A DNA stretch of 64,000 nt, taken from the NCBI RefSeq assembly GCF_013414345.1, contig NZ_CP058670.1:1364001-1428000 (forward strand), read 5' to 3'. Positions within the stretch are counted from its first letter, which is position 1; each line of letters starts with the position of its first letter. The translations under genes and the position numbers were made by a program. The notes beneath the pieces were generated by a model. It saw nothing but the letters and a program-made list of their open reading frames with translations. It had not been told where the DNA came from and made no database searches. The stretch is from Microcella indica. GTDB lineage: Bacteria > Actinomycetota > Actinomycetes > Actinomycetales > Microbacteriaceae. Below, one piece after another: positions 1-64,000 of this stretch.

Positions 1-1
1 C

Positions 2-337
2 CTCGAAGAGCTCGACTTTCTCGGCCTGCCCGGCATTCTCGAACCCGACCAGGTGCACGAGCTGCTGCGCAGCCGCCACCAGCGCCAGGTGCGTCGCGCC
101 GCCGAGCGGCCCGCGACCCAGCCGGCGCCTCAGCCCATGTACCGGTCGCTCAAGGAGCAGCGCACGCTCCTGCACAGCCTCGTCGGCCTGCGGGCGAAGC
201 TCACCGGGCAGCCGCACGGCATCATCCACGCCGAGCTGCGTCGCGTGTGCGGCGGCCCCGCCGTGGGCCAGGCGACGGTCGCGCAGCTGCAGTCGCGCAT
301 CGAGCACGTGCGCCGCCAGCTCGCCACCGGCGGCTAG
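2..337 (+). CDS. C-terminal part of a DEAD/DEAH-type helicase (5' end outside window)
   Basis: The reading frame is open from the window edge to TAG at 335-337, giving about 111 residues. The tail, with a KEQRTLLHSLV stretch, a GQPHGIIHAELRR stretch and CGGPAVGQAT, resembles the extreme C-terminus of a large actinobacterial superfamily II helicase family; no helicase motif lies inside the window. The family assignment rests on memory of that conserved tail, so it is moderate. It is followed by a 245-bp gene-free stretch carrying strong inverted repeats. Confidence 0.55.
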   Translation, partial: LEELDFLGLPGILEPDQVHELLRSRHQRQVRRAAERPATQPAPQPMYRSLKEQRTLLHSLVGLRAKLTGQPHGIIHAELRRVCGGPAVGQATVAQLQSRIEHVRRQLATGG

Positions 338-353
338 CGCGCCCGCGAGTTGT

Positions 354-560
354 GCCAGATCTGGCGCGAACGGGCGCTCGCGACGAGCGATAGCGCCCAT
401 ACTCGGCAATTCTGGGCCCCGTGCGGCGTGCCGCACACCTCCTCGTCGCACACCCCCACGTCGAACCCTCGCGCACACCCACGCACATCGGAGCGCCTCC
501 AGATTGGTCGCAAAAGGTGACTCGGCCGTCGTGCAAGCGCCCGTTCGCGCCAGATCTGGC
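354..560. repeat. 25-bp perfect inverted repeat pair
   Basis: Positions 354-378 and 536-560 are exact reverse complements (25/25), separated by 157 bp. Each arm contains the 12-bp palindrome GCCAGATCTGGC. A third hairpin, 421-436 (GTGCGGC, GT, GCCGCAC), lies between them. The pair fills the space between the helicase gene and the PLP-enzyme gene. Nothing here looks coding. It could be two operators for one regulator, a terminator/attenuator or a remnant of a small palindromic element. Confidence 0.85.
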
Positions 561-569
561 CCGAACGGG
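540..569. promoter_or_regulatory. 30-bp near-perfect palindrome upstream of the PLP-enzyme gene
   Basis: Reading CCCGTTCG-C-GCCAGATCTGGC-C-CGAACGGG, this element is symmetrical except for one position pair, and it ends 13 bp before the ATG at 583. Its size, symmetry and position suit an operator for a dimeric regulator. No regulator gene adjoins it, so the partner protein is unknown. A hairpin role in the mRNA leader is the alternative. Confidence 0.5.
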
Positions 570-582
570 GGAGGATGGGGGG

Positions 583-1656
583 ATGCGCGAGACTCCCTAC
601 CTTGTGGTTGACGAGCTCGTCGCCGAGGGCAACCTTGCGACGATGGCGGCGCACGCCCGCGCCCTCGGCGTCGCGCTGCGGCCGCACGCCAAGACGCACA
701 AGACCGTGGAGCTCGCGCACCGGCAGCTCGAGCACGGGGCCGTCGGGCTCACGGTCGCGACCGTCGGCGAGGCCGAGGTGCTCGCCGACGCTGGTCTCGA
801 TGACCTGTTCATCGCGTATCCGCTGTGGGCGGTGGGGCCTCGAGCCGACAGGTTGCGTGCGCTCGCAGGGCGTGTGCGGCTTCGCGTCGGTGCCGACTCC
901 GTCGACGGCGTGAGGATGCTCGCACGGGCTGTTCACGCCGGTCGCGACAGCGCGGCCCCCCTCGCCATCGCGGTCGAGGTCGACAGCGGTCACCACCGTA
1001 GCGGCATGCCGCCGGAGGATGCCGCGGAGGTCGCGGTCGCAGCGCTCGATGCTGGCCTCGCGGTGGACGGCGTCTTCACGTTCCCTGGGCACTCCTACGG
1101 TCTCGAGGCCGCGGGGCCTGCGGCGAGGGACGAGGCCGCCGCGCTGGAAGCGGCGCGCGATGCGCTGACGGCCGCGGGCATCCCGTGCCCTGTGGTGAGC
1201 GGCGGATCGACGCCGAGCGTGCGCTCGGCCGATGGCAGTGTGCTCACGGAGCTCCGGCCCGGTGTCTACGTGTTCGGCGATGCTCAGCAGTGGGAGCTCG
1301 GCGCCACGACCTCCGAGTCGATCTCCCTCACCGCCCGCGCGACCGTGGTGAGCCGTCGCGACGGAGTCGCCGTGCTCGACGCTGGCAGCAAGATCCTCGG
1401 CGCCGACCGCGCCCCCTACGCCACCGGATACGGTCGGCTCCTCGACCACCCCGAGGCCCGCATCAGCGCGCTGTCGGAGCACCACGCGACGGTCGCATTT
1501 CCGACCGGCACGACGATCCCGGCACTGGGCGCAGAGCTGCGCGTCGTGCCGAACCACGTCTGCAATGCGGTGAACCTCGTCGACGAGCTCATCGTCGAGC
1601 GCGACGGCATCGAGGTCGGTGCGTGGTCGGTCGCCGCGCGCGGTCGCAACACCTAG
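583..1656 (+). CDS. D-threonine aldolase / D-serine dehydratase-like PLP enzyme
   Basis: This 357-residue protein has an alanine-racemase-type N-terminal barrel, with the PLP-lysine motif PHAKTHK at about residues 34-40. The C-terminal DSD1-like domain carries the metal-ligand motif NHVCN near residue 327. Enzymes of this family act on D-threonine, D-serine or other beta-hydroxy D-amino acids in the cytoplasm; the exact substrate cannot be told from sequence. The ATG at 583 follows GGGGGAGG and starts the conserved TPYLVVD segment; an in-frame ATG at 421 would add 54 unrelated residues and run through the palindrome. Its stop shares CTAG with the convergent DUF1206 gene. Confidence 0.8.
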   Translation: MRETPYLVVDELVAEGNLATMAAHARALGVALRPHAKTHKTVELAHRQLEHGAVGLTVATVGEAEVLADAGLDDLFIAYPLWAVGPRADRLRALAGRVRLRVGADSVDGVRMLARAVHAGRDSAAPLAIAVEVDSGHHRSGMPPEDAAEVAVAALDAGLAVDGVFTFPGHSYGLEAAGPAARDEAAALEAARDALTAAGIPCPVVSGGSTPSVRSADGSVLTELRPGVYVFGDAQQWELGATTSESISLTARATVVSRRDGVAVLDAGSKILGADRAPYATGYGRLLDHPEARISALSEHHATVAFPTGTTIPALGAELRVVPNHVCNAVNLVDELIVERDGIEVGAWSVAARGRNT

Positions 1657-2483
1657 CCGAGGTTCGCGTAGCGGGCGCGCGCGAAGCAGTACACGCCGTA
1701 GGCGATGAGCCCGCCGCCGACGAGGCCGAGAATCCAGACGCCGAAGGGCAGCCCGAGCAGAGATCGCAGCGCCCCGTCGAGCCCCGTCGACTCTGAGGCG
1801 TCGGAGGTGACGGCCGCCGCGATGAACAGCCCGCCGACGGCGAGAAGCGCGACGCCCTTGGCCGCATAGCCGGCGATGCCCAGACCGGTGATCACGGTGC
1901 CCGCAGTGCCCTCGGGAATGCTGAGATCGTCGCGGAAGCCCTGGGTGACGCCCTTGTGGATGAAGTAGCCGCCGACGGCGAGGACGACGAGACCTACGAG
2001 GAACACGAGGATGATCCCCGCGGGAGCCGCCATGAGCTGCGCCGTCATGCTCTGGGTATCGCCGGAGGAGTCGGACGAGCCGCCCAGGGCGAAGGACAGC
2101 GCGGTGCTCGCGAGTGCCAGGTAGACGAGGCCCTTCACGATGCCGACCACGAGCTTCTTCTTAGAGTCCTGAGCGGGCCCCTGCAGGATGCCGTCGACGA
2201 TGAGCCACAGGCCCAGCATGGCGAAACCGATCGTCACGATCCATAGCAGGATGCCGCCGAACGGTGTGGACGCGAGGCTCTGTAGCGCGCCGCTCTGATC
2301 GGCATCGGTGCTCTCCCCGCCGGTCAGGAGGAGCTGGAGCGCGATGACTCCGATGAGGATGTGGAGGAGGCCGTTCACCGCGTAGCCGCTGCGAGCGATG
2401 ACGCGCACGGCGTGGCTGTTCTTCGCGGAGCGAGCACTGCTGCGTGTGGAGTGCGAGGACGACGAGTTGCTGGTGGACGGCAT
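1653..2483 (-). CDS. DUF1206 multi-helix membrane protein
   Basis: A 276-residue protein with a Ser-rich N-terminus followed by six predicted membrane helices arranged as three similar pairs, typical of DUF1206. The first pair begins at IARSGYAVNGLLHILIGV. DUF1206 proteins have no established function. The ATG at 2483 is preferred; an alternative at 2525 would add 14 residues. The stop codon overlaps that of the upstream convergent PLP enzyme inside CTAG (1653-1656). Confidence 0.8.
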   Translation of the reverse strand: MPSTSNSSSSHSTRSSARSAKNSHAVRVIARSGYAVNGLLHILIGVIALQLLLTGGESTDADQSGALQSLASTPFGGILLWIVTIGFAMLGLWLIVDGILQGPAQDSKKKLVVGIVKGLVYLALASTALSFALGGSSDSSGDTQSMTAQLMAAPAGIILVFLVGLVVLAVGGYFIHKGVTQGFRDDLSIPEGTAGTVITGLGIAGYAAKGVALLAVGGLFIAAAVTSDASESTGLDGALRSLLGLPFGVWILGLVGGGLIAYGVYCFARARYANLG

Positions 2484-2576
2484 GGCCGTCACGGTAGCGC
2501 GGTGAGGCTCGGTGCCCTCCGGCACATTCTCAGGAGTCGACCGTTCGCGAGTGTCGCTCGCTCTGCGAGCACGAGG

Positions 2577-5500
2577 TCAGCGGAAGTCGCGGCTCGGCAT
2601 CGTGACACGCAGGGGCAGCTGCTCGACGCGGTCGGCGACGATGTTGACGACGCCCTCGGCCGAGCGCTCGAGGGTGCCGCGCACGATGAGCGCGCGGGAT
2701 TCGCGCACGGTGCGGCGGTAGCGGCTCCACAGCCCGACCGAGCAGATCACGTTGACGAGCCCCGTCTCATCCTCGAGGTTCAAGAAGGTGATGCCGCTCG
2801 CCGTCGCGGGCCGTTGACGGTGGGTGACGACCCCCGCGACCTCGACGCGTCGGTTCGGCTCGGCACCGCGCAGCTCGCGCGCGCTCAGCACCCCGCGCTC
2901 GCGCAGCAGCTCGCGCACGAAGCGCACGGGGTGGTCACCGGGGGCGATGCCCGTCGAGACGAGGTTGGCGACCATGGTCTCGTAGCCGTCGAGCTCGGTG
3001 AACAGCGGCGGCTGCACGGCCGTGACGATGCCCGGCAGGTACTCGGGCCGCGCCTGGGCGGCCGCGCCCGCCGCCCACAGCGCCTCGCGCCGGGAGAGCC
3101 CGAGCACATCGAAGGCGCCGGCGGTCGCGAGGGCTTCGACCTGCGCCGCCGTGAGCCCGGTGCGGTAGACGAGCTCGGTGAGGTCTCTGTACGGGCCTCC
3201 GCGCTCGCGCTCGGCGACGATGCGCTCGGCGGTCGGGCGGCCGATGCCGGTCACCCCGGCGAGCCCGAGCCGCACGGCGAGGTCACCGTCGCGGCGGTGC
3301 AGCGCGCAGTCGTCGAGGTCGCCGTTCGTCGAGGCGGGCTCGAACTCGGGCACGGGCGGCTGACGGCGGTGGATGCACTGCTGGAGCCCGGTCGGAGCCG
3401 CGCGCCGGGCATCCGGGGCCACGAGGTCGTGCGCCGAGGCGACGACCAGATCGAGGCGCTCGAGCCCCGCGTCGACCTCGGAACGGAGGATGCACGGCGT
3501 GCGCACCTCGACGCCGTGGCGTTCGGCGTCGGCCGTGAGCGAGGCGGGGGAGTAGAAGCCCATCGGCTGGGCGCGCAGCAGGGAGGCGAGGAAGACGCCG
3601 GGGTAGTGCAGCTTGATCCACGAGCTTGCGTAGACGAGCAGCGCGAAGCTCAGGGAGTGACTCTCGGCGAAGCCGAAGTTGGCGAAGGCCTGAATGCGGC
3701 CGTAGATCTCGTCGGCGAGGTCGCCCGTGATGCCGTTGCCCGTCATGCCGGCGTAGAGGGTCTCGCGCAGCGACTCGATGCGCTCGAGGCCGCGCTTGCT
3801 GCCCATCGCGCGGCGCAGCAGGTCGGCGTCGTCGCCCGTGCAGCCGCCGACCGCCATGGCGACCTGCATGAGCTGCTCCTGGAAGACGGGTACCCCCAGC
3901 GTGCGCTGGAGCGGGCCGATGAGCTTGGGGTGGTCGTAGGTGATGGGCTCCTGACCGAGCTTGCGGCGCACGAAGGGGTGCACGGCGCCGCCCTGGATGG
4001 GCCCGGGGCGCACGAGCGCGATCTGCACGACGAGGTCGTAGAACTTGCGCGGCTGCAGGCGCGGCAGGAGGCCCATCTGCGCGCGGCTCTCGACCTGGAA
4101 GACGCCGATCGAGTCGGCGCGGCACAGCATGTCGTAGGTCGCCTGCTCCTCCTTGGGCAGGGTCGACAGCTCCCACCGCTCGCCGAGGTGGGCATCCATG
4201 AGGTCGAAGGAGTGTTGCAGGGCCGCGAGCATGCCGAGGCCGAGCAGGTCGAACTTGACGAGGCCCATCCACGCGCAGTCGTCTTTGTCCCACTGCAGCA
4301 CCGTGCGGTTCTCCATGCGGGCGTGCTCGATGGGCACGATCTCGCCGACGGGCCGGTCGGTGAGCACCATGCCGCCCGAGTGGATGCCGAGGTGGCGCGG
4401 GTAGGTAAGCACCTGATTTGCCAGGTCCACAACCTCGTCGGGGATGTCGTGGGTGGGTTGTTCTGGTGCCCGACGACCGGGACGGTCGTCGGCGCTGGCG
4501 TCGCGGCGACGACCAGAAATGGTCGTCGCTCTGTGCTCCAGCGCGCCCCATCTCTCCACCTGGCGACTCCAGGCATCCTGCTGCCCGGTCGAGTACCCGA
4601 GCGCACGTGCCATGTCACGCACGGCGTTCTTGGGCCGATAGCTGATGACGTTCGCGACCTGCGCGGCGTTGCGCCGGCCGTACCGCGCGTAGACGTACTG
4701 GATGACCTCCTCCCTGCGGTCGGAGTCGAAGTCGACGTCGATATCGGGCTCCTCGTCGCGCAGGGCGGAGAGGAAGCGCTCGAAGGGCAGCTGGTAGCCG
4801 ATCGAGTCGACGGCCGTGATGTCGAGCAGGTAGCAGACGGCCGAGTTCGCGGCCGAGCCGCGGCCCTGGCAGAGGATGCCGCGCGCCCGCGCGAACTGCA
4901 CGATCTCGTGGACGATGAGGAAGTAGCCGGGGAAGTCTTTCATCTCGATCACGTCGAGCTCGCGCGCGATGCGGGCGCGGTCGTCGTCGCTCGCGTCGGG
5001 ATACTTGCGCGGCACGGCCGCCCAGACGAGCTCGCGCAGCCAGCTCATGGGCGTGTGGCCGGGGGGAACGGGTTGCTTCGGCAGGTTCGGCTTCGCCTGG
5101 CGCAGCGGGAACCCCAGCTCGGTCGCGAGCTCGACGCTGCGCGCCACGGCCCCCGGGTGGCGCGCGAACAGCCGCTGCATCTCGTCGCCGCTGCGCAGGT
5201 GGGCGGTGCCGGCGGCGGGCAGCCAGCCCTCCATCTCGTCGAGGCTGCGGTGCGCGCGCAGCCCGGCGAACGCGGTCGCGAGCGGGTGCCGCGCGGGGGT
5301 CGCGTAATGCACGGCACCGGTCGCGACGATCGGCAGCCCGCGCTCGGCGGCGAGGGCGGCGAGCACGTCGTTGTACACGGTGTCGAGCGGTCGGCCGTGG
5401 TCGAAGAGCTCGACGGTGACGCTGGATGCTCCGAAGCGGTCGACGAGCGCGTCGAGCTCGGCGCCCGCCGCGGCGATGTGCGCCCGCGTCGGCCGCGTGC

Positions 5501-6191
5501 GGGCGACGGCATCCGGCCCGGAGGCATCGCGCGCAGGATCGCGGCCCTCCAGCGCCGACCGCACGGCACCCTTGCGGCACCCGGTGAGGATCATCCAGTG
5601 GTCGCCGCTCGTGGTGTCGCCGCCGCGGCCCGCGTGCTCGGCGAGCGCGTCGAGGTCGTAGACCGGTCGGCCCTTCTCGCCGCCCGCGAGCTGCGCCTCG
5701 GTGATGGCGGCGGCGAGGCGGTGGTAGCCGGCCTGGCCGCGTGCGAGGACGAGCAGGTGGGTGCCCTCGGGGTCGGGCACGCCCTGCTGCGGGCCCGTGA
5801 GCCCGAGCGACAGCTCGGCGCCGAACACCGTCGTGAGGCCGTACGGTTCAGCGGCCTCGGCCAGGCGCACAACACCGTAGAAGCCGTCGTGGTCGGTCAG
5901 CGCGAGCCCGCTGAGCCCGAGCCGTGCGGCCTCCTCCAGCAGTTCTTCGGGGCTCGAGGCGCCGTCGAGGAAGCTGAAGGAGGAGTGCGCGTGCAGTTCG
6001 GCGTAGGGCACGACCGTGGCGGGATCGGGCTGTTCGATGCCGGATCGACGGTAGGGCGCCCGCTTGGGCGACCACGCGGGGGAGTCGCCCCCGTCGGCGC
6101 CGGGGGGCGGTGTGGTGCCGGGCCGATTGCCGTTGCGCAGGCTGCGCTCGAACTCGCTCCACGGGATCGGCGGGTTGTGCCAGCCCGCCAT
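2577..6191 (-). CDS. dnaE2: error-prone DNA polymerase III alpha subunit, DnaE2/ImuC
   Basis: About 1204 residues. The protein opens with MAGWHNPPIPWSEFE, typical of DnaE2, followed by a PHP domain (YAELHAHSSFSFLDG). The polymerase core has the catalytic PDIDVDF motif, a helix-hairpin-helix region (LAGVTGIGRPTAERI) and an OB fold (VEVAGVVTHRQR). DnaE2 is the polymerase of the actinobacterial mutasome, performing translesion synthesis together with ImuA' and ImuB. It is the last gene of imuA-imuB-dnaE2. The start at 6191 is preferred over 6224 by family length. About residues 555-574 form an Arg/Asp-rich linker whose DNA holds two hairpins (4470-4529). Confidence 0.95.
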   Translation of the reverse strand: MAGWHNPPIPWSEFERSLRNGNRPGTTPPPGADGGDSPAWSPKRAPYRRSGIEQPDPATVVPYAELHAHSSFSFLDGASSPEELLEEAARLGLSGLALTDHDGFYGVVRLAEAAEPYGLTTVFGAELSLGLTGPQQGVPDPEGTHLLVLARGQAGYHRLAAAITEAQLAGGEKGRPVYDLDALAEHAGRGGDTTSGDHWMILTGCRKGAVRSALEGRDPARDASGPDAVARTRPTRAHIAAAGAELDALVDRFGASSVTVELFDHGRPLDTVYNDVLAALAAERGLPIVATGAVHYATPARHPLATAFAGLRAHRSLDEMEGWLPAAGTAHLRSGDEMQRLFARHPGAVARSVELATELGFPLRQAKPNLPKQPVPPGHTPMSWLRELVWAAVPRKYPDASDDDRARIARELDVIEMKDFPGYFLIVHEIVQFARARGILCQGRGSAANSAVCYLLDITAVDSIGYQLPFERFLSALRDEEPDIDVDFDSDRREEVIQYVYARYGRRNAAQVANVISYRPKNAVRDMARALGYSTGQQDAWSRQVERWGALEHRATTISGRRRDASADDRPGRRAPEQPTHDIPDEVVDLANQVLTYPRHLGIHSGGMVLTDRPVGEIVPIEHARMENRTVLQWDKDDCAWMGLVKFDLLGLGMLAALQHSFDLMDAHLGERWELSTLPKEEQATYDMLCRADSIGVFQVESRAQMGLLPRLQPRKFYDLVVQIALVRPGPIQGGAVHPFVRRKLGQEPITYDHPKLIGPLQRTLGVPVFQEQLMQVAMAVGGCTGDDADLLRRAMGSKRGLERIESLRETLYAGMTGNGITGDLADEIYGRIQAFANFGFAESHSLSFALLVYASSWIKLHYPGVFLASLLRAQPMGFYSPASLTADAERHGVEVRTPCILRSEVDAGLERLDLVVASAHDLVAPDARRAAPTGLQQCIHRRQPPVPEFEPASTNGDLDDCALHRRDGDLAVRLGLAGVTGIGRPTAERIVAERERGGPYRDLTELVYRTGLTAAQVEALATAGAFDVLGLSRREALWAAGAAAQARPEYLPGIVTAVQPPLFTELDGYETMVANLVSTGIAPGDHPVRFVRELLRERGVLSARELRGAEPNRRVEVAGVVTHRQRPATASGITFLNLEDETGLVNVICSVGLWSRYRRTVRESRALIVRGTLERSAEGVVNIVADRVEQLPLRVTMPSRDFR
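4470..4529. repeat. two adjacent hairpins inside dnaE2
   Basis: CCGACGACC (4470-4478) pairs with GGTCGTCGG (4484-4492) over a 5-nt loop, and GCGACGACC (4506-4514) pairs with GGTCGTCGC (4521-4529) over a 6-nt loop. All four arms share CGACGACC or its complement. They encode a variable linker between the polymerase palm region and the HLGIHSGG motif, so the element is in frame and tolerated. Confidence 0.7.
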
Positions 6192-6239
6192 CAGGGCACC
6201 CTCGGAGGCGTGCGCGCAGTCCACTGAGACTGTGCTGCC

Positions 6240-7823
6240 TCAGTCATAGCGCGCCTCCGCCCACCACGAGCCGCCCTCGAGCACGAGCAGCCACGCGACC
6301 CCCGCGGAGTCCACGACCTGCAGGCGGTGCAGCAGGCGCCGCCGCGGGATGTCCCACCAGCGCTCCTCGAGCGGCCACGGCCCCGCCCACGAGGTCACGG
6401 GCCGCGCCGCGCCGCCCGCACTCGGGGCGAAGCCCGCGGGGGCAGCGCTGAGCCGCATCCTCTCGTCGACGTGCACCGGGGCGCCGGACGCATCGAGCAC
6501 CATCACAGCATGCCGCGAGGGGAATACGGTGCCGGGGGTCGGCTGGGGCAGGGCGCCGGGCCAGGGTCGATCCACGGGGCGGGGGCTCACGAGCCGGTCG
6601 CCCCAGGGCACGAGGGCGCCTCGTTCGGCGAGCGTGCGGCCGCCCGTGCGCTGGGCGGTGAGCACGGCCTCGTGCCCGAGCAGGCTCTGCACACGCGAGA
6701 GGGCGTGGTGCACGCGCTCATCGGGCGCGGCCCCCCACAGCCCGGGTTCGTGGTGGGCGAGCGCGTCGACGCTCTCGGGCACGATCGTGACGCGCGTGAT
6801 GGCCGAGCGCAGCCCCGGCCCGCGATCACTGTTGGCACGCGCGCCGAGGGTGCGCGTCTCACCGCTGAGCTGCCAGCGCACGCGGTCGACGATCTCGCTC
6901 GCCCGGAAGGAGCGGGGGTGCAGCCACGCGCGCTCGCTCTCGACGCCGTGCTCGTCGCGGAACCCGATGCGAATGGCCGTGGCGACGAGCAGGCGTGCGA
7001 CGAGGGATTCGACGAGATCGTCGGCGATCTGCCGCACGGCGAAGGCGAGCTGGTCGACGCGGTCGAGGGGCGGCTCGAGCTCGAGCGTGCGCTCGAGGTC
7101 GGGCGGGGGAGTACGGGGCCTCAGCGGAGTGGCATCGGCGGCGCCCGCGAGCGCGTGCCGGTGGGATCCCGCCGCGCCGAAGCGGTCGCGCACGGCCTCG
7201 GCGGGCAACGCGGCGAAGTCGCCGAGCGTGCGCACCCCGAGCCGCCCGAGGAGGGTGGCGAGGTCGGGGTCGCCGAGCGTCGTGACGGGGAAGGGCGCGA
7301 GGAAGGCGGCCGCGGCGTCGCGGGGCACGATGCGCACGCTCTGCCCTGGCGTCGTGGATTCAGGCGCGGTGCTGCGGGCGGCGAGTTCGGCGGCGAAGGG
7401 TCCGTCGGCGAGGCCGAGCCGGGCATCCGGCACCCCCTCGGCGAGGAGGGCGCCGCGCAGGGCGAGGGCGGCGGCCTTCTCGCTGCCGTAGTAGCGGGCG
7501 GGCCCTCGGGAGGCGAGGGCGAGCAGGCCTGGCCGTACGACCTGCACGCCCGCGACGAGGGATTCGATGACGTCGACGAGGGGGGAGAACAGGCGGTGGT
7601 CGCGGTCGTCATCGGCGGGCAGGATGCGCAGCTCGGTGCACAACGACTGGGCTTCGCGGCGGCGCTGCCCCGCCCGCACGCCCTGCGCGCGCGCCGTCGA
7701 CGAGCACGCGCGGATGCGGTTCTGCTGCACGACTGCGACGGCCTGCTCCGCCGTCACGAGCCCCTCTCGCACGGCGGCGAGGATCGGCCAGTCTGGTACC
7801 CACGCTACGATCGTGCGGGTCAT
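6240..7823 (-). CDS. imuB: ImuB, catalytically inactive Y-family polymerase homologue of the mutasome
   Basis: A 527-residue Y-family protein. The N-terminus (VAWVPDWPILAAV) replaces the polymerase motif that normally supplies the first catalytic acidic residues, as known for ImuB. The little-finger-like region and the C-terminal tail ending in WWAEARYD are family-typical. In mycobacteria ImuB bridges ImuA', DnaE2 and the beta clamp. I do not see a clear QLxLF/W clamp motif; VPWGD near residue 401 occupies the corresponding region. The start overlaps the imuA stop (ATGA type), implying translational coupling; dnaE2 starts about 50 bp after its stop. Confidence 0.92.
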   Translation of the reverse strand: MTRTIVAWVPDWPILAAVREGLVTAEQAVAVVQQNRIRACSSTARAQGVRAGQRRREAQSLCTELRILPADDDRDHRLFSPLVDVIESLVAGVQVVRPGLLALASRGPARYYGSEKAAALALRGALLAEGVPDARLGLADGPFAAELAARSTAPESTTPGQSVRIVPRDAAAAFLAPFPVTTLGDPDLATLLGRLGVRTLGDFAALPAEAVRDRFGAAGSHRHALAGAADATPLRPRTPPPDLERTLELEPPLDRVDQLAFAVRQIADDLVESLVARLLVATAIRIGFRDEHGVESERAWLHPRSFRASEIVDRVRWQLSGETRTLGARANSDRGPGLRSAITRVTIVPESVDALAHHEPGLWGAAPDERVHHALSRVQSLLGHEAVLTAQRTGGRTLAERGALVPWGDRLVSPRPVDRPWPGALPQPTPGTVFPSRHAVMVLDASGAPVHVDERMRLSAAPAGFAPSAGGAARPVTSWAGPWPLEERWWDIPRRRLLHRLQVVDSAGVAWLLVLEGGSWWAEARYD

Positions 7824-8614
7824 CAGCCGGCCCTGCGGGCGGGCGTGCTCCAGCGCTCGTGCGCCCGCTGCGTCGCATCACCGTGCTCGTCGGCGCCCCC
7901 GCGCTGGGCTGCGTCAGATCGGTCCAGACGCCGGATGCCCAGCTCACCATCGGGCAGCAGCAGTCGCCCGCTGCGGGGGCGCGGGCTGCGTCGCGAGCTC
8001 ACGGTGATCGTGACCTCGCGCTCGCTCAGGTAACCGTGGCCGTCGCCGAGGCCCGACCAGCGGCTCTCGGTGATGCTGATCATGGCCTCGGCCTGAGGCC
8101 AGGCGCCGGTCACGAGCAGCGTGGAGCCGCGCTCGCGTACGCGCCCCGCGAGCTTCGCGATCGCGCCGTCGCTCGCCGCACGCCCGGGCCGCACGACGAT
8201 GACGCTCAAGGCGTCGGCGATCGCCGCGGTCACGGTGAGCCACTGGTCGCCGGGGTGCGGCACGAGCACGAGTCGATCGAGGTCGATGCCCATGGCCTCG
8301 GCCGCCTCGATGCCGAACTCGGGCATACCCACGACACCGCACCAGGCCCCTGCCGCCGACGGGCCCGCGAGCAGCGCCATCGTGAGGGCGCTCGAGGGGC
8401 TCAGCGTGTAGACGGCGCCCTCCTGCAGCCCTCCCGCGGGCAACAGGTCGGCGAGGGCCTCGTGCGTGGGCAGCAGACGAGTGTCGAGGCGCGTGCGCTG
8501 CAGGGAGTCGATGCGGGCCTGCAACGCCTGCACGGTGTCGACCGTCTCAACCCGCGCCGCACCCGTACCGTCGACGGGGGGCTCCTCAACAACAGAGAGC
8601 GCAAGGGCGGGCAT
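7823..8614 (-). CDS. imuA: ImuA', RecA-like mutasome accessory protein
   Basis: 263 residues from ATG 8614 (MPALALSVVEEP). The family pattern is LLPTHEALADLLPAGGLQ followed by a RecA-like fold in which the canonical P-loop is degenerate (YTLSPSSALTMALL). ImuA' partners ImuB and DnaE2 in damage-induced mutagenesis. An earlier in-frame ATG (8632) lies inside the LexA-type box, so 8614 is preferred, although GGAGAG directly abuts it without a normal spacer; the message probably has a very short leader. It is the first gene of the operon, divergent from the small gene at 8778. Confidence 0.88.
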   Translation of the reverse strand: MPALALSVVEEPPVDGTGAARVETVDTVQALQARIDSLQRTRLDTRLLPTHEALADLLPAGGLQEGAVYTLSPSSALTMALLAGPSAAGAWCGVVGMPEFGIEAAEAMGIDLDRLVLVPHPGDQWLTVTAAIADALSVIVVRPGRAASDGAIAKLAGRVRERGSTLLVTGAWPQAEAMISITESRWSGLGDGHGYLSEREVTITVSSRRSPRPRSGRLLLPDGELGIRRLDRSDAAQRGGADEHGDATQRAHERWSTPARRAG

Positions 8615-8624
8615 CTCTCCATGA

Positions 8625-8640
8625 TCGAACATACATTCGA
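8625..8640. promoter_or_regulatory. LexA/SOS box at the imuA start
   Basis: TCGAACATACATTCGA matches the Gram-positive and actinobacterial SOS box CGAAC(N4)GTTCG with one mismatch (A for G in the right half-site). It lies 11 bp before ATG 8614 and overlaps the alternative ATG 8632. On the minus strand TATGTT is a possible -10 inside the box, so LexA binding would block polymerase directly. Confidence 0.75.
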
Positions 8641-8777
8641 ATATGGCAACTGCCACCGACACTCGAGCGGCGTGTCGCGCGAGCCTCCGAGGTTGCTGGC
8701 AGGTCACCGCGGGGATGCACGCTCGAGGCCAGGATGGAAGGTGACGACCGCACCGGCGAGGGAGAGGAAGCCACCCG

Positions 8778-9035
8778 ATGCAGAGCGAACTGGCCGCGAA
8801 GATCTTCGGCGATCGCGCCGACCCGAGCGAGCGCCTGCAGCGGCTCTTCGACGACTACTCGACGACGATGGGCGCTCCGCCCTCAGCGAGAGAGTGGGCC
8901 GCGAAGGTGCTGCGTGAGCGGCGCATCGACCCCAAGACGGATCCCGAAGGCGCTGTGGCGGCCGTGCGGCAGGCCTACCCGCGCCTCACGACGAAGGTGG
9001 CGCGCTACCTCGTGGAGGATGCTCGCCAGCGCTGA
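8778..9035 (+). CDS. small conserved-looking protein, function unknown
   Basis: An 85-residue, charged, probably helical protein (MQSELAAKIFGDRADPSERL). No family was recognised. AGGAAG lies 8-13 bp upstream of the ATG. It is divergent from imuA across a 163-bp gap containing the SOS box, so damage control is possible but unproven. Its last 50 bp overlap the end of the convergent gene at 8986. Confidence 0.55.
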   Translation: MQSELAAKIFGDRADPSERLQRLFDDYSTTMGAPPSAREWAAKVLRERRIDPKTDPEGAVAAVRQAYPRLTTKVARYLVEDARQR

Positions 9036-9495
9036 GCCCACCAGGGCTCGCGCCCTCGAGCAGCTCTGCGCGAGCATCCCGACCCATGGCGCGGTAGGCG
9101 ACCGCCCAGTCGTCGGCGCGCGCCATCACGAGACCCCGCCACGTACCGCCCGCCCTGGCCGGAATCGCGACGACCCCGTCAGGAGTGCGCAGGGCGAAGC
9201 CCACGAGCACGTCGATCGTGTGATCGCCCGCGTCGACCGTGAACATCGCCTCGGTGGCATAGAGCGGATGCTCGTCCGCAGCCCGCGTCGCCTCGAGCCC
9301 GAGCGCCGCGAGCACCCGCTCGACGGCCTCGACGCTGCCCGCCGGCAGCACGAGATCCCAGTCCCTCGCCTCGTCCACCAGCTCGAGGGCGGCGAGAAGC
9401 CCGGAGCCCCCGACGACGGAGGGCACCCCCGCCTCCGCGAGCGCCGCCTGCAACGCGCGCACCGTCTCGAGCGGGGGAGTGCGCGAGGCGGTCAC
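8986..9495 (-). CDS. nucleotidyltransferase-like protein
   Basis: 169 residues from GTG 9495. Residues about 23-43 (GGSGLLAALELVDEARDWDL) resemble the GG(S/G)...D-x-D core of minimal nucleotidyltransferase-fold proteins. The substrate is unknown. The GTG overlaps the stop of the upstream HAD gene as GTGA, indicating coupled translation in a two-gene operon. The last 16 codons overlap the convergent small gene. Confidence 0.6.
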   Translation of the reverse strand: MTASRTPPLETVRALQAALAEAGVPSVVGGSGLLAALELVDEARDWDLVLPAGSVEAVERVLAALGLEATRAADEHPLYATEAMFTVDAGDHTIDVLVGFALRTPDGVVAIPARAGGTWRGLVMARADDWAVAYRAMGRDARAELLEGASPGGLSAGEHPPRGSAPPSS

Positions 9496-10352
9496 GGCAG
9501 CTCGGCGACGCGGCGACGCAAGAACGCCGCCCCCGCGTGGTCGTGCACGAGGTCGCCCTCGACGACGACGTCGTACTGCTTGCCGAGCACGCCGTCGGCC
9601 GGCCGCACATCCAGGTGCGCCACGGGGATGCCGCGCGCGTGCACCGCGTCCGCCATGCGGTAGTCGGAGCGCGAGTCGCCGACCGACCACCAGCGCTGCG
9701 CGGTCACCCCGCGCGCGGCGAACCAGTCGAGCGCGCGATCCGCCCCGCGATTCTTGTCGAGCAGCACCGATTCGACGTCGGTCGAGATGATCGTCGAGTC
9801 GATGCGCCACGGCACGCGGCCGAGACCGTCGTGTGCCTCGCGGTCTCGATAGCGCAGCCCGAGGCCCGAGCCGACGAGACGCTCGTAGACCTCCGCCTCG
9901 TAGCGCGCCTGGGCGGCGTGGTAGGCGGCGGGGGAGACATCGGTGCACGCTTCGAGGGAGATCATGACGTGCTTGCCCTCGTCGACGAACATCGTGTCGG
10001 CGTACTGCTCGCGCGCGAGCCCTTCGACCGCCTCGCGCACCGACTCGGGCACGGCGAGGTCTCGGTCGATCTCGAGCTCACCCAGCCCCGTCGCGCCAAT
10101 GCTCGCCCAGCAGCCGCCCTTCTCGAACACGCCGAAGACGTGAGATCGAGCATCCAGCCCACCGTCGACGAGTCGTGCGACCACCTGCTCGCGCATGAAC
10201 GCGTCGCTGCGGCCCGTGATGAACGCGATCGGGATGCCCGCTGACGCAAGGGTCAGCAGGTCGTCCACGATCGAGTCGAGGGCGATGCGACGCGACTCGG
10301 GGCTCGCGATGGGGCCGTCGACGTCGAGTAGCAGCCCGAAGGGGGCGATCAT
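9492..10352 (-). CDS. HAD-superfamily hydrolase (type IIB-like)
   Basis: 286 residues. Motif I is LLLDVDGP near residue 9, motif II is FITGRSD and the acidic motif is VGDSRSDYRMAD near residue 240; the large insert between motifs II and III is consistent with a IIB cap. The likely role is phosphatase activity on a small metabolite, with the substrate unknown. An alternative GTG at 10370 would overlap the divergent DUF2834 start. It is translationally coupled to the nucleotidyltransferase-like gene. Confidence 0.75.
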   Translation of the reverse strand: MIAPFGLLLDVDGPIASPESRRIALDSIVDDLLTLASAGIPIAFITGRSDAFMREQVVARLVDGGLDARSHVFGVFEKGGCWASIGATGLGELEIDRDLAVPESVREAVEGLAREQYADTMFVDEGKHVMISLEACTDVSPAAYHAAQARYEAEVYERLVGSGLGLRYRDREAHDGLGRVPWRIDSTIISTDVESVLLDKNRGADRALDWFAARGVTAQRWWSVGDSRSDYRMADAVHARGIPVAHLDVRPADGVLGKQYDVVVEGDLVHDHAGAAFLRRRVAELP

Positions 10353-10358
10353 GGTGTC

Positions 10359-10706
10359 ATGACTCGTCACTGGAATGCTCCTGCCATCGTGTTCCTCATC
10401 CTCGCCGTCGTGGGGCTCATCGGCACCTGGACGTACAACATCCAGGCCATCGTGCAACGCACAGACTTCCTCGGCGACTGGTTCGCGAACGGCCCAGCCG
10501 TGGGCTCCCTCACCATGGACCTCCTCATCATGGCAGTGGCCGCGTGCGCGTTCATCGTCATCGAGGGGCGGCGCCTCGGCATGCGTCACCTGTGGGCGTA
10601 CATCGTGTTCTCGGGGCTCACGGCGATCGCCTTCACCTTTCCGCTCTTCCTGGCGAACCGCGAGCGGCATCTCGCCGCTCGACGCGACGCCGTGGCACCC
10701 TCCTAG
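10359..10706 (+). CDS. DUF2834 membrane protein
   Basis: 115 residues with three predicted membrane helices, beginning APAIVFLILAVVGLIGTW and containing the NIQAIVQ segment and charged C-terminus usual for DUF2834. No function is established. Its ATG lies only 6 bp from the divergent HAD start codon, so its promoter must lie within the HAD coding region unless the start is further in; no good internal start exists before the first helix. Confidence 0.75.
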   Translation: MTRHWNAPAIVFLILAVVGLIGTWTYNIQAIVQRTDFLGDWFANGPAVGSLTMDLLIMAVAACAFIVIEGRRLGMRHLWAYIVFSGLTAIAFTFPLFLANRERHLAARRDAVAPS

Positions 10707-10727
10707 CGGGGGAAGGGGCGCGACCGA

Positions 10728-11441
10728 GTGACACGATGGCGAATCTTCGGCGTGCTGCGCCTCGCAGCGGCCGTCGCCGGTATCGTCGCGCTCTCGAGCC
10801 GCTTCGTCTACGGCCTGGGGTTCAGCAGCTTCGCCTCGCTCAACTTCTTCGGCTATCTGACGGTGCAGAGCAACATGGTCGCCGTCGTCGCGAACGTGAT
10901 CGGCGGTGTCGTCGCCCTGCGCGCTCGCGGTGAGCCGTCCTGGCTGCCGGGGATGCGCGTCTCGATCGCGACGTTCCTCATCGTCGCGGGCATCGTGTTC
11001 ACGATCCTCGTGACGCAGTCGGCGAGTCGCGGCTACCTCATCGAGGTGCCGTGGAGCGACCGGATCCTGCACTACTGGCTGCCGGCCTTCCTGCTCGTCG
11101 ACTGGCTCGTCGGGCCTGGTAGCCGGCGTGCGCCGTGGCGCACGCTCGCGATCGTCGTCGGGTATCCGCTCGGCTGGGGAACGGTCACGCTCGTGCGCGG
11201 GAGCATCGTGGGCTGGTACCCGTACTTCTTCATGGATCCCGCACAGGTGTCGGGGCCGGGGGAGATCGTCGGCTACGGCGCCGCCGCGCTCGCGCTCTTC
11301 GCGGGTGTCGCCACGATGCTCCTGCTCGCTCCCGCGGTGGAGGATCGCGTCGTCGACGCGCGCGTGATGCAGATTCTCAGGGAGCGCCGAAGAACGGCGC
11401 GAGCTCGGTCATCGCTCGGTCCACAACCTCGTCGTCACTGA
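10728..11441 (+). CDS. Pr6Pr-family integral membrane protein
   Basis: 237 residues with about six membrane helices. The NFFGYLTVQSN segment after helix 1, the HYWLPAFLLVDWLV helix and the GWYPYFFMDP turn are characteristic of the Pr6Pr family. Function is unknown. The GTG at 10728 is preceded by GGGGGAAGG. The last 65 bp overlap the end of the convergent amine oxidase gene (11377), an unusually long convergent overlap. Confidence 0.75.
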   Translation: MTRWRIFGVLRLAAAVAGIVALSSRFVYGLGFSSFASLNFFGYLTVQSNMVAVVANVIGGVVALRARGEPSWLPGMRVSIATFLIVAGIVFTILVTQSASRGYLIEVPWSDRILHYWLPAFLLVDWLVGPGSRRAPWRTLAIVVGYPLGWGTVTLVRGSIVGWYPYFFMDPAQVSGPGEIVGYGAAALALFAGVATMLLLAPAVEDRVVDARVMQILRERRRTARARSSLGPQPRRH

Positions 11442-12771
11442 GCGCCGCGAGTCGAGCGACGCTCTGCGGACCGACGATCCCGACGAGCACGGGCGCGCTG
11501 ACGAGCGCGTCGAGGTTGATCCACTCGGTCACGAGTGCCTCCTGCGTCGGGTCGGTGAGCCACACGTGCGCCGTCTCAGCCCACGTCGCCTCGTCGAATC
11601 GGAGGATTAGCGTGTCGAGCGACCCCACCCCGAGCGAGGCGATCGCCTCGCGGTGCGCGAGCGGCAGTGCGGGCTCGAAGGTGATGCCGTCGTCCTGCAG
11701 CACGCCGAGCGGCACCGTCACGACGACACGGTCGACGGCCAGCGACTCACCGGAGCCGAGGCGCAGGGCGGCCCCGTCCTCGTCGTAGAGCACGGCTGCC
11801 ACGGCGCTCGCCCGCAGCACGTCCACCCCCTCGAGGAGGCTCTTGATGAAGCTCTCGAGCCCGCCCGAGACGAGGGCCTCCCAGCCACCGGGCACCTCGT
11901 CGAGGCCGGGGTCGACCGAGATCTGGCGCGCGAGCGCCCCGAAGCGCGCCCCGACCAGCTCCGCCGTCGCGGCTGCAGCCGCCTCCGTCTCGCTGAGCGC
12001 GTTCTCCGCAGAGTCGGTCCCGAGGGGTGCCAGTCGGGCGAGCGCGGTCGAGAGCGGGATGTCGAACTCCACCTCGCTGGCGACCTCTCGAGCGCGCGCG
12101 AGAACCGCCTCCCGCATCCCATCCGCGTCGATCTCGTCACCCGATGCCGCCCGCCGCATGATCGTCGTGACATCCAGAACCGACAGCTCGAGCTCGTCCA
12201 GCGCGTCGCGCAGGGCGCTCGGCTGCTCCCGCCCGATCCGCAGGGCGCCGAGCTCGACCGGAACCGGCCAGTCGCGTGCCGTCAGGGTGTGCACACGACC
12301 GCCGAGTCGCTCGCGCGCTTCCACCACGACGACATCGTGACCCGCCTCGCTCAGTCGGTGAGCGCACGCGGCACCCGCCATACCGGCACCGATGACGGCG
12401 ATGCGCTCCCCGAGGAGGGCGGTGCGCAGAACCTCGCCAGCCGCCCGCAGGCCGCTCGCCCGGGCGCCCTCGACACTGTTGGGCGCGTCCACCGACGTCG
12501 CCTCACCGGCAAAGAACAGTCGGTCGGCGACGGGCGCGGCGAGGCGCGCCCGGTCGGCCGGTTCGGCACCGACCGGCAGAAAACTCGTCGCACCGCGCGA
12601 GAACGACTCGGTGGCCCACGCACTGCGCGCCATGCCGGTCGGGCGCGGTGGGCCCGCCGTGGACGGTGCGCTGGGTTCGGGGCTCGGCCCGGGCTCCTGA
12701 GTGCACGCCGCGACGGCCAGAACGGAGAGCCCGGTGACCCCGGTCATCAGTGTGCGTCGCGTGATGCTCAT
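11377..12771 (-). CDS. Tat-exported lipoprotein, circularly permuted flavin amine oxidase
   Basis: 464 residues. Residues 1-23 form a twin-arginine signal (SITRRTLMTG) ending in lipobox VAAC, so the protein should be attached to the outer face of the membrane. In ordinary flavin monoamine/polyamine oxidases the Rossmann motif comes first and FSRG..FLPVG..RLFFAGEAT comes last. Here the order is reversed: FSRGATSFLPVG (57-68) and FFAGEAT (86-92) precede IGAGMAG (127-133) and LGGRVHT; the protein then ends after the substrate-domain segment SDDEVVDRAMTELAPFFGAP. Every expected segment is present once in one uninterrupted frame. Substrate unknown. Tat export implies folding with FAD before translocation. 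Confidence 0.88.
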   Translation of the reverse strand: MSITRRTLMTGVTGLSVLAVAACTQEPGPSPEPSAPSTAGPPRPTGMARSAWATESFSRGATSFLPVGAEPADRARLAAPVADRLFFAGEATSVDAPNSVEGARASGLRAAGEVLRTALLGERIAVIGAGMAGAACAHRLSEAGHDVVVVEARERLGGRVHTLTARDWPVPVELGALRIGREQPSALRDALDELELSVLDVTTIMRRAASGDEIDADGMREAVLARAREVASEVEFDIPLSTALARLAPLGTDSAENALSETEAAAAATAELVGARFGALARQISVDPGLDEVPGGWEALVSGGLESFIKSLLEGVDVLRASAVAAVLYDEDGAALRLGSGESLAVDRVVVTVPLGVLQDDGITFEPALPLAHREAIASLGVGSLDTLILRFDEATWAETAHVWLTDPTQEALVTEWINLDALVSAPVLVGIVGPQSVARLAALSDDEVVDRAMTELAPFFGAP

Positions 12772-12821
12772 GACAGGGCCACTGTATCGGCGTGGCCCGC
12801 ACGCGCGATCGGTTCGGGATG

Positions 12822-12860
12822 CGACGAAGCCCCGGCGGGTGACCCGCCGGGGCTTCGTCG
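12822..12860. terminator. long G/C-rich hairpin between the amine oxidase gene and tRNA-Leu
   Basis: Bases 12822-12840 and 12842-12860 are a perfect 19-bp inverted repeat with a minimal loop. No T-tract follows on either side. It probably terminates the tRNA-Leu transcript, which runs toward it on the minus strand. Confidence 0.6.
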
Positions 12861-12902
12861 TACTGTCTCAACCAGTTCGTTGTTCACACACGGGGTGAAC
12901 CG

Positions 12903-12987
12903 TGCGCGAGGGGGGACTTGAACCCCCACGCCCTATCCGGGCACTAGCACCTCAAGCTAGCGCGTCTGCCATTTCCGCCACCCGCGC
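12903..12987 (-). tRNA. tRNA-Leu (anticodon GAG)
   Basis: An 85-nt gene. The acceptor stem GCGCGGG pairs with CTCGCGC (one G-T pair), discriminator A. The anticodon loop TTGAGGT sits between CTAGC and GCTAG and places GAG at positions 34-36, reading CUC/CUU leucine codons. A long variable arm (GCCCGGATAGGGC) and a T arm with GTTCAAGT are typical of class II tRNA-Leu. CCA is not encoded. Confidence 0.95.
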
Positions 12988-13066
12988 TGGTCGTGATCGC
13001 GCCGCACGAGGCGGCTCGACCGAGGTATGACATTAGCACGGAATGGGCTCTCGCCAGCACGCCCGG

Positions 13067-13072
13067 TAGCGT
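13067..13072 (+). promoter_or_regulatory. TAGCGT -10 box, leaderless start of the M20 peptidase gene
   Basis: TAGCGT ends 7 nt before ATG 13080, with no Shine-Dalgarno sequence between. This is the geometry of an actinobacterial leaderless promoter (TANNNT then the start codon). Confidence 0.55.
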
Positions 13073-13079
13073 GGTCAAC

Positions 13080-14405
13080 ATGGCCCTCGAGCAACTCGAC
13101 GACACGGCGCGCATCGCCCGCGATCTGATTCGTTTCGACACGACGAACTACGGCGAGGGCCGCAGCAAGGGCGAGACCGAGGCAGCCGAGTACGTGGGCG
13201 CGATCCTCGAGGCCCTCGGGCTGCAGACGGAGTACATCGACTCCGCGACGGGGCGCACGAGCGTCATCACCCACGTCGAGGGGCGGTACGAGAACGACGT
13301 CGATACGCGACGCGGCGAGCGCCCGGGTCTCGTCGTCCACGGTCATCTCGATGTCGTGCCCGCCGACCCCGCGAACTGGTCGGTGGACCCCTTCGCCGGC
13401 GAGGTCCGCGACGGCATGCTGTGGGGGCGCGGGGCGGTCGACATGAAGGACATGGATGCCATGATCCTCACCGCGCTCGACGAGATCCTGAGCGGGGGCG
13501 GCCAGCCGAACCGTGATCTGACGATCGCCTTCTTCGCCGACGAGGAGAACGGCGGCGCGTACGGCTCCCACCACATCGTGCAGAACCGGCCCGAGCTCTT
13601 CGCGGGGGCGACGGAGGCCATCAGCGAGGTCGGCGGGTACTCCGTCGAGATCGGGGGCAAGCGCGCCTACCTGCTGCAGACCGGCGAGAAGGCTCTCGTG
13701 TGGATCAAGCTCATCAGTCGCGGCACGGCCGCGCACGGCTCGCGCGTGATCCACGACAACGCCGTGACGAAGCTCGCGGAGGCGGTCGTGACCCTCGGCC
13801 GGCGCGAGTGGCCTCTGCACCTCACGGCGACCACCGAGCTCCTCCTGAGCGAGCTCGGTCGCATCCTCGGTGTCGACGTCGAACAGCTGGGCCCCGACGA
13901 GGTCATGCTCCGCACCGGCACTGCGGCGGGGTTCCTCACCGCCACGGTGCGGACGACGAGCAACCCCACACTGCTGAGCGGGGGGTACAAGCACAATGTG
14001 ATTCCCGACCGGGCCGAAGCACTCATCGACCTGCGCATGATGCCGGGCGAGGAGGATGCGATCCTCGCGGAGCTGCAGAAGCTCGTGGGAGACGAGATCG
14101 AGATCGAGGTCATGCATCGCGATCTGGGGCTCGAGAACCCTTTCTCCGGCCCGCTCGTCGACGCGATGGTCAGCACGCTCAACCGCCACGACCCCGAGGC
14201 CGAGGTGCTGCCGTACCTCATGAGCGGCGGCACCGACAACAAGGCGCTCAGCCTCCTCGGGATCGCCGGCTATGGGTTCGCGCCCTTGCGCTTGACGCCC
14301 GAGCTCGACTTTCCGGCCATGTTCCACGGGGTGGACGAACGCGTGCCGCTCGAGGCGCTGAGCTTCGGGCACCGCGCGCTCACCGACCTGCTCACGAACT
14401 ACTGA
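13080..14405 (+). CDS. M20/M25/M40-family metallopeptidase
   Basis: 441 residues from ATG 13080 (MALEQLDDTARIARDLI). Metal-site motifs are VVHGHLDVVPAD near residue 85, GRGAVDMKDMDA near residue 117 and FFADEENGG near residue 155, with a dimerisation domain between. These enzymes are cytoplasmic Zn-dependent peptidases, deacylases or succinyl-diaminopimelate-type hydrolases; the specificity cannot be assigned. An in-frame ATG at 12993 would start next to tRNA-Leu and is unlikely given the TAGCGT box. uppP follows 46 bp downstream. Confidence 0.85.
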   Translation: MALEQLDDTARIARDLIRFDTTNYGEGRSKGETEAAEYVGAILEALGLQTEYIDSATGRTSVITHVEGRYENDVDTRRGERPGLVVHGHLDVVPADPANWSVDPFAGEVRDGMLWGRGAVDMKDMDAMILTALDEILSGGGQPNRDLTIAFFADEENGGAYGSHHIVQNRPELFAGATEAISEVGGYSVEIGGKRAYLLQTGEKALVWIKLISRGTAAHGSRVIHDNAVTKLAEAVVTLGRREWPLHLTATTELLLSELGRILGVDVEQLGPDEVMLRTGTAAGFLTATVRTTSNPTLLSGGYKHNVIPDRAEALIDLRMMPGEEDAILAELQKLVGDEIEIEVMHRDLGLENPFSGPLVDAMVSTLNRHDPEAEVLPYLMSGGTDNKALSLLGIAGYGFAPLRLTPELDFPAMFHGVDERVPLEALSFGHRALTDLLTNY

Positions 14406-14451
14406 GCCGCTCTCCGCTCACCAACCCCCTTCTCAGAACGGACGCCGCCGC

Positions 14452-15288
14452 GTGTCACTCCTCGAAGCGCTCATCCTGGGGCTCATCCAGGGCCTCACCG
14501 AGTTTCTCCCCATCTCCTCGAGCGCCCACCTGCGCATCGCGGGGGAGGTGCTGCCGAGTGCGACCGACCCCGGCGCCACGTTCACCGCGATCACCCAGAT
14601 CGGCACCGAGGCCGCCGTGCTCGTCTATTTCTGGAAGGACATCACGCGCATCATCGGCGCGTGGTTCCGGCACGTCACGCGGCGCGGCCTTCCCGCGAGC
14701 GATCCAGACGTGCGCATGGGGTGGCTCATCATCATCGGAACCGTCCCAATCGTCATCATCGGGTTCCTCGCCCAGGAGTACATCCGCTCCGCCTTCCGCT
14801 CGCTGTGGCTCGTCGCGATCGTGCTCATCGTCTTCGGCATCCTGCTCGGCATCGCCGACTGGCTCGGCCGTCGCGACCGCGAGCTCACGCAGCTGACCTA
14901 CCCGCACGGCCTCGCCTACGGGGCCGCACAGACGCTCGCGCTCATCCCGGGCGTCTCGCGCTCGGGCGCGACGACCTCGATGGGGCTCGCCCTCGGCTAC
15001 ACGCGACCCGCGGCCGCGCGCTACGCCTTCCTTCTCGCGGTGCCCGCGGTCTTCGGCAGCGGCTTCTACGAGCTGCTCACGGCGATCCGCGAGCCGGGCT
15101 CGAGCCCGTTCAGCTACGTCGAGATCGCGGCGGCCACGGTCGTCGCCTTCGGCGTGGGGCTCGCGGTCATCGCCGGCCTGATGGCCTACATCTCGAAGCG
15201 CTCGTTCCTGCCCTTCGTCATCTACCGGCTGCTGCTCGGCGGCACGCTGCTCGTGCTGCTCGCCACGGGAGTCATCGACCCGCTCTGA
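14452..15288 (+). CDS. uppP: undecaprenyl-diphosphatase UppP (BacA)
   Basis: 278 residues starting at GTG. It has the two UppP signatures, LTEFLPISSSAHLRI near residues 15-29 and IPGVSRSGATTSMG near residues 165-178, and about eight membrane helices. It dephosphorylates undecaprenyl diphosphate to recycle the lipid carrier for peptidoglycan synthesis. Family-typical length. Convergent with the PAC2 gene; the IS element now separates the two. Confidence 0.95.
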   Translation: MSLLEALILGLIQGLTEFLPISSSAHLRIAGEVLPSATDPGATFTAITQIGTEAAVLVYFWKDITRIIGAWFRHVTRRGLPASDPDVRMGWLIIIGTVPIVIIGFLAQEYIRSAFRSLWLVAIVLIVFGILLGIADWLGRRDRELTQLTYPHGLAYGAAQTLALIPGVSRSGATTSMGLALGYTRPAAARYAFLLAVPAVFGSGFYELLTAIREPGSSPFSYVEIAAATVVAFGVGLAVIAGLMAYISKRSFLPFVIYRLLLGGTLLVLLATGVIDPL

Positions 15289-15356
15289 CCGGGAGCTCGC
15301 CAACCGCGGCGGCCCGACTGCCGACTCCGCGAGCGCGCCCCCGAGCATCCCGTGCC

Positions 15357-15459
15357 CGTCTCCACAATTCAGGAGATGCCAGCTTCACATAGGGCCTCAG
15401 GATGCTCGACCGGCGTGTCGCGCAGGCGGCGAGCGCGCGACTCCTGAGTTGTGGAGACG
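15357..15459. repeat. 19-bp inverted repeat downstream of uppP
   Basis: Bases 15357-15375 and 15441-15459 match as an inverted repeat at 18 of 19 positions (core TCTCCACAA..CAGGAG), with a 65-nt spacer. It lies in the roughly 200-bp gene-free stretch between uppP and the IS element. A terminator for uppP or a dispersed palindromic repeat are both possible; no T-tract follows. Confidence 0.6.
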
Positions 15460-15495
15460 CGGCTCGGCAGCCGCGCGGGCGGTGAGGTCGCCTAG

Positions 15496-17307
15496 GAGAC
15501 TGCTGAACAAGGGGTCTTGACCGTGGTCGGCTGGGCCGTGTCGGTTCTCTGGGCGGGCGTCGGTGGCTCGGTTCTTGGTCTGCCGTGCCAATAGTTGTCT
15601 GCCCGGAAGGCGGCGTTGCGGCACTGTTGGCGGGGGTTCCGCCGAGCTGCGACCGTGATTGGGCGCACTGGCTGGCTCTATCCGAGCGCCCAGTTCCCGT
15701 TGTGGAAGGTGAGGCCGAGGTTGAGAAGTCGTTTGAGGTTGATTCCGGCGGCGCGGGTGACCCACCAGGCGTTGTTCTTCGCGACGCCACGGAACGGCAC
15801 GCGTCTGGCGTCGCGGGTGAGCCACGCGATTGAGCGTTCGACCATTGGCCGGTGTTGCCGGTAATCGGCTTGGAAGCCAGGATCCGCGGCTCGGGCCCGG
15901 TGTTCGCGTTTGATCCGGTCATGCGCAGTCACGGTCATCTTCCGTCCTCGCGCCGCCGTGGTGCATCGAAGCTTCAACGGACAGGAGGAGCAGACGCTGC
16001 CGAAGGTCACTGTTCCCTTGGCGGCGATCGGTCGGGTGACTCCGGCCGGGCAGGTCATCGTTCCCGCGGTGTCATCGACGGTGAAGTCATCGATGGTGAA
16101 CCCGTCAGGAACCGCCCGGGCCAGCGGCATCGGCTTGATAATCGCGGTGTGACCGGCGGTTCCGATCTGGTCGAGCAGCTCACCGCTGCCGTAGGCCGAA
16201 TCGGCCAGCACGTCGACCGGTTCCTCGCCGATGCTGGTATCGGCGGTGAGCAGCTCCGCCCCGCGGGCCGCGTCGCTGTTCGCCGCCCCGGACGCCTTCG
16301 TGAGGGCGGCAGCGGTGACCAGACCGGTGTCCGGCTCGATCACAACGTGGGCTTTGAAGCCGTCCTGCTTCTTCTCCCGCGACTTGTGCGCATGCCGGGT
16401 GTCCGGATCAACGGTTGAGATCATCCGCTCCGGGGCGACCTTCCGGGCGATCCGCCACCGCCCATCGGTGCCATCGGAATCCTCCGCCGGCTCAACGTCC
16501 TGCCCTGCGACCAGTGCCAGCAACGCCACCGTTTCCTGCTGCTTCTCGCTCAGTTCGACACCGTCGAGCTCCGCCAGCAGCGTCAACGCGTCGTTCACCA
16601 ACGCTGAGACGAGCAGATCGCGGGCGGCCGGGTCATCCCAGGCAATGTCCGGCTTCCCAGGCGTGGAGTAGTCATGCCCGGGCAGGCCCGCGATGAGCTC
16701 CGCCGTTGCGGGGACCTCCCGCCCGACTCGGCGGATCTGCGCGATCAGCTGGGTCACCGTGTCCTGCCGGGCAACCGCATCGTCGAGGATCGTGGAATCG
16801 ATCGCCCGTCGCCGTCGACCGGTCAACGCCCCCGACTGAGCGATGACCTCGGCCACGGCATCGAAGATGCGATGCGGCCGCTCACTGCCAGCCAGACGGC
16901 GCCGCCAATACGTCAACACCGACGGGTGGAACGCTGTCTGGGCCACCGCGAACCCACAGGCCGCTTTCCAGCGCAGATCAAACGTGACCGCCTCCGCAGT
17001 CTCCCGATCGGAGAGGTTATGAATCGTCTGCAACACCAACACCGACGCGATCACATCCGCCGGGATCGAGGGACGACCCCGCCCGGACGGGAACAGATCC
17101 GCGAACGCGTCATCCGGGAACAGTTGCCTCCGGTGAGCGGCCAGGAACGCGAACACCGACCCCCGCGGGAGCAAATGACCCGCCCAGGACTGAACATCCA
17201 ACAGTTGACGCTGACCATCGTCACTACCCTGCATGAACCAAGTCTTAACCCGCAGCCCGGACCAGTCCGCAGGCGCGCCTTAAACCCCCGAATTGTTCAG
17301 CGGTCTC
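15496..17307 (-). mobile_element. IS1182-family insertion sequence
   Basis: 1812 bp bounded by imperfect terminal inverted repeats (GAGACTGCTGAACAA at 15496-15510; complement at 17293-17307, 14 of 15 matching). Directly outside lie CTAG at 15492-15495 and CTAG at 17308-17311, a 4-bp palindromic target duplication. It contains one transposase gene and about 180 bp of non-coding sequence at the left end. Intact ends, intact gene and matching duplications suggest recent insertion. Confidence 0.9.
15678..17234 (-). CDS. IS1182-family transposase
   Basis: 518 residues. The N-terminal DUF772-like region (SIPADVIASVLVLQTIHNLSD) precedes a DDE catalytic domain. The three acidic residues appear in AIDSTILDD, VLADSAYGSGE and RPMVERSIAWL, and a Cys cluster (CSSCPLKLRC) lies between the last two. 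All expected catalytic residues are present, so the element may be active. The protein ends NGNWALG without truncation. Confidence 0.92.
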   Translation of the reverse strand: MQGSDDGQRQLLDVQSWAGHLLPRGSVFAFLAAHRRQLFPDDAFADLFPSGRGRPSIPADVIASVLVLQTIHNLSDRETAEAVTFDLRWKAACGFAVAQTAFHPSVLTYWRRRLAGSERPHRIFDAVAEVIAQSGALTGRRRRAIDSTILDDAVARQDTVTQLIAQIRRVGREVPATAELIAGLPGHDYSTPGKPDIAWDDPAARDLLVSALVNDALTLLAELDGVELSEKQQETVALLALVAGQDVEPAEDSDGTDGRWRIARKVAPERMISTVDPDTRHAHKSREKKQDGFKAHVVIEPDTGLVTAAALTKASGAANSDAARGAELLTADTSIGEEPVDVLADSAYGSGELLDQIGTAGHTAIIKPMPLARAVPDGFTIDDFTVDDTAGTMTCPAGVTRPIAAKGTVTFGSVCSSCPLKLRCTTAARGRKMTVTAHDRIKREHRARAADPGFQADYRQHRPMVERSIAWLTRDARRVPFRGVAKNNAWWVTRAAGINLKRLLNLGLTFHNGNWALG

Positions 17308-18237
17308 CTAGACGGGGTTCTCGCCCGCGACTCCGCCGGCCGGCGGGTCGTCGCGGCGGCGCCGCAGGTAGCGCTCGAACTCCTGCGCGATCGCCTCGCC
17401 GCTCGCCTCGGGAGCCTCGACGGCGTCTCGTGCCGTCTCGAGCTGCGAGATGTAGGCGGTCATCTCGTCGTCCTCGCCCGCGAGAGTGTCGATGCCCTCC
17501 TCCCACGCGCGGGACTCGTCGAGCAGGTCGCCGCGCGGGATGACGACGTCGACGAGCTCCTCGAGCCGGTCGAGAAGAGCGAGGGTCGCCTTGGGGGAGG
17601 GCGCGTTGTGCACGTAGTGCGGCACCGAGGCCCACAGCGACACGGTGGGGATGCCCGCCTCCTCGGCCGCCGACGCGATGACGCTCAGGATGCCGACCGG
17701 CCCCTCGTAGGTCGAGCGCTCGAGGCCGAGCTCGTCGCGCACGTCGGGGTTCTCGCTCGAGGCGTGCACAGCGATCGGTCGAGTGTGCGGCACGTCGGCA
17801 AGCAGCGCGCCGAGCAGGATGATGCCCGTGATGTCGACGGCGAGCGCTTGGTCGATCGTCTCCGTCGCGAAGGTCTTCCACCCGCGGGAGGGCTCGGTGC
17901 CCAGCAGCAGGTAGATGTTCTCGTGATTGTCGCCGCTCACGTCGAGAGGCGAGTCGGTGCTGGGACGCTCGCGCGGCATCCCGTCATCGCCCACGGGCCC
18001 GAAGAGCGTCACGCTCGGCCACTGCAGGCGCCGATTGCCCTCCTCGTCGAGCTCGATCATGGGGCGGTTGAGCTGGAAGTCGTAGTAGTCCTCGGGGTCG
18101 ATGTCGGCGATGGGCACGACATCGAGCACGTCCTTGAGCGAGCGCACGGCCCCGCTCGCCGCCTCGCCCGCATCGTTCCAGCCCTCGAAGGCGACGACCA
18201 GCAGTCGGCCGCCGCGGAACAGATCGCTCGTCGTCAC
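17308..18237 (-). CDS. PAC2-family (proteasome assembly chaperone-like) protein
   Basis: 309 residues from GTG 18237, preceded by GAGAG. The N-terminal LLVVAFEGWNDAGEAA and the internal HTRPIAVHASSENPDV region mark the PAC2 family, widespread in actinobacteria with and without proteasomes. Function is unknown. Its TAG stop lies inside the CTAG target duplication of the IS element, so insertion left the reading frame untouched. Divergent from the HAD gene at 18316. Confidence 0.85.
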   Translation of the reverse strand: MTTSDLFRGGRLLVVAFEGWNDAGEAASGAVRSLKDVLDVVPIADIDPEDYYDFQLNRPMIELDEEGNRRLQWPSVTLFGPVGDDGMPRERPSTDSPLDVSGDNHENIYLLLGTEPSRGWKTFATETIDQALAVDITGIILLGALLADVPHTRPIAVHASSENPDVRDELGLERSTYEGPVGILSVIASAAEEAGIPTVSLWASVPHYVHNAPSPKATLALLDRLEELVDVVIPRGDLLDESRAWEEGIDTLAGEDDEMTAYISQLETARDAVEAPEASGEAIAQEFERYLRRRRDDPPAGGVAGENPV

Positions 18238-18301
18238 TCGCTCACTCTCGTCGCCGGATCCCCGAACCTCACCGGGGCGTCGCCCCAGGATAGAACGCAA
18301 C

Positions 18302-18307
18302 TAGACT
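18302..18307 (+). promoter_or_regulatory. TAGACT -10 box, leaderless start of the HAD gene
   Basis: TAGACT ends 8 nt before GTG 18316 without a ribosome-binding site between, matching the leaderless pattern seen elsewhere in this window. Confidence 0.5.
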
Positions 18308-18315
18308 TGCCCGTC

Positions 18316-19005
18316 GTGACCACTCCGATCCGCCCCTCCGCCGTGCTCTGGGACATGGACGGCACGATCGTCGACACCGAGCCGTATTGGATGCGCGCCG
18401 AGGTCGACCTCGTGACCTCCCACGGCGGCGTCTGGACCGAGGCGGACGGCATGCAGCTCGTCGGCTCCGGGCTCGTGCAGTCCGCGCGCATCCTGCAGCA
18501 GGCCGGCGTCGATCTTCCCGTCGAGTCGATCATCGACGCGCTCACCGACCGCGTCCTGGCGCAGATCGAGAAGGAGGTGCCCTGGCGCCCCGGGGCCCGC
18601 GAGCTCATCGAGCACCTGCGCGACGCGGGCATCCCGATCGCGCTCGTGACCATGTCGATCCGGCGGATGGCGCTCCAGGTGGCTGCGGCGATCGGCGACG
18701 ACGTGTTCGACATCGTCGTCGCGGGCGACGACGTGGCGAACCCCAAGCCGCACCCCGAGCCGTACCTGCGCGCCGCCGAGCTGCTCGGCGTCGACATCGC
18801 CGACTGCGTCGCGCTCGAGGATTCGCAGTTCGGCCTCGTCTCGGCCGTCTCCTCCGGGGCCGCGACGATCGGCATCCCATTGCACTTGACGCTCCACGAG
18901 GGCCCCACGCACGAGCTGTGGCCGAGCCTCGCCGGCCGCAGCGTCGACGACCTCTCCGCCGCGCTCGCGCGGCATCAGCACCGGGCGACGGGAGTCGAGT
19001 CGTGA
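18316..19005 (+). CDS. HAD-superfamily phosphatase (beta-phosphoglucomutase/GS1-like)
   Basis: 229 residues. Motif I is VLWDMDGTIVDTE (residues 10-22), motif II VTMSIRR, motif III lysine in NPKPHPEPYL and motif IV ALEDSQFG. The four-helix cap fits subfamily IA. The substrate is unknown. The stop overlaps the trmI GTG as GTGA, so the two are translationally coupled. Confidence 0.85.
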   Translation: MTTPIRPSAVLWDMDGTIVDTEPYWMRAEVDLVTSHGGVWTEADGMQLVGSGLVQSARILQQAGVDLPVESIIDALTDRVLAQIEKEVPWRPGARELIEHLRDAGIPIALVTMSIRRMALQVAAAIGDDVFDIVVAGDDVANPKPHPEPYLRAAELLGVDIADCVALEDSQFGLVSAVSSGAATIGIPLHLTLHEGPTHELWPSLAGRSVDDLSAALARHQHRATGVES

Positions 19006-19991
19006 CGCTGCGTCGCCAGAGCGGCCCCTTCGTCGAGGGTGACCAGGTGCAGCTCACCGACCCAAAGGGCCGCCTCAACACGATCACGCTCATCCCCGGC
19101 CAGGTGTTCCACAGCCACCGCGGCACGGTCGCGCACGACGACCTCATCGGCCTGCCCGATGGCAGCGTCATCGAGAACTCGAGCGGCATCTCCTACCTCG
19201 CGCTGCGCCCGCTACTCACCGACTTCGTGATGTCGATGCCGCGCGGCGCCGCGATTATCTATCCGAAGGATGCCGCGCAGATCCTCGGGCACGCCGACAT
19301 CTTCCCCGGCGCCCGCATCGTCGAGGCGGGGGTCGGCTCCGGCGCTCTCTCGATGTGGCTGCTGCGCGCGATCGGCGACCATGGCGAGCTGCTGTCGTTC
19401 GAGCGTCGCGAGGAGTTCGCGCAGATCGCCCGCGGCAATGTGAGCGCCTACTTCGGCGCGGAGCCCGAGAACTGGTCGATCACGCTCGGTGATCTCACGG
19501 ATGCTCTGCCGGAGCGCGTCGAGGCAGGCAGCGTCGACCGCGTCGTGCTCGACATGCTCGCGCCGTGGGAGTGCCTCGAGGCGGTCGCGCATGCGCTCAC
19601 GCCCGGGGGAGTGGTGCTGTGCTACATCGCGACCGCGACCCAGCTCTCGCGCGTCGCCGAGGCGATCCGCAACACGGCATCGTTCACCGAGCCGGTATCG
19701 AGCGAGACGATGGTGCGCGGCTGGCATGTGGACGGGCTCTCGGTGCGTCCCGACCACCGCATGGTCGCTCACACGGGATTCCTCATCACGGCGCGCCGGC
19801 TGGCCGACGGCACCGAGCGCTTCATCAAGGCCAAGCGCGGTTCGAAGACGGAGTTCACCGACGAGGACGTCGAACTGTGGACCCCGGGAGCGGTCGGCGA
19901 CCGTACCGCGAGCGACAAGAAGCTGCGGAAGGCCGCCCGTGAGGCGCAGTCCCTCGCCGAGCGGTCGGCGCGACGCCAGCCGATAGAGTGA
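19002..19991 (+). CDS. trmI: tRNA (adenine-N1)-methyltransferase TrmI (m1A58)
   Basis: 329 residues from GTG 19002. An N-terminal beta domain (GDQVQLTDPKGR) is followed by a SAM-binding Rossmann fold with VEAGVGSGALSMWLLRAI near residues 107-124. It methylates A58 in the T loop of tRNA. In many actinobacteria this gene stands just before arc-dop-pup-prcBA-pafA; here the next gene, 35 bp on, is an FKBP lipoprotein. Confidence 0.92.
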   Translation: MTLRRQSGPFVEGDQVQLTDPKGRLNTITLIPGQVFHSHRGTVAHDDLIGLPDGSVIENSSGISYLALRPLLTDFVMSMPRGAAIIYPKDAAQILGHADIFPGARIVEAGVGSGALSMWLLRAIGDHGELLSFERREEFAQIARGNVSAYFGAEPENWSITLGDLTDALPERVEAGSVDRVVLDMLAPWECLEAVAHALTPGGVVLCYIATATQLSRVAEAIRNTASFTEPVSSETMVRGWHVDGLSVRPDHRMVAHTGFLITARRLADGTERFIKAKRGSKTEFTDEDVELWTPGAVGDRTASDKKLRKAAREAQSLAERSARRQPIE

Positions 19992-20026
19992 CCTGCGACG
20001 CTGCTCGCCCGATCGAAAGAGGTTCC

Positions 20027-21004
20027 GTGCGCTCCCTGGCACCCGCGCTCATCCTGACCACCGCACTGGTCGGCTCGCTCGCCGCGTGCTCCACGCCGGT
20101 CGATGCGGAGTCCTGCACGCCGCTCGTCCCCTCCGGCGAGCCCGCTTCCTACGTGCAGGCCTCGGGCGCCATCGGCACGCCTCCCGAGGTGACCTTCCCC
20201 ACTCCGCTGCGGGCCGAGAGCGCGCAGCAGGCGGTCATCGAGAGCGGCGACGAGGGGGGCGCGATCGCGGGCCCCGGCCAGGTCGTCGACTTCCAGGTGA
20301 GCCTCTTCAACGGCGCCGATGGCGAGCTCATCACGCAGACCTCCTACGACCCGGACGCCGCGCCCGTGCGGCGCACCGCGGGTGCCGACACCGACATCCT
20401 CGCGAGCGTCGTGCAGTGCGCGGCGGTCGGCTCGCGCATCGCCGCGACCGGCACGATCGCCGACGTTTTCGGCGAGGGCCAGCTCGACGCGGGACTGGGT
20501 CTCGCCGACGACGATGCCGTCGTCATGGTCATCGACGTCGAGGCCGCCTACCTCGGCAAGGCCACCGGTATTCCGCAGCTGGGCAGCCAGGGTGTTCCCG
20601 CGGTCGTGACGACGCCCGAGGGCGTGCCGGGCATCACCATCCCCAACGAGGACGCCCCGACCGACCTCGTCGTGCACACTCTCCTGCTCGGCCAGGGCGC
20701 CGAGGTCGCGGAGGGCGATGCGGTCGTGCTCCACTACACGGGTGTTCTGTGGAACACGGAGCGTGTGTTCGACTCCAGCTGGGAGCGCGAAGTGCCGTCG
20801 ACCTTCACGGCGGCGAGCTTCGAGGACGACCCCACGGGCGTCGTGCCGGGCCTCGCCGACGGCCTCATCGGCCAGACGGTCGGGTCGCAGGTCATCGTCG
20901 TCATTCCGCCCGAGCTGGGCTATCCCGCCGGGCAGGCGCCCGCGAGCGTGCCCGAGGGCTCGACGATGGTGTTCGTCGTCGACATCCTCGGCCTCGAAGG
21001 CTGA
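20027..21004 (+). CDS. FKBP-type peptidyl-prolyl isomerase, lipoprotein
   Basis: 325 residues from GTG 20027, preceded by AAAGAGG. A signal peptide ends in lipobox LAAC (Cys21). A degenerate FKBP-like half (about 85-170) precedes a canonical FKBP domain (about 215-325) with VVLHYTGVLW, FDSSWE, PGLADGLIGQTVGSQ and IPPELGYP. It probably assists folding of exported proteins at the outer membrane surface. A TAGAGT box at 19984-19989, inside the trmI end, could be its promoter. Confidence 0.9.
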   Translation: MRSLAPALILTTALVGSLAACSTPVDAESCTPLVPSGEPASYVQASGAIGTPPEVTFPTPLRAESAQQAVIESGDEGGAIAGPGQVVDFQVSLFNGADGELITQTSYDPDAAPVRRTAGADTDILASVVQCAAVGSRIAATGTIADVFGEGQLDAGLGLADDDAVVMVIDVEAAYLGKATGIPQLGSQGVPAVVTTPEGVPGITIPNEDAPTDLVVHTLLLGQGAEVAEGDAVVLHYTGVLWNTERVFDSSWEREVPSTFTAASFEDDPTGVVPGLADGLIGQTVGSQVIVVIPPELGYPAGQAPASVPEGSTMVFVVDILGLEG

Positions 21005-21027
21005 CCGCCGGAAGCGCCGGAGTTCTC

Positions 21028-22005
21028 GTGGCCCGCACGATTCCCGTCGAGGAGCGCCTCTTCAGCCTCGTGCTGGCGCTTCTCGCGACCGAGCACGGCC
21101 TCACGAAGCACGAGATCCTCTCCACCGTCACGGGATACGCGGCCCGCTACGCGACCGACCGCGATCGCGGCAGTCTCGAGCGGCAGTTCGAGCGCGACAA
21201 GGAGGAGCTGCGCGACCTCGGCGTGCCGCTGGAGACCTTCGATGCGCAGGGCGCGGAGAACGACACGAAGTTCCAGCGGTACCGCATCCCTGCCGACCGC
21301 TACCAGCTGCCCGAGGAGGTGCGCTTCACGCCGGACCAGTACGCGCTCCTCGGTCTCGCCGCGCAGGTCTGGCGCGAGGGCTCCCTCTCGCAGGACTCGC
21401 GTCGAGCGCTGACGAAGCTGCGCTCGCTCGGGCTCGCGCTCGACGACGCCATCATCGGCATGGCGCCGACGATCCGCACCCGGGACTCCGCGCACGAGCC
21501 GCTCACTCTCGCGATCGACCGCGGCCAGCAGGTCACCTTCCGGTACCTCAAGCCGGGTCGCACGTCACCGGAGCTGCGCCGCGTCTCGCCGCTCGCCCTC
21601 GTGCATCACGAGGGCCGCTGGCACCTGCAGGCCCACGATGATGCCGCGGATGCTCCGCGCACGTTCCTGCTGCGCCGCATCGTCGGCCAGGTCGCGGTCG
21701 CGGGCAGCGCCACACACCGCCCTGCGCCCGACGAACCGGCTCGAGCCCTCGCCGAGCTGCGCGAGATCTGGCAGAGCACGGTCGCGGTCGTGCGGCCCCG
21801 CCCCGGCAGCGAGGCCGACGTCGTGCTGCGCAACCGCGCGGAGACGCGCACGGTAGACGGCGGGCTCGAGATTCATACGACCGACCTCGACATCCTCGCC
21901 GACGAGCTCACCGCTTTCGGCGCCGACGTCGTGGTCGTCGATCCGGCGTCGTTGCACGATGCGGTAGACGCGCGCTGGCACGCGATCATGGAGCGTCATG
22001 GCTAA
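21028..22005 (+). CDS. pafB: PafB, WYL-domain transcriptional regulator
   Basis: 325 residues from GTG 21028: an N-terminal helix-turn-helix (RLFSLVLALLATEHGLTKHEIL), then a WYL domain (VTFRYLKPG, RRVSPLALVHHEGRWHLQAHD) and a C-terminal WCX extension. PafB and PafC act as a heterodimer that activates the RecA/LexA-independent DNA-damage response in mycobacteria. Its pafC partner follows with an 8-bp overlap. Confidence 0.93.
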   Translation: MARTIPVEERLFSLVLALLATEHGLTKHEILSTVTGYAARYATDRDRGSLERQFERDKEELRDLGVPLETFDAQGAENDTKFQRYRIPADRYQLPEEVRFTPDQYALLGLAAQVWREGSLSQDSRRALTKLRSLGLALDDAIIGMAPTIRTRDSAHEPLTLAIDRGQQVTFRYLKPGRTSPELRRVSPLALVHHEGRWHLQAHDDAADAPRTFLLRRIVGQVAVAGSATHRPAPDEPARALAELREIWQSTVAVVRPRPGSEADVVLRNRAETRTVDGGLEIHTTDLDILADELTAFGADVVVVDPASLHDAVDARWHAIMERHG

Positions 22006-22975
22006 GCGCGCTCCCGCCCCGAAGGCGGGCGACAAGCTCACCTTCCTCCTCGCTCTCGTGCCGTACCTCATCGACCAGGTGCGCGTGAGCGTCGATGAGG
22101 CCGCCACGCACTTCGGCGTGTCGCCGCAGCGCGTGCGCGACGCGGTCGCGCTCATCACGACGAGCGGCCTGCCGGGCGACGACGGCGCATACTCGCACGC
22201 CGACCTCTTCGACATCGACTGGACGGCCTACGAAGAGCGCGACCTCATCACGATCATCCGCGCACCCGTCGACGAGATTCCGCGCCTCTCGTCTCGGGAG
22301 GCTGCTGCGCTCCTCGCCGGCCTGCAGGTGCTGGCGGCGAGCCCGAGCTTCGCGGCACGCACCGACGCCGTCGAGCTCATGGAGCTGCTGGGCAGGGGCG
22401 CCTCCGAGTCCGTCGCGCCCGTCGCCGTCGCCCCGTCCGCGCCCGATGACCTGCGCGCGCTGCTCACGCGAGCCCTCCACGATCAGCTCCGCGTGCGGCT
22501 CGACTACGTGTCCACGCGCGGGGAGCGGCAGTCGCGCGAGGTCGATCCGATCCGCCTCGACGGGCTCGACGACGTCTGGTACCTGCGGGGGTGGTGCCTC
22601 CTGCGCGACTCCGAGCGCACCTTCCGGCTCGACCGCATCGCGGGGGCCGAGCTGCTGGGCCCCGCCGCCGAGCACGAGGCCGTGAGCGTCGACCCCGAGC
22701 AGCTGTTCCGTCCGGCGCCCGACGATCAGCGCGTCACCCTGCGCCTGCCGGTCTCGGCGCTACCGCTCGTCACCGACTACCGCGGCCCCGATGATGAGCT
22801 GAGCGTCGACTCCGAGAGCGGCACCGCGACTCTCACCCTCATGGTCAGCCACGACGGCGTGCTCGGGCGACTCGTGAGCTGCGCTCCCGGCGCGATCGAG
22901 ATCGTCGCCCCGCCCGAAGCGCGCGCAGCGGTCGCGGCGTGGGCGCGCACGGCTCTCGCCGAGGAAAGCGTCTAG
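21998..22975 (+). CDS. pafC: PafC, WYL-domain transcriptional regulator
   Basis: 325 residues. HTH (VSVDEAATHFGVSPQRVRDAV), then a WYL domain (VRLDYVSTRGERQSREVDPIRL, DVWYLRGWCLL). Partner of PafB. The overlap with pafB and equal length fit a duplicated pair forming one regulator. A TAGACT box at 22973-22978, over its stop codon, probably starts the tatA transcript. Confidence 0.93.
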   Translation: MAKRAPAPKAGDKLTFLLALVPYLIDQVRVSVDEAATHFGVSPQRVRDAVALITTSGLPGDDGAYSHADLFDIDWTAYEERDLITIIRAPVDEIPRLSSREAAALLAGLQVLAASPSFAARTDAVELMELLGRGASESVAPVAVAPSAPDDLRALLTRALHDQLRVRLDYVSTRGERQSREVDPIRLDGLDDVWYLRGWCLLRDSERTFRLDRIAGAELLGPAAEHEAVSVDPEQLFRPAPDDQRVTLRLPVSALPLVTDYRGPDDELSVDSESGTATLTLMVSHDGVLGRLVSCAPGAIEIVAPPEARAAVAAWARTALAEESV

Positions 22976-23017
22976 ACTCGACGCACACTGCTTCTCGAGC
23001 TCAAAGGATCAGAGCAC

Positions 23018-23257
23018 ATGCCGGCAAATCTCGGAGGCTGGACAGGCCTCATCCTCCTTCTCGTGGTCATCCTCCTCTTCGCCGCGCCCAAGCTTCCCCA
23101 GCTCGCCCGCAGCCTCGGCCAGTCGATGACGATCTTCAAGAAGGAGATCAAGAACAAGGACGGGGATGCTCCCGCCGACGCGAGCGGCGAGGCGAGCTCC
23201 ACGAAGCAGGAGTCGACGGGCTCCAGCGAGGGTTCCGACTCCTCCAGCTCGAAGTAG
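23018..23257 (+). CDS. tatA: Sec-independent translocase subunit TatA
   Basis: 79 residues: a short periplasm-side N-terminus (MPANLGGW), one membrane helix (LILLLVVILLFA), the conserved APKLPQLARSLGQSM amphipathic helix and a Ser-rich tail. With TatC it forms the export pore for folded twin-arginine proteins. Likely local clients are the amine oxidase lipoprotein (11377-12771) and QcrA. AAAGGA precedes the ATG; tatC starts 4 bp later. Confidence 0.95.
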   Translation: MPANLGGWTGLILLLVVILLFAAPKLPQLARSLGQSMTIFKKEIKNKDGDAPADASGEASSTKQESTGSSEGSDSSSSK

Positions 23258-23260
23258 GCC

Positions 23261-24070
23261 GTGGCAGACCGCCCGCCGCGGTCCCGGAATCCCGAGGGCC
23301 GCATGTCCCTCGGCCAGCACCTCGTCGAGTTGCGCAAGCGACTCACGCGCGCCGGTGCGGCGATCCTGGTCGCCGCGGTCGGCGGCTGGTTCCTCGTCGA
23401 CATCGTCTGGGCCGAGCTCAGCCGACCCGTGCTCGAGTTCGCCGAGCGCGCCGACCGCGAGGCCGCGATCAGCTACACCACGGTGACCGAGGCGTTCGAC
23501 ACCCGACTGCTCATCACTCTCACGCTCGGCGTCGTGATCGCCTCGCCCATCTGGCTGTATCAGCTGTGGGCCTTCATCGTGCCCGCTCTGCATCAGCGCG
23601 AGAAGCGCTACGCGATCGGATTCCTCGGCGCGGCCGTGCCGCTCTTCCTCGCGGGCTGCGCTACGGGCTGGCTCATCCTGCCCAACATCGTGAGCCTTCT
23701 AACCGGCTTCGCTCCCGATGACACGACGACGCTGCTCACGGCGCGGTTCTACCTCGACTTCTCGCTCAAGCTCATCATCGCGATCGGTATCGGCTTCGTG
23801 CTGCCCGTCGTGCTCGTCATGCTCAACTTCGCGCGGGTGCTCACCGCGGCGTCGATCCTCAAGAGCTGGCGCTGGGCGATCATCGCGATCGCGCTGTTCA
23901 CGGCTCTCGCCACTCCTGCCGCTGACGTGCTGTCGATGTTCCTCCTCGCGATCCCCATGGTGGGCCTGTACTTCCTCGCCGCGGCGATCGCGACCTTCCA
24001 CGACCGTCGACTCGCCAAGCGAGAGGCGGCCATGAACGCGAGCTACGGCATCCCCACCGATGCCGAGTAG
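23261..24070 (+). CDS. tatC: Sec-independent translocase subunit TatC
   Basis: 269 residues from GTG 23261, six membrane helices. The signature segments MSLGQHLVELRKRL (about 16-29) and YTTVTEAFDTRLLITL (about 72-87) are present; these form the twin-arginine recognition site. The stop overlaps the helY start by 11 bp. Confidence 0.95.
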   Translation: MADRPPRSRNPEGRMSLGQHLVELRKRLTRAGAAILVAAVGGWFLVDIVWAELSRPVLEFAERADREAAISYTTVTEAFDTRLLITLTLGVVIASPIWLYQLWAFIVPALHQREKRYAIGFLGAAVPLFLAGCATGWLILPNIVSLLTGFAPDDTTTLLTARFYLDFSLKLIIAIGIGFVLPVVLVMLNFARVLTAASILKSWRWAIIAIALFTALATPAADVLSMFLLAIPMVGLYFLAAAIATFHDRRLAKREAAMNASYGIPTDAE

Positions 24071-26528
24071 CGGCGTGCCGGCGGCAGAACCCACGCCGGC
24101 CGAACGATTCGCGGCAGCGCGCACCCTGCGCGGGCTTCCCCGACTGCGCGCCTTCCGCGACGGTCTGGCGATCGACCTCGACCCGTTCCAGCTTGCCGCG
24201 TGCCAGGCGCTCGAGGAAGGTCGCAGCGTGCTCGTCGCCGCCCCCACGGGTGCGGGCAAGACGATCGTCGCCGAGTTCGGCGTGTTCCTCGCGATGTTCG
24301 AGCCGAAGGCGAAGATCTTCTACACGGCGCCCATGAAGGCGCTCAGCAACCAGAAGTACACGGAGCTCGTCGCCGAGTACGGAGCGAGCGAGGTAGGGCT
24401 GCTCACGGGCGACACGAACATCAACGCGAGCGCGCGCGTCGTCGTCATGACGACCGAGGTGCTGCGCAACATGCTCTACGCCGATTCGCCGCTCCTGACC
24501 GATCTGGCCTACGTCGTCATGGACGAGGTGCACTACCTCGCCGACCGGTTCCGCGGGGCCGTGTGGGAGGAAGTGATCATCCACCTGCCGCTCGCAGTGC
24601 GGCTCATCTCCCTGAGCGCGACAGTCTCCAACGCCGAGGAGTTCGGTGACTGGCTGCAGGCCGTGCGCGGCGACACCGACGTCATCGTGAGCGAGACCCG
24701 CCCCGTACCGCTCACGCAGCACGTGCTCGTGCGGTCGAAGCTGCTCGACCTCTTCGACTCGTCGGGGCAGGCGGCCACGAACCGCGTCAACCCGGAACTC
24801 GTGCAGCTCGCGCGCGCCGGCGGGGCGAAGGTGCACCGCGGTCGCGGCCACCACCCGAAGCGGTGGGAGAAGCGCTCGGGGCGCTCCGGCGGCTTCGGCG
24901 GCGATGAAGGCCGCATGGATCGTGCCGCGATCGCCGGGATGCTCGGAGCCAGGAACCTGCTGCCCGCGATCTTCTTCATCTTCAGTCGGGCGGGGTGCGA
25001 CGCCGCCGTCCGCCAGCTCGTGCGCTCGGGTCTTCGCCTCACCGACCAGGCGGAGCGCGACGAGATCCGCGCGATCGTCGAAGAGCGCTGCCGCACGCTG
25101 CGCGACGATGACCTCGCGGTGCTCGGCTACTGGGAGTGGCTCGACGGGCTGCAACGCGGCGTCGCCGCCCACCATGCCGGTCTTCTGCCGGCCTTCAAGG
25201 AGGTCGTCGAGGAGCTCTTCCAGAAGAAGCTGCTGCGCGTGGTCTTCGCGACGGAGACGCTCGCCCTGGGCATCAACATGCCCGCACGTACTGTCGTGCT
25301 CGAGAAGCTCGAGAAGTTCAACGGCGAGGCGCGCGTTCCCATCACGCCGGGGGAGTACACCCAGCTCACCGGCCGGGCAGGCAGGCGCGGCATCGACACG
25401 GAGGGTCACGCGGTCATCCAATGGACGGGCGGCCTCGACCCGCAGGCGGTCGCCTCGCTCGCCTCGCGACGCACCTATCCGCTCAACTCGAGCTTCCGGC
25501 CGACCTACAACATGGCGGTCAACCTCATCGAGCAGTTCGGCCGCGACCGCGCCCGCACCATTCTCGAGAGCAGCTTCGCGCAATTCCAGGCCGACCGCGC
25601 CGTCGTCGACCTCGCGCGCACGGTGCGCAAGCAGCAGGAGTCTCTGCAGGGCTACGCGACGGCCATGGAGTGCCACCTCGGCGATTTCGCGGAGTACTCC
25701 GCCCTGCGACGCGAGCTCAGCGACCTCGAGAAGGGCTCGACGGGCCCGGGGAAGGGCGCCTCGCAAGCAGACCGCGTACGCCGTCAGAAGCAGATGGAGG
25801 GCGTGCGCAAGCGCATGCGCACGCACCCCTGCCATGGCTGCGCCGATCGCGAGGCGCACTCCCGGTGGGCGGAGCGCTGGTGGCGGCTCAAGCGCGAGAA
25901 CGACAAGCTCGGCCGCCAGATCTCGGGCCGCACGGGTGCCGTCGCCGCGGTCTTCGACCGCGTCACGGTCGTGCTCGAGAAGCTCGGCTACCTCACGAAG
26001 GACGAGCACGGGCGCACTGCCCTCACCGTCCATGGCCGCTCGCTGCGCCGCATCTACGGGGAGCGCGACCTGCTCGTCGCCGAGTGCCTGCGTCGCGGGC
26101 ACTGGAAGGATCTCGACCCCGCCTCCCTCGCCGCGATGGCGAGTGCAATCATCTTCGAGGCCCGTCGGGATGACGGCCAGGCACCCGAGTACAACCTGCC
26201 GCGGGGCGCCTTCCGCCCCGCTCTCGAGCGCACCCAGGAGCTGTGGGCGCGACTCGACGACCTCGAGCGCGACCACCGGCTGCCCGGGTCGATCCCGCTC
26301 GCCACGACCCTCGCCCTCCCGATGCAGCGCTGGGCGCAGGGCGCGAGCCTCGACGTCGTGCTGCGCGACGCCGACATGGCCGCGGGCGACTTCGTGCGCT
26401 GGACCAAGCAGACCATCGACCTGCTCGACCAGATCTCGATCGTCGCCGACGGCGCCGTCGGGCGCACCGCGCGGTCGGCCCTCGACGCGATCCGCCGCGG
26501 CATCGTCGCCTACAGCTCGGTCGCCTGA
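24060..26528 (+). CDS. helY: Ski2/Mtr4-like RNA helicase, HelY type
   Basis: 822 residues. Walker A APTGAGKT (61-68), motif Ib/TAPMKAL, DEVH box (about 159-162), SLSATVSN motif III, a RecA-2 domain with TGRAGRRGID, and a C-terminal DSHCT domain. This family consists of 3'-5' RNA helicases related to exosome helicases. It sits in the conserved tatA-tatC-helY order. The stop overlaps the lnt ATG by one base (TGATG). Confidence 0.93.
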   Translation: MPSSGVPAAEPTPAERFAAARTLRGLPRLRAFRDGLAIDLDPFQLAACQALEEGRSVLVAAPTGAGKTIVAEFGVFLAMFEPKAKIFYTAPMKALSNQKYTELVAEYGASEVGLLTGDTNINASARVVVMTTEVLRNMLYADSPLLTDLAYVVMDEVHYLADRFRGAVWEEVIIHLPLAVRLISLSATVSNAEEFGDWLQAVRGDTDVIVSETRPVPLTQHVLVRSKLLDLFDSSGQAATNRVNPELVQLARAGGAKVHRGRGHHPKRWEKRSGRSGGFGGDEGRMDRAAIAGMLGARNLLPAIFFIFSRAGCDAAVRQLVRSGLRLTDQAERDEIRAIVEERCRTLRDDDLAVLGYWEWLDGLQRGVAAHHAGLLPAFKEVVEELFQKKLLRVVFATETLALGINMPARTVVLEKLEKFNGEARVPITPGEYTQLTGRAGRRGIDTEGHAVIQWTGGLDPQAVASLASRRTYPLNSSFRPTYNMAVNLIEQFGRDRARTILESSFAQFQADRAVVDLARTVRKQQESLQGYATAMECHLGDFAEYSALRRELSDLEKGSTGPGKGASQADRVRRQKQMEGVRKRMRTHPCHGCADREAHSRWAERWWRLKRENDKLGRQISGRTGAVAAVFDRVTVVLEKLGYLTKDEHGRTALTVHGRSLRRIYGERDLLVAECLRRGHWKDLDPASLAAMASAIIFEARRDDGQAPEYNLPRGAFRPALERTQELWARLDDLERDHRLPGSIPLATTLALPMQRWAQGASLDVVLRDADMAAGDFVRWTKQTIDLLDQISIVADGAVGRTARSALDAIRRGIVAYSSVA

Positions 26529-28090
26529 TGACTCACGGCACGAACGCTCCCGCTCCGCGCGCTTCGTCGTGGTCGCTCCCCGCCGCGCCCCGGCTGCCGC
26601 TCGCCCTCGCGATGGGCGCGCTGGGTGGCTGGATGACCGACCTCGGGTTCCCCGACGGCGCGGCCTGGCCGCTCACGATCGTCGGGGTCGCGCTCGTGCT
26701 CGCGAGCCTGCGCGGTCGCAGCGTCGGCGGGGCGCTCCTCGTCGGCGCGGTGAGCGGCTTCGCCTTCTACGGCACCCTCATCGAGTGGCTCACGATCTAC
26801 CTCGGCGTCGTGCCGTGGCTCGCCCTCACCCTCGCGCAGGTGTTCTTCACCTCGCTCGGCGCTGTCATCATCACCCTGGCCTGGCGCTGGGTTCCGCGAG
26901 CCTGGCCGGGCACGGCCGGGCGCCTCCTGCTGACCCCGGTCATCGTGGCGGGGGCCTGGACGCTCCGGGAGGCCGTCTCGAGCACGTTCCCGTTCGGCGG
27001 CTTCGCGTGGGGCCGTCTCGCGCACAGTCAGGCCGAGGGTCCGCTCGGGCACTGGGCCGCGTGGATCGGCTTCTCCGGCCTCACCTGGCTGCTCGCCACG
27101 CTCGCGGCGCTGCTCGTCGTCGTGGCGATCGAGTCGCGCGAGGGGGTGCTGCGGCGCAGCATCCTCGTCGTCGGTGTCACGGCGACCGCCCTCGTGTGGC
27201 CCGCGTTCCCCGTGGCCGTCACGGGCACGACGACCGTCGCCGCGGTGCAGGGCAACTCCGATGCGGGGCTGTTCGCCGGGCGCGAGCCCGGCGACATCCT
27301 GCAGGACCACTACGACGCGACCGTGCCGCTCTTCGATACCGGGCTCGATCTCGACATGGTCGTCTGGCCCGAGAACGCCTCCGACCTCGACCCCCTGCGC
27401 AGCGAGCTCTCTGCCGCGGTGCTCGACCAGGTGAGCGATCGCCTCGACGCTCCCGTCGTCGTCGGCACGATCACGGTCGACGGTGACGAGACGTTCAACA
27501 GCGCGCTGCTGTGGCGCGACGGCGAGGGCGCTCTCGATCAGTACGACAAGGTGCGGCCCGTGCCCTTCGCCGAGTATCTGCCGGCGCGCGAGTTCTTCTA
27601 CCCGCTCGCGCCCGACCTGTTCGACCTCGTGCCGCGCGACTATGCCTTCGGCCAGAGAGACACCGTGTTCGACATCGACGGAGTGATGGCGGGCATCGCG
27701 ATCTGCTTCGACATCGTGGACGACGATCTCGTGCAGCGCATGGTCGACGAGGGCGCCCAGGTGCTGCTCGCGCCGACCAACAACGCCGACTTCGGGCGCA
27801 CCGACCAGAGCGTGCAGCAGCTCGGCATCGCGCGCTTGCGCGCCATCGAGCAGGGCCGCAGCCTCGTCAACGCATCGACCGTCGGAGCGAGCGCGATCGT
27901 GGCTCCCGACGGCTCGACCATCGACGCCCTGCCGCTGTTCGAGAAGGGCACGATGGTCGCCGAGGTGCCGCTGAGCGACACCATCACGCCGGCGCACGCG
28001 CTCGGACGCACGATCGAGTGGTTCGCGATCCTGCTCACGCTCGCGAGCATCGCGATCGCCGGCGTCAGCGCACGACGGGAGCCCGCATGA
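26528..28090 (+). CDS. lnt: apolipoprotein N-acyltransferase Lnt
   Basis: 520 residues: six or so N-terminal membrane helices, a carbon-nitrogen hydrolase domain (about 235-485) and a final membrane helix. Catalytic residues appear as Glu in WPENASDLD, Lys in YDKVRPVPFAEYLP and Cys in AICFDIV. It N-acylates diacylglyceryl-cysteine lipoproteins; the window itself encodes several. In some mycobacteria Lnt and Ppm1 are one fused protein; here they are separate genes joined by an ATGA overlap. Confidence 0.93.
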   Translation: MTHGTNAPAPRASSWSLPAAPRLPLALAMGALGGWMTDLGFPDGAAWPLTIVGVALVLASLRGRSVGGALLVGAVSGFAFYGTLIEWLTIYLGVVPWLALTLAQVFFTSLGAVIITLAWRWVPRAWPGTAGRLLLTPVIVAGAWTLREAVSSTFPFGGFAWGRLAHSQAEGPLGHWAAWIGFSGLTWLLATLAALLVVVAIESREGVLRRSILVVGVTATALVWPAFPVAVTGTTTVAAVQGNSDAGLFAGREPGDILQDHYDATVPLFDTGLDLDMVVWPENASDLDPLRSELSAAVLDQVSDRLDAPVVVGTITVDGDETFNSALLWRDGEGALDQYDKVRPVPFAEYLPAREFFYPLAPDLFDLVPRDYAFGQRDTVFDIDGVMAGIAICFDIVDDDLVQRMVDEGAQVLLAPTNNADFGRTDQSVQQLGIARLRAIEQGRSLVNASTVGASAIVAPDGSTIDALPLFEKGTMVAEVPLSDTITPAHALGRTIEWFAILLTLASIAIAGVSARREPA

Positions 28091-28824
28091 GGGGCACCCT
28101 CGTCGTCGTGCCGACGTACAACGAGGCCGCGAGCATCCGCAGCCTCGTCGGCCGCGTGCGCGACGCCGTGCCCGACGCCGATGTGCTCGTCGTCGACGAC
28201 GCCTCACCTGACGGCACGGGGGCGATCGCGGACGAGCTGGCCGCCGTCGACAGCCGCATCGTGGTGCTGCATCGCTCGGCCAAGAGCGGGCTCGGCTCGG
28301 CGTACCTGGCCGGGTTCGCACGGGCGCGCGAGGGCGGCTACCGGTACGTCGTCGAGATCGACGCCGACGGCTCGCACGATCCGCTCGAGCTGCCGGGAAT
28401 GCTCGCGCTGGCCGAAGCGGAGCAGCTCGACCTCGTGATCGGCTCCCGGTGGGTGCCGGGCGGCTCGGTCGTCAACTGGCCGTGGTCGCGACGGTTCATC
28501 TCCCGCACGGGCAACCGGTACGCGCGCGCCATGCTCGGTTCGGGCATCCGCGACATCACCGCGGGCTTCCGGGTCTACCGGCTGAGCGCTCTCGACGGCC
28601 TGGACCGCGCCGTGGTCTCCTCCCAGGGCTACTGCTTCCAGGTAGAGCTCGCGTGGCGCGTCGAGCGAGCCGGCGGGCGCGTGCGCGAGCTGCCGATCCA
28701 GTTCGTGGAGCGCGTGAGCGGTCGATCCAAAATGGGTCCGGGAATCGTCGCCGAGGCCCTCTGGCGGGTCACCGTCTGGGGTGTCGCGACGCGTCTCGGC
28801 CGGTCACCCCTCGCCGACGCCTAA
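28087..28824 (+). CDS. ppm1: polyprenol monophosphomannose synthase (GT2)
   Basis: 245 residues, soluble GT2 fold: VVVPTYNEAASI at the N-terminus, DVLVVDDASPDGT, and the metal-binding EIDADGSHDP. It transfers mannose from GDP-mannose to polyprenol phosphate, the donor for lipoglycan and protein mannosylation outside the membrane. Coupled to lnt. The stop TAA overlaps the convergent rbpA stop (28821-28824). Confidence 0.92.
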   Translation: MRGTLVVVPTYNEAASIRSLVGRVRDAVPDADVLVVDDASPDGTGAIADELAAVDSRIVVLHRSAKSGLGSAYLAGFARAREGGYRYVVEIDADGSHDPLELPGMLALAEAEQLDLVIGSRWVPGGSVVNWPWSRRFISRTGNRYARAMLGSGIRDITAGFRVYRLSALDGLDRAVVSSQGYCFQVELAWRVERAGGRVRELPIQFVERVSGRSKMGPGIVAEALWRVTVWGVATRLGRSPLADA

Positions 28825-29189
28825 GCGCCCTTGCGCGCCGCGCCTCCGCGACGCTCGCGCAGCAGAGCGAGTCGATCTTCGAGAAGCTCTTCGAGCTCGT
28901 CGCGCGTGCGACGCTCGAGCAGCATGTCCCAGTGCGTGCGGGCGGCCTTGATCTCGCTCTCGACGAGGTCGACCGGGGTGCCGTCGGGGGAGAGCTGCAC
29001 GCCTTCCTTGCCCGACTTCGGGGACTGCCAGCGGTCGGGCAGCTCGGCATCGGAGGCGAAGATCACGTCGAAGGTCTCGCCGTCGGCGGTACGGAACTGC
29101 ACGCGCTGACGAGACGCGAATTCCACGCCTTCCTCCGTCTGCATGCTCTGGGAGCCGAGTCGCATGCCTCGCAGGGTTCGATCTGCCAT
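28821..29189 (-). CDS. rbpA: RNA polymerase-binding protein RbpA
   Basis: 122 residues. The N-terminus (MADRTLRGMRLGSQS), the core domain and the sigma-interacting C-terminus THWDMLLERRTRDELEELL are diagnostic. RbpA stabilises open complexes with the principal sigma factor. The protein contains no cysteine, so the zinc site found in some RbpA proteins is absent. GGAGGTG lies just before the ATG. An AT-rich stretch at 29222-29233 (TATACC/TATACA on the minus strand) is a likely -10 region. Confidence 0.95.
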   Translation of the reverse strand: MADRTLRGMRLGSQSMQTEEGVEFASRQRVQFRTADGETFDVIFASDAELPDRWQSPKSGKEGVQLSPDGTPVDLVESEIKAARTHWDMLLERRTRDELEELLEDRLALLRERRGGAARKGA

Positions 29190-29290
29190 CGCGCACCTCC
29201 ATCAGTCAACGGGAAATCCATGTATAGGTATAGACCCCTGAGGGGGTGCACGCCCAGTGAACAGGGGCTTTCCCAGAGACTTGCCAGCGC

Positions 29291-30052
29291 TTACGGACGT
29301 GAGCGAACCACATCCATCGCGAGGTCCGCACGATCGGTCACGATGCCGTCGACCCCGAGGTCGAGGAGGCGGTGCATGGAGTCGACGTCGTTGATCGTCC
29401 ACACGTGCACCTCGACGCCGGCTGCGTGGTACTGGCGCAGCCGACCAGGGGTGACCGTGTTCATGCCGAGCGCGCGCTCGGGAATCTGCACCGCCTGGAT
29501 GCCGCGCAGGAGGCGCCGCACCGCGGGTCCGCCGCGTACGGAGGCGGCGAGCAGCGCGCCCGCGAAGAGGGGCCCCGACGCGCTCGTGGCGACACCGGGC
29601 AGCCGGGCGATCGCCGCGCGCCGACGCCGCTCGCTGAACGAGGTGAGCAGCACGCGCTTCTCTGCCCGCAGCGAGGTGATCGACTCCACAGCCGAGGGCA
29701 CCGCCGCGGCGTCCTTGAGGTCGATGTTGACGCGCGCGTCGGGAAAGGCATCGAGGGCTTCGGCGAGGGTGGGCATGTGCTGCCCCTCGCCGAGGTCGAG
29801 CGCTGCCAGCTCTGCGACGGTCAGATCGCTGACCTTCTCGGGCCGACCTATCACGCGCGACAGGTCGGGGTCGTGCGCGACCATCGCAACCCCGTCCGCG
29901 CTCGCGTGCACGTCGGTCTCGAGGTACTCCACACCGAGGGCCAGCGCGTGCGCGAAGGCGAGCAGGGTGTTCTCCGGCGCCTCCACCGCGAGCCCCCGGT
30001 GCGCGAGCACGCGGGGGCCGTCGGGGGAGAAGTAGTGGTCGTCCGGCGACAC
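29291..30052 (-). CDS. glycerophosphodiester phosphodiesterase family protein
   Basis: 253 residues from GTG 30052. GDPD motifs: VLAHRGLAVEAPENT (His/Arg, Glu), YLETDVHASADG (Glu-x-Asp), VAMVAHDPDLSR and a C-terminal VWTINDVDSMHRLLDLGVDGIVTD. It hydrolyses glycerophosphodiesters to glycerol-3-phosphate and alcohol. No signal peptide, so cytoplasmic. It follows the SPFH gene after 3 bp in one operon. Confidence 0.9.
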   Translation of the reverse strand: MSPDDHYFSPDGPRVLAHRGLAVEAPENTLLAFAHALALGVEYLETDVHASADGVAMVAHDPDLSRVIGRPEKVSDLTVAELAALDLGEGQHMPTLAEALDAFPDARVNIDLKDAAAVPSAVESITSLRAEKRVLLTSFSERRRRAAIARLPGVATSASGPLFAGALLAASVRGGPAVRRLLRGIQAVQIPERALGMNTVTPGRLRQYHAAGVEVHVWTINDVDSMHRLLDLGVDGIVTDRADLAMDVVRSRP

Positions 30053-30055
30053 CGC

Positions 30056-30973
30056 TCAGGCCTTGGGCGGAGTGCCGCCGGGGCCGAAGAAGCCCTGACC
30101 GATGCCCTTGAGCGCCTCGGTGAGCTCGCTCGGGATGATCCACATCTTGTTCGAGTCGCCCTCGGCGAGCTTCGGCAGCGTCTGCAGGTACTCGTAGGCG
30201 AGCAGCTTGCTGTCCGGGTTGCCGGCGTGGATGGCGCCGAAGACGATCTTGATCGCCTCCGCCTCCGCCTCCGCACGCAGAACCTGCGCCTTGGCGTCAC
30301 CTTCCGCATTGAGGATCGCCGACTGCCGCGCGCCCTCCGCCTCGAGGATCTGCGACTGCTTGGTGCCCTCCGCGGTGAGGATGACTGCGCGGCGGTCGCG
30401 CTCGGCGCGCATCTGCTTCTCCATCGAGTCCTGGATGCTCACGGGCGGATCGATGGCCTTGAGCTCGACGCGGTTGACGCGCAGGCCCCATTTGCCCGTC
30501 GCTTCGTCGAGCACGACGCGCAGCTGGCCGTTGATGTTGTCGCGGCTCGTGAGCGCCTCCTCGAGGTTGAGGCCACCCACGACGTTGCGCAGTGTCGTGA
30601 CGGTCAACTGCTCGACTCCGGCGAGGTAGTTCGCGATCTCGTAGGTCGCGGCACGAGCATCCGTCACCTGGAAGTAGATGACGGTGTCGATCGAGACCAC
30701 GAGGTTGTCCTCGGTGATGACCGGCTGCGGGGGGAAGGAGACGACCTGCTCGCGCATGTCGACGAGAGGCCGCATGCGGTCAATGAACGGCACGAGGAGG
30801 TTGAGGCCCGGCTGGAGCGTCTTGTGGTAGCGGCCGAGGCGCTCCACGACGCCCGCGTAGGCCTGCGGCACGATGCGGATGGCGCGAATGAGGACGACCA
30901 CGACGAAGATGCCGAGGACGACGAGGAGAGCGATCACGAAGATCTGCCCGAGGAACTCCGAGGGAGCGATCAC
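30056..30973 (-). CDS. SPFH/stomatin-prohibitin family membrane protein
   Basis: 305 residues: one N-terminal membrane helix (FVIALLVVLGIFVVVVLI), an SPFH domain (about 35-210) and a long Ala/Glu-rich helical coiled-coil region (about 190-260). The family (QmcA/HflK-like) forms membrane microdomain scaffolds. It overlaps the nfeD stop by 4 bp; the NfeD-SPFH pair is a classic conserved operon. Confidence 0.9.
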   Translation of the reverse strand: MIAPSEFLGQIFVIALLVVLGIFVVVVLIRAIRIVPQAYAGVVERLGRYHKTLQPGLNLLVPFIDRMRPLVDMREQVVSFPPQPVITEDNLVVSIDTVIYFQVTDARAATYEIANYLAGVEQLTVTTLRNVVGGLNLEEALTSRDNINGQLRVVLDEATGKWGLRVNRVELKAIDPPVSIQDSMEKQMRAERDRRAVILTAEGTKQSQILEAEGARQSAILNAEGDAKAQVLRAEAEAEAIKIVFGAIHAGNPDSKLLAYEYLQTLPKLAEGDSNKMWIIPSELTEALKGIGQGFFGPGGTPPKA

Positions 30974-31449
30974 GAGGGGTCATTCCTTTCTTCCGGAGCG
31001 ACCTCCACGGTCGCTCCATCGACACGGGTGACGACGACGCGGTCGCCTTCCCCGAGACTGAGGTGGTCGGTCAGGTCGGCGGCGAGGCGCGCCGTCCAGG
31101 TCTCGCCGTTGGCGAGCTTGACCTGGCCGCCGGTGTCGGTCACGGGGAGCAGCACGCGAGCACGCATCCCGTAGAGCGCATCGACATTGCTCTTGGCCGG
31201 ATCCGAGCCCTTGCGCAGCGTTTGCAGCAGCAGGGGTCTGATGGTGAAGAGGAGCAGCGCGGAGAGGATCGCGGCCGCCCCCACCTGCACCCACCACTCG
31301 GCACCGATGAGGTTGAGGCCGAGGCCCCCCAGGAGCGAACCCGCCGCGATCATGAGGAAGGTGAACTCGAGTGTGACGACCTCGATGATGACGCAGATGA
31401 TCACGAAGACGAGCCAGATGATCCAGAGATACTGCGTCAGATCGATCAC
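30970..31449 (-). CDS. NfeD-like membrane protein
   Basis: 159 residues: N-terminal helices (LWIIWLVFVIICVIIEVVTL and following) and a C-terminal OB-fold NfeD domain from about residue 85 (GMRARVLLPVTDTGGQVKLANGETW). This is the short NfeD1b type without a protease domain, which works with an SPFH protein. First gene of nfeD-SPFH-GDPD. Confidence 0.88.
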   Translation of the reverse strand: MIDLTQYLWIIWLVFVIICVIIEVVTLEFTFLMIAAGSLLGGLGLNLIGAEWWVQVGAAAILSALLLFTIRPLLLQTLRKGSDPAKSNVDALYGMRARVLLPVTDTGGQVKLANGETWTARLAADLTDHLSLGEGDRVVVTRVDGATVEVAPEERNDPS

Positions 31450-31521
31450 GATGCCCTCCTCCCCGGCGTGCGGCTCACGCTATCACCGGGAGGTGACCGT
31501 TGATCGGGTGCCACGAGCCGG

Positions 31522-31527
31522 TAGGGT
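31522..31527 (+). promoter_or_regulatory. TAGGGT -10 box, leaderless start of the SDR gene
   Basis: TAGGGT ends 8 nt before GTG 31536, with no Shine-Dalgarno sequence. It lies in the gap divergent from nfeD. Confidence 0.5.
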
Positions 31528-31535
31528 CGAGAACC

Positions 31536-32306
31536 GTGAACAGCCCTCTGCAGCCCGGCCAGCTCGCCGGCACGACCACCCTTGTCACCGGCTCCTCGCG
31601 CGGCATCGGCGCCGACACGGCACGCTACTTCGCGGCCGCCGGCGCGAATGTCGTCATCAACTACCGCTCGAAGGCGCCGCGCGCCGACAAGCTCGTCGCC
31701 GAGCTCGAAGCAGCGGGCACCGAGGCGATCGCGATCGGTGCCGACCTCACCGACCCCGCGTCGGTCGAGTCGATGATGGAGACGATCCGCTCCCGCTTCG
31801 GCACCCTCGAGATCCTCGTGCTCAACGCCTCCGGCGGCATGGAGTCGGGCATGGGCGAGGACTACGCGCTACGCCTCAACCGCGATGCGCAAGTGAACGT
31901 GCTCACCGCAGCGCTCCCGCTCCTGGGGGAGGGCTCGCGCGTCGTCTTCGTGACGAGCCACCAGGCTCACTTCATCCGCACGACGCCGACGATGCCGGAG
32001 TACGAGGCCGTCGCCCTCTCCAAGCGTGCGGGAGAGGATGCTCTGCGGGAGCACATCGGCACGCTCGCCGACCGCGGCATCGGGTTCACGGTCGTCTCGG
32101 GCGACATGATCGAGGGCACCATCACGGCGACCCTGCTCGAGCGGGCGGCCCCCGGCGCGATCGACGCGCGCAAGGAGGCCGCTGGCCGCCTCTACAACGT
32201 CAGCGAGTTCGCCGCCGAGGTCGCGCTCGCGGCGGTCGAGCCCGTACCGGAGGACAACACGAAGCTCGTCGGCGACGTCAGCTTCTTCACCGCAGCGGAG
32301 CAGTAG
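31536..32306 (+). CDS. SDR-family oxidoreductase, atypical active site
   Basis: 256 residues. The NAD(P) motif TGSSRGIG is at about residues 19-26 and LVLNASGG matches the NNAG motif. The usual YxxxK dyad is not seen: the tyrosine context is PEYEAVALSKRAGEDAL, with Lys at +7 instead of +4. Catalysis may therefore differ, or the protein may bind nucleotide without classic dehydrogenase chemistry. It heads a cluster with a Nudix hydrolase (1-bp overlap). Confidence 0.8.
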   Translation: MNSPLQPGQLAGTTTLVTGSSRGIGADTARYFAAAGANVVINYRSKAPRADKLVAELEAAGTEAIAIGADLTDPASVESMMETIRSRFGTLEILVLNASGGMESGMGEDYALRLNRDAQVNVLTAALPLLGEGSRVVFVTSHQAHFIRTTPTMPEYEAVALSKRAGEDALREHIGTLADRGIGFTVVSGDMIEGTITATLLERAAPGAIDARKEAAGRLYNVSEFAAEVALAAVEPVPEDNTKLVGDVSFFTAAEQ

Positions 32307-32761
32307 TGGCGGCGGCGGGCCTGCGCCGGACATCCCGAATTCTGCTCATCGACGCCGACGGCGCCGCCCTGCTGTTCTTCACGGCCGCGCCGGACTCGAG
32401 CCGCTTCTCGCGCTGGATCACGCCCGGCGGGGGAGTGGACCCGGGGGAGGACCACGCGCGGGCCGCCGTGCGCGAGCTGTTCGAGGAGACGGGGCTCGTC
32501 GTCGACGCGGTCGGCGAGCCGGTCTGGAGCCTCGACTTCGACGTCGCGTGGGACGAGGCCGATCACGATCGCGGCCATGCCGAGTATTACGTGGTGCGGT
32601 GCGAGCGCTTCACGCCGGCGTCGACGAACTGGACGGCGGAGGAGCACGTCGACGTGACGGCGCACCGGTGGTTCACGGCCGACGAACTCGAGGCCGCGGG
32701 AGAGCCGTTCGAGCCCGCCGAGCTGCCCGCCCTCCTGCGCCGCTTCGCCTCGACGGTCTGA
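32306..32761 (+). CDS. Nudix hydrolase
   Basis: 151 residues from GTG 32306, overlapping the SDR stop (TAGTG). A complete Nudix box GGGVDPGEDHARAAVRELFEE-TG is present near residues 43-66, with the catalytic REXXEE core. The substrate is unspecified; small stand-alone actinobacterial Nudix proteins of this size act on nucleoside diphosphate derivatives. Confidence 0.88.
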   Translation: MAAAGLRRTSRILLIDADGAALLFFTAAPDSSRFSRWITPGGGVDPGEDHARAAVRELFEETGLVVDAVGEPVWSLDFDVAWDEADHDRGHAEYYVVRCERFTPASTNWTAEEHVDVTAHRWFTADELEAAGEPFEPAELPALLRRFASTV

Positions 32762-32773
32762 AAGACTGGCTCC

Positions 32774-32989
32774 ATGGATCTCGCGAGCATGGGCATCGGT
32801 CTGATCTCCATTCCGATTGTCGTGGCACTCGCAGTGCTCTGGATCGCCTCGCTCGTCTCGATCTTCCGCCGGTCGAACGCCATGTCGGGCCTCGAGCTCA
32901 TCGGCTGGTGCGCGCTCGTGCTCTTCGCGCAGTTCTTCGGCCCGCTCATCTGGTTCTTCATCGGGCGCAGTCGCTACGCAGCACCATGA
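32774..32989 (+). CDS. small PLDc_N-type membrane protein
   Basis: 71 residues, two membrane helices (SIPIVVALAVLWIASLVSI and WCALVLFAQFFGPLIWFFIG). The second helix with GPLIWFFIGR is the pattern of the phospholipase D-nuclease N-terminal domain found alone. No catalytic domain. Its stop overlaps the GNAT ATG (ATGA). Confidence 0.75.
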   Translation: MDLASMGIGLISIPIVVALAVLWIASLVSIFRRSNAMSGLELIGWCALVLFAQFFGPLIWFFIGRSRYAAP

Positions 32990-33489
32990 CGCCCGCCTTG
33001 TTCGTGCTGCGCGCTCCGCGGGAGGCCGACATCGAAGCGCTCGCGCGAGTCCACGTCGATGCGTGGCGCGAGACCTATGCGGGTCAGTTGCCCGAGGAGT
33101 TCTTCGACGATCGCTCTCTCGAGTTCCGGCGGAGAATCTGGACGCGCATGCTCACCGAACCCGCTGAAGGACTGCGCACCGTTCTGGCAGAGCGCGAGGG
33201 CACGGTCATCGGGTTCGCTGCCGCGGGCGCCCCTGTCTCGCCCGAACCGCCGCCAGCCGCGTCGCACGAGCTATACATGATCTACCTGCTCGCCGCGCAT
33301 CACGGCTGCGGGGCCGGGCAGGCGATGTTGGACATGGTGCTGGGCGATTCGGCGGCCTTTCTCTGGGTCGCAGCCGAGAACCCGCGAGCGCACGCCTTCT
33401 ATGAGCGCAACGGCTTTCGCCTCGACAGCGTCGAGAAGGCAGACCCCAGGGTGCCGAGCTTCCTCGAGCGTCGGATGGTGCGCCCATAG
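32986..33489 (+). CDS. GNAT-family N-acetyltransferase
   Basis: 167 residues. N-terminal RAPREADIEALARVHVDAW, the acetyl-CoA region HHGCGAGQAMLDMVL (in place of RGxGxG) and the final motif NPRAHAFYERNGF. The acceptor is unknown. Translationally coupled to the upstream PLDc_N-type gene and followed by a second one. Confidence 0.85.
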   Translation: MTPALFVLRAPREADIEALARVHVDAWRETYAGQLPEEFFDDRSLEFRRRIWTRMLTEPAEGLRTVLAEREGTVIGFAAAGAPVSPEPPPAASHELYMIYLLAAHHGCGAGQAMLDMVLGDSAAFLWVAAENPRAHAFYERNGFRLDSVEKADPRVPSFLERRMVRP

Positions 33490-33521
33490 TGCTCGTGCGC
33501 ACATAGTGCTTGACTTGATCG

Positions 33522-33806
33522 ATGATGATTGCGCAGTTCTGGGGGCCCGAGACGGACGATTTCGTGAATCCGATGATCCCGGCCGGGTACGACCTCGTCT
33601 GGTCGATCGGGGGAGTCGTCATCCTCGTCGCACTCGTCGTCGTGTGGGCGGTCGCGCTGCTCTCGATCCAGCGGCATAGCGACCGACTGCCGCCCGCGGC
33701 GACCGCGGTGTGGGTCGGCATCGTGCTGTTCGCGAGCGTTCTCGGCGCGATCGCGTGGTTCACGATCGGGCGTCCGCAGGCCCGAGAACGGCCGTCAGCG
33801 ACGTAG
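33522..33806 (+). CDS. second PLDc_N-like small membrane protein
   Basis: 94 residues, two membrane helices (VWSIGGVVILVALVVVWAVAL and AVWVGIVLFASVLGAIAWFTIG). The GAIAWFTIGR end parallels GPLIWFFIGR of the protein at 32774, so the two are probably paralogues flanking the GNAT gene. No function known. Confidence 0.65.
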   Translation: MMIAQFWGPETDDFVNPMIPAGYDLVWSIGGVVILVALVVVWAVALLSIQRHSDRLPPAATAVWVGIVLFASVLGAIAWFTIGRPQARERPSAT

Positions 33807-33811
33807 CTCGC

Positions 33812-33871
33812 TCGCACCGTTTGAGACAGTTCGTGCGCCCGATTCCGTGCGCGGAGTCCGAAACGGTGCGA
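33812..33871. repeat. 11-bp inverted repeat in the gap before the toroid-fold gene
   Basis: TCGCACCGTTT (33812-33822) and AAACGGTGCGA (33861-33871) are exact complements with a 38-nt spacer; a related GCCGTTTCGG follows at 33898. Possibly a terminator for the PLDc_N-like gene or an operator. Confidence 0.45.
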
Positions 33872-33922
33872 AAGAGCGGTACTGCGAGCGACGCACGCCG
33901 TTTCGGAGCCGGTACTGGGGGC

Positions 33923-33928
33923 TACGCT
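33923..33928 (+). promoter_or_regulatory. TACGCT -10 box, leaderless start of the toroid-fold gene
   Basis: TACGCT ends 6 nt before ATG 33935, with no ribosome-binding site between. Confidence 0.5.
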
Positions 33929-33934
33929 CGCGGC

Positions 33935-34912
33935 ATGATGATCGATCCAGGGGTGATCAGGTGGATGCTCGACACCGACCCCGCCCTTCGGTGGCAGGTC
34001 GAGCGCGATCTGCTCGAGGAGCCCGAGGCTGTATGGCAGGCGACGCGCGCCCGCATCGCGACGGAGGGGATGGGGGCCGAACTGCTCTCGCACCAGGACC
34101 CCGACGGGCAGTGGGCGGGCGGCGCCTACTTCCCCGGCGACTTCGACTGGCACGGCCCCGAGGCGGCCGACGGTGCCGGCCAGCCGTGGACGGCGACGAC
34201 GTGGACCCTCAACACCCTGCGCGAGTGGGGTCTGGAGGCGTCGGCGCTCGCCGGCACGGCCGAGAAGCTCGCGGCGAACAGCACGTGGGAGTACGACGAC
34301 CTGCCGTACTGGGGCGGCGAGGTCGACGCGTGCATCAACGGCTTCACCCTCGCCAACGGCGCCTGGCTCGGTGTCGACGTGGAGGGCATCGCCACCTGGT
34401 TCGCCGAGCACGCGATGGCCGAAGGCGGCTGGAACTGCGAGTGGGTCGAGGGCTCGACGCGCGCGAGCTTCCCCTCGACGCTCAACTCGCTGAAGGGCAT
34501 CCTCGACTGGGAGATCAGGACGGGCGACGCGCGCCTCCGCGAGGCGCGTCAGGCGGCCCAGGAATATTTGCTGCGGCGACGGATGCTCTACCGCGAGTCG
34601 ACGGGCGAGCTCGTCGGCCCCTGGGCGACGTCGTTCGGCTACCCCTTCCGCCACGTGTACACAGCGCTCAACGCCCTCGACTACGTGCGCCGAGCATCCC
34701 TGCACGACGACGTCGCGCCCGACGAGCGCGCCACCGACGCGATCGAGGTCGTCCGCGCCGCCCAGCAGCCCGACGGCACGTGGCTGCAGGAGCGCCGCTA
34801 CCCGGGTCGCGTCTGGTTCGAGCTCGACGTGCCCGTCGGCGAGCGCTCGCCGTGGCTCACGTTCTTCGCGCTGCGCGTGCTGCGTTGGTGGGACGAGAAT
34901 GACGCGCGCTGA
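33935..34912 (+). CDS. prenyltransferase/squalene-cyclase-like alpha/alpha toroid protein
   Basis: 325 residues. Repeated helical units with WTATTWTLNTLREWGL, EGGWNCEWVEGSTRASFPSTL and QQPDGTWLQERRYPGR are typical of the terpenoid-cyclase/prenyltransferase superfamily barrel. The DxDD protonation motif of squalene cyclases is not seen, so no terpene chemistry is claimed. Probably cytoplasmic. A UvrA2-like gene begins next to its stop. Confidence 0.7.
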   Translation: MMIDPGVIRWMLDTDPALRWQVERDLLEEPEAVWQATRARIATEGMGAELLSHQDPDGQWAGGAYFPGDFDWHGPEAADGAGQPWTATTWTLNTLREWGLEASALAGTAEKLAANSTWEYDDLPYWGGEVDACINGFTLANGAWLGVDVEGIATWFAEHAMAEGGWNCEWVEGSTRASFPSTLNSLKGILDWEIRTGDARLREARQAAQEYLLRRRMLYRESTGELVGPWATSFGYPFRHVYTALNALDYVRRASLHDDVAPDERATDAIEVVRAAQQPDGTWLQERRYPGRVWFELDVPVGERSPWLTFFALRVLRWWDENDAR

Positions 34913-34937
34913 CGGTGCATGGCACCAGAATGTCGAC

Positions 34938-37295
<2,358 letters not shown>

Positions 37296-37301
37296 GCGAC
37301 A

Positions 37302-37332
37302 GTGTTGCACTTTGCTATCAGTGCTACACTTT
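37302..37332 (+). promoter_or_regulatory. direct-repeat operator and TACACT -10 box of the toxin-antitoxin operon
   Basis: GTGTTGCACTTT (37302-37313) and GTGCTACACTTT (37321-37332) are direct repeats 19 bp apart, differing at two positions. The second contains TACACT (37325-37330), ending 6 nt before ATG 37337. Autoregulation by the antitoxin binding both repeats is the natural reading. Confidence 0.55.
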
Positions 37333-37336
37333 CGAC

Positions 37337-37591
37337 ATGCCCACCGCACGAGCGCGCCACATGCTGACGGAGACCGATGATCTCGCGCGTGCTCTCGACG
37401 ATGCAGCGGCGGCCTGGCCCGAGCTGCGCGGCGATCGCCCAGCTCTCCTGCGCAGGCTTGTGCAGGCAGGGCACGCGACCCTCGAGGTGCGCGGGGGAGC
37501 GCGGGAGGTCATCCGAACCGCAGCGGGCGCTGCAACGGGATCCTATCCACGCGACGCACTGGCCACCCTGCGGACAGAGTGGCCAGAGTGA
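37337..37591 (+). CDS. vapB: antitoxin of a VapBC-type pair
   Basis: 84 residues, acidic N-terminal half with helical HMLTETDDLARALDDAAAAW and LLRRLVQAGHATLE. It does not carry an obvious known DNA-binding signature, but its position directly before a PIN-domain gene and the overlap with it mark it as the antitoxin. The start follows a leaderless-type promoter. Confidence 0.75.
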   Translation: MPTARARHMLTETDDLARALDDAAAAWPELRGDRPALLRRLVQAGHATLEVRGGAREVIRTAAGAATGSYPRDALATLRTEWPE

Positions 37592-37971
37592 TCATCCTCG
37601 ACGCGAACGTCCTCATCGCCTTCCTCGACGGCAGCGACGCGCACCACGAGGCGACGCTGGATCTGCTCGAGCGGCGACTCGTTGACGGGTTCGGTGCGAG
37701 CGTGCTGACGGTGGCCGAGGCTCTCGTACATCCCACCCGCGCAGGTCGCGAGGCCTCGGCCATGGAGTCTCTGAGAGCGATCGGAGTGGACGTGCTTCCG
37801 ATCACGGCGAACTCCGCCGAGGCGCTGGCGCGGGTACGGAGCGAGCACCGAGTACGCATGCCGGATGCCGTGGCTCTGCATGCAGCCGTGACCACAAAGT
37901 CGGCACTCGCAACGTTCGACGACGCGCTTGCGGCCCCGGCTGAGCGTGCCGGCGTCGTCGTCGCACGCTAG
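37579..37971 (+). CDS. vapC: PIN-domain ribonuclease toxin, VapC type
   Basis: 130 residues. PIN acidic residues are Asp in ILDANVLIAFLDG, Glu in TVAEALVHP, Asp in MPDAVALHA and Asp in ATFDDAL, so the site is complete. VapC toxins cleave specific RNAs, commonly tRNA. Start choices are GTG 37579 and GTG 37588; the latter overlaps the antitoxin stop as GTGA and begins at VIILDAN. Confidence 0.85.
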   Translation: MARVIILDANVLIAFLDGSDAHHEATLDLLERRLVDGFGASVLTVAEALVHPTRAGREASAMESLRAIGVDVLPITANSAEALARVRSEHRVRMPDAVALHAAVTTKSALATFDDALAAPAERAGVVVAR

Positions 37972-38006
37972 AGCCGACTAGCGGCCCATGCTTCCTCGCA
38001 TACCTA

Positions 38007-38034
38007 GTATCCGATAATGCACATTATGTCAGCT
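38007..38034 (+). other. candidate dif site (XerC/XerD chromosome dimer resolution)
   Basis: The 28-bp site contains CCGATAAT, a 2-bp spacer (GC) and ACATTATGTCA, which is the conserved core of the actinobacterial dif consensus as I recall it (TTSRCCGATAAT, VN, ACATTATGTCAAGT). Differences fall only in the outer positions. It lies in a 115-bp gene-free gap that is AT-rich relative to the surroundings. Such sites occur once per chromosome near the replication terminus. Confidence 0.8.
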
Positions 38035-38073
38035 CGCTCCAAGTTGGCACTCGAAGGGTGCGCCAGCCGGGTC

Positions 38074-38079
38074 TAGAGT
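38074..38079 (+). promoter_or_regulatory. TAGAGT -10 box, leaderless start of the small membrane protein gene
   Basis: TAGAGT ends 7 nt before ATG 38087, with no ribosome-binding site. Confidence 0.5.
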
Positions 38080-38086
38080 GACGCTC

Positions 38087-38266
38087 ATGAACACCTCCCC
38101 TGACTTCGGACCGTTCGCCGCACTGGGAATCCTGGGCTTCCTGCTGTGGCTCGTCTTCACCGCCGGCATCATCGTGCTGTCGGTGTGGATCACCTACACG
38201 GTGATCTGGCGCGCCGTGCGCCGAGGGATGCGTGAGTTCTACTCACAACGTCCTGAACTCCGATAG
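38087..38266 (+). CDS. small single-helix membrane protein, unknown function
   Basis: 59 residues with one or two membrane helices (AALGILGFLLWLVFTAGIIVLSVWITYTVI) and a basic C-terminus (RAVRRGMREF). No family recognised. It is the first gene after the dif candidate and has its own leaderless-type promoter. Confidence 0.6.
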   Translation: MNTSPDFGPFAALGILGFLLWLVFTAGIIVLSVWITYTVIWRAVRRGMREFYSQRPELR

Positions 38267-38308
38267 TCGTCGACACGGCGCACAGGGGCACTGCCGGGTC
38301 GGCGACGA

Positions 38309-38848
38309 CTACAGCGTGGTCGCGGGCACGCAGCGCTCTGCGCGCGCACCCGAGGCGAAGCGCGTCGTGCCGATGAGTCGCAGGTCGAGCGGCGCGGCGA
38401 GACCCTCGAACAGCCGTGGCCCGTGACCCACGAGCGTCGGGTAGACGACGAACTCGTACTCGTCGATGAGGCCTGCGTCGGCGAGAGCAAGCGGCAGCGC
38501 GACGCCGCCCATGTAGAGCCCCTCCCCTGGTTGCTGCTTCAGCATCCTGATTGCGTCCACTGGATCGCCGGTGAGCAGCTCCGTGCTCCAACCATCCGGC
38601 TCGCGCGTGCTCGATACGAGGTACTTCTTGGCCGCGGTGATCGACTCCCGGAACGGTCGCATCCACGCGGGCAGTTCCTCCGCGGTGCACCAGAACTCCA
38701 TGAGCTCGTAGGTCGTGCGGCCGAGGATGATCGCGTCGGCACGGGCGATCGTCTGCGCGGCGTGCTGGTGGGACTCCTCGTCGGGGCGGCCCGCCATGTG
38801 GTCGATGCAGCCGTCGAGCGAGACGTTGATGGAGTACCGGAGGGGTAT
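38309..38848 (-). pseudogene. DHFR/RibD C-terminal-like reductase, 5' end lost
   Basis: About 180 residues with the family pattern YSINVSLDGCIDHMAG, ADAIILGRTTYELMEFW, LYMGGVALPLALADAGLIDEY and YPTLVGHGPRLFEG. The homology starts abruptly at about 38842; upstream the frame continues into the antisense of an AraC-type regulator fragment. No ATG, GTG or TTG lies near the expected start, so the gene seems to have lost its start codon and promoter in a rearrangement. The rest of the frame is intact to the stop at 38309, so low-level use of a distant start cannot be excluded. Confidence 0.7.
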
Positions 38849-39057
38849 CGCCTGCGGCGGATGTTCTCGTCGCTCGCCGGCATGCCGCTCTCCGAGTACA
38901 TCCGGCGGCGCCGGATGACCGTGGCCGCGGCCGAGCACGAGCGCCTCACGGCACTGAGCTCGGCCGATCCGCGAGGACTTCTCCCGGTGAGCGCCGACGT
39001 CGCCCCGACTTCGCGTCGTCGACGTGCGAGCTATGGCTGCCGCTCGAGAGCGCCTGA
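38841..39057 (+). pseudogene. remnant of an AraC/GyrI-type transcriptional regulator
   Basis: Frame 2 carries the DNA-binding segment RRMFSSLAGMPLSEYIRRRR (about 38855-38914), then loses homology after TVAAAE. A different frame (39007-39057) carries the family's C-terminal end, CELWLPLE, closed by TGA. The N-terminal helices and almost all of the effector domain are missing, so this is an internally deleted and frameshifted remnant. It abuts the truncated reductase head to head. Confidence 0.7.
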
Positions 39058-39077
39058 CGAGTGCGCTGGCGATGACG

Positions 39078-39707
39078 TCAGTCGTCGAGGTCGCCGAGCA
39101 CGGCAACGGATGACTCGAGTTCGCCGCCCCGCCAGGCTTCGAGCCCTTCGCGCACGGCGAGGGCGGCGATCACGAGGGCCGCGACGGCGTCCGCCCACCA
39201 CAGCCCGAACAGGCTGTTGGCGAGGAGCCCCACGAGCGCGGCGCCCGAAAGGTACGTGCACAGCAGCAGCTGCTTCGCATCGGCCTGCACGCTCGTGGAT
39301 CCGAGCTCGCGACCCGTGCGCGTCTCGACCCACGCGAGCAAGGGCATGACGAGGAGGCTCAGCAGCGCGATGCCGATGCCCCACGGGCTCTCTTCGGGCC
39401 GCTCCCCCGTCATGAGGCTCAGGACGGCGTCGATCACGAGGTAGCCCGCCAGGAGGAAGAACGCGACAGCGATCGCTCGTACAGCGGATCTCTCCCAGCG
39501 CTCCGGATCCTTGCGGGTGAACTGCCACGCGACCGCGATCGCCGAGAGCGTCTCGATGACCGAGTCGAGCCCGAAGCCGATGAGCGCGGCCGACCCGGCG
39601 ACCGTACCCGCAGAGATCGCGATGATGGCCTCGACCACGTTGTAGACGATCGTGAAGCCGACGATCAACCTCACCCGTCGGCGCAAGCGTTCACGGCGGG
39701 TCAGCAT
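39078..39707 (-). CDS. cation-diffusion-facilitator-like transporter
   Basis: 209 residues, about six membrane helices, starting MLTRRERLRRRVRLI. The helix-2 segment GSAALIGFGLDSVIETLSA and the helix-5/6 segment GLWWADAVAALVIAALAVREG match the short CDF-like transporters that lack the C-terminal cytoplasmic metal-sensing domain. The ion is unknown. An upstream ATG (39815) overlaps the divergent DUF2200 gene and is rejected. Confidence 0.8.
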   Translation of the reverse strand: MLTRRERLRRRVRLIVGFTIVYNVVEAIIAISAGTVAGSAALIGFGLDSVIETLSAIAVAWQFTRKDPERWERSAVRAIAVAFFLLAGYLVIDAVLSLMTGERPEESPWGIGIALLSLLVMPLLAWVETRTGRELGSTSVQADAKQLLLCTYLSGAALVGLLANSLFGLWWADAVAALVIAALAVREGLEAWRGGELESSVAVLGDLDD

Positions 39708-39761
39708 GCGTCGACAGTACTGCGCTCTCGCCGCTGCATCACAGCTGTGAGCCCTGCCCGC

Positions 39762-39767
39762 TAGCAT
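39762..39767 (+). promoter_or_regulatory. TAGCAT -10 box, leaderless start of the DUF2200 gene
   Basis: TAGCAT ends 7 nt before ATG 39775, with no ribosome-binding site. Confidence 0.5.
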
Positions 39768-39774
39768 GCCTGGC

Positions 39775-40137
39775 ATGGCCACCGCACCCGCAACCCTCGA
39801 GCGGGTCGCCCGCATGACCGTCGCGACCGTGTACCCGCTCTACGTCGCGAAGCTTGAGCGCAAGGGCCGCACTAAGGCCGAGCTCGACGAGGTCATCACG
39901 TGGCTGACCGGGTTCGACAACGCGACGATCGCACGGTATGTGAGCGAGGAGGCGACGTTCGCCGAGTTCTTCGAGCAGTCACGGTTCAACCCGAACGCAT
40001 CGCTCATCACCGGCGTGATCTGCGGCGTGCGAGTCGAAGAGATCGAAGAACCCCTCATGCAGCGGGTGCGCTACCTCGACAAGCTCGTCGACGAGCTCGC
40101 CAAGGGAAAGGCAATGGAGAAGGTGCTGCGGAACTGA
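39775..40137 (+). CDS. DUF2200 protein
   Basis: 120 residues with the DUF2200 pattern RVARMTVATVYPLYVAKLERKGRTKAELDEVI-TWLTG, split here by the writing limit, and FNPNASLITGVICGVRVEEIEEPLMQ. DUF2200 proteins are small, soluble and of unknown role. A YchJ-family gene begins 3 bp after its stop. Confidence 0.85.
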   Translation: MATAPATLERVARMTVATVYPLYVAKLERKGRTKAELDEVITWLTGFDNATIARYVSEEATFAEFFEQSRFNPNASLITGVICGVRVEEIEEPLMQRVRYLDKLVDELAKGKAMEKVLRN

Positions 40138-40140
40138 CAC

Positions 40141-40518
40141 ATGCCGACGCGCTGTCCCTGCCTCAGCGGGCTGCCCTACGACGAGTGCTGTGGCCGACTG
40201 CACCGCGAAGACTCGCACGCTGCGACCGCCGAGCAGCTCATGCGCTCGCGCTTCAGCGCCTTCGCGGTCGGTGACGCCGAGTACCTGCTCGCCACGTGGC
40301 ATCGCTCGACGCGCCCGCCAGCTCTCGAACTCGATCCCGAACTGCGCTGGTACCGACTCGACATCCTCGGTTTGAGTGCCGGTGGGCCGCTCGATCGCGA
40401 GGGCAGGGTCGAGTTCGAAGCGTTCTACCGCTCCCCCGCCGGCGCCGGGTCTCAGCGCGAGAACAGCAGCTTCCTCCGCGAGGACGGACGTTGGTACTAC
40501 GTGTCTGCATTGGACTGA
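40141..40518 (+). CDS. YchJ-family protein with SEC-C-like zinc motif
   Basis: 125 residues. The N-terminal Cys cluster CPCLSGLPYDECCGRLH is the SEC-C-type zinc motif, followed by an NTF2-like fold (SRFSAFAVGDAEYLLATWH, WYRLDILG, GRVEFEAFYR, GRWYYVSALD). Function is not established. Probably co-transcribed with DUF2200. Confidence 0.88.
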   Translation: MPTRCPCLSGLPYDECCGRLHREDSHAATAEQLMRSRFSAFAVGDAEYLLATWHRSTRPPALELDPELRWYRLDILGLSAGGPLDREGRVEFEAFYRSPAGAGSQRENSSFLREDGRWYYVSALD

Positions 40519-40538
40519 GGCGGGTACGAGAGGAGCGC

Positions 40539-40958
40539 TCAGCGGTCCGTACGCACCGAAGGGCCTCCGCCGAGCTCCTGGAAGAGGGTGAGCTCGACCC
40601 CGTCCGGCGCGATCAGTCGGGCGTTGAGCGATTTCCACGGCGTCTCGCGTGCCGACGCGACGACGGTGGCGCCAGCCTCCTGTAGCTCGGTGCTGACACC
40701 GACAGAGTCGTCGACCTCGACGGCGACGCGCAACGGCGGGCTGTGATGCCCGTCGGTCTCGATGCGGTCGATGAGGTCGACCTGCGCGGCGTTGGCGAGC
40801 TCGAGCGTCGCGCGCCCCACCTCGAGAATCATGACGCGGGCATCCCCCTCGCCCTCGAAAGCGGCCGTCTCCTCGAGACCGAGCGCGTCGCGCCAGAAGG
40901 CGACCGCGGCGTCGTAGTCGTCCACCTGGATGACCAACCGAAGCTGACGCGCACTCAT
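40539..40958 (-). CDS. VOC-family (glyoxalase/dioxygenase-fold) protein
   Basis: 139 residues from ATG 40958; an alternative ATG lies at 40967. Two beta-alpha-beta-beta-beta units are visible (LRLVIQVDDYDAAVAFWRD, then PLRVAVEVDDSVGVSTELQEAGA) ending IAPDGVELTLFQEL. Metal-ligand positions are incomplete, so binding rather than catalysis is possible. It lies next to the end of trpD. Confidence 0.8.
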   Translation of the reverse strand: MSARQLRLVIQVDDYDAAVAFWRDALGLEETAAFEGEGDARVMILEVGRATLELANAAQVDLIDRIETDGHHSPPLRVAVEVDDSVGVSTELQEAGATVVASARETPWKSLNARLIAPDGVELTLFQELGGGPSVRTDR

Positions 40959-40959
40959 C

Positions 40960-42024
40960 TCAGGCACGCCCCGACTGCGTCGCGTGGGCCCACGCGTCGA
41001 GCTTCGCCGCGGCGCGCCCCGAGTCCACCGCGTCAGCCGCGACCGCGAGCTGCTCCCCCAGACGCTCGACGAGCGGTCTGCGCACCTGATCGGGATCCTG
41101 CGCGAGGGCGAACGAGACGAGCCCCGCAGCCGCGTTGAGCAGCACGATGTCGCGCACCGGGCCCGACTCCCCCGCGAGCACCGCGCGCGCGAGACCCGCG
41201 TTGTGCTCCGGCGTCGACCCCAGCAGGTCGTCGATCTGCGCGGTCGCGATGCCCAGGTCGCTGGGGTCGAGGTCGTGCTCCGTCACCGAGCCGCGTGAGA
41301 CCTCCCACACGTGCGAATGCCCCGTCGTCGTGAGCTTGTCGATGCCGTCATCGCCGCGATACAGCAGTGCCGTCGCGCCCCGCGTGCGAAACACGCCCAC
41401 CATGAGCGGCACGCGGTCGAGGTGAGCGACGCCGACGGCCGACGCCTCCGGGCGGGCCGGATTGCACAGCGGGCCGAGGATGTTGAAGACCGTGGACACT
41501 CCGAGTTCACGCCGCGCCGGCCCGGCATGGCGGAACCCGGGGTGAAAGGTCGGCGCGTGCAGGTAGGTGAGCCCCACCTCGTCGAAGACGCGCGCAACCC
41601 CGTCGGGGTCGAGCTCGAGGTCGATGCCGAGCACGCCGAGCACATCCGAGGCGCCCGAGGCCGAGCTCGCACCCTTGTTGCCGTGCTTGGCGACGGGTAC
41701 GCCCGTCGCCGCCGCGACGATCGACGCGATTGAGGAGACGTTGACGACGGCGCCGTACGGGTCTCCCCCGGTTCCCACGATGTCGAGAACCATGGGCGGG
41801 ATGCTCACCTCACGTGCATGCGCGAGCGCAGCATCCCGAAACCCGACGATCTCGTCGACCGTCTCGCCCTTCGCCCGAAGCGCGACGAGGAAGCCGGCGA
41901 GCTGCGCCTCGGTGACCTCCCCCGACATGACCTGGCGCATCGCCCAGGACGCGTCGGCGATCGAGAAATCCTCGCGCTCGAGGAGTCTCGTGAGCAAAGT
42001 CGGCCAGGTGAGCGTCGCGGGCAT
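40960..42024 (-). CDS. trpD: anthranilate phosphoribosyltransferase TrpD
   Basis: 354 residues. PRPP-binding DIVGTGGDPYGAVVNVSS near residue 81, then VAKHGNKGASSASGASDVL near residue 111 and FNILGPLCNPA near residue 182. It converts anthranilate and PRPP to phosphoribosyl-anthranilate in tryptophan synthesis. It is divergent from ctaE, as in other actinobacteria. TAGCCT at 42031-42036 (minus strand) lies 6 nt before ATG 42024. Confidence 0.93.
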   Translation of the reverse strand: MPATLTWPTLLTRLLEREDFSIADASWAMRQVMSGEVTEAQLAGFLVALRAKGETVDEIVGFRDAALAHAREVSIPPMVLDIVGTGGDPYGAVVNVSSIASIVAAATGVPVAKHGNKGASSASGASDVLGVLGIDLELDPDGVARVFDEVGLTYLHAPTFHPGFRHAGPARRELGVSTVFNILGPLCNPARPEASAVGVAHLDRVPLMVGVFRTRGATALLYRGDDGIDKLTTTGHSHVWEVSRGSVTEHDLDPSDLGIATAQIDDLLGSTPEHNAGLARAVLAGESGPVRDIVLLNAAAGLVSFALAQDPDQVRRPLVERLGEQLAVAADAVDSGRAAAKLDAWAHATQSGRA

Positions 42025-42030
42025 GGCCCC

Positions 42031-42036
42031 AGGCTA
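42031..42036 (-). promoter_or_regulatory. TAGCCT -10 box, leaderless start of trpD
   Basis: On the minus strand TAGCCT is followed by GGGGCC and then ATG 42024, a 6-nt spacing typical of a leaderless transcript. Confidence 0.5.
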
Positions 42037-42090
42037 CTAAATAGGTGTCATTGGGCATGTCGGCGGGCCCGAACCATCAGGATCATCGGT

Positions 42091-42096
42091 CATAAT
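42091..42096 (+). promoter_or_regulatory. CATAAT -10 box of the ctaE-qcrCAB operon
   Basis: CATAAT ends 6 nt before GTG 42103, implying a leaderless or nearly leaderless message for ctaE. Confidence 0.5.
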
Positions 42097-42102
42097 GGGT
42101 GA

Positions 42103-42732
42103 GTGACCAGCACCTCTCTCTCCAGTTCGCTCAGCGCGCCCACGATCAACCGACCGAATGTCGTCGCCGTGGGCACGATCGTCTGGCTGGGTAGCGAAGT
42201 CATGTTCTTCGCCGGCCTCTTTGCGATCTACTTCACGCTCAGGTCGACCTCCCCCGACCTGTGGACGGCGGGCACGGAGAAGCTCAACGTCCCCTTCGCC
42301 GCGACGATCACGACGATTCTGGTGCTCTCCTCGGTCACCGCGCAGTTCGGCGTCTTCGCCGCCGAGCGCCTGCAGCCGCGACGCACGGGTTGGAAGCCCA
42401 CGCAGTGGGGCATGATCGAGTGGTTCTTCCTCACCTACGCCATGGGCGCGGTCTTCGTCGCCGGCCAGGTCTACGAATACTCGGTGCTCGTGAGCGAGTT
42501 CGTGACCCTCAACTCCGACGCTTTCGGCTCGGCCTTCTACCTCACGACCGGCTTCCACGGCCTCCACGTGACCGGCGGCCTCATCGCCTTCCTCCTGGTA
42601 ATCGGGCGCGCGTATGCCGTGAAGATCTTCACACATCAGGATGCGACCAGCGCGATCGTGGTTTCCTATTACTGGCACTTCGTCGACGTGGTCTGGATCG
42701 GCCTGTTCCTCGTCATCTACATCCTGCAATAG
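42103..42732 (+). CDS. ctaE: cytochrome c oxidase subunit III
   Basis: 209 residues from GTG, five membrane helices. [51 protein letters not shown] and the final [16 protein letters not shown] helix are subunit III hallmarks. It belongs to the aa3 oxidase of the bc1-aa3 supercomplex. First gene of ctaE-qcrC-qcrA-qcrB. Confidence 0.95.
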
Positions 42733-42795
42733 CCGCAGCGCCCCGAACCGCTTCGACGAGACGCCCCCTACAGACGAAACGAGACACAGCACACC

Positions 42796-43596
42796 ATGGC
42801 ACTCACCTCCGCAGCATCGCCCCGGCGGGCCGGCCGTCGTAGCCCACTGGCCACAACCGCCCTGCTCGTGGTCGGGCTGCTCGCGACCGGGGGTGCTTAC
42901 GCGCTCGTCACCGCTTCGGCGACGGCAGACGCAAAAGCAGCTAGCGCCCAGATCGTCGAAGAAGGCGGCAAGCTCTTCGCTACGAATTGCGCGAGCTGCC
43001 ACGGCCTCCTGGGGCAGGGCACCGCAGCCGGGCCGAGCGTGATCGGGGTCGGCGCTCTCGCAGTCGACTTCCAGGTCGGCACGGGACGCATGCCCCTGGC
43101 CGCGTCGGGCCCGCAGGCCGAGGTCAAGCCCGCTCAATTCACGCAGGAGCAGATCGATGCGATGGCCGCATGGGTCGCCGAACTCGCCCCGGGCCCCGCG
43201 ATCCCCGCAGACCGCTATGTCGAAGGCGACGGCAACGCCGCCAACGGCGCCCAGCTGTTCCGCACCAACTGCGCCATGTGCCACAACGTGGCCGGCGCGG
43301 GGGGCGCCTTGACGGAGGGCAAGTGGGCGCCGGGCCTGGCCAATATCGACCCCGTGTATGTCTACGCCGCCATGGTCACGGGCCCCCAGAACATGCCGGT
43401 CTTCAGCGACCTCAACCTGTCGCCTGAGGAGAAGAACGACATCATCACGTACCTGCGGTACATCGATGAGAACCCGTCAGTCGGCGGTTTCGATCTCGGT
43501 AGCCTGGGCCCCGTCTCGGAGGGCCTCTTCATCTGGATCTTCGGCCTCGGAGGACTCGTCGCAGTGACGATCTGGCTCACCGCCAAGTCCAACTGA
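42796..43596 (+). CDS. qcrC: menaquinol-cytochrome c reductase dihaem cytochrome c subunit
   Basis: 266 residues: an N-terminal membrane anchor (TTALLVVGLLATGGAYALV), two haem sites CASCH (65-69) and CAMCH (160-164) with axial Met candidates, and a C-terminal helix (FIWIFGLGGLVAVTIWL). The dihaem subunit carries electrons from the Rieske centre directly to the oxidase, replacing soluble cytochrome c. Confidence 0.95.
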   Translation: MALTSAASPRRAGRRSPLATTALLVVGLLATGGAYALVTASATADAKAASAQIVEEGGKLFATNCASCHGLLGQGTAAGPSVIGVGALAVDFQVGTGRMPLAASGPQAEVKPAQFTQEQIDAMAAWVAELAPGPAIPADRYVEGDGNAANGAQLFRTNCAMCHNVAGAGGALTEGKWAPGLANIDPVYVYAAMVTGPQNMPVFSDLNLSPEEKNDIITYLRYIDENPSVGGFDLGSLGPVSEGLFIWIFGLGGLVAVTIWLTAKSN

Positions 43597-43630
43597 GCCG
43601 CGACACGTACCTGACGAAAGGGACTTGGCA

Positions 43631-44695
43631 ATGGCGGAGGTTCACGAGGGAGCCGCGGGCTCGGAGGTCGAGAAGCACGAGAGCACAGCGCCCAGGTCGG
43701 CGACTGCGGTCGTGCGTGCTGATCGCATCCCCAACCCCGGCTTCCCGCCGGAGCGCCTGAGGGTCACCGATCTCGACCCGAAGAAGGAGAAGCAGGCGGA
43801 GCGCACCGTGAGCGGGCTCTTCCTGCTGTCGATCGTGGGCAGCATCATCGCCGTCGTCGCGTACATCGTGCTCCCCATCGAGGAGGGCAACCCAGGCTCG
43901 GTCCGCCTCAACAACCTCTTCCTCGGCGTCGGCATCACCCTCGGCCTCCTCGGCATCGGCATCGGTGCCGTGCACTGGTCGAAGGCGCTCATGCACGGCC
44001 ACGAGCTCGTCGAGCAACGCCACCCCACGCGCGGCAGCGACGAATCGCGCACGCGCGCCGTCGAGATCTTCCGCGAGTCCAACAAGGAGTCGGGCTTCAC
44101 GCGTCGCAGCCTCGTGCGCAACACCCTCATCGGTGCTCTCGTGGCCACGCCGATCCCCGCAGTCGCCCTGTTCCGCGACCTCGCGCCAGAGGAAGACCCG
44201 ATCGCGCTCCTCAAGCAAACGATGTGGGAGGAGGGCACGCGCCTCGCCCTCGATCCCTCGGGCGTGCCCATCCGGGCTTCCGACGTCACCATCGGCTCCG
44301 TGTTCCACGTCATTCCCGAGGGCCTAGCCGAGCTCGAGTCGCACCGCCTGGAGGAGAAGGCGAAGGCCGCCGTGCTCCTCATGCGCCTCCCTCCGGACGA
44401 GCTCAACATCCGCGAGGGCCGCGAGACCTGGTCGTACGACGGCATCGTCGCCTACTCCAAGATCTGCACGCACGTGGGGTGCCCCGTTGCGCTGTACGAG
44501 CAGCAGACGCACCACCTGCTGTGCCCCTGCCACCAGTCCCAGTTCGACGTCGCGAACCACTGCGAGGTCATCTTCGGGCCGGCGGCACGCCCTCTTCCCC
44601 AGCTCCCGATCACTGTGGACGACGAGGGTTACCTAGTCGCGCGACGCGACTTCGAAGAACCTGTGGGACCGAGTTTCTGGGAGCGTGAACTGTGA
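43631..44695 (+). CDS. qcrA: Rieske iron-sulfur subunit QcrA
   Basis: 354 residues from ATG 43631. Three membrane helices; the third follows an internal twin-arginine motif (FTRRSLVRN) near residue 155, consistent with the known Sec-plus-Tat insertion of actinobacterial QcrA. The 2Fe-2S ligands are in CTHVGC and CPCHQSQF. The stop overlaps the qcrB GTG (GTGA). Confidence 0.95.
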   Translation: MAEVHEGAAGSEVEKHESTAPRSATAVVRADRIPNPGFPPERLRVTDLDPKKEKQAERTVSGLFLLSIVGSIIAVVAYIVLPIEEGNPGSVRLNNLFLGVGITLGLLGIGIGAVHWSKALMHGHELVEQRHPTRGSDESRTRAVEIFRESNKESGFTRRSLVRNTLIGALVATPIPAVALFRDLAPEEDPIALLKQTMWEEGTRLALDPSGVPIRASDVTIGSVFHVIPEGLAELESHRLEEKAKAAVLLMRLPPDELNIREGRETWSYDGIVAYSKICTHVGCPVALYEQQTHHLLCPCHQSQFDVANHCEVIFGPAARPLPQLPITVDDEGYLVARRDFEEPVGPSFWEREL

Positions 44696-46314
44696 GCACC
44701 ACTGCCGCTGCACCCGCCACCGGGTCGACCGAGGCCGTGCCGTCGCGCGGCATGCGGTTCACCGGCTGGGCGGCGAATTACGTCGACGAGCGGACGAGCG
44801 CGTCCACGGCCGTCAAGGCCCTGGGGCGCAAGATCTTCCCCGACCACTGGTCGTTCATGCTCGGCGAGGTCGCTCTCTACAGCTTCATCGTCATCCTCCT
44901 GAGCGGCACCTTCCTCACCTTCTTCTTCGACCCCTCGATGACCGAGGTCGAGTACGAGGGCTCCTACCTGCCGCTCAACGGCATTCCGATGTCCGTCGCT
45001 TACGCGACCTCGCTCGACATCTCGTTCGAGATCCGCGGCGGACTCCTCATGCGCCAGGTCCACCACTGGGCCGCACTGCTGTTCGTCGCCTCCATCGGCT
45101 TACACATGCTGCGCGTGTTTTTCACGGGTGCCTTCCGCAAGCCGCGCGAGCTCAACTGGATCGTCGGCTTCCTGCTCTTCGTCATGGCGATGGCGCTGGG
45201 CTTCACGGGCTACTCGCTCCCCGACGACCTCCTCTCGGGCAACGGCCTGCGCATCATCGACGGCATGATCAAGGCGGTTCCCGTCGCCGGCGGCTGGATC
45301 TCCTACCTGCTGTTCGGCAACGAGTTCCCCGGCACCGACATCATCCCGCGCCTCTACGTGCTCCACATCATGCTGCTGCCGGCGATCACGATCGCTCTCA
45401 TCGGTATTCACATGGTTCTGCTCGTGGTCAACAAGCACACTCAGTTCGCCGCGCCGGGCCGCACCAATGACAACGTCGTGGGCGCCCCCGTCATGCCGGT
45501 GTTCGCCGCCAAGGCCGGTGGGTTCTTCTTCATCGTCTTCGGCGTCATCGTGCTGATCGCGTCATTCTTCACGATCAACCCGATCTGGAACTACGGGCCG
45601 TACGACCCCTCCCCCGTCTCGGCCGGCACCCAGCCGGACTGGTACATCGGCTTCGCGGACGGCGCCTTGCGACTTATCCCGTCGAACCTGGAGTCGGTCA
45701 TCTTCGGCTACACCTGGTCGTGGGGTGTGCTCATCCCGTTGGTCGGCCTCGTGCTGTTCCTCGCCGTCGTGGCGCTCTACCCGTTCCTCGAGGCATGGGT
45801 GAGCGGCGACAAGCGCGAGCACCACATCGCTGAGCGCCCTCGCAACGCCCCAGCCCGCACCGCCATCGGCGCCGCCGGCGTGGTGTTCTACGCCGTGCTG
45901 TGGGCTGCTGCGAGCTCAGACCTCATCGCGACGCACTTCCGGCTGTCGATCGAGGGGGTGATCCTCGCCCTGCAGACCCTCGCCATCGCGGGCCCCATCA
46001 TCGCGTACCTCGTCACGAAGCGCGTGTGCCTCGCCCTGCAGCGCAAGGATCGCGAGATTGCCCTGCACGGGTTCGAATCGGGCCGCATCGTGCGCCTGCC
46101 CGGCGGCGAGTACATCGAGGTGCACGAGCAGCTCGACGACTACGAGCGCTGGAAGCTAGTGAGCTACGAGGAGTACCAGCCGCTCATGGTCCGACCGGAC
46201 GACCGCGGACGCATCACCGTCCGTCAGCGCGTCCGTGCCGGTCTCTCGCGCTGGTTCTTCGAAGACCGCATCGCGCCCGTCACGGTGCGCGAGCTGGAGC
46301 AGCAGAAGCACTAG
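44692..46314 (+). CDS. qcrB: cytochrome b subunit QcrB
   Basis: 540 residues from GTG 44692. Haem-ligand helices include RQVHHWAALLFVASIGLHMLR and LYVLHIMLLPAITIALIGIH; the quinol site carries PDWYIGF. An extended C-terminal domain (about 420-540) is characteristic of actinobacterial QcrB. Last gene of the operon, followed by a strong terminator. Confidence 0.95.
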   Translation: MSTTAAAPATGSTEAVPSRGMRFTGWAANYVDERTSASTAVKALGRKIFPDHWSFMLGEVALYSFIVILLSGTFLTFFFDPSMTEVEYEGSYLPLNGIPMSVAYATSLDISFEIRGGLLMRQVHHWAALLFVASIGLHMLRVFFTGAFRKPRELNWIVGFLLFVMAMALGFTGYSLPDDLLSGNGLRIIDGMIKAVPVAGGWISYLLFGNEFPGTDIIPRLYVLHIMLLPAITIALIGIHMVLLVVNKHTQFAAPGRTNDNVVGAPVMPVFAAKAGGFFFIVFGVIVLIASFFTINPIWNYGPYDPSPVSAGTQPDWYIGFADGALRLIPSNLESVIFGYTWSWGVLIPLVGLVLFLAVVALYPFLEAWVSGDKREHHIAERPRNAPARTAIGAAGVVFYAVLWAAASSDLIATHFRLSIEGVILALQTLAIAGPIIAYLVTKRVCLALQRKDREIALHGFESGRIVRLPGGEYIEVHEQLDDYERWKLVSYEEYQPLMVRPDDRGRITVRQRVRAGLSRWFFEDRIAPVTVRELEQQKH

Positions 46315-46328
46315 GCACGCTTCACGAG

Positions 46329-46364
46329 AAGGGGGTTCCCGCTCACCTGGACGGGAACCCCCTT
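46329..46364. terminator. rho-independent terminator after qcrB, bidirectional
   Basis: AAGGGGGTTCCCG (46329-46341) pairs with CGGGAACCCCCTT (46352-46364) over a 10-nt loop, ending in CCCTTTCG. It separates qcrB from the convergent SurA-like gene and can serve both. Confidence 0.85.
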
Positions 46365-46373
46365 TCGTGTCCG

Positions 46374-47123
46374 CTAGACGAAGAACTCCAGCTCGACCTC
46401 GTCACGCAGCGAGGCTACGAGTTGCTCGACGATGAGCGAACGCTCCTGCGCCGTTGCCTGTTGCTGCAGCTGGTCGCGCACATCCTCGAACGGTGGAATC
46501 ACCTCCGCGGCCGCGCCTGACTCCTCCTGCTGGGCGAGGACGGCCTCGTAGAGCTCGCGTAGCTCGTCCTCTGTGAACGTGAGCTCACCGACCTCCGTGG
46601 CGATCACCGCGTCGATCGTGGCCTGTGCCGTAAGTTCCTCTCGAGCCTGCTCCTCATTCAGACCCTGCTTAGCGAGCAGGTCGAACAGCTCCTCCACGGA
46701 GCCGAGCTGATTCTGCGCGGCCAGCGTCTCCGCGAGGCGATCAACGTCGGCCTCCGACGCCTCGATCCCCTCTCGTTCCGCTTCCCGCTCCAGCAGTTCG
46801 ACGGTGACGAGGTTCTCCGCCACCTCGCGCTGCAGAGCTGACTCGTCGACCGGCACCCCGGTCTGCTGAGCCTGCAGCGATGCTTGCGCGTACTGAGACG
46901 AGTACGCCTGAAGGAAGTCCTCCCTCGAGATCGCCTCGCCGTCGATCTCGGCGACGACCTCGGGAATGCTCGCCAGGTCGGGTGCCCCACTCTCCTGCTG
47001 CTCACTCGACGAGTCATCCGCCGAAGACGTGTCCTCGTCCGTCGACGCCATCGTGCATCCCGCGATGCCGAGAAGGCAAAGAGCGGCTCCTGCCGCCCAC
47101 ACGGTGGTCGTTCGTCTGGTCAT
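46374..47123 (-). CDS. SurA N-terminal-domain lipoprotein
   Basis: 249 residues. The signal peptide ends in lipobox GIAGC (Cys23), followed by an Asp/Ser-rich linker and a helical SurA/trigger-factor-like chaperone domain (EIDGEAISREDFLQAYS onward). The parvulin isomerase domain is missing or reduced. Probable extracytoplasmic folding factor beside the respiratory genes. Confidence 0.82.
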   Translation of the reverse strand: MTRRTTTVWAAGAALCLLGIAGCTMASTDEDTSSADDSSSEQQESGAPDLASIPEVVAEIDGEAISREDFLQAYSSQYAQASLQAQQTGVPVDESALQREVAENLVTVELLEREAEREGIEASEADVDRLAETLAAQNQLGSVEELFDLLAKQGLNEEQAREELTAQATIDAVIATEVGELTFTEDELRELYEAVLAQQEESGAAAEVIPPFEDVRDQLQQQATAQERSLIVEQLVASLRDEVELEFFV

Positions 47124-47214
47124 GCCGTCGTCCCTTCACGTGCGTACAAAGGGACGACTCTACGAGGATGAGCCTTGGTGACGACTGAGGCGGTGGAGCA
47201 GTGGCGGGAGCCGC

Positions 47215-47643
47215 CTAGAAGACCCGTCGCATGTATTCGGCGTTCTGCGTGTAGCCGAGTCGGTCGTAGAAGCCGCCGGCTCTCCGAGCGGCGACGGTGA
47301 GCTGGCGTACACCACGGCGCACGCACTCGGTCTCGACGGCATGCACGAGCTGCGTACCCAGATCCTGCCCCCGCACCGCTTCATCCACGGCGATCTCCTG
47401 CAACTGGGCCGAGAGTCCGTTGGTCGACAGAAGGCGGGCGACCGTCGTGAGCGCGTAGCCGCTCACCGCCCCCTCGTCGTCCTCCGCCACATAGAGGAAG
47501 GCGCCGGAATCGTCCGCCCCATCCACGAGTGCCGCGAAGCTCTCGTCGAAGGCCGCTCGAACGGGCACGAAAGCCGCGCCGAGCTGCCGTACGAGGGCGA
47601 ACACCGCGTCCGCATCAGCGGAGGCCGCAGAACGCACGATCAT
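47215..47643 (-). CDS. GNAT-family N-acetyltransferase
   Basis: 142 residues (MIVRSAASADADAVFALV). The acetyl-CoA loop region is DEAVRGQDLGTQLVHAVE and the C-terminal motif is GGFYDRLGYTQNAEYM. Acceptor unknown. It starts 1 bp after the ctaF stop, so it is probably co-transcribed with the oxidase genes. Confidence 0.85.
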   Translation of the reverse strand: MIVRSAASADADAVFALVRQLGAAFVPVRAAFDESFAALVDGADDSGAFLYVAEDDEGAVSGYALTTVARLLSTNGLSAQLQEIAVDEAVRGQDLGTQLVHAVETECVRRGVRQLTVAARRAGGFYDRLGYTQNAEYMRRVF

Positions 47644-47644
47644 G

Positions 47645-48061
47645 TCAGCGCCCGAAGTTGCCGCGGTAGTACTCGTACACCCAGCCCACGAGGGCGATGA
47701 GAGGGATGACGACCGCGTAGCCCACGATCCAGAAATCGATCGCCAGACCCAGGAAGACCAGTGCGGCACCGCCGGCGAGGACGACGGGCCACCAACTCCA
47801 CGGCGGGAAGAAGCCCTGCTCGGCATCGCCGTCATCGATGTCGGCGTCACCACGGTCCTCCGGCAGCTCGCCACCCTGATTGCGGTAGACGAGTCTCAAG
47901 TAGAAGGCGATGAACACCGAAAGCACGGCGCACAGGCCCAGGGCCACGGCGCCGACCCACTCGACCTGGCCGGTGTCGAGAATCGACCAGCCGACGTAGA
48001 TCGCGGTCAGGGCGACGAAGAAGACCAGAAGGATCCAGAACAGGTTGATGTTCGTCTTCAT
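47645..48061 (-). CDS. ctaF: cytochrome c oxidase subunit IV, actinobacterial type
   Basis: 138 residues with four membrane helices. The N-terminus MKTNINLFWILLVFF and the FFPPWSWWPVVLAGGAAL segment are diagnostic of the actinobacterial subunit. It stabilises the aa3 oxidase. Third gene of ctaC-ctaD-ctaF. Confidence 0.92.
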   Translation of the reverse strand: MKTNINLFWILLVFFVALTAIYVGWSILDTGQVEWVGAVALGLCAVLSVFIAFYLRLVYRNQGGELPEDRGDADIDDGDAEQGFFPPWSWWPVVLAGGAALVFLGLAIDFWIVGYAVVIPLIALVGWVYEYYRGNFGR

Positions 48062-48071
48062 GTCGGGCCGC

Positions 48072-49808
48072 TCACTTCACCTTGTCTTCGCTGATGTCGT
48101 ACGTGTCCGCATCCGGGGCGTCCTTTGCCGGACCGATGCCCATGGGCATTCCCGCCTCCGGGTGGTTGAGGTCGAACGCCGGCGACTCCGATCGGATGCG
48201 CGGGATCGACGAGAAGTTGTGCCGCGGCGGCGGGCAGCTCGTCGCCCACTCGAGCGAGCGGCCGTAGCCCCACGGGTCGTTGACCGTCACCTTCGGGGCG
48301 CGACGCGCGGTGATGTACACGTTGAGGAGGAACGGGATCATCGACGCCGCGAGCAGGAACGAGCCGAAAGTCGACAGCTGGTTCATCCAGGTGAACCCGT
48401 CTTCGACGAGATAGGTCGCGTAGCGGCGGGGCATGCCCACGACTCCGAGCCAGTGCTGCACCAGGAACGTCGCGTGGAAGCCGATGAACAGGGTCCAGAA
48501 GTGGATGTGGCCGAGACGCTCGTTGAGCATCTTGCCCGTCCACTTGGGCCACCAGAAGTAGAAGCCGGCGAACATCGCGAACACGACGGTGCCGAACACC
48601 ACGTAGTGGAAGTGGGCGACCACGAAGTAGGAGTCGGAGACAGCGAAGTCGAGCGGTGGCGAGGCGAGGATGACGCCCGTGAGCCCGCCGAATACGAAGG
48701 TTACGAGAAACCCGAGCGCCCACACGATCGGTGTCTCGAAGGTCACCGAGCCGCGCCACATCGTGCCGATCCAGTTGAAGATCTTCACACCCGTCGGCAC
48801 GGCGATGAGCATCGTCATGAGCGAGAAGAACGGCAGCAGCACCGAGCCGGTCACGTACATGTGGTGGGCCCACACCGTGATCGAGAGCGCCGCGATCGCG
48901 ATCGTCGCGTAGACGAGCGTCTTGTACCCGAAGATCGGCTTGCGGCTGAATACGGGGAAGATCTCGGAGACGATGCCGAAGAAGGGTAGAGCGATGATGT
49001 ATACCTCTGGGTGCCCGAAGAACCAGAATAGGTGCTGCCAGAGGATCGCTCCTCCCGTCGCCGCATCGAATACGTGCGAGCCGAACATCCGGTCGGAGCC
49101 GAGGGCGAAGAGAGCCGCGGCGAGCACCGGAAACGCCATGAGGACGAGCAACGAGGTCACGAGGGTGTTCCACGTGAAGATCGGCATGCGCCACATCGTC
49201 ATGCCCGGAGCGCGCATCGTAATGATGGTCGTGATGAAGTTCACAGCGCCGAGGATGGTGCCGAACCCGCTGAGGATGAGCCCAAAAACCCACATGTTGC
49301 CGCCGAGTCCCGGGGTGAAGGTCTGGGAAGACAACGGTGCGTACGCGAACCATCCGAACGAGGCCGCACCCTGCGGCGTCAGGAATCCCGCAACGGCGAT
49401 GAGCGAGCCGAAGGAGTACAGCCAGTACGCGAAAGCGTTCAGGCGCGGGAAGGCGACATCAGGAGCGCCGATCTGGAGGGGCATGAGCACGTTCGCGAAG
49501 CCCGCGAAGAGCGGCGTCGCGAACATGAGGAGCATGATCGTGCCGTGCATCGTGAACAGCTGGTTGTACTGCTCCTTGGTGGCGACGACCTCGAGGCCCG
49601 GCGCGAAGAGCTGAACGCGAATGACAAGCGCCAGCACGCCGCCGATGAGGAAGTACACGAACGACGTGATCAGGTACATATATCCGATGGTCTTGTGATC
49701 GGTGGAGGTGATCCACCCGACGAAGACGTTGCCCTTGCGCCCGACGGTGGGAGATACGTGACCGGGCTCGCTCGTCGAGACGGTCGGCCTGGGTGCGGTC
49801 GTAGTCAT
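48072..49808 (-). CDS. ctaD: cytochrome c oxidase subunit I
   Basis: 578 residues, twelve membrane helices. Haem and CuB ligand regions are [34 protein letters not shown] (the His-Tyr crosslink pair), HHMYVTG and [10 protein letters not shown]. It is the catalytic subunit of the aa3 oxidase. An actinobacterial C-terminal extension follows the last helix. Six base pairs separate it from ctaC. Confidence 0.97.
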
Positions 49809-49814
49809 GCCCGC

Positions 49815-50678
49815 CTACTCCTCTTCCGTGATGCCGGTCGTGCCCGGCAGGTTCGCGTTGGTGTTGAACTCTTCGCCGACGCTGCCGACGTTGCCCTGAG
49901 CCCGCAGGACGTCCATCTGGGCGTCGTACTCCTCCTGGGAGACGACCTCGACGTTGAACAGCATGAGCGAGTGGTACTCGCCGCACAGCTCAGCGCATTT
50001 GCCCGCGTACGTGCCCTCCTTCTGAGGGATGAAGTACCAGTAATTGGTCTTGGCGGGAATCATGTCCTTCTTGTACAGGAAATCGATGATCCAGAACGAG
50101 TGGATGACGTCGCGCGACTCGATCTTGATTTCGACCTTCTTGTCCACGGGAAGGTACAGGGTCGGTAGCGCGTCGACGTCGATCTCGTTGTTCGGGCCCG
50201 TCTCCTGAGCCTGGATGCCCTGGTAGAAGACGTCGTCGGTGATGTAGTTGAAGTCCCATGCCCAGCGCTTGCCGTAGACCTCGATCGTCACGTCGGGGTC
50301 GGCGAGCGGTGCTTCGATCTCGGCCTGGTCGCGCGCGGTGAAGGCGAAGAAGCCGAGGACGAGGATGAGGGGCACGACCGTGTAGAAGATCTCGATCGGC
50401 ATGTTGTAGCGCAGCTGCACCGGCAGGCCGGTCTGGCCCTTGCGGCGGCGATAGACGATCGCCGCCCAGATGATGAGGCCCCAGGTGATGGCGCCCACGG
50501 CCAGGAGGACGATCCAGGACGTGACCCAGAGACCGATGACACGGTCGACCTGGTTGGTCGTGCCGGGTTCGGTCGGCAGCCAGCCGAGGGTCTGCTGCGT
50601 CGTGCAGCCCGCGAGGGCGACCGTAGTGACGATCGCGAGCGGTATGGCCGTCAATCGAAGACGTCGGTTGGAGCGCAC
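49815..50678 (-). CDS. ctaC: cytochrome c oxidase subunit II
   Basis: 287 residues from GTG 50678. A lipoprotein signal ends in LAGC (Cys25). Two membrane helices precede the cupredoxin domain, whose CuA ligands are in CAELCGEYHSLM and the upstream HSFWIIDF. GAGAGGT precedes the start. First gene of the operon. Confidence 0.96.
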   Translation of the reverse strand: MRSNRRLRLTAIPLAIVTTVALAGCTTQQTLGWLPTEPGTTNQVDRVIGLWVTSWIVLLAVGAITWGLIIWAAIVYRRRKGQTGLPVQLRYNMPIEIFYTVVPLILVLGFFAFTARDQAEIEAPLADPDVTIEVYGKRWAWDFNYITDDVFYQGIQAQETGPNNEIDVDALPTLYLPVDKKVEIKIESRDVIHSFWIIDFLYKKDMIPAKTNYWYFIPQKEGTYAGKCAELCGEYHSLMLFNVEVVSQEEYDAQMDVLRAQGNVGSVGEEFNTNANLPGTTGITEEE

Positions 50679-50793
50679 CGGTGACCTCTCGAGCTGGGGA
50701 GCGGGGAACCGTTTCAGTCTATGTCACCGCGCCCTGCGGAACCGCCCTGCGACGCTCCGAGATGACTGCCAAACCGGTGCACGAACGACAGAA

Positions 50794-50822
50794 GGGCACC
50801 CTCATCAGATGAGGATGCCCTG
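50794..50822 (-). terminator. hairpin terminator after erpA
   Basis: AGGGCACCCTCAT (50794-50806) pairs with ATGAGGATGCCCT (50810-50822) with one mismatch and a 3-nt loop. It lies 24 bp after the erpA stop; TTCTGTCGTT follows on the minus strand. Confidence 0.75.
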
Positions 50823-50845
50823 CTCTCGGGTCTGGCGGGAGAGCC

Positions 50846-51193
50846 TCAGTGGAAGCTGTCTCCGCACGCGCAGCTGCCGCCCGCGTTCGGGTTGTCGATC
50901 GTGAAGCCCTGCTTCTGGATCGTGTCTTCAAAGTCGATCGAGGCGCCTTCGAGGTAAGGGACGCTCATCTTGTCGACGACGACCTCGACACCATCGAAGT
51001 CACGACGGCTGTCGCCGTCGAGCATGCGCTCGTCGAAGTACAGCTGGTAGATGAGCCCCGAGCAGCCGCCGGGCTGCACGGCGAGGCGCAGACGGAGGTC
51101 GTCGCGACCCTCCTGCTCGAGCAGCGAGCGGACCTTCGCGGCGGCCGCGTCGGTGAGCGAGACGCCGTGCGTGCTGGTCATCGTGTCGGTCAT
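50846..51193 (-). CDS. erpA: A-type iron-sulfur carrier ErpA/HesB
   Basis: 115 residues. The three conserved cysteines are present as GGCSG (near residue 43) and SCACG near the C-terminus. It carries Fe-S clusters to apoproteins. AGGAGGT stands 5 bp before ATG 51193, the best Shine-Dalgarno sequence in this region. The position beside the ctaC operon is common in actinobacteria. Confidence 0.92.
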   Translation of the reverse strand: MTDTMTSTHGVSLTDAAAAKVRSLLEQEGRDDLRLRLAVQPGGCSGLIYQLYFDERMLDGDSRRDFDGVEVVVDKMSVPYLEGASIDFEDTIQKQGFTIDNPNAGGSCACGDSFH

Positions 51194-51249
51194 GAGACCT
51201 CCTAGGTATCGGGAAAGCTGACCCTCAGTGTACGCCTCTCCCCCGCGCG

Positions 51250-52677
51250 CTACGGCAGACTCACGGCTCCGTCCAGGCGCGCCAGCAGGAGAGCCTCAGT
51301 GAGGATCGCCCGGTGGAACACACCGAGGTGGAGCGACTCGTTGGGACTGTGCGCCCGCGTCTCCGGATCCTCCACGCCCGTCACGAGCACCTGAGCCTCG
51401 GGGAAGGTCTGCGCGAGCTGCGCGATGAAGGGGATCGAGCCGCCGACGCCCGTGAGCTGCGGCGTCTCGCCCCACGCCTCCTCCATGGCCGTGAGCACGT
51501 CGTCGACGGCCCAGCCCGAGGTGTCGACGAGGAAGGGGTTGCCGAGATCGACCGCCGAGAACGTCACGTGCGCCCCGAACGGCGTGCGTGCTCGGATGTG
51601 GCGCTCGATCGCCATGAAGGCTTCCCGCGCGGATTGGCCCGGCGCGACGCGGCAGCTGATCTTGACGGTCACCGAGGGCAGCAGGGTGTTGGACGCGTTC
51701 TGCACACTCGGCGCATCGATACCCGTCACCGTGATGGCGGGTTGCGCCCAGAGCCGGTGCAGGATCTCGCCGCGGCCGATCGACGAGACTCCCTCGAGAA
51801 GAGCCGCATCCTCACGGAGACGCACCTCCGTGAAGGGCGGCACCTCCTGGGTGTGCGAGGTGAGGCCCTCGACCGCTACGGCGCCATCATCGTCGTGAAG
51901 GCTCGCGAGCACGCGCACCAGGGCGAGCATCGCATCGGGCGCGGCGCCACCGAGCATGCCCGAGTGGGATGCATGGCCGAGGGTGGAGACGGTAAGCTGG
52001 AAGGCCGTGTTGCCGCGCAGGCCGATGGTGAGCGAAGGCGTCGTCGTCGTCCAGTTGTCGGAGTCGGCGACCACGATGACGTCCGCCGCGAGGAGCTCTC
52101 GATGCGCGGCGAGCATCGCCTCGAACGATCGTGACCCGAACTCCTCCTCGCCCTCGATGAAGACGACGAGACCGAGGTCGGGGTCAGAGCCCTGCACCTC
52201 CAGGAGCGCGCGGATCGCGGCAACGTGTGCGAGCACGCCCGCCTTGTCATCGGCGGCCCCGCGCGCGTAGAGCCGGTCACCGCGCAGGGTAGGCTCGAAG
52301 GGGGGCGACTGCCAGTCCCCCTCCTCCCCCGGGGGCTGCACGTCGTGGTGCGCGTAGAGCATGACGGTCGGGCGACCCCCTCGGGGCTCCCGGCGGGCGA
52401 GAACCGCGGGCTGACCCAACTCACCCGAGCCTGGCAGCGGAGCGCGCTCGATCGTGACCGTGTCGAACACGCCGAGATCGGTCAGGAGCGCGGCGACCGT
52501 CTCCGCCGACTCCTGGACGTGGCGGGGATCGAAGCCGTCCCACGACACCGAGGGGATGCGCACGAGCCTCGAGAGGTCGGCGATCGCCGCGGGGAGTCCG
52601 TCGCGCACGGCATCCGTGAGCCGCTCGCGGATCTCGGTCGGGGTCGACGGGCGGGCAGGACGAGCGTCGGAGGTCAT
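51250..52677 (-). CDS. M20-family dipeptidase
   Basis: 475 residues from ATG 52677. Metal-site motifs are MLYAHHDVQPPG near residue 107, RGAADDKAGVLAH near residue 138, FIEGEEEFGS near residue 172 and a late NESLHLG. The domain order fits the carnosinase/PepV-like dipeptidase group. Cytoplasmic peptide catabolism is likely. TAAGAT (52685-52690, minus strand) lies 7 nt upstream of the start. Confidence 0.88.
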   Translation of the reverse strand: MTSDARPARPSTPTEIRERLTDAVRDGLPAAIADLSRLVRIPSVSWDGFDPRHVQESAETVAALLTDLGVFDTVTIERAPLPGSGELGQPAVLARREPRGGRPTVMLYAHHDVQPPGEEGDWQSPPFEPTLRGDRLYARGAADDKAGVLAHVAAIRALLEVQGSDPDLGLVVFIEGEEEFGSRSFEAMLAAHRELLAADVIVVADSDNWTTTTPSLTIGLRGNTAFQLTVSTLGHASHSGMLGGAAPDAMLALVRVLASLHDDDGAVAVEGLTSHTQEVPPFTEVRLREDAALLEGVSSIGRGEILHRLWAQPAITVTGIDAPSVQNASNTLLPSVTVKISCRVAPGQSAREAFMAIERHIRARTPFGAHVTFSAVDLGNPFLVDTSGWAVDDVLTAMEEAWGETPQLTGVGGSIPFIAQLAQTFPEAQVLVTGVEDPETRAHSPNESLHLGVFHRAILTEALLLARLDGAVSLP

Positions 52678-52682
52678 GCCGG

Positions 52683-52690
52683 TAATCTTA
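52683..52690. promoter_or_regulatory. overlapping divergent -10 boxes
   Basis: TAATCT (52683-52688, plus) and TAAGAT (52685-52690, minus) overlap by four bases. The minus box serves the leaderless dipeptidase gene; the plus box would start a leader of about 30 nt for the DUF3043 gene. Polymerases could not occupy both at once. Confidence 0.5.
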
Positions 52691-52723
52691 AGACCCTGCC
52701 CCACAACGGAAGGATGTGCCCCC

Positions 52724-53326
52724 GTGGCCGCCCGAGACAAGACGAACGCCGAACCCACCGGCTCCGAGCAGGCGAGCGCCGACGCCGTCGAGCAGAACCC
52801 TGGCCCAGCATCCACGAGCAAGGGCCGCCCCACACCGACGCGCAAGGAGCGCGAAGCCGCCCGCAAGCGACCCCTCGTGCCCGATGACCGCCGCCAGGCC
52901 CGCAAGGAGGCTCGGGCGAAGATGAACGCCTCGCGCGAGCGCGCCCGCATCGGCATGGCTGCCGGTGAGGAGCGCTACCTGCCCCAGCGCGACAAGGGGC
53001 CGCAGCGCAAGTTCGTGCGCGACTACGTGGACGCCCGAACGAGCCTCGGCGAGTTCCTCATCCCCGTCATGTTCCTCGTGATCATCGCGACCTTCATCCC
53101 CTCCCTCGAGGCGCAGACCATCTCGATCCTCGTGCTGTGGGGCTTCTTCCTCGTCGCCATCATCGATTCCGTCGCGCTCTCGTGGCTCGTCAAGCGGAAG
53201 CTGACGAAGAAGTTCGGCTCCGCCGAGAAGGGCGTGGGGTTCTACGCCGGCATGCGCGCACTGCAGTTGCGCGTGCTGCGCCTGCCGAAGCCCCAGGTCA
53301 AGCGCGGCGAGTTCCCCGTCGTCTAG
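52724..53326 (+). CDS. DUF3043 membrane protein
   Basis: 200 residues from GTG 52724, with GGAAGGA upstream. A long charged N-terminus (TRKEREAARKRPLVPDDRRQ) precedes two membrane helices (about 107-125 and 131-150) and a basic tail. DUF3043 is actinobacterial and uncharacterised. Its stop shares CTAG with the convergent pyrD stop. Confidence 0.85.
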   Translation: MAARDKTNAEPTGSEQASADAVEQNPGPASTSKGRPTPTRKEREAARKRPLVPDDRRQARKEARAKMNASRERARIGMAAGEERYLPQRDKGPQRKFVRDYVDARTSLGEFLIPVMFLVIIATFIPSLEAQTISILVLWGFFLVAIIDSVALSWLVKRKLTKKFGSAEKGVGFYAGMRALQLRVLRLPKPQVKRGEFPVV

Positions 53327-54387
53327 GCCGGCGAGTTCCGCTCGGCCGCGACCGGTCGGCGCAGCCGTGCGAGGCCGCGCGTGATGCCGCGGGCCCACAG
53401 CGGCCCGCGGTAGAGGAAGGCCGTGTAGCCCTGCACGAGCGTGGCGCCCGCTTCGAGGCGCGCCGCGACATCCTCCGCCGTGTCGACGCCGCCGACCGAG
53501 ATGACGCAGAAATCGGCCGGAACGGCGGCCCGCACGCGCCGTAGCACGGCGAGCGAGCGAGCGGCGAGGGGCGCACCGCTGAGCCCCCCCTGACCCGCCT
53601 CGGCAACCAGCTCGGGGCTCGACTGCAGGCCGGTGCGCTCGATGGTCGAGTTGGTCGCGATGATGCCCGCGAGCCCCACCTGCACCGCGATATGCGCGAG
53701 CTCGTCGATCGTCGCGTCGTCGAGGTCGGGGGCGATCTTCACGAGGACGGGTGTCGACCCGGCCTCCTCGAGCACGCACCGCAGGAGGGGCTCGAGTCGC
53801 TCGCGGGCTTGCAGCCCGCGCAGACCCGGCGTGTTGGGCGAGCTCACGTTCACGGCGAGGTAGTCGGCGACGGGGGCCAGGAGGCGCGCGGAGGTGCGGT
53901 AGTCCTCGAGCGCATTCTCGACCTCCACCACGCGGCTCTTGCCGAGGTTGGCGCCGATCACGGGTCGCCGAGCGCGCGATCGCTCCCGCCGCAACCGCTC
54001 CGCCGCCTGCGCGGCACCCCGATTGTTGAAGCCCATGCGGTTGATGACGGCACGATCGGCGAGCAGCCGGAACAGCCGCGGGCGCGGATTGCCCTCCTGC
54101 GGTACCGCGGTGACGGTGCCGATCTCGATGTGGTCGAAACCGAGTGCGTACAGGCCCCGGATGCTCCGCGCATCCTTATCGAATCCGGCAGCCATGCCGA
54201 ACGGGGAGTCGAAGCGCAGCCCGAGCGCGTCCACCGCGAGAGACGGGTCGGGGCGCGTGGCTCTGCGCAAGAGTCGCGTGAGACCGAGCTGAGGGATGGC
54301 GCGGATCGCAGCCACCGCGAGGCCGTGAGCGCGCTCGGGGTCGAGTCGTGCGAGCACCCCGCGGAACAGGAGGTCGTAGAGCGTCAC
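53323..54387 (-). CDS. pyrD: dihydroorotate dehydrogenase (quinone), class 2
   Basis: 354 residues from GTG 54387. The N-terminal membrane-association helix (LYDLLFRGVLARLDPERAHG) marks class 2. FMN-site motifs are GMAAGFDKDA, NRMGFNN, NVSSPNTPGLR, VKIAPDL and SVGGVDTAEDV; the catalytic base is Ser in VNVSSPNT. It oxidises dihydroorotate with menaquinone in pyrimidine synthesis. It follows nrdR after 4 bp. Confidence 0.94.
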   Translation of the reverse strand: MTLYDLLFRGVLARLDPERAHGLAVAAIRAIPQLGLTRLLRRATRPDPSLAVDALGLRFDSPFGMAAGFDKDARSIRGLYALGFDHIEIGTVTAVPQEGNPRPRLFRLLADRAVINRMGFNNRGAAQAAERLRRERSRARRPVIGANLGKSRVVEVENALEDYRTSARLLAPVADYLAVNVSSPNTPGLRGLQARERLEPLLRCVLEEAGSTPVLVKIAPDLDDATIDELAHIAVQVGLAGIIATNSTIERTGLQSSPELVAEAGQGGLSGAPLAARSLAVLRRVRAAVPADFCVISVGGVDTAEDVAARLEAGATLVQGYTAFLYRGPLWARGITRGLARLRRPVAAERNSPA

Positions 54388-54391
54388 GCGT

Positions 54392-54859
54392 TCAGGCCTC
54401 CGCCGCGCGGGCCGCATCCTCGCGCCGCAGCCGCGCGATGGCCTCTTCGAAGTCGTCGAGGTTCTCGAAGGCCTGGTAGACGCTCGCGAACCGCAGGTAG
54501 GCGACCTCGTCGAGCTCGCGCAGCGAGGGCAGGATCGCGAGGCCGATGTCGTTGGCGTCGAGCTGGGAGGCGCCCGTGGCGCGCAGCGTCTCCTCCACGC
54601 GCTGCGCGAGCAGGGCGAGGTCGGCGTCGGTGACGGGCCGACCCTGGCACGCCTTGCGCACTCCGGTCACGATCTTCTCGCGCGAGAAGGGCTCGGCGAT
54701 GCCGCTGCGCTTCGTGACCGTGAGGCTTGCCGTCTCGGTCGTGCTGAAGCGCTTGCCGCACTCCGGGCACTGCCGGCGTCGGCGGATCGCCAAGCCGTCG
54801 TCGCTCGTTCGCGAGTCGATGACACGGGTGTCGGAGTGCCGGCAGAAAGGGCAGTGCAT
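54392..54859 (-). CDS. nrdR: ribonucleotide reductase repressor NrdR
   Basis: 155 residues. A zinc ribbon ([21 protein letters not shown]) is followed by an ATP-cone ([16 protein letters not shown]) that senses ATP/dATP. It represses nrd operons. TAGGCT lies 9 nt before the ATG with GAGGG between, almost the same start region as hisD. Confidence 0.94.
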
Positions 54860-54884
54860 GGTGCCCTCAGCCTAGTGGAGCCCG

Positions 54885-54938
54885 CAGCACTGCTCGGGGA
54901 ACCAGTGCTGCTCGGGGAGTCAGTTCTGATCGGGGAAT
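54885..54938. repeat. three tandem 18-bp repeats across the hisD 3' end
   Basis: Contiguous units at 54885-54902, 54903-54920 and 54921-54938 share CAG...CTG.TCGGGGA.. with 3-4 differences between neighbours. On the minus strand they would encode FPDQN-stop, LPEQHW and FPEQCC; the first copy holds the hisD stop codon, so the two extra copies lie just downstream of the gene. Confidence 0.75.
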
Positions 54939-56233
54939 CGCGCCCGCACGGCATCCCCGTGCGCGGGCAGCTGCTCGGCGGCGCTCAGCTGGAGCACGTG
55001 CTCGGCGACCTCGGCGAGAGCGTCACGGGAGTACTCGACGATCTGCTGCGGACGCAGGAACGTCGACGCGCTGAGCCCCGCGGAGAACCGCGCGTGCCCG
55101 CCTGTCGGCAGGACGTGGTTGGAGCCTGCGACGTAGTCGCCGAGACTCACCGGCGTGTGGTCGCCGACGAAGATGGCACCAGCGTTCGTGAGCAGCGGCA
55201 GGATGCCCCCGGCATCGCGCACGTGCACCTCGAGGTGCTCGGGCGCGTAGGCGTTGCTGAACGCGGCCGCCTGCGCCAGGTCGTCGACGAGCACGATCGC
55301 CGACTGGGGGCCGTCGAGAGCCGTCGCGACCCGGTCGTGGTGATGCGTGGCGGAGACAGCTGCCGGGAGCGCGCTCCGAACGGCGTCGGCGAGCGACTCG
55401 TCGTCGGTCACGAGAACGCTGCCGGCGAGCTCGTCGTGCTCGGCCTGGCTGATGAGGTCGGCGACGACGAGCGTCGGCGATGCGCTCCCGTCCGCGATGA
55501 TGAGGATCTCGGTCGGGCCCGCCTCGGAGTCGATGCCGACGACGCCCTGCACAGCTCGCTTGGCCGTCGCCACGTAGAGGTTTCCGGGCCCGGTGATGAC
55601 CTGCACCGGCTCGAGGCCGATCTCGGTGACCCCGTAGGCGAGCGCCGCGATCGCGCCAGCGCCGCCCATCGCGTAGACCTCGTCCACGCCGAGCAGAGCG
55701 GCGGCCGCGAGGATCGTCGGGTGCACGGAACCGCCGAAGGCGGACTGCGGCGGCGAGGCGAGCGCGATCGAGGGCACGCCCGCGACCTGCGCGGCCACGA
55801 CGTTCATGACGACGCTCGAGGGGTAGACGGCCTTGCCGCCGGGCACGTAGAGGCCCACGCGATCGACGGGCTGCCAGCGCTGCACGATGCGAGCACCCGG
55901 GGCGACCTCGGTGATGCGCTGCTCGGGCACCTGCGCCGCCGACGCGACGCGCACCCGCTCGATCGCCACCTCGAGCGCCTTCCGCACGCCGGGGTCTAGC
56001 GACTCGAGGGCGCTCGCGAGCGCTGCGGCGGGCACGCGCACCGAGGTCGGTCGCACGCCGTCGAAGCGCTCCGCCTGCGCGAGGAGAGCATCCACACCCC
56101 TCTCGCGCACCTCCGCGATGATCGCCGCGACGGCGTCGACGGCGGAGCCCACGTCGCTCGTCGAGCGCGGCACGAGGGCCAGCAGCTCGGCGGTCGAGAG
56201 CTCGCGGCCGCGCAGATCAAGAGTCGTCATCAT
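54920..56233 (-). CDS. hisD: histidinol dehydrogenase
   Basis: 437 residues. VGLYVPGGKAVYPSSVVMN, ITGPGNLYVATAKRAV, zinc ligands in SQAEHDELA and the catalytic Glu-His in NAYAPEHLEV are present. It makes the last two oxidations of histidine synthesis. No other his gene adjoins it here. The start region is TAGCAT-GAGGGCGCC-ATG (56231-56233). The 3' end lies in tandem repeats. Confidence 0.95.
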   Translation of the reverse strand: MMTTLDLRGRELSTAELLALVPRSTSDVGSAVDAVAAIIAEVRERGVDALLAQAERFDGVRPTSVRVPAAALASALESLDPGVRKALEVAIERVRVASAAQVPEQRITEVAPGARIVQRWQPVDRVGLYVPGGKAVYPSSVVMNVVAAQVAGVPSIALASPPQSAFGGSVHPTILAAAALLGVDEVYAMGGAGAIAALAYGVTEIGLEPVQVITGPGNLYVATAKRAVQGVVGIDSEAGPTEILIIADGSASPTLVVADLISQAEHDELAGSVLVTDDESLADAVRSALPAAVSATHHHDRVATALDGPQSAIVLVDDLAQAAAFSNAYAPEHLEVHVRDAGGILPLLTNAGAIFVGDHTPVSLGDYVAGSNHVLPTGGHARFSAGLSASTFLRPQQIVEYSRDALAEVAEHVLQLSAAEQLPAHGDAVRARFPDQN

Positions 56234-56300
56234 GGCGCCCTCATGCTATCCGGCGCCGAACCGGGAATACCTCCGAGCCGGCGTGGTTGAGTGGGGTGTG

Positions 56301-56810
56301 ATGACTGAGACGACCGATACCGCCGACAGCACGGGCTTCGACGCCTTCGCGCAGGCATTCCGGCGCCACGCCGCCGGTGTCGCCGCGATCACCGCGCTCG
56401 ATGCGAGCGGACGCCCGGTCGGGTTCACGGCGACCTCGCTCGCCTCCCTCGCCGCCGCTCCGCCGCTCGCCACCTTCAACTTGGCGCGCATCGCGAGCTC
56501 CTGGCCGGCAGTCGAGCAGACCGACCACGTCATCATCCACATGCTGGGTGCCCGCAACAAGGGTCTCGCCCAGAAGCTCGCCGCCGACCACGACGAGCGC
56601 TTCATCGGCGATCATTGGGCGCCCGGCCCCCTGGGCCTCCCCCTCCTGCAGGACGTGACGGCGTGGATGCTCGGGCGCATCGTCGCCCGCGTGCCCGTCG
56701 AGGCGAACGCCATGATCGCCGTGCAGATCCTGGAGGGAGCGCTCGGCGAGCCCGACGAGGCCCTGCTCTACCACGAGCGCGAATACCGCACGCCGGGCGA
56801 CCCCGCGTAG
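56301..56810 (+). CDS. flavin reductase-like FMN-binding protein
   Basis: 169 residues. FRRHAAGVAAITALDASGRPVGFTATSLASLAAAPPL is the flavin-reductase-like fold start (given here in part: RRHAAGVAAIT and GFTATSL). Such proteins bind FMN and supply reduced flavin or act as oxidoreductases; the partner is unknown. Divergent from hisD across 67 bp. Confidence 0.85.
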   Translation: MTETTDTADSTGFDAFAQAFRRHAAGVAAITALDASGRPVGFTATSLASLAAAPPLATFNLARIASSWPAVEQTDHVIIHMLGARNKGLAQKLAADHDERFIGDHWAPGPLGLPLLQDVTAWMLGRIVARVPVEANAMIAVQILEGALGEPDEALLYHEREYRTPGDPA

Positions 56811-56821
56811 TCCCGCGCTGC

Positions 56822-60337
<3,516 letters not shown>

Positions 60338-60418
60338 GGCGTCTTTCGGGTCGAGGCGGGTCGGCGGATCCTCAGTCTAGATCGGCGCCGCCGACCGGCG
60401 GGCGCATCCCGGGGCGCG

Positions 60419-61342
60419 TCACGACTCCCGCAGAGCGTCGAGGGCCCGCTGCAGGTCGAGCGGGTACTGCGAGCGGTACGAGACGGCCTCGCCGCTGCCG
60501 GGATGCTCGAATCCCAGCTGCATCGCGTGCAGCCACTGGCGGCTCAGGCCGAGGCGCTCGCTCAGCACCGGATCTGCTCCGTACATGGCGTCGCCGACGC
60601 AGGGGTGGCGCTGCGCGGCCATGTGCACGCGGATCTGATGGGTGCGCCCGGTCTCAAGATGCACCTCGAGGAGGGACGCCGCGCGAAACGCCTCGAGCGT
60701 GTCGTAGTGGGTGATCGAGGGCTTGCCGCCGGCGACGACGGCGAACTTCCACGCCGAGCTCGGGTGCCGGCCGATCGGCGCATCGATCGTGCCGGACAAG
60801 GGGTCGGGATGACCCTGCACGACTGCGTGATAGACCTTGTCGACCTCGCGATCGTGGAAAGCCCTCTTGAGCTCTCGGTAGGCGCGCTCCGACTTGGCAA
60901 CGACCATGAGGCCGCTCGTGCCGGCGTCGAGTCGGTGCACGATCCCCGCCCTCTCCGCGGGACCGGAGGACGCGAGCGTGTAGCCGCCCGCGGCGAGGGC
61001 ACCGAGGACCGTCGGGCCCGTCCAGCCGACCGACGGGTGCGCGGCGACGCCGACGGGCTTGTCGATGACGACGAGATCGTCGTCGTCGTGGACGATGCGC
61101 AGATCGGCGACCTCGCGAGGCTCCACCACGGGCGCGCGGCGGGGCTCCCACGTGACCTCGAGCCACGCGCCAGCCGCGAGCCGGTCAGACTTGGCCGCGA
61201 CGCGGCCGTCGACGAGTGCACCGCCTGCCTCGATGATCTCGGCCGCCTGGGAGCGTGAGAAACCGAGCAGAGTGGCGAGGGCCACGTCGACGCGCTCCCC
61301 CGCCCGACCCTCAGGAACGGGAAAGGAGCGCGACTCGGTCAC
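60419..61342 (-). CDS. RluA/RluD-family 23S rRNA pseudouridine synthase
   Basis: 307 residues from GTG 61342. An S4 domain ([21 protein letters not shown]) precedes the catalytic domain with [16 protein letters not shown], where Asp is the nucleophile, and [11 protein letters not shown]. It isomerises uridines in rRNA, most likely helix 69 if RluD-like. It starts 50 bp after divIVA, with no lspA between. Confidence 0.92.
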
Positions 61343-61391
61343 CGTCGCGCTCCTCTTCTCGTGCTGGTAGTGGTCGAACGACTCCTGCTGC

Positions 61392-62192
61392 TCAGGAGCC
61401 GTAGCCCGGGAACTGGCCCGGAGGGGGCGACTGCGGTGCGGGCTGGGACGGCGCCGAGCCCGGGTACTGCCCATACGAGGGCTGCGAGCCGGAGTCGCCG
61501 AAACCGGGGGCCGAGCCGACGGCGGCCGACGACGCCATGGCGGGCGAGGCGGGCTGGGGCGCGGAGGCCTGGGGAGCGGACGGCTGCGATGCGGCAGCCT
61601 GCTGCTGGCTCGAGCCTTCGAGCTCCTGCAGCTGGGACTGGATGTACGAGCGCAACTGGGCGCGGTACTCGCGCTCGAAGACACGGAGCTCCTCGACGCG
61701 CTGCTCGAGTGCGACGCGCTCCTGCTCGAGCGCCTGCAGCTGACCCGCTTGGGCGCTCTGCGCCTGGTTCACGATGCGGGACGCCTCGGCCTGACCCTCG
61801 GCGATGAGCTCATCGCGCTTCTTCATGCCATCGCGCACATGCTCCTCGTGGAGGCGCCGCGCGAGCTGCAACAGGTTGTTCGTGTTCTCCGACTCGTCGG
61901 CCGCGGGCGCACTCGCGAGAGGAGCCGGGGCAGGTGCCGGGGCGGGCGCCGGCACGGGGGCCGAGGCGGGCGCCTCCATCGCGGCCTGCGAGCCTCCGCC
62001 GCGCTGCAGCTCGGCGACGCGGGCGTCCGCGGCGACGAGCCGCTGGCGCAGCTCGTCGTTCTCCTGCGTCAGACGGCGAAGCTCGACCACGATCTCGTCG
62101 AGAAAGTCGTCGACCTCGTCCTGGTCATAGCCCTCGCGGAACTTGGTGGACTGGAAGCGCTTGTTGACGACGTCCTCGGGCGTGAGTGCCAT
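61392..62192 (-). CDS. divIVA: DivIVA/Wag31 polar growth scaffold
   Basis: 266 residues from ATG 62192. The N-terminal lipid-binding domain [31 protein letters not shown] (conserved MALTPEDVV and [11 protein letters not shown]) is followed by a coiled coil, a Pro/Ala linker (PAPAPAPAP near residue 85), a second coiled coil (about 105-195) and a Gln/Pro/Ser-rich tail. It recruits the cell-wall machinery to poles and septa. Confidence 0.94.
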
Positions 62193-62317
62193 GTGCGTCA
62201 CCTCGGTACTTTCTGGAGCGAGTGGATAACGATGGGGTAACGCTAGCAACATCTCGTCACATGCGTCACACCCGCGCCACCAGAGTACAGCCGCGCGGGA
62301 GGTCTGTCAGTGCGTAC

Positions 62318-62614
62318 TCAGCGAGCACTCACAAGGGACATCAGGATCAGCAGGACGATGAGCACGATCGTCCAGGCGAGGTCGAGCCGGATGCTGCCGA
62401 TCTGGAGCGGGGGGATGACGCGGCGCACGAGCCGGATGGGCGGGTCTGTGATCGTGTAGACGACCTCCGCGAGGATCACCACCGCGCCCTGCGGGCGCCA
62501 GCCGCGGTTGAGCGCCTGGATCCAGTCGAGCACGAACCTCCCCCACATCGCGATGAACACGATGAGGAGCGCGACGTAGATGATGTTCAGGATCACGGAG
62601 AAGACGATCGGCAC
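62318..62614 (-). CDS. YggT-family membrane protein
   Basis: 98 residues from GTG 62614, two membrane regions (IIYVALLIVFIAMWGRFVLDW and LDLAWTIVLIVLLILMSLV) around ITDPPIRLVRRVIPP. Conserved in the sepF-yggT-divIVA order; linked to division and osmotic tolerance in various bacteria, without a defined mechanism. Confidence 0.9.
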   Translation of the reverse strand: MPIVFSVILNIIYVALLIVFIAMWGRFVLDWIQALNRGWRPQGAVVILAEVVYTITDPPIRLVRRVIPPLQIGSIRLDLAWTIVLIVLLILMSLVSAR

Positions 62615-62675
62615 GTCGTTCAGTCTCTCAGGTCACGCTGAGCGTTGCGGCTTCGCATACCGCGATAGGCCGCGA

Positions 62676-63152
62676 TCAGTCGTGAGCGAGGAACGACGCG
62701 TCCACATCGGGCTCGACGTCGGCCGCGTCACCACTCACTGCGACGTGGGCGGGCGAGAGGAGGAACACCTTGCTCGTCACGCGTTCGATGCGACCGTACA
62801 GGCCGGTCGACAGACCGCTCGCGAAGTCGATGAGGCGCCGGGCATCCGGCTCGCTCATCTGCGTCAGGTTCATGATGACCGGGATGCCCTCGCGAAAGCT
62901 CTCGGCGATCGCCTCAGCGTCGTTGAAACGGCGCGGGTGCACCGTGAGGATCTCGTTCATGTCGTGGGACGGCGCCGAGCCGCGCGTCGACGAGGGCCGC
63001 CGGAGCGGCGTGACCGGTGCGCGCTGCCCTGAGCTCGAGCTCGAGGGGGCGGCGGGCGCCGCCGGTGCGTGCGCGGCGGCACTCTGCTCGTACTCGACCT
63101 CTTCGTCGGCGAGGCCCAAGTAGACCATGGTCTTGCGCAGCGGGTTGCTCAT
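62676..63152 (-). CDS. sepF: cell division protein SepF
   Basis: 158 residues. An N-terminal membrane-binding helix ([18 protein letters not shown]), an Ala/Ser/Pro linker and the SepF core from about residue 70 ([27 protein letters not shown]). It anchors FtsZ to the membrane and is essential in actinobacteria that lack FtsA. Confidence 0.94.
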
Positions 63153-63183
63153 CAGTCGTCCTTACGTCGTGACGCCTCCGAGA

Positions 63184-63864
63184 TTAACGGTCGGAGGGTC
63201 GGTTTCCGGTGATTGCGGTTCCGATCCGCAGGTGTGTCGCGCCCTCGGCGATGGCGTCCGCGAAGTCGCCCGACATGCCTGCCGAGATCTGCACGGCCTC
63301 GGGGGCGACGCGGCGCACTGCCTCCGAGTGCTCGCGCAGGCGCGCGAACGCACGCCGCGGCTCCTCCCCCCGCGGTGCGACGGCCATGACCCCGCGCAGC
63401 GTGAGGTGGTCGGAGGTCAGCACGCGCTCGGCGAGGTCAGGAAGCTGCGCAGGCTCCGCGCCGCCTCGCCCCGCGTCGTCCGTGAGATTGACCTCGAGGA
63501 AGACCTCAACCGGGGCTTCGGCGCGGTCGAGCGCACGCAGGAGCGACGAGCGATCCAGCGAGTGGATGACGCGGCAGTACTGCGTCACGGCGCGAGCCTT
63601 GTTCGACTGCAGCTGCCCGACGAAATGCCACGTGAGAGGCAGGTCGGTGAGCTCCCGAGCCTTGGGCTCGGCATCCTGGTGACGATTCTCGCCGATGTGC
63701 TGCACGCCCAGGGCTTGCAGCTGCCGCACGAGAGCCGCGGGGTGGAACTTGGTGACGACGATGAGCGTGAGCTCCTCGCTCGAGCGTCCGGTGCTCCGAG
63801 CGGCGGCGGCGATCGACGCCGTGACGCCCTCGTAGCGCTCGCGCAGCTCCGCATCGACCTCCAC
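63184..63864 (-). CDS. YggS/PLPBP pyridoxal-phosphate homeostasis protein
   Basis: 226 residues from GTG 63864. Alanine-racemase-like barrel with the PLP lysine in LIVVTKFHPA, then GENRHQDAEPKA, WHFVGQLQSNKAR and HLRIGTAITGNR. It buffers free PLP. It begins 3 bp after the ftsZ stop, in the conserved ftsZ-yggS-sepF order. Confidence 0.93.
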   Translation of the reverse strand: MEVDAELRERYEGVTASIAAAARSTGRSSEELTLIVVTKFHPAALVRQLQALGVQHIGENRHQDAEPKARELTDLPLTWHFVGQLQSNKARAVTQYCRVIHSLDRSSLLRALDRAEAPVEVFLEVNLTDDAGRGGAEPAQLPDLAERVLTSDHLTLRGVMAVAPRGEEPRRAFARLREHSEAVRRVAPEAVQISAGMSGDFADAIAEGATHLRIGTAITGNRPSDR

Positions 63865-63867
63865 GGC

Positions 63868-64000
63868 TCAGCGCAGGAAGTCGGGAACGTCGAGATCGCC
63901 GTCGTCGTCGCTCTCGATCGGGCCGATCGGCGCTGTCGCTCCCAGGTCGGAGTCGTCGGCCCAGGCGCGGCCCTCGTGCGCCGGCTCGCCCGACTCGACG
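63868..64000 (-). CDS. ftsZ: C-terminal end of FtsZ (rest outside window)
   Basis: The frame is open from the window edge to TGA at 63868-63870. The last residues, DGDLDVPDFLR, are the conserved FtsZ C-terminal peptide that binds SepF and other partners. The preceding 35 residues are the variable acidic linker. Confidence 0.9.
   Translation of the reverse strand, partial: VESGEPAHEGRAWADDSDLGATAPIGPIESDDDGDLDVPDFLR

Follow-up and report, generated by a model that had tools for sequence, protein, structure and literature searches.

The window analyzed here, a 64,000-nucleotide stretch of the Microcella indica genome, encodes a predicted lipoprotein of the flavin amine oxidase (FAO) superfamily (PF01593) whose segments follow one another in circularly permuted order. 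Sequence comparisons confirmed this as a genuine circular permutation of the FAO fold: both parts of the protein are homologous to one canonical protein, their order is swapped, and the gene is conserved and under selection. We consider it likely that the protein is a functional, natural circular permutant with the history and properties set out below. The features discussed, with their window positions, are as follows.

10359 to 10706: DUF2834 gene (PF11196), flanking the empty site on one side where a genome lacks the gene pair
10728 to 11441, plus strand: convergent partner gene, Pr6Pr family membrane protein (NF038065, 107.6 bits)
11377 to 12771, minus strand: permuted FAO-fold lipoprotein, 464 amino acids (open reading frame, PF01593 match, collinear homologues)
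11380 to 12417, minus strand: residues 119 to 464, the N-terminal part plus substrate domain of canonical members (PF01593 matches)
11611 to 11613, minus strand: Thr387, at the position of LSD1 Lys661 in the lysine-water-flavin motif (LSD1 alignment)
12373 to 12393, minus strand: FAD Rossmann motif IGAGMAG, residues 127 to 133 (sequence, alignment A1)
12394 to 12438, minus strand: new join of old C terminus to old N terminus, residues 112 to 126 (join-spanning matches, length census)
12427 to 12651, minus strand: segment that is C-terminal in canonical members, residues 41 to 115, PF01593 positions 370 to 443 (Pfam, LSD1 and L019 alignments)
12586 to 12588, minus strand: Thr62, at the position of LSD1 Tyr761 in the aromatic cage (LSD1 alignment)
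12703 to 12705, minus strand: lipobox-like Cys23, predicted lipid anchor (invariant in A1)
12706 to 12771, minus strand: Tat-type signal peptide, residues 1 to 22, MSITRRTLMTGVTGLSVLAVAA (sequence; R5 and R6 invariant in A1)

Segment order, join, and export signal

Flavin amine oxidases such as MAO, LSD1, and the polyamine oxidases are well studied, and both chain ends contribute to their FAD site. In the window protein, the segment that closes this site (AGEAT..G..SG) is present at residues 41 to 115, upstream of the Rossmann motif instead of at the C terminus; the motifs FSRG, FLPVG, RLFFAGEAT, and NSVEGARASGLRAA occupy residues 57 to 60, 64 to 68, 84 to 92, and 98 to 111. A genome Pfam search placed three pieces of PF01593 along the protein, matching profile positions 370 to 443 (E = 4.1e-14), 1 to 85 (2.0e-13), and 198 to 367 (3.0e-25), all in the same 496-codon open frame, with the third extending slightly beyond the stop of the gene. 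Against PF01593 the whole protein scored 181.4 bits (E = 5.1e-53), well past the family cutoff of 19.8 bits. Along the LSD1 chain, the matched residues of the window protein run in the order 121 to 179, 301 to 463, and 41 to 115, so that the first block of the window protein is the last of LSD1. L019, a canonical protein from the same genus, provided a control: with the window protein as the query (P0001), residues 136 to 457 aligned at positions 156 to 476, and residues 42 to 115 aligned downstream, at 484 to 557. A split-profile test recovered a single C-type segment followed by a single N-type segment in the window frame. The permuted order claimed in the original prediction, with each segment occurring once in one frame, was thus borne out by the order of the Pfam pieces, the split-profile test, and the control; the Pfam E values and L019 also rule out chance motif matches.

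The FAD motifs are strongly conserved among permuted proteins. The dinucleotide-binding GxGxxG (128, 130, and 133), the distal Glu (E151), GGR (157 to 159), and AGE (88 to 90) are invariant in all 34 rows of alignment A1 and all 65 rows of alignment A2; the A2 invariance of AGE, and of PLGVL, is partly built in, because the GTDB loci were retrieved with patterns that included FFAGEAT and PLGVL.

The original prediction also described a 15-residue join, and 15 residues do lie between A111 and I127. Among the 99 permuted frames measured, SG in the moved segment lies 20 residues from the first Rossmann Gly in 77, 18 in 11, and 19 in 4; the remaining values were 25, 17, and five of 10 to 11 that are probably pattern slips, and one frame was unmeasurable. 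Canonical proteins mostly continue for 9 to 13 residues from SG to the chain end (exceptions range from 5 to 24), and four canonical proteins that have no signal-like start (L134, L141, L144, and L147) begin 8 to 14 residues before the Rossmann Gly. Comparison of these distances suggests that the join is about as long as an end-to-end fusion of two bare canonical termini. Since FAD motifs are kept on both sides of the cut and the join has this length, we expect the FAD site to be closed by the moved segment as before.

We postulate that the permuted gene most likely goes back to a tandem duplication of an ancestral canonical gene, in which the C terminus of copy 1 became fused to the bare N terminus of copy 2. 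Trimming of the outer parts would then have placed the new N terminus in the loop that immediately precedes the W..DP...GS.S segment. The join length is compatible with this course of events. Among 100 permuted and 39 canonical distinct frames with both segments, no intermediate with mixed order or two C-type segments was found, so the route itself is one that we infer. Separately, an actinobacterial genome (G509, locus L211) carries two canonical flavin amine oxidase genes in tandem on one strand. This is the type of arrangement that could yield a permuted fusion; as a direct precursor, the L211 pair was rejected because its copies have diverged.

The window protein begins with a twin arginine, a hydrophobic stretch, and a lipobox Cys (MSITRRTLMTGVTGLSVLAVAAC), and R5, R6, and C23 are invariant in 34/34 proteins of A1, for which the start codons of the relatives were chosen near RR; this agrees with the Tat lipoprotein signal that had been predicted. 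From this Tat-like signal and lipobox-like Cys, we predict export of the protein in folded form with bound FAD and lipid anchoring at the outside of the membrane. A simple pattern search found RR in 64 of 66 permuted proteins (those of L124 and L142 are probably not signals) and a lipobox near the chosen start in 52 of 66. The same pattern found RR at the ordinary N terminus of 9 of 14 canonical relatives, L145 being doubtful; several lipobox matches in canonical relatives are spurious, since they lie within the Rossmann region, and one canonical protein (L158) has both RR and a lipobox-like Cys. The original prediction had tied the permutation to the addition of a Tat signal at a new N terminus. 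Because Tat-like starts occur in both permuted and canonical proteins, Tat export fails to explain the permutation.

Recurrence and evolutionary origin

A single collinear match to the whole permuted protein was found in 9 of 26 genus genomes, the window's own included; the other eight homologues share 47 to 59% identity with it, and the copy in G024 is cut by a contig end. Five further genus genomes (G007, G008, G018, G019, and G023) have canonical-order homologues, with 32 to 34% identity over the larger block. With residues 41 to 180 as the query, join-crossing matches were detected in 134 of 398 family genomes, a few of which (G261, G382, G388, G381, and G037) covered the query only partially. 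The same order was therefore present in other Microbacteriaceae, where the original prediction had proposed to look for it, and it extends beyond the family. A junction profile built from alignment A3 (30 rows) gave join-spanning matches in 8 of 296 genomes of a phylum draw, among the matches listed; in 8 of 247 genomes of the class of G504 (E ≤ 1e-28); and in 17 of 248 genomes of the order (E ≤ 1e-28), 4 of the 17 from outside the family. Canonical proteins, for example that of G451, appear under this profile as two separate pieces, a built-in control. Three weak candidates for join-spanning genes were rejected: G236 (L204) is canonical, and its match continues past the stop; G351 (L205) has no C-type segment found by the profile; and G509 (L158) is canonical, with a match that extends into the signal region.

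A contig scan of GTDB with a single-protein query returned no matches; with alignment A1 as the query it did find relatives. Of the best 80 of at least 554 confirmed relatives, which are not a census, the split-profile test assigned 66 to the permuted order and 14 to the canonical order. The permuted loci include ones labeled Cryobacterium, Microbacterium, Rathayibacter, Leifsonia, Herbiconiux, Naasia, Microcella, and Yonghaparkia. Further permuted loci came from Acidimicrobiia and relatives, Alphaproteobacteria (Cochlodiniinecator, Nioella, Erythrobacter, and others), and one MAG each, with a single permuted locus, of the cyanobacterium Okeania and of the verrucomicrobial Opitutaceae; many of the loci outside the Microbacteriaceae are MAGs, for which the organism label is less certain. 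Plasmid relatives (Synechocystis, Haloarcula, and Nostoc) have the canonical order.

Recurrence on this scale means that the join is due neither to chance nor to misassembly. The original prediction had named a sequencing or assembly error joining two partial genes as a finding that would overturn it, and we put the chance of such an error, of a fortuitous fusion of two fragments, or of a decaying pseudogene as very remote. The genes of G382 (L206, a family genome) and G874 (L190) are split between two frames and are either decayed copies or sequencing errors, as those explanations would have it. Against them, more than 100 genomes, complete and named-strain ones included, have this join with little change in its length; the window gene is one open frame under purifying selection; and the site is cleanly empty in a relative (G009, described below). 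Among the 40 pairs listed of 94, with some pairs repeating one gene taken twice, dN/dS was 0.08 to 0.35, and for the window gene versus L010 it was about 0.33 at a dS near 1. By these ratios, selection on the permuted gene is purifying.

For phylogenetic analysis, 79 proteins (46 permuted and 33 canonical) were re-ordered to a common segment order. Two larger permuted clades were resolved: one of 28 rows (support 100/98), comprising 22 Microbacteriaceae-type rows and 6 from Acidimicrobiia or other Actinomycetota, and one of 11 rows (89/87) from Alphaproteobacteria, Okeania, Opitutaceae, and two Actinomycetota. L117+L118+L131, L151+L153, L125, and L142 fell outside both. Distances in the two segments are correlated (Spearman 0.56 for 1,035 permuted pairs and 0.75 for canonical pairs). 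The canonical homologues of the genus grouped with canonical, mostly proteobacterial rows (91/94), and so are not the direct parent of the permuted gene.

On the free tree, segment order requires three changes, two of them forced by starred branches, so the permuted order may have arisen more than once or have reverted. That the permutation arose several times independently instead of once is an alternative we find plausible but rather improbable. Besides the number of changes, the rows lying apart from the two larger clades speak for it, L142 in particular, whose neighbors on the tree are canonical rows from Chloroflexi and cyanobacteria (97/69 and 99/93). However, L142 begins at a contig end, a single permuted clade is not rejected (AU p = 0.201), and the permuted proteins have their cut point and join length in common.

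Catalytic positions, the neighboring gene, and possible roles

In an alignment to 8q1h_A, Thr387 and Thr62 of the window protein fall by hand count at chain positions 539 and 639; in the LSD1 chain of 852 residues this match begins 122 residues further on, which gives the numbering Lys661 and Tyr761. The window protein therefore has Thr where LSD1 has the flavin-N5 lysine and Thr where it has the aromatic-cage tyrosine. For the role of these two residues in FAO active sites we draw on excerpts of PMC3184146 and PMC12272882; the former reports that K661A abolishes LSD1 activity and that Lys300Met makes flavin reduction by maize polyamine oxidase 1,400-fold slower.

Across A2, the Lys661 position is Lys in 36 of 65 permuted rows, Thr in 23, and another residue in 6. 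In the 79-row set, the Tyr761 position is Tyr in 31/33 canonical and 24/46 permuted rows. Tyr and Lys occur together in 29 of the 33 canonical rows. Of the 46 permuted rows, 22 form the Microbacteriaceae clade, in which no row has both residues and 3 have Lys alone; of the other 24, 23 have both. The canonical homologues of the genus retain both residues. Loss within the family is nevertheless incomplete, since Cryobacterium rows L090, L097, and L105 of A2 keep the pair. The tree requires six changes for Lys and two for Tyr. In the Microbacteriaceae branch, then, the cage tyrosine and usually the flavin-N5 lysine have been replaced, and a Pr6Pr gene mostly lies beside the permuted gene.

The 3′ end of this Pr6Pr gene overlaps the oxidase gene by 65 bases in the window; its product had no Pfam match at E = 0.01. 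Of the 26 genus genomes, the 9 with the permuted gene, and no others, also have a close Pr6Pr orthologue (52 to 72% identity, the window's own aside), which in G024 lies on a different contig from the permuted gene; the other 17 have only weaker relatives, with up to 38% identity. Among the permuted GTDB loci, the Pr6Pr gene adjoins 43 of 66. In 42 of these it is on the opposite strand, and the match at L095 is doubtful, being in the wrong frame. It was not seen at 23 of 66: L087, L114, L125, and 20 loci labeled other than Microbacteriaceae, where BLAST clustering at E = 1e-12 found no partner and could have missed diverged ones. L111, labeled Actinomycetota only, does have the partner. In the Microbacteriaceae, the gene comparisons show that the permuted gene is mostly paired with a Pr6Pr gene. 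In seven Cryobacterium loci (L069, L073, L080, L090, L097, L105, and L138), 520 to 630 bases separate the two genes.

The nearest relative by M20 peptidase (G009, 94%) does not have window positions 10669 to 12858, which hold both genes, between the DUF2834 gene and the M20 gene. The alignable flanks in G010 and G003 also skip the gene pair, with about 120 and about 540 bases between them.

Other differences and neighbors were recorded at these loci. About 245 bases of the window (9112 to 9356) are missing in G009 (L180), within an otherwise 92 to 93% identical stretch. Positions 15469 to 17306 are likewise absent from G009, where the flanks continue at 89 to 95% identity; this stretch contains a DDE transposase gene (15678 to 17234, minus strand; PF13751, PF05598, and PF01609) and is probably a recent insertion sequence. 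Elsewhere, the permuted genes of L117 and L118, which keep Tyr and Lys, lie near a carbon-nitrogen hydrolase (by Pfam in both), with a class III aminotransferase and a GntR/aminotransferase regulator confirmed in L118 only; these neighbors are a possible hint of amine or pyrimidine catabolism. In L108, a moeA gene identified by Pfam is oriented divergently to the permuted gene, as is a similar-looking ORF in L112.

With Thr at both the Lys661 and Tyr761 positions, the window protein may not be an ordinary amine oxidase. Of the original assignment as a flavin amine oxidase, the fold holds, given the PF01593 match and the FAD motifs, while activity as an ordinary amine oxidase is doubtful. We tentatively favor, as the most likely role, a surface FAD dehydrogenase with weak O2 reactivity and a shifted substrate that would pass electrons to a membrane acceptor instead of O2. 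The two observations behind this inference are the lost lysine and the predicted surface location. None of the neighbors identified beside the permuted gene is a gene for electron transfer.

An alternative hypothesis, which we regard as unlikely, is that the permuted protein is an O2-using amine or polyamine oxidase of the usual kind in which other residues replace the lost Lys and Tyr. Its best relatives of known structure are LSD1, LSD2, and the spermine and polyamine oxidases, and nearly all permuted rows outside the Microbacteriaceae clade (23/24) keep both residues; yet the window protein has Thr at both, and the effects of the LSD1 and maize polyamine oxidase substitutions in the PMC3184146 excerpts speak against easy replacement. 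Somewhat less probable still, in our judgment, is a pseudoenzyme: a surface lipoprotein, with or without bound FAD, that is retained for a binding or structural function and has the Pr6Pr protein as its partner. The loss of both signature catalytic residues, the dN/dS of about 0.33 against L010, and the joint presence or absence with a membrane protein gene would all suit such a protein, but the invariance of GxGxxG, E151, GGR, and AGE in A1 and A2 (for AGE in A2, partly selected by the scan pattern) speaks against it.

Returning to the dehydrogenase role, we speculate further, at a level of confidence that makes it doubtful, that in the Microbacteriaceae a lipid-anchored permuted flavoprotein without N5 lysine and cage tyrosine has moved past amine oxidation and might form a two-gene surface redox module, a new type of extracytoplasmic flavin dehydrogenase, in which the Pr6Pr protein would let electrons out or gate the substrate.

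Comparison with known flavin amine oxidases

The permuted FAO family is real and occurs in many bacteria. We found no earlier description of a circularly permuted flavin amine oxidase in the open-license PMC literature, judged by title and the start of the abstract, nor any mention of the Pr6Pr family in the open-license PMC literature. As a natural permutant in several bacterial groups, the family indicates that evolution has joined the FAO chain ends and opened the chain elsewhere, and it allows the order of the chain, the order of folding, and the Tat export of a protein already loaded with its cofactor to be tested apart from one another. Some permuted lineages have kept the catalytic lysine and others have lost it, a natural series for asking how oxygen reactivity is set. 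The family also suggests that hidden permutations may sit behind split Pfam matches and generic oxidoreductase names.

The nicotine-degrading flavin amine dehydrogenases NicA2 and NctX, which belong to the same family, serve as a model of an FAO at the cell surface that does without O2. In the excerpts of PMC12272882, NctX enzymes are described as lipoproteins with a predicted membrane anchor and NicA2 as a dehydrogenase that uses cytochrome c; the active-site lysine is present (Lys340, Lys331), and the operons contain cytochrome c genes. The window gene differs from them in its missing lysine and its convergent Pr6Pr neighbor. The canonical homologues of the genus (G007, G008, G018, G019, and G023) contain the same segments as the window protein, at the 32 to 34% identity given above; they differ in having the ordinary order and in keeping Tyr and Lys.

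Among solved structures, the best profile matches are LSD2, LSD1, and the spermine and polyamine oxidases. Each of the 60 matches listed, of 258, consists of two or three separate stretches, and none of these 60 is a permuted structure. The window protein thus resembles the PF01593 superfamily (LSD1/LSD2, polyamine and spermine oxidases, and MAO) in its profile match and its retained FAD motifs, and it differs from that superfamily in its permuted segment order and in the Thr residues at the positions of LSD1 Lys661 and Tyr761.
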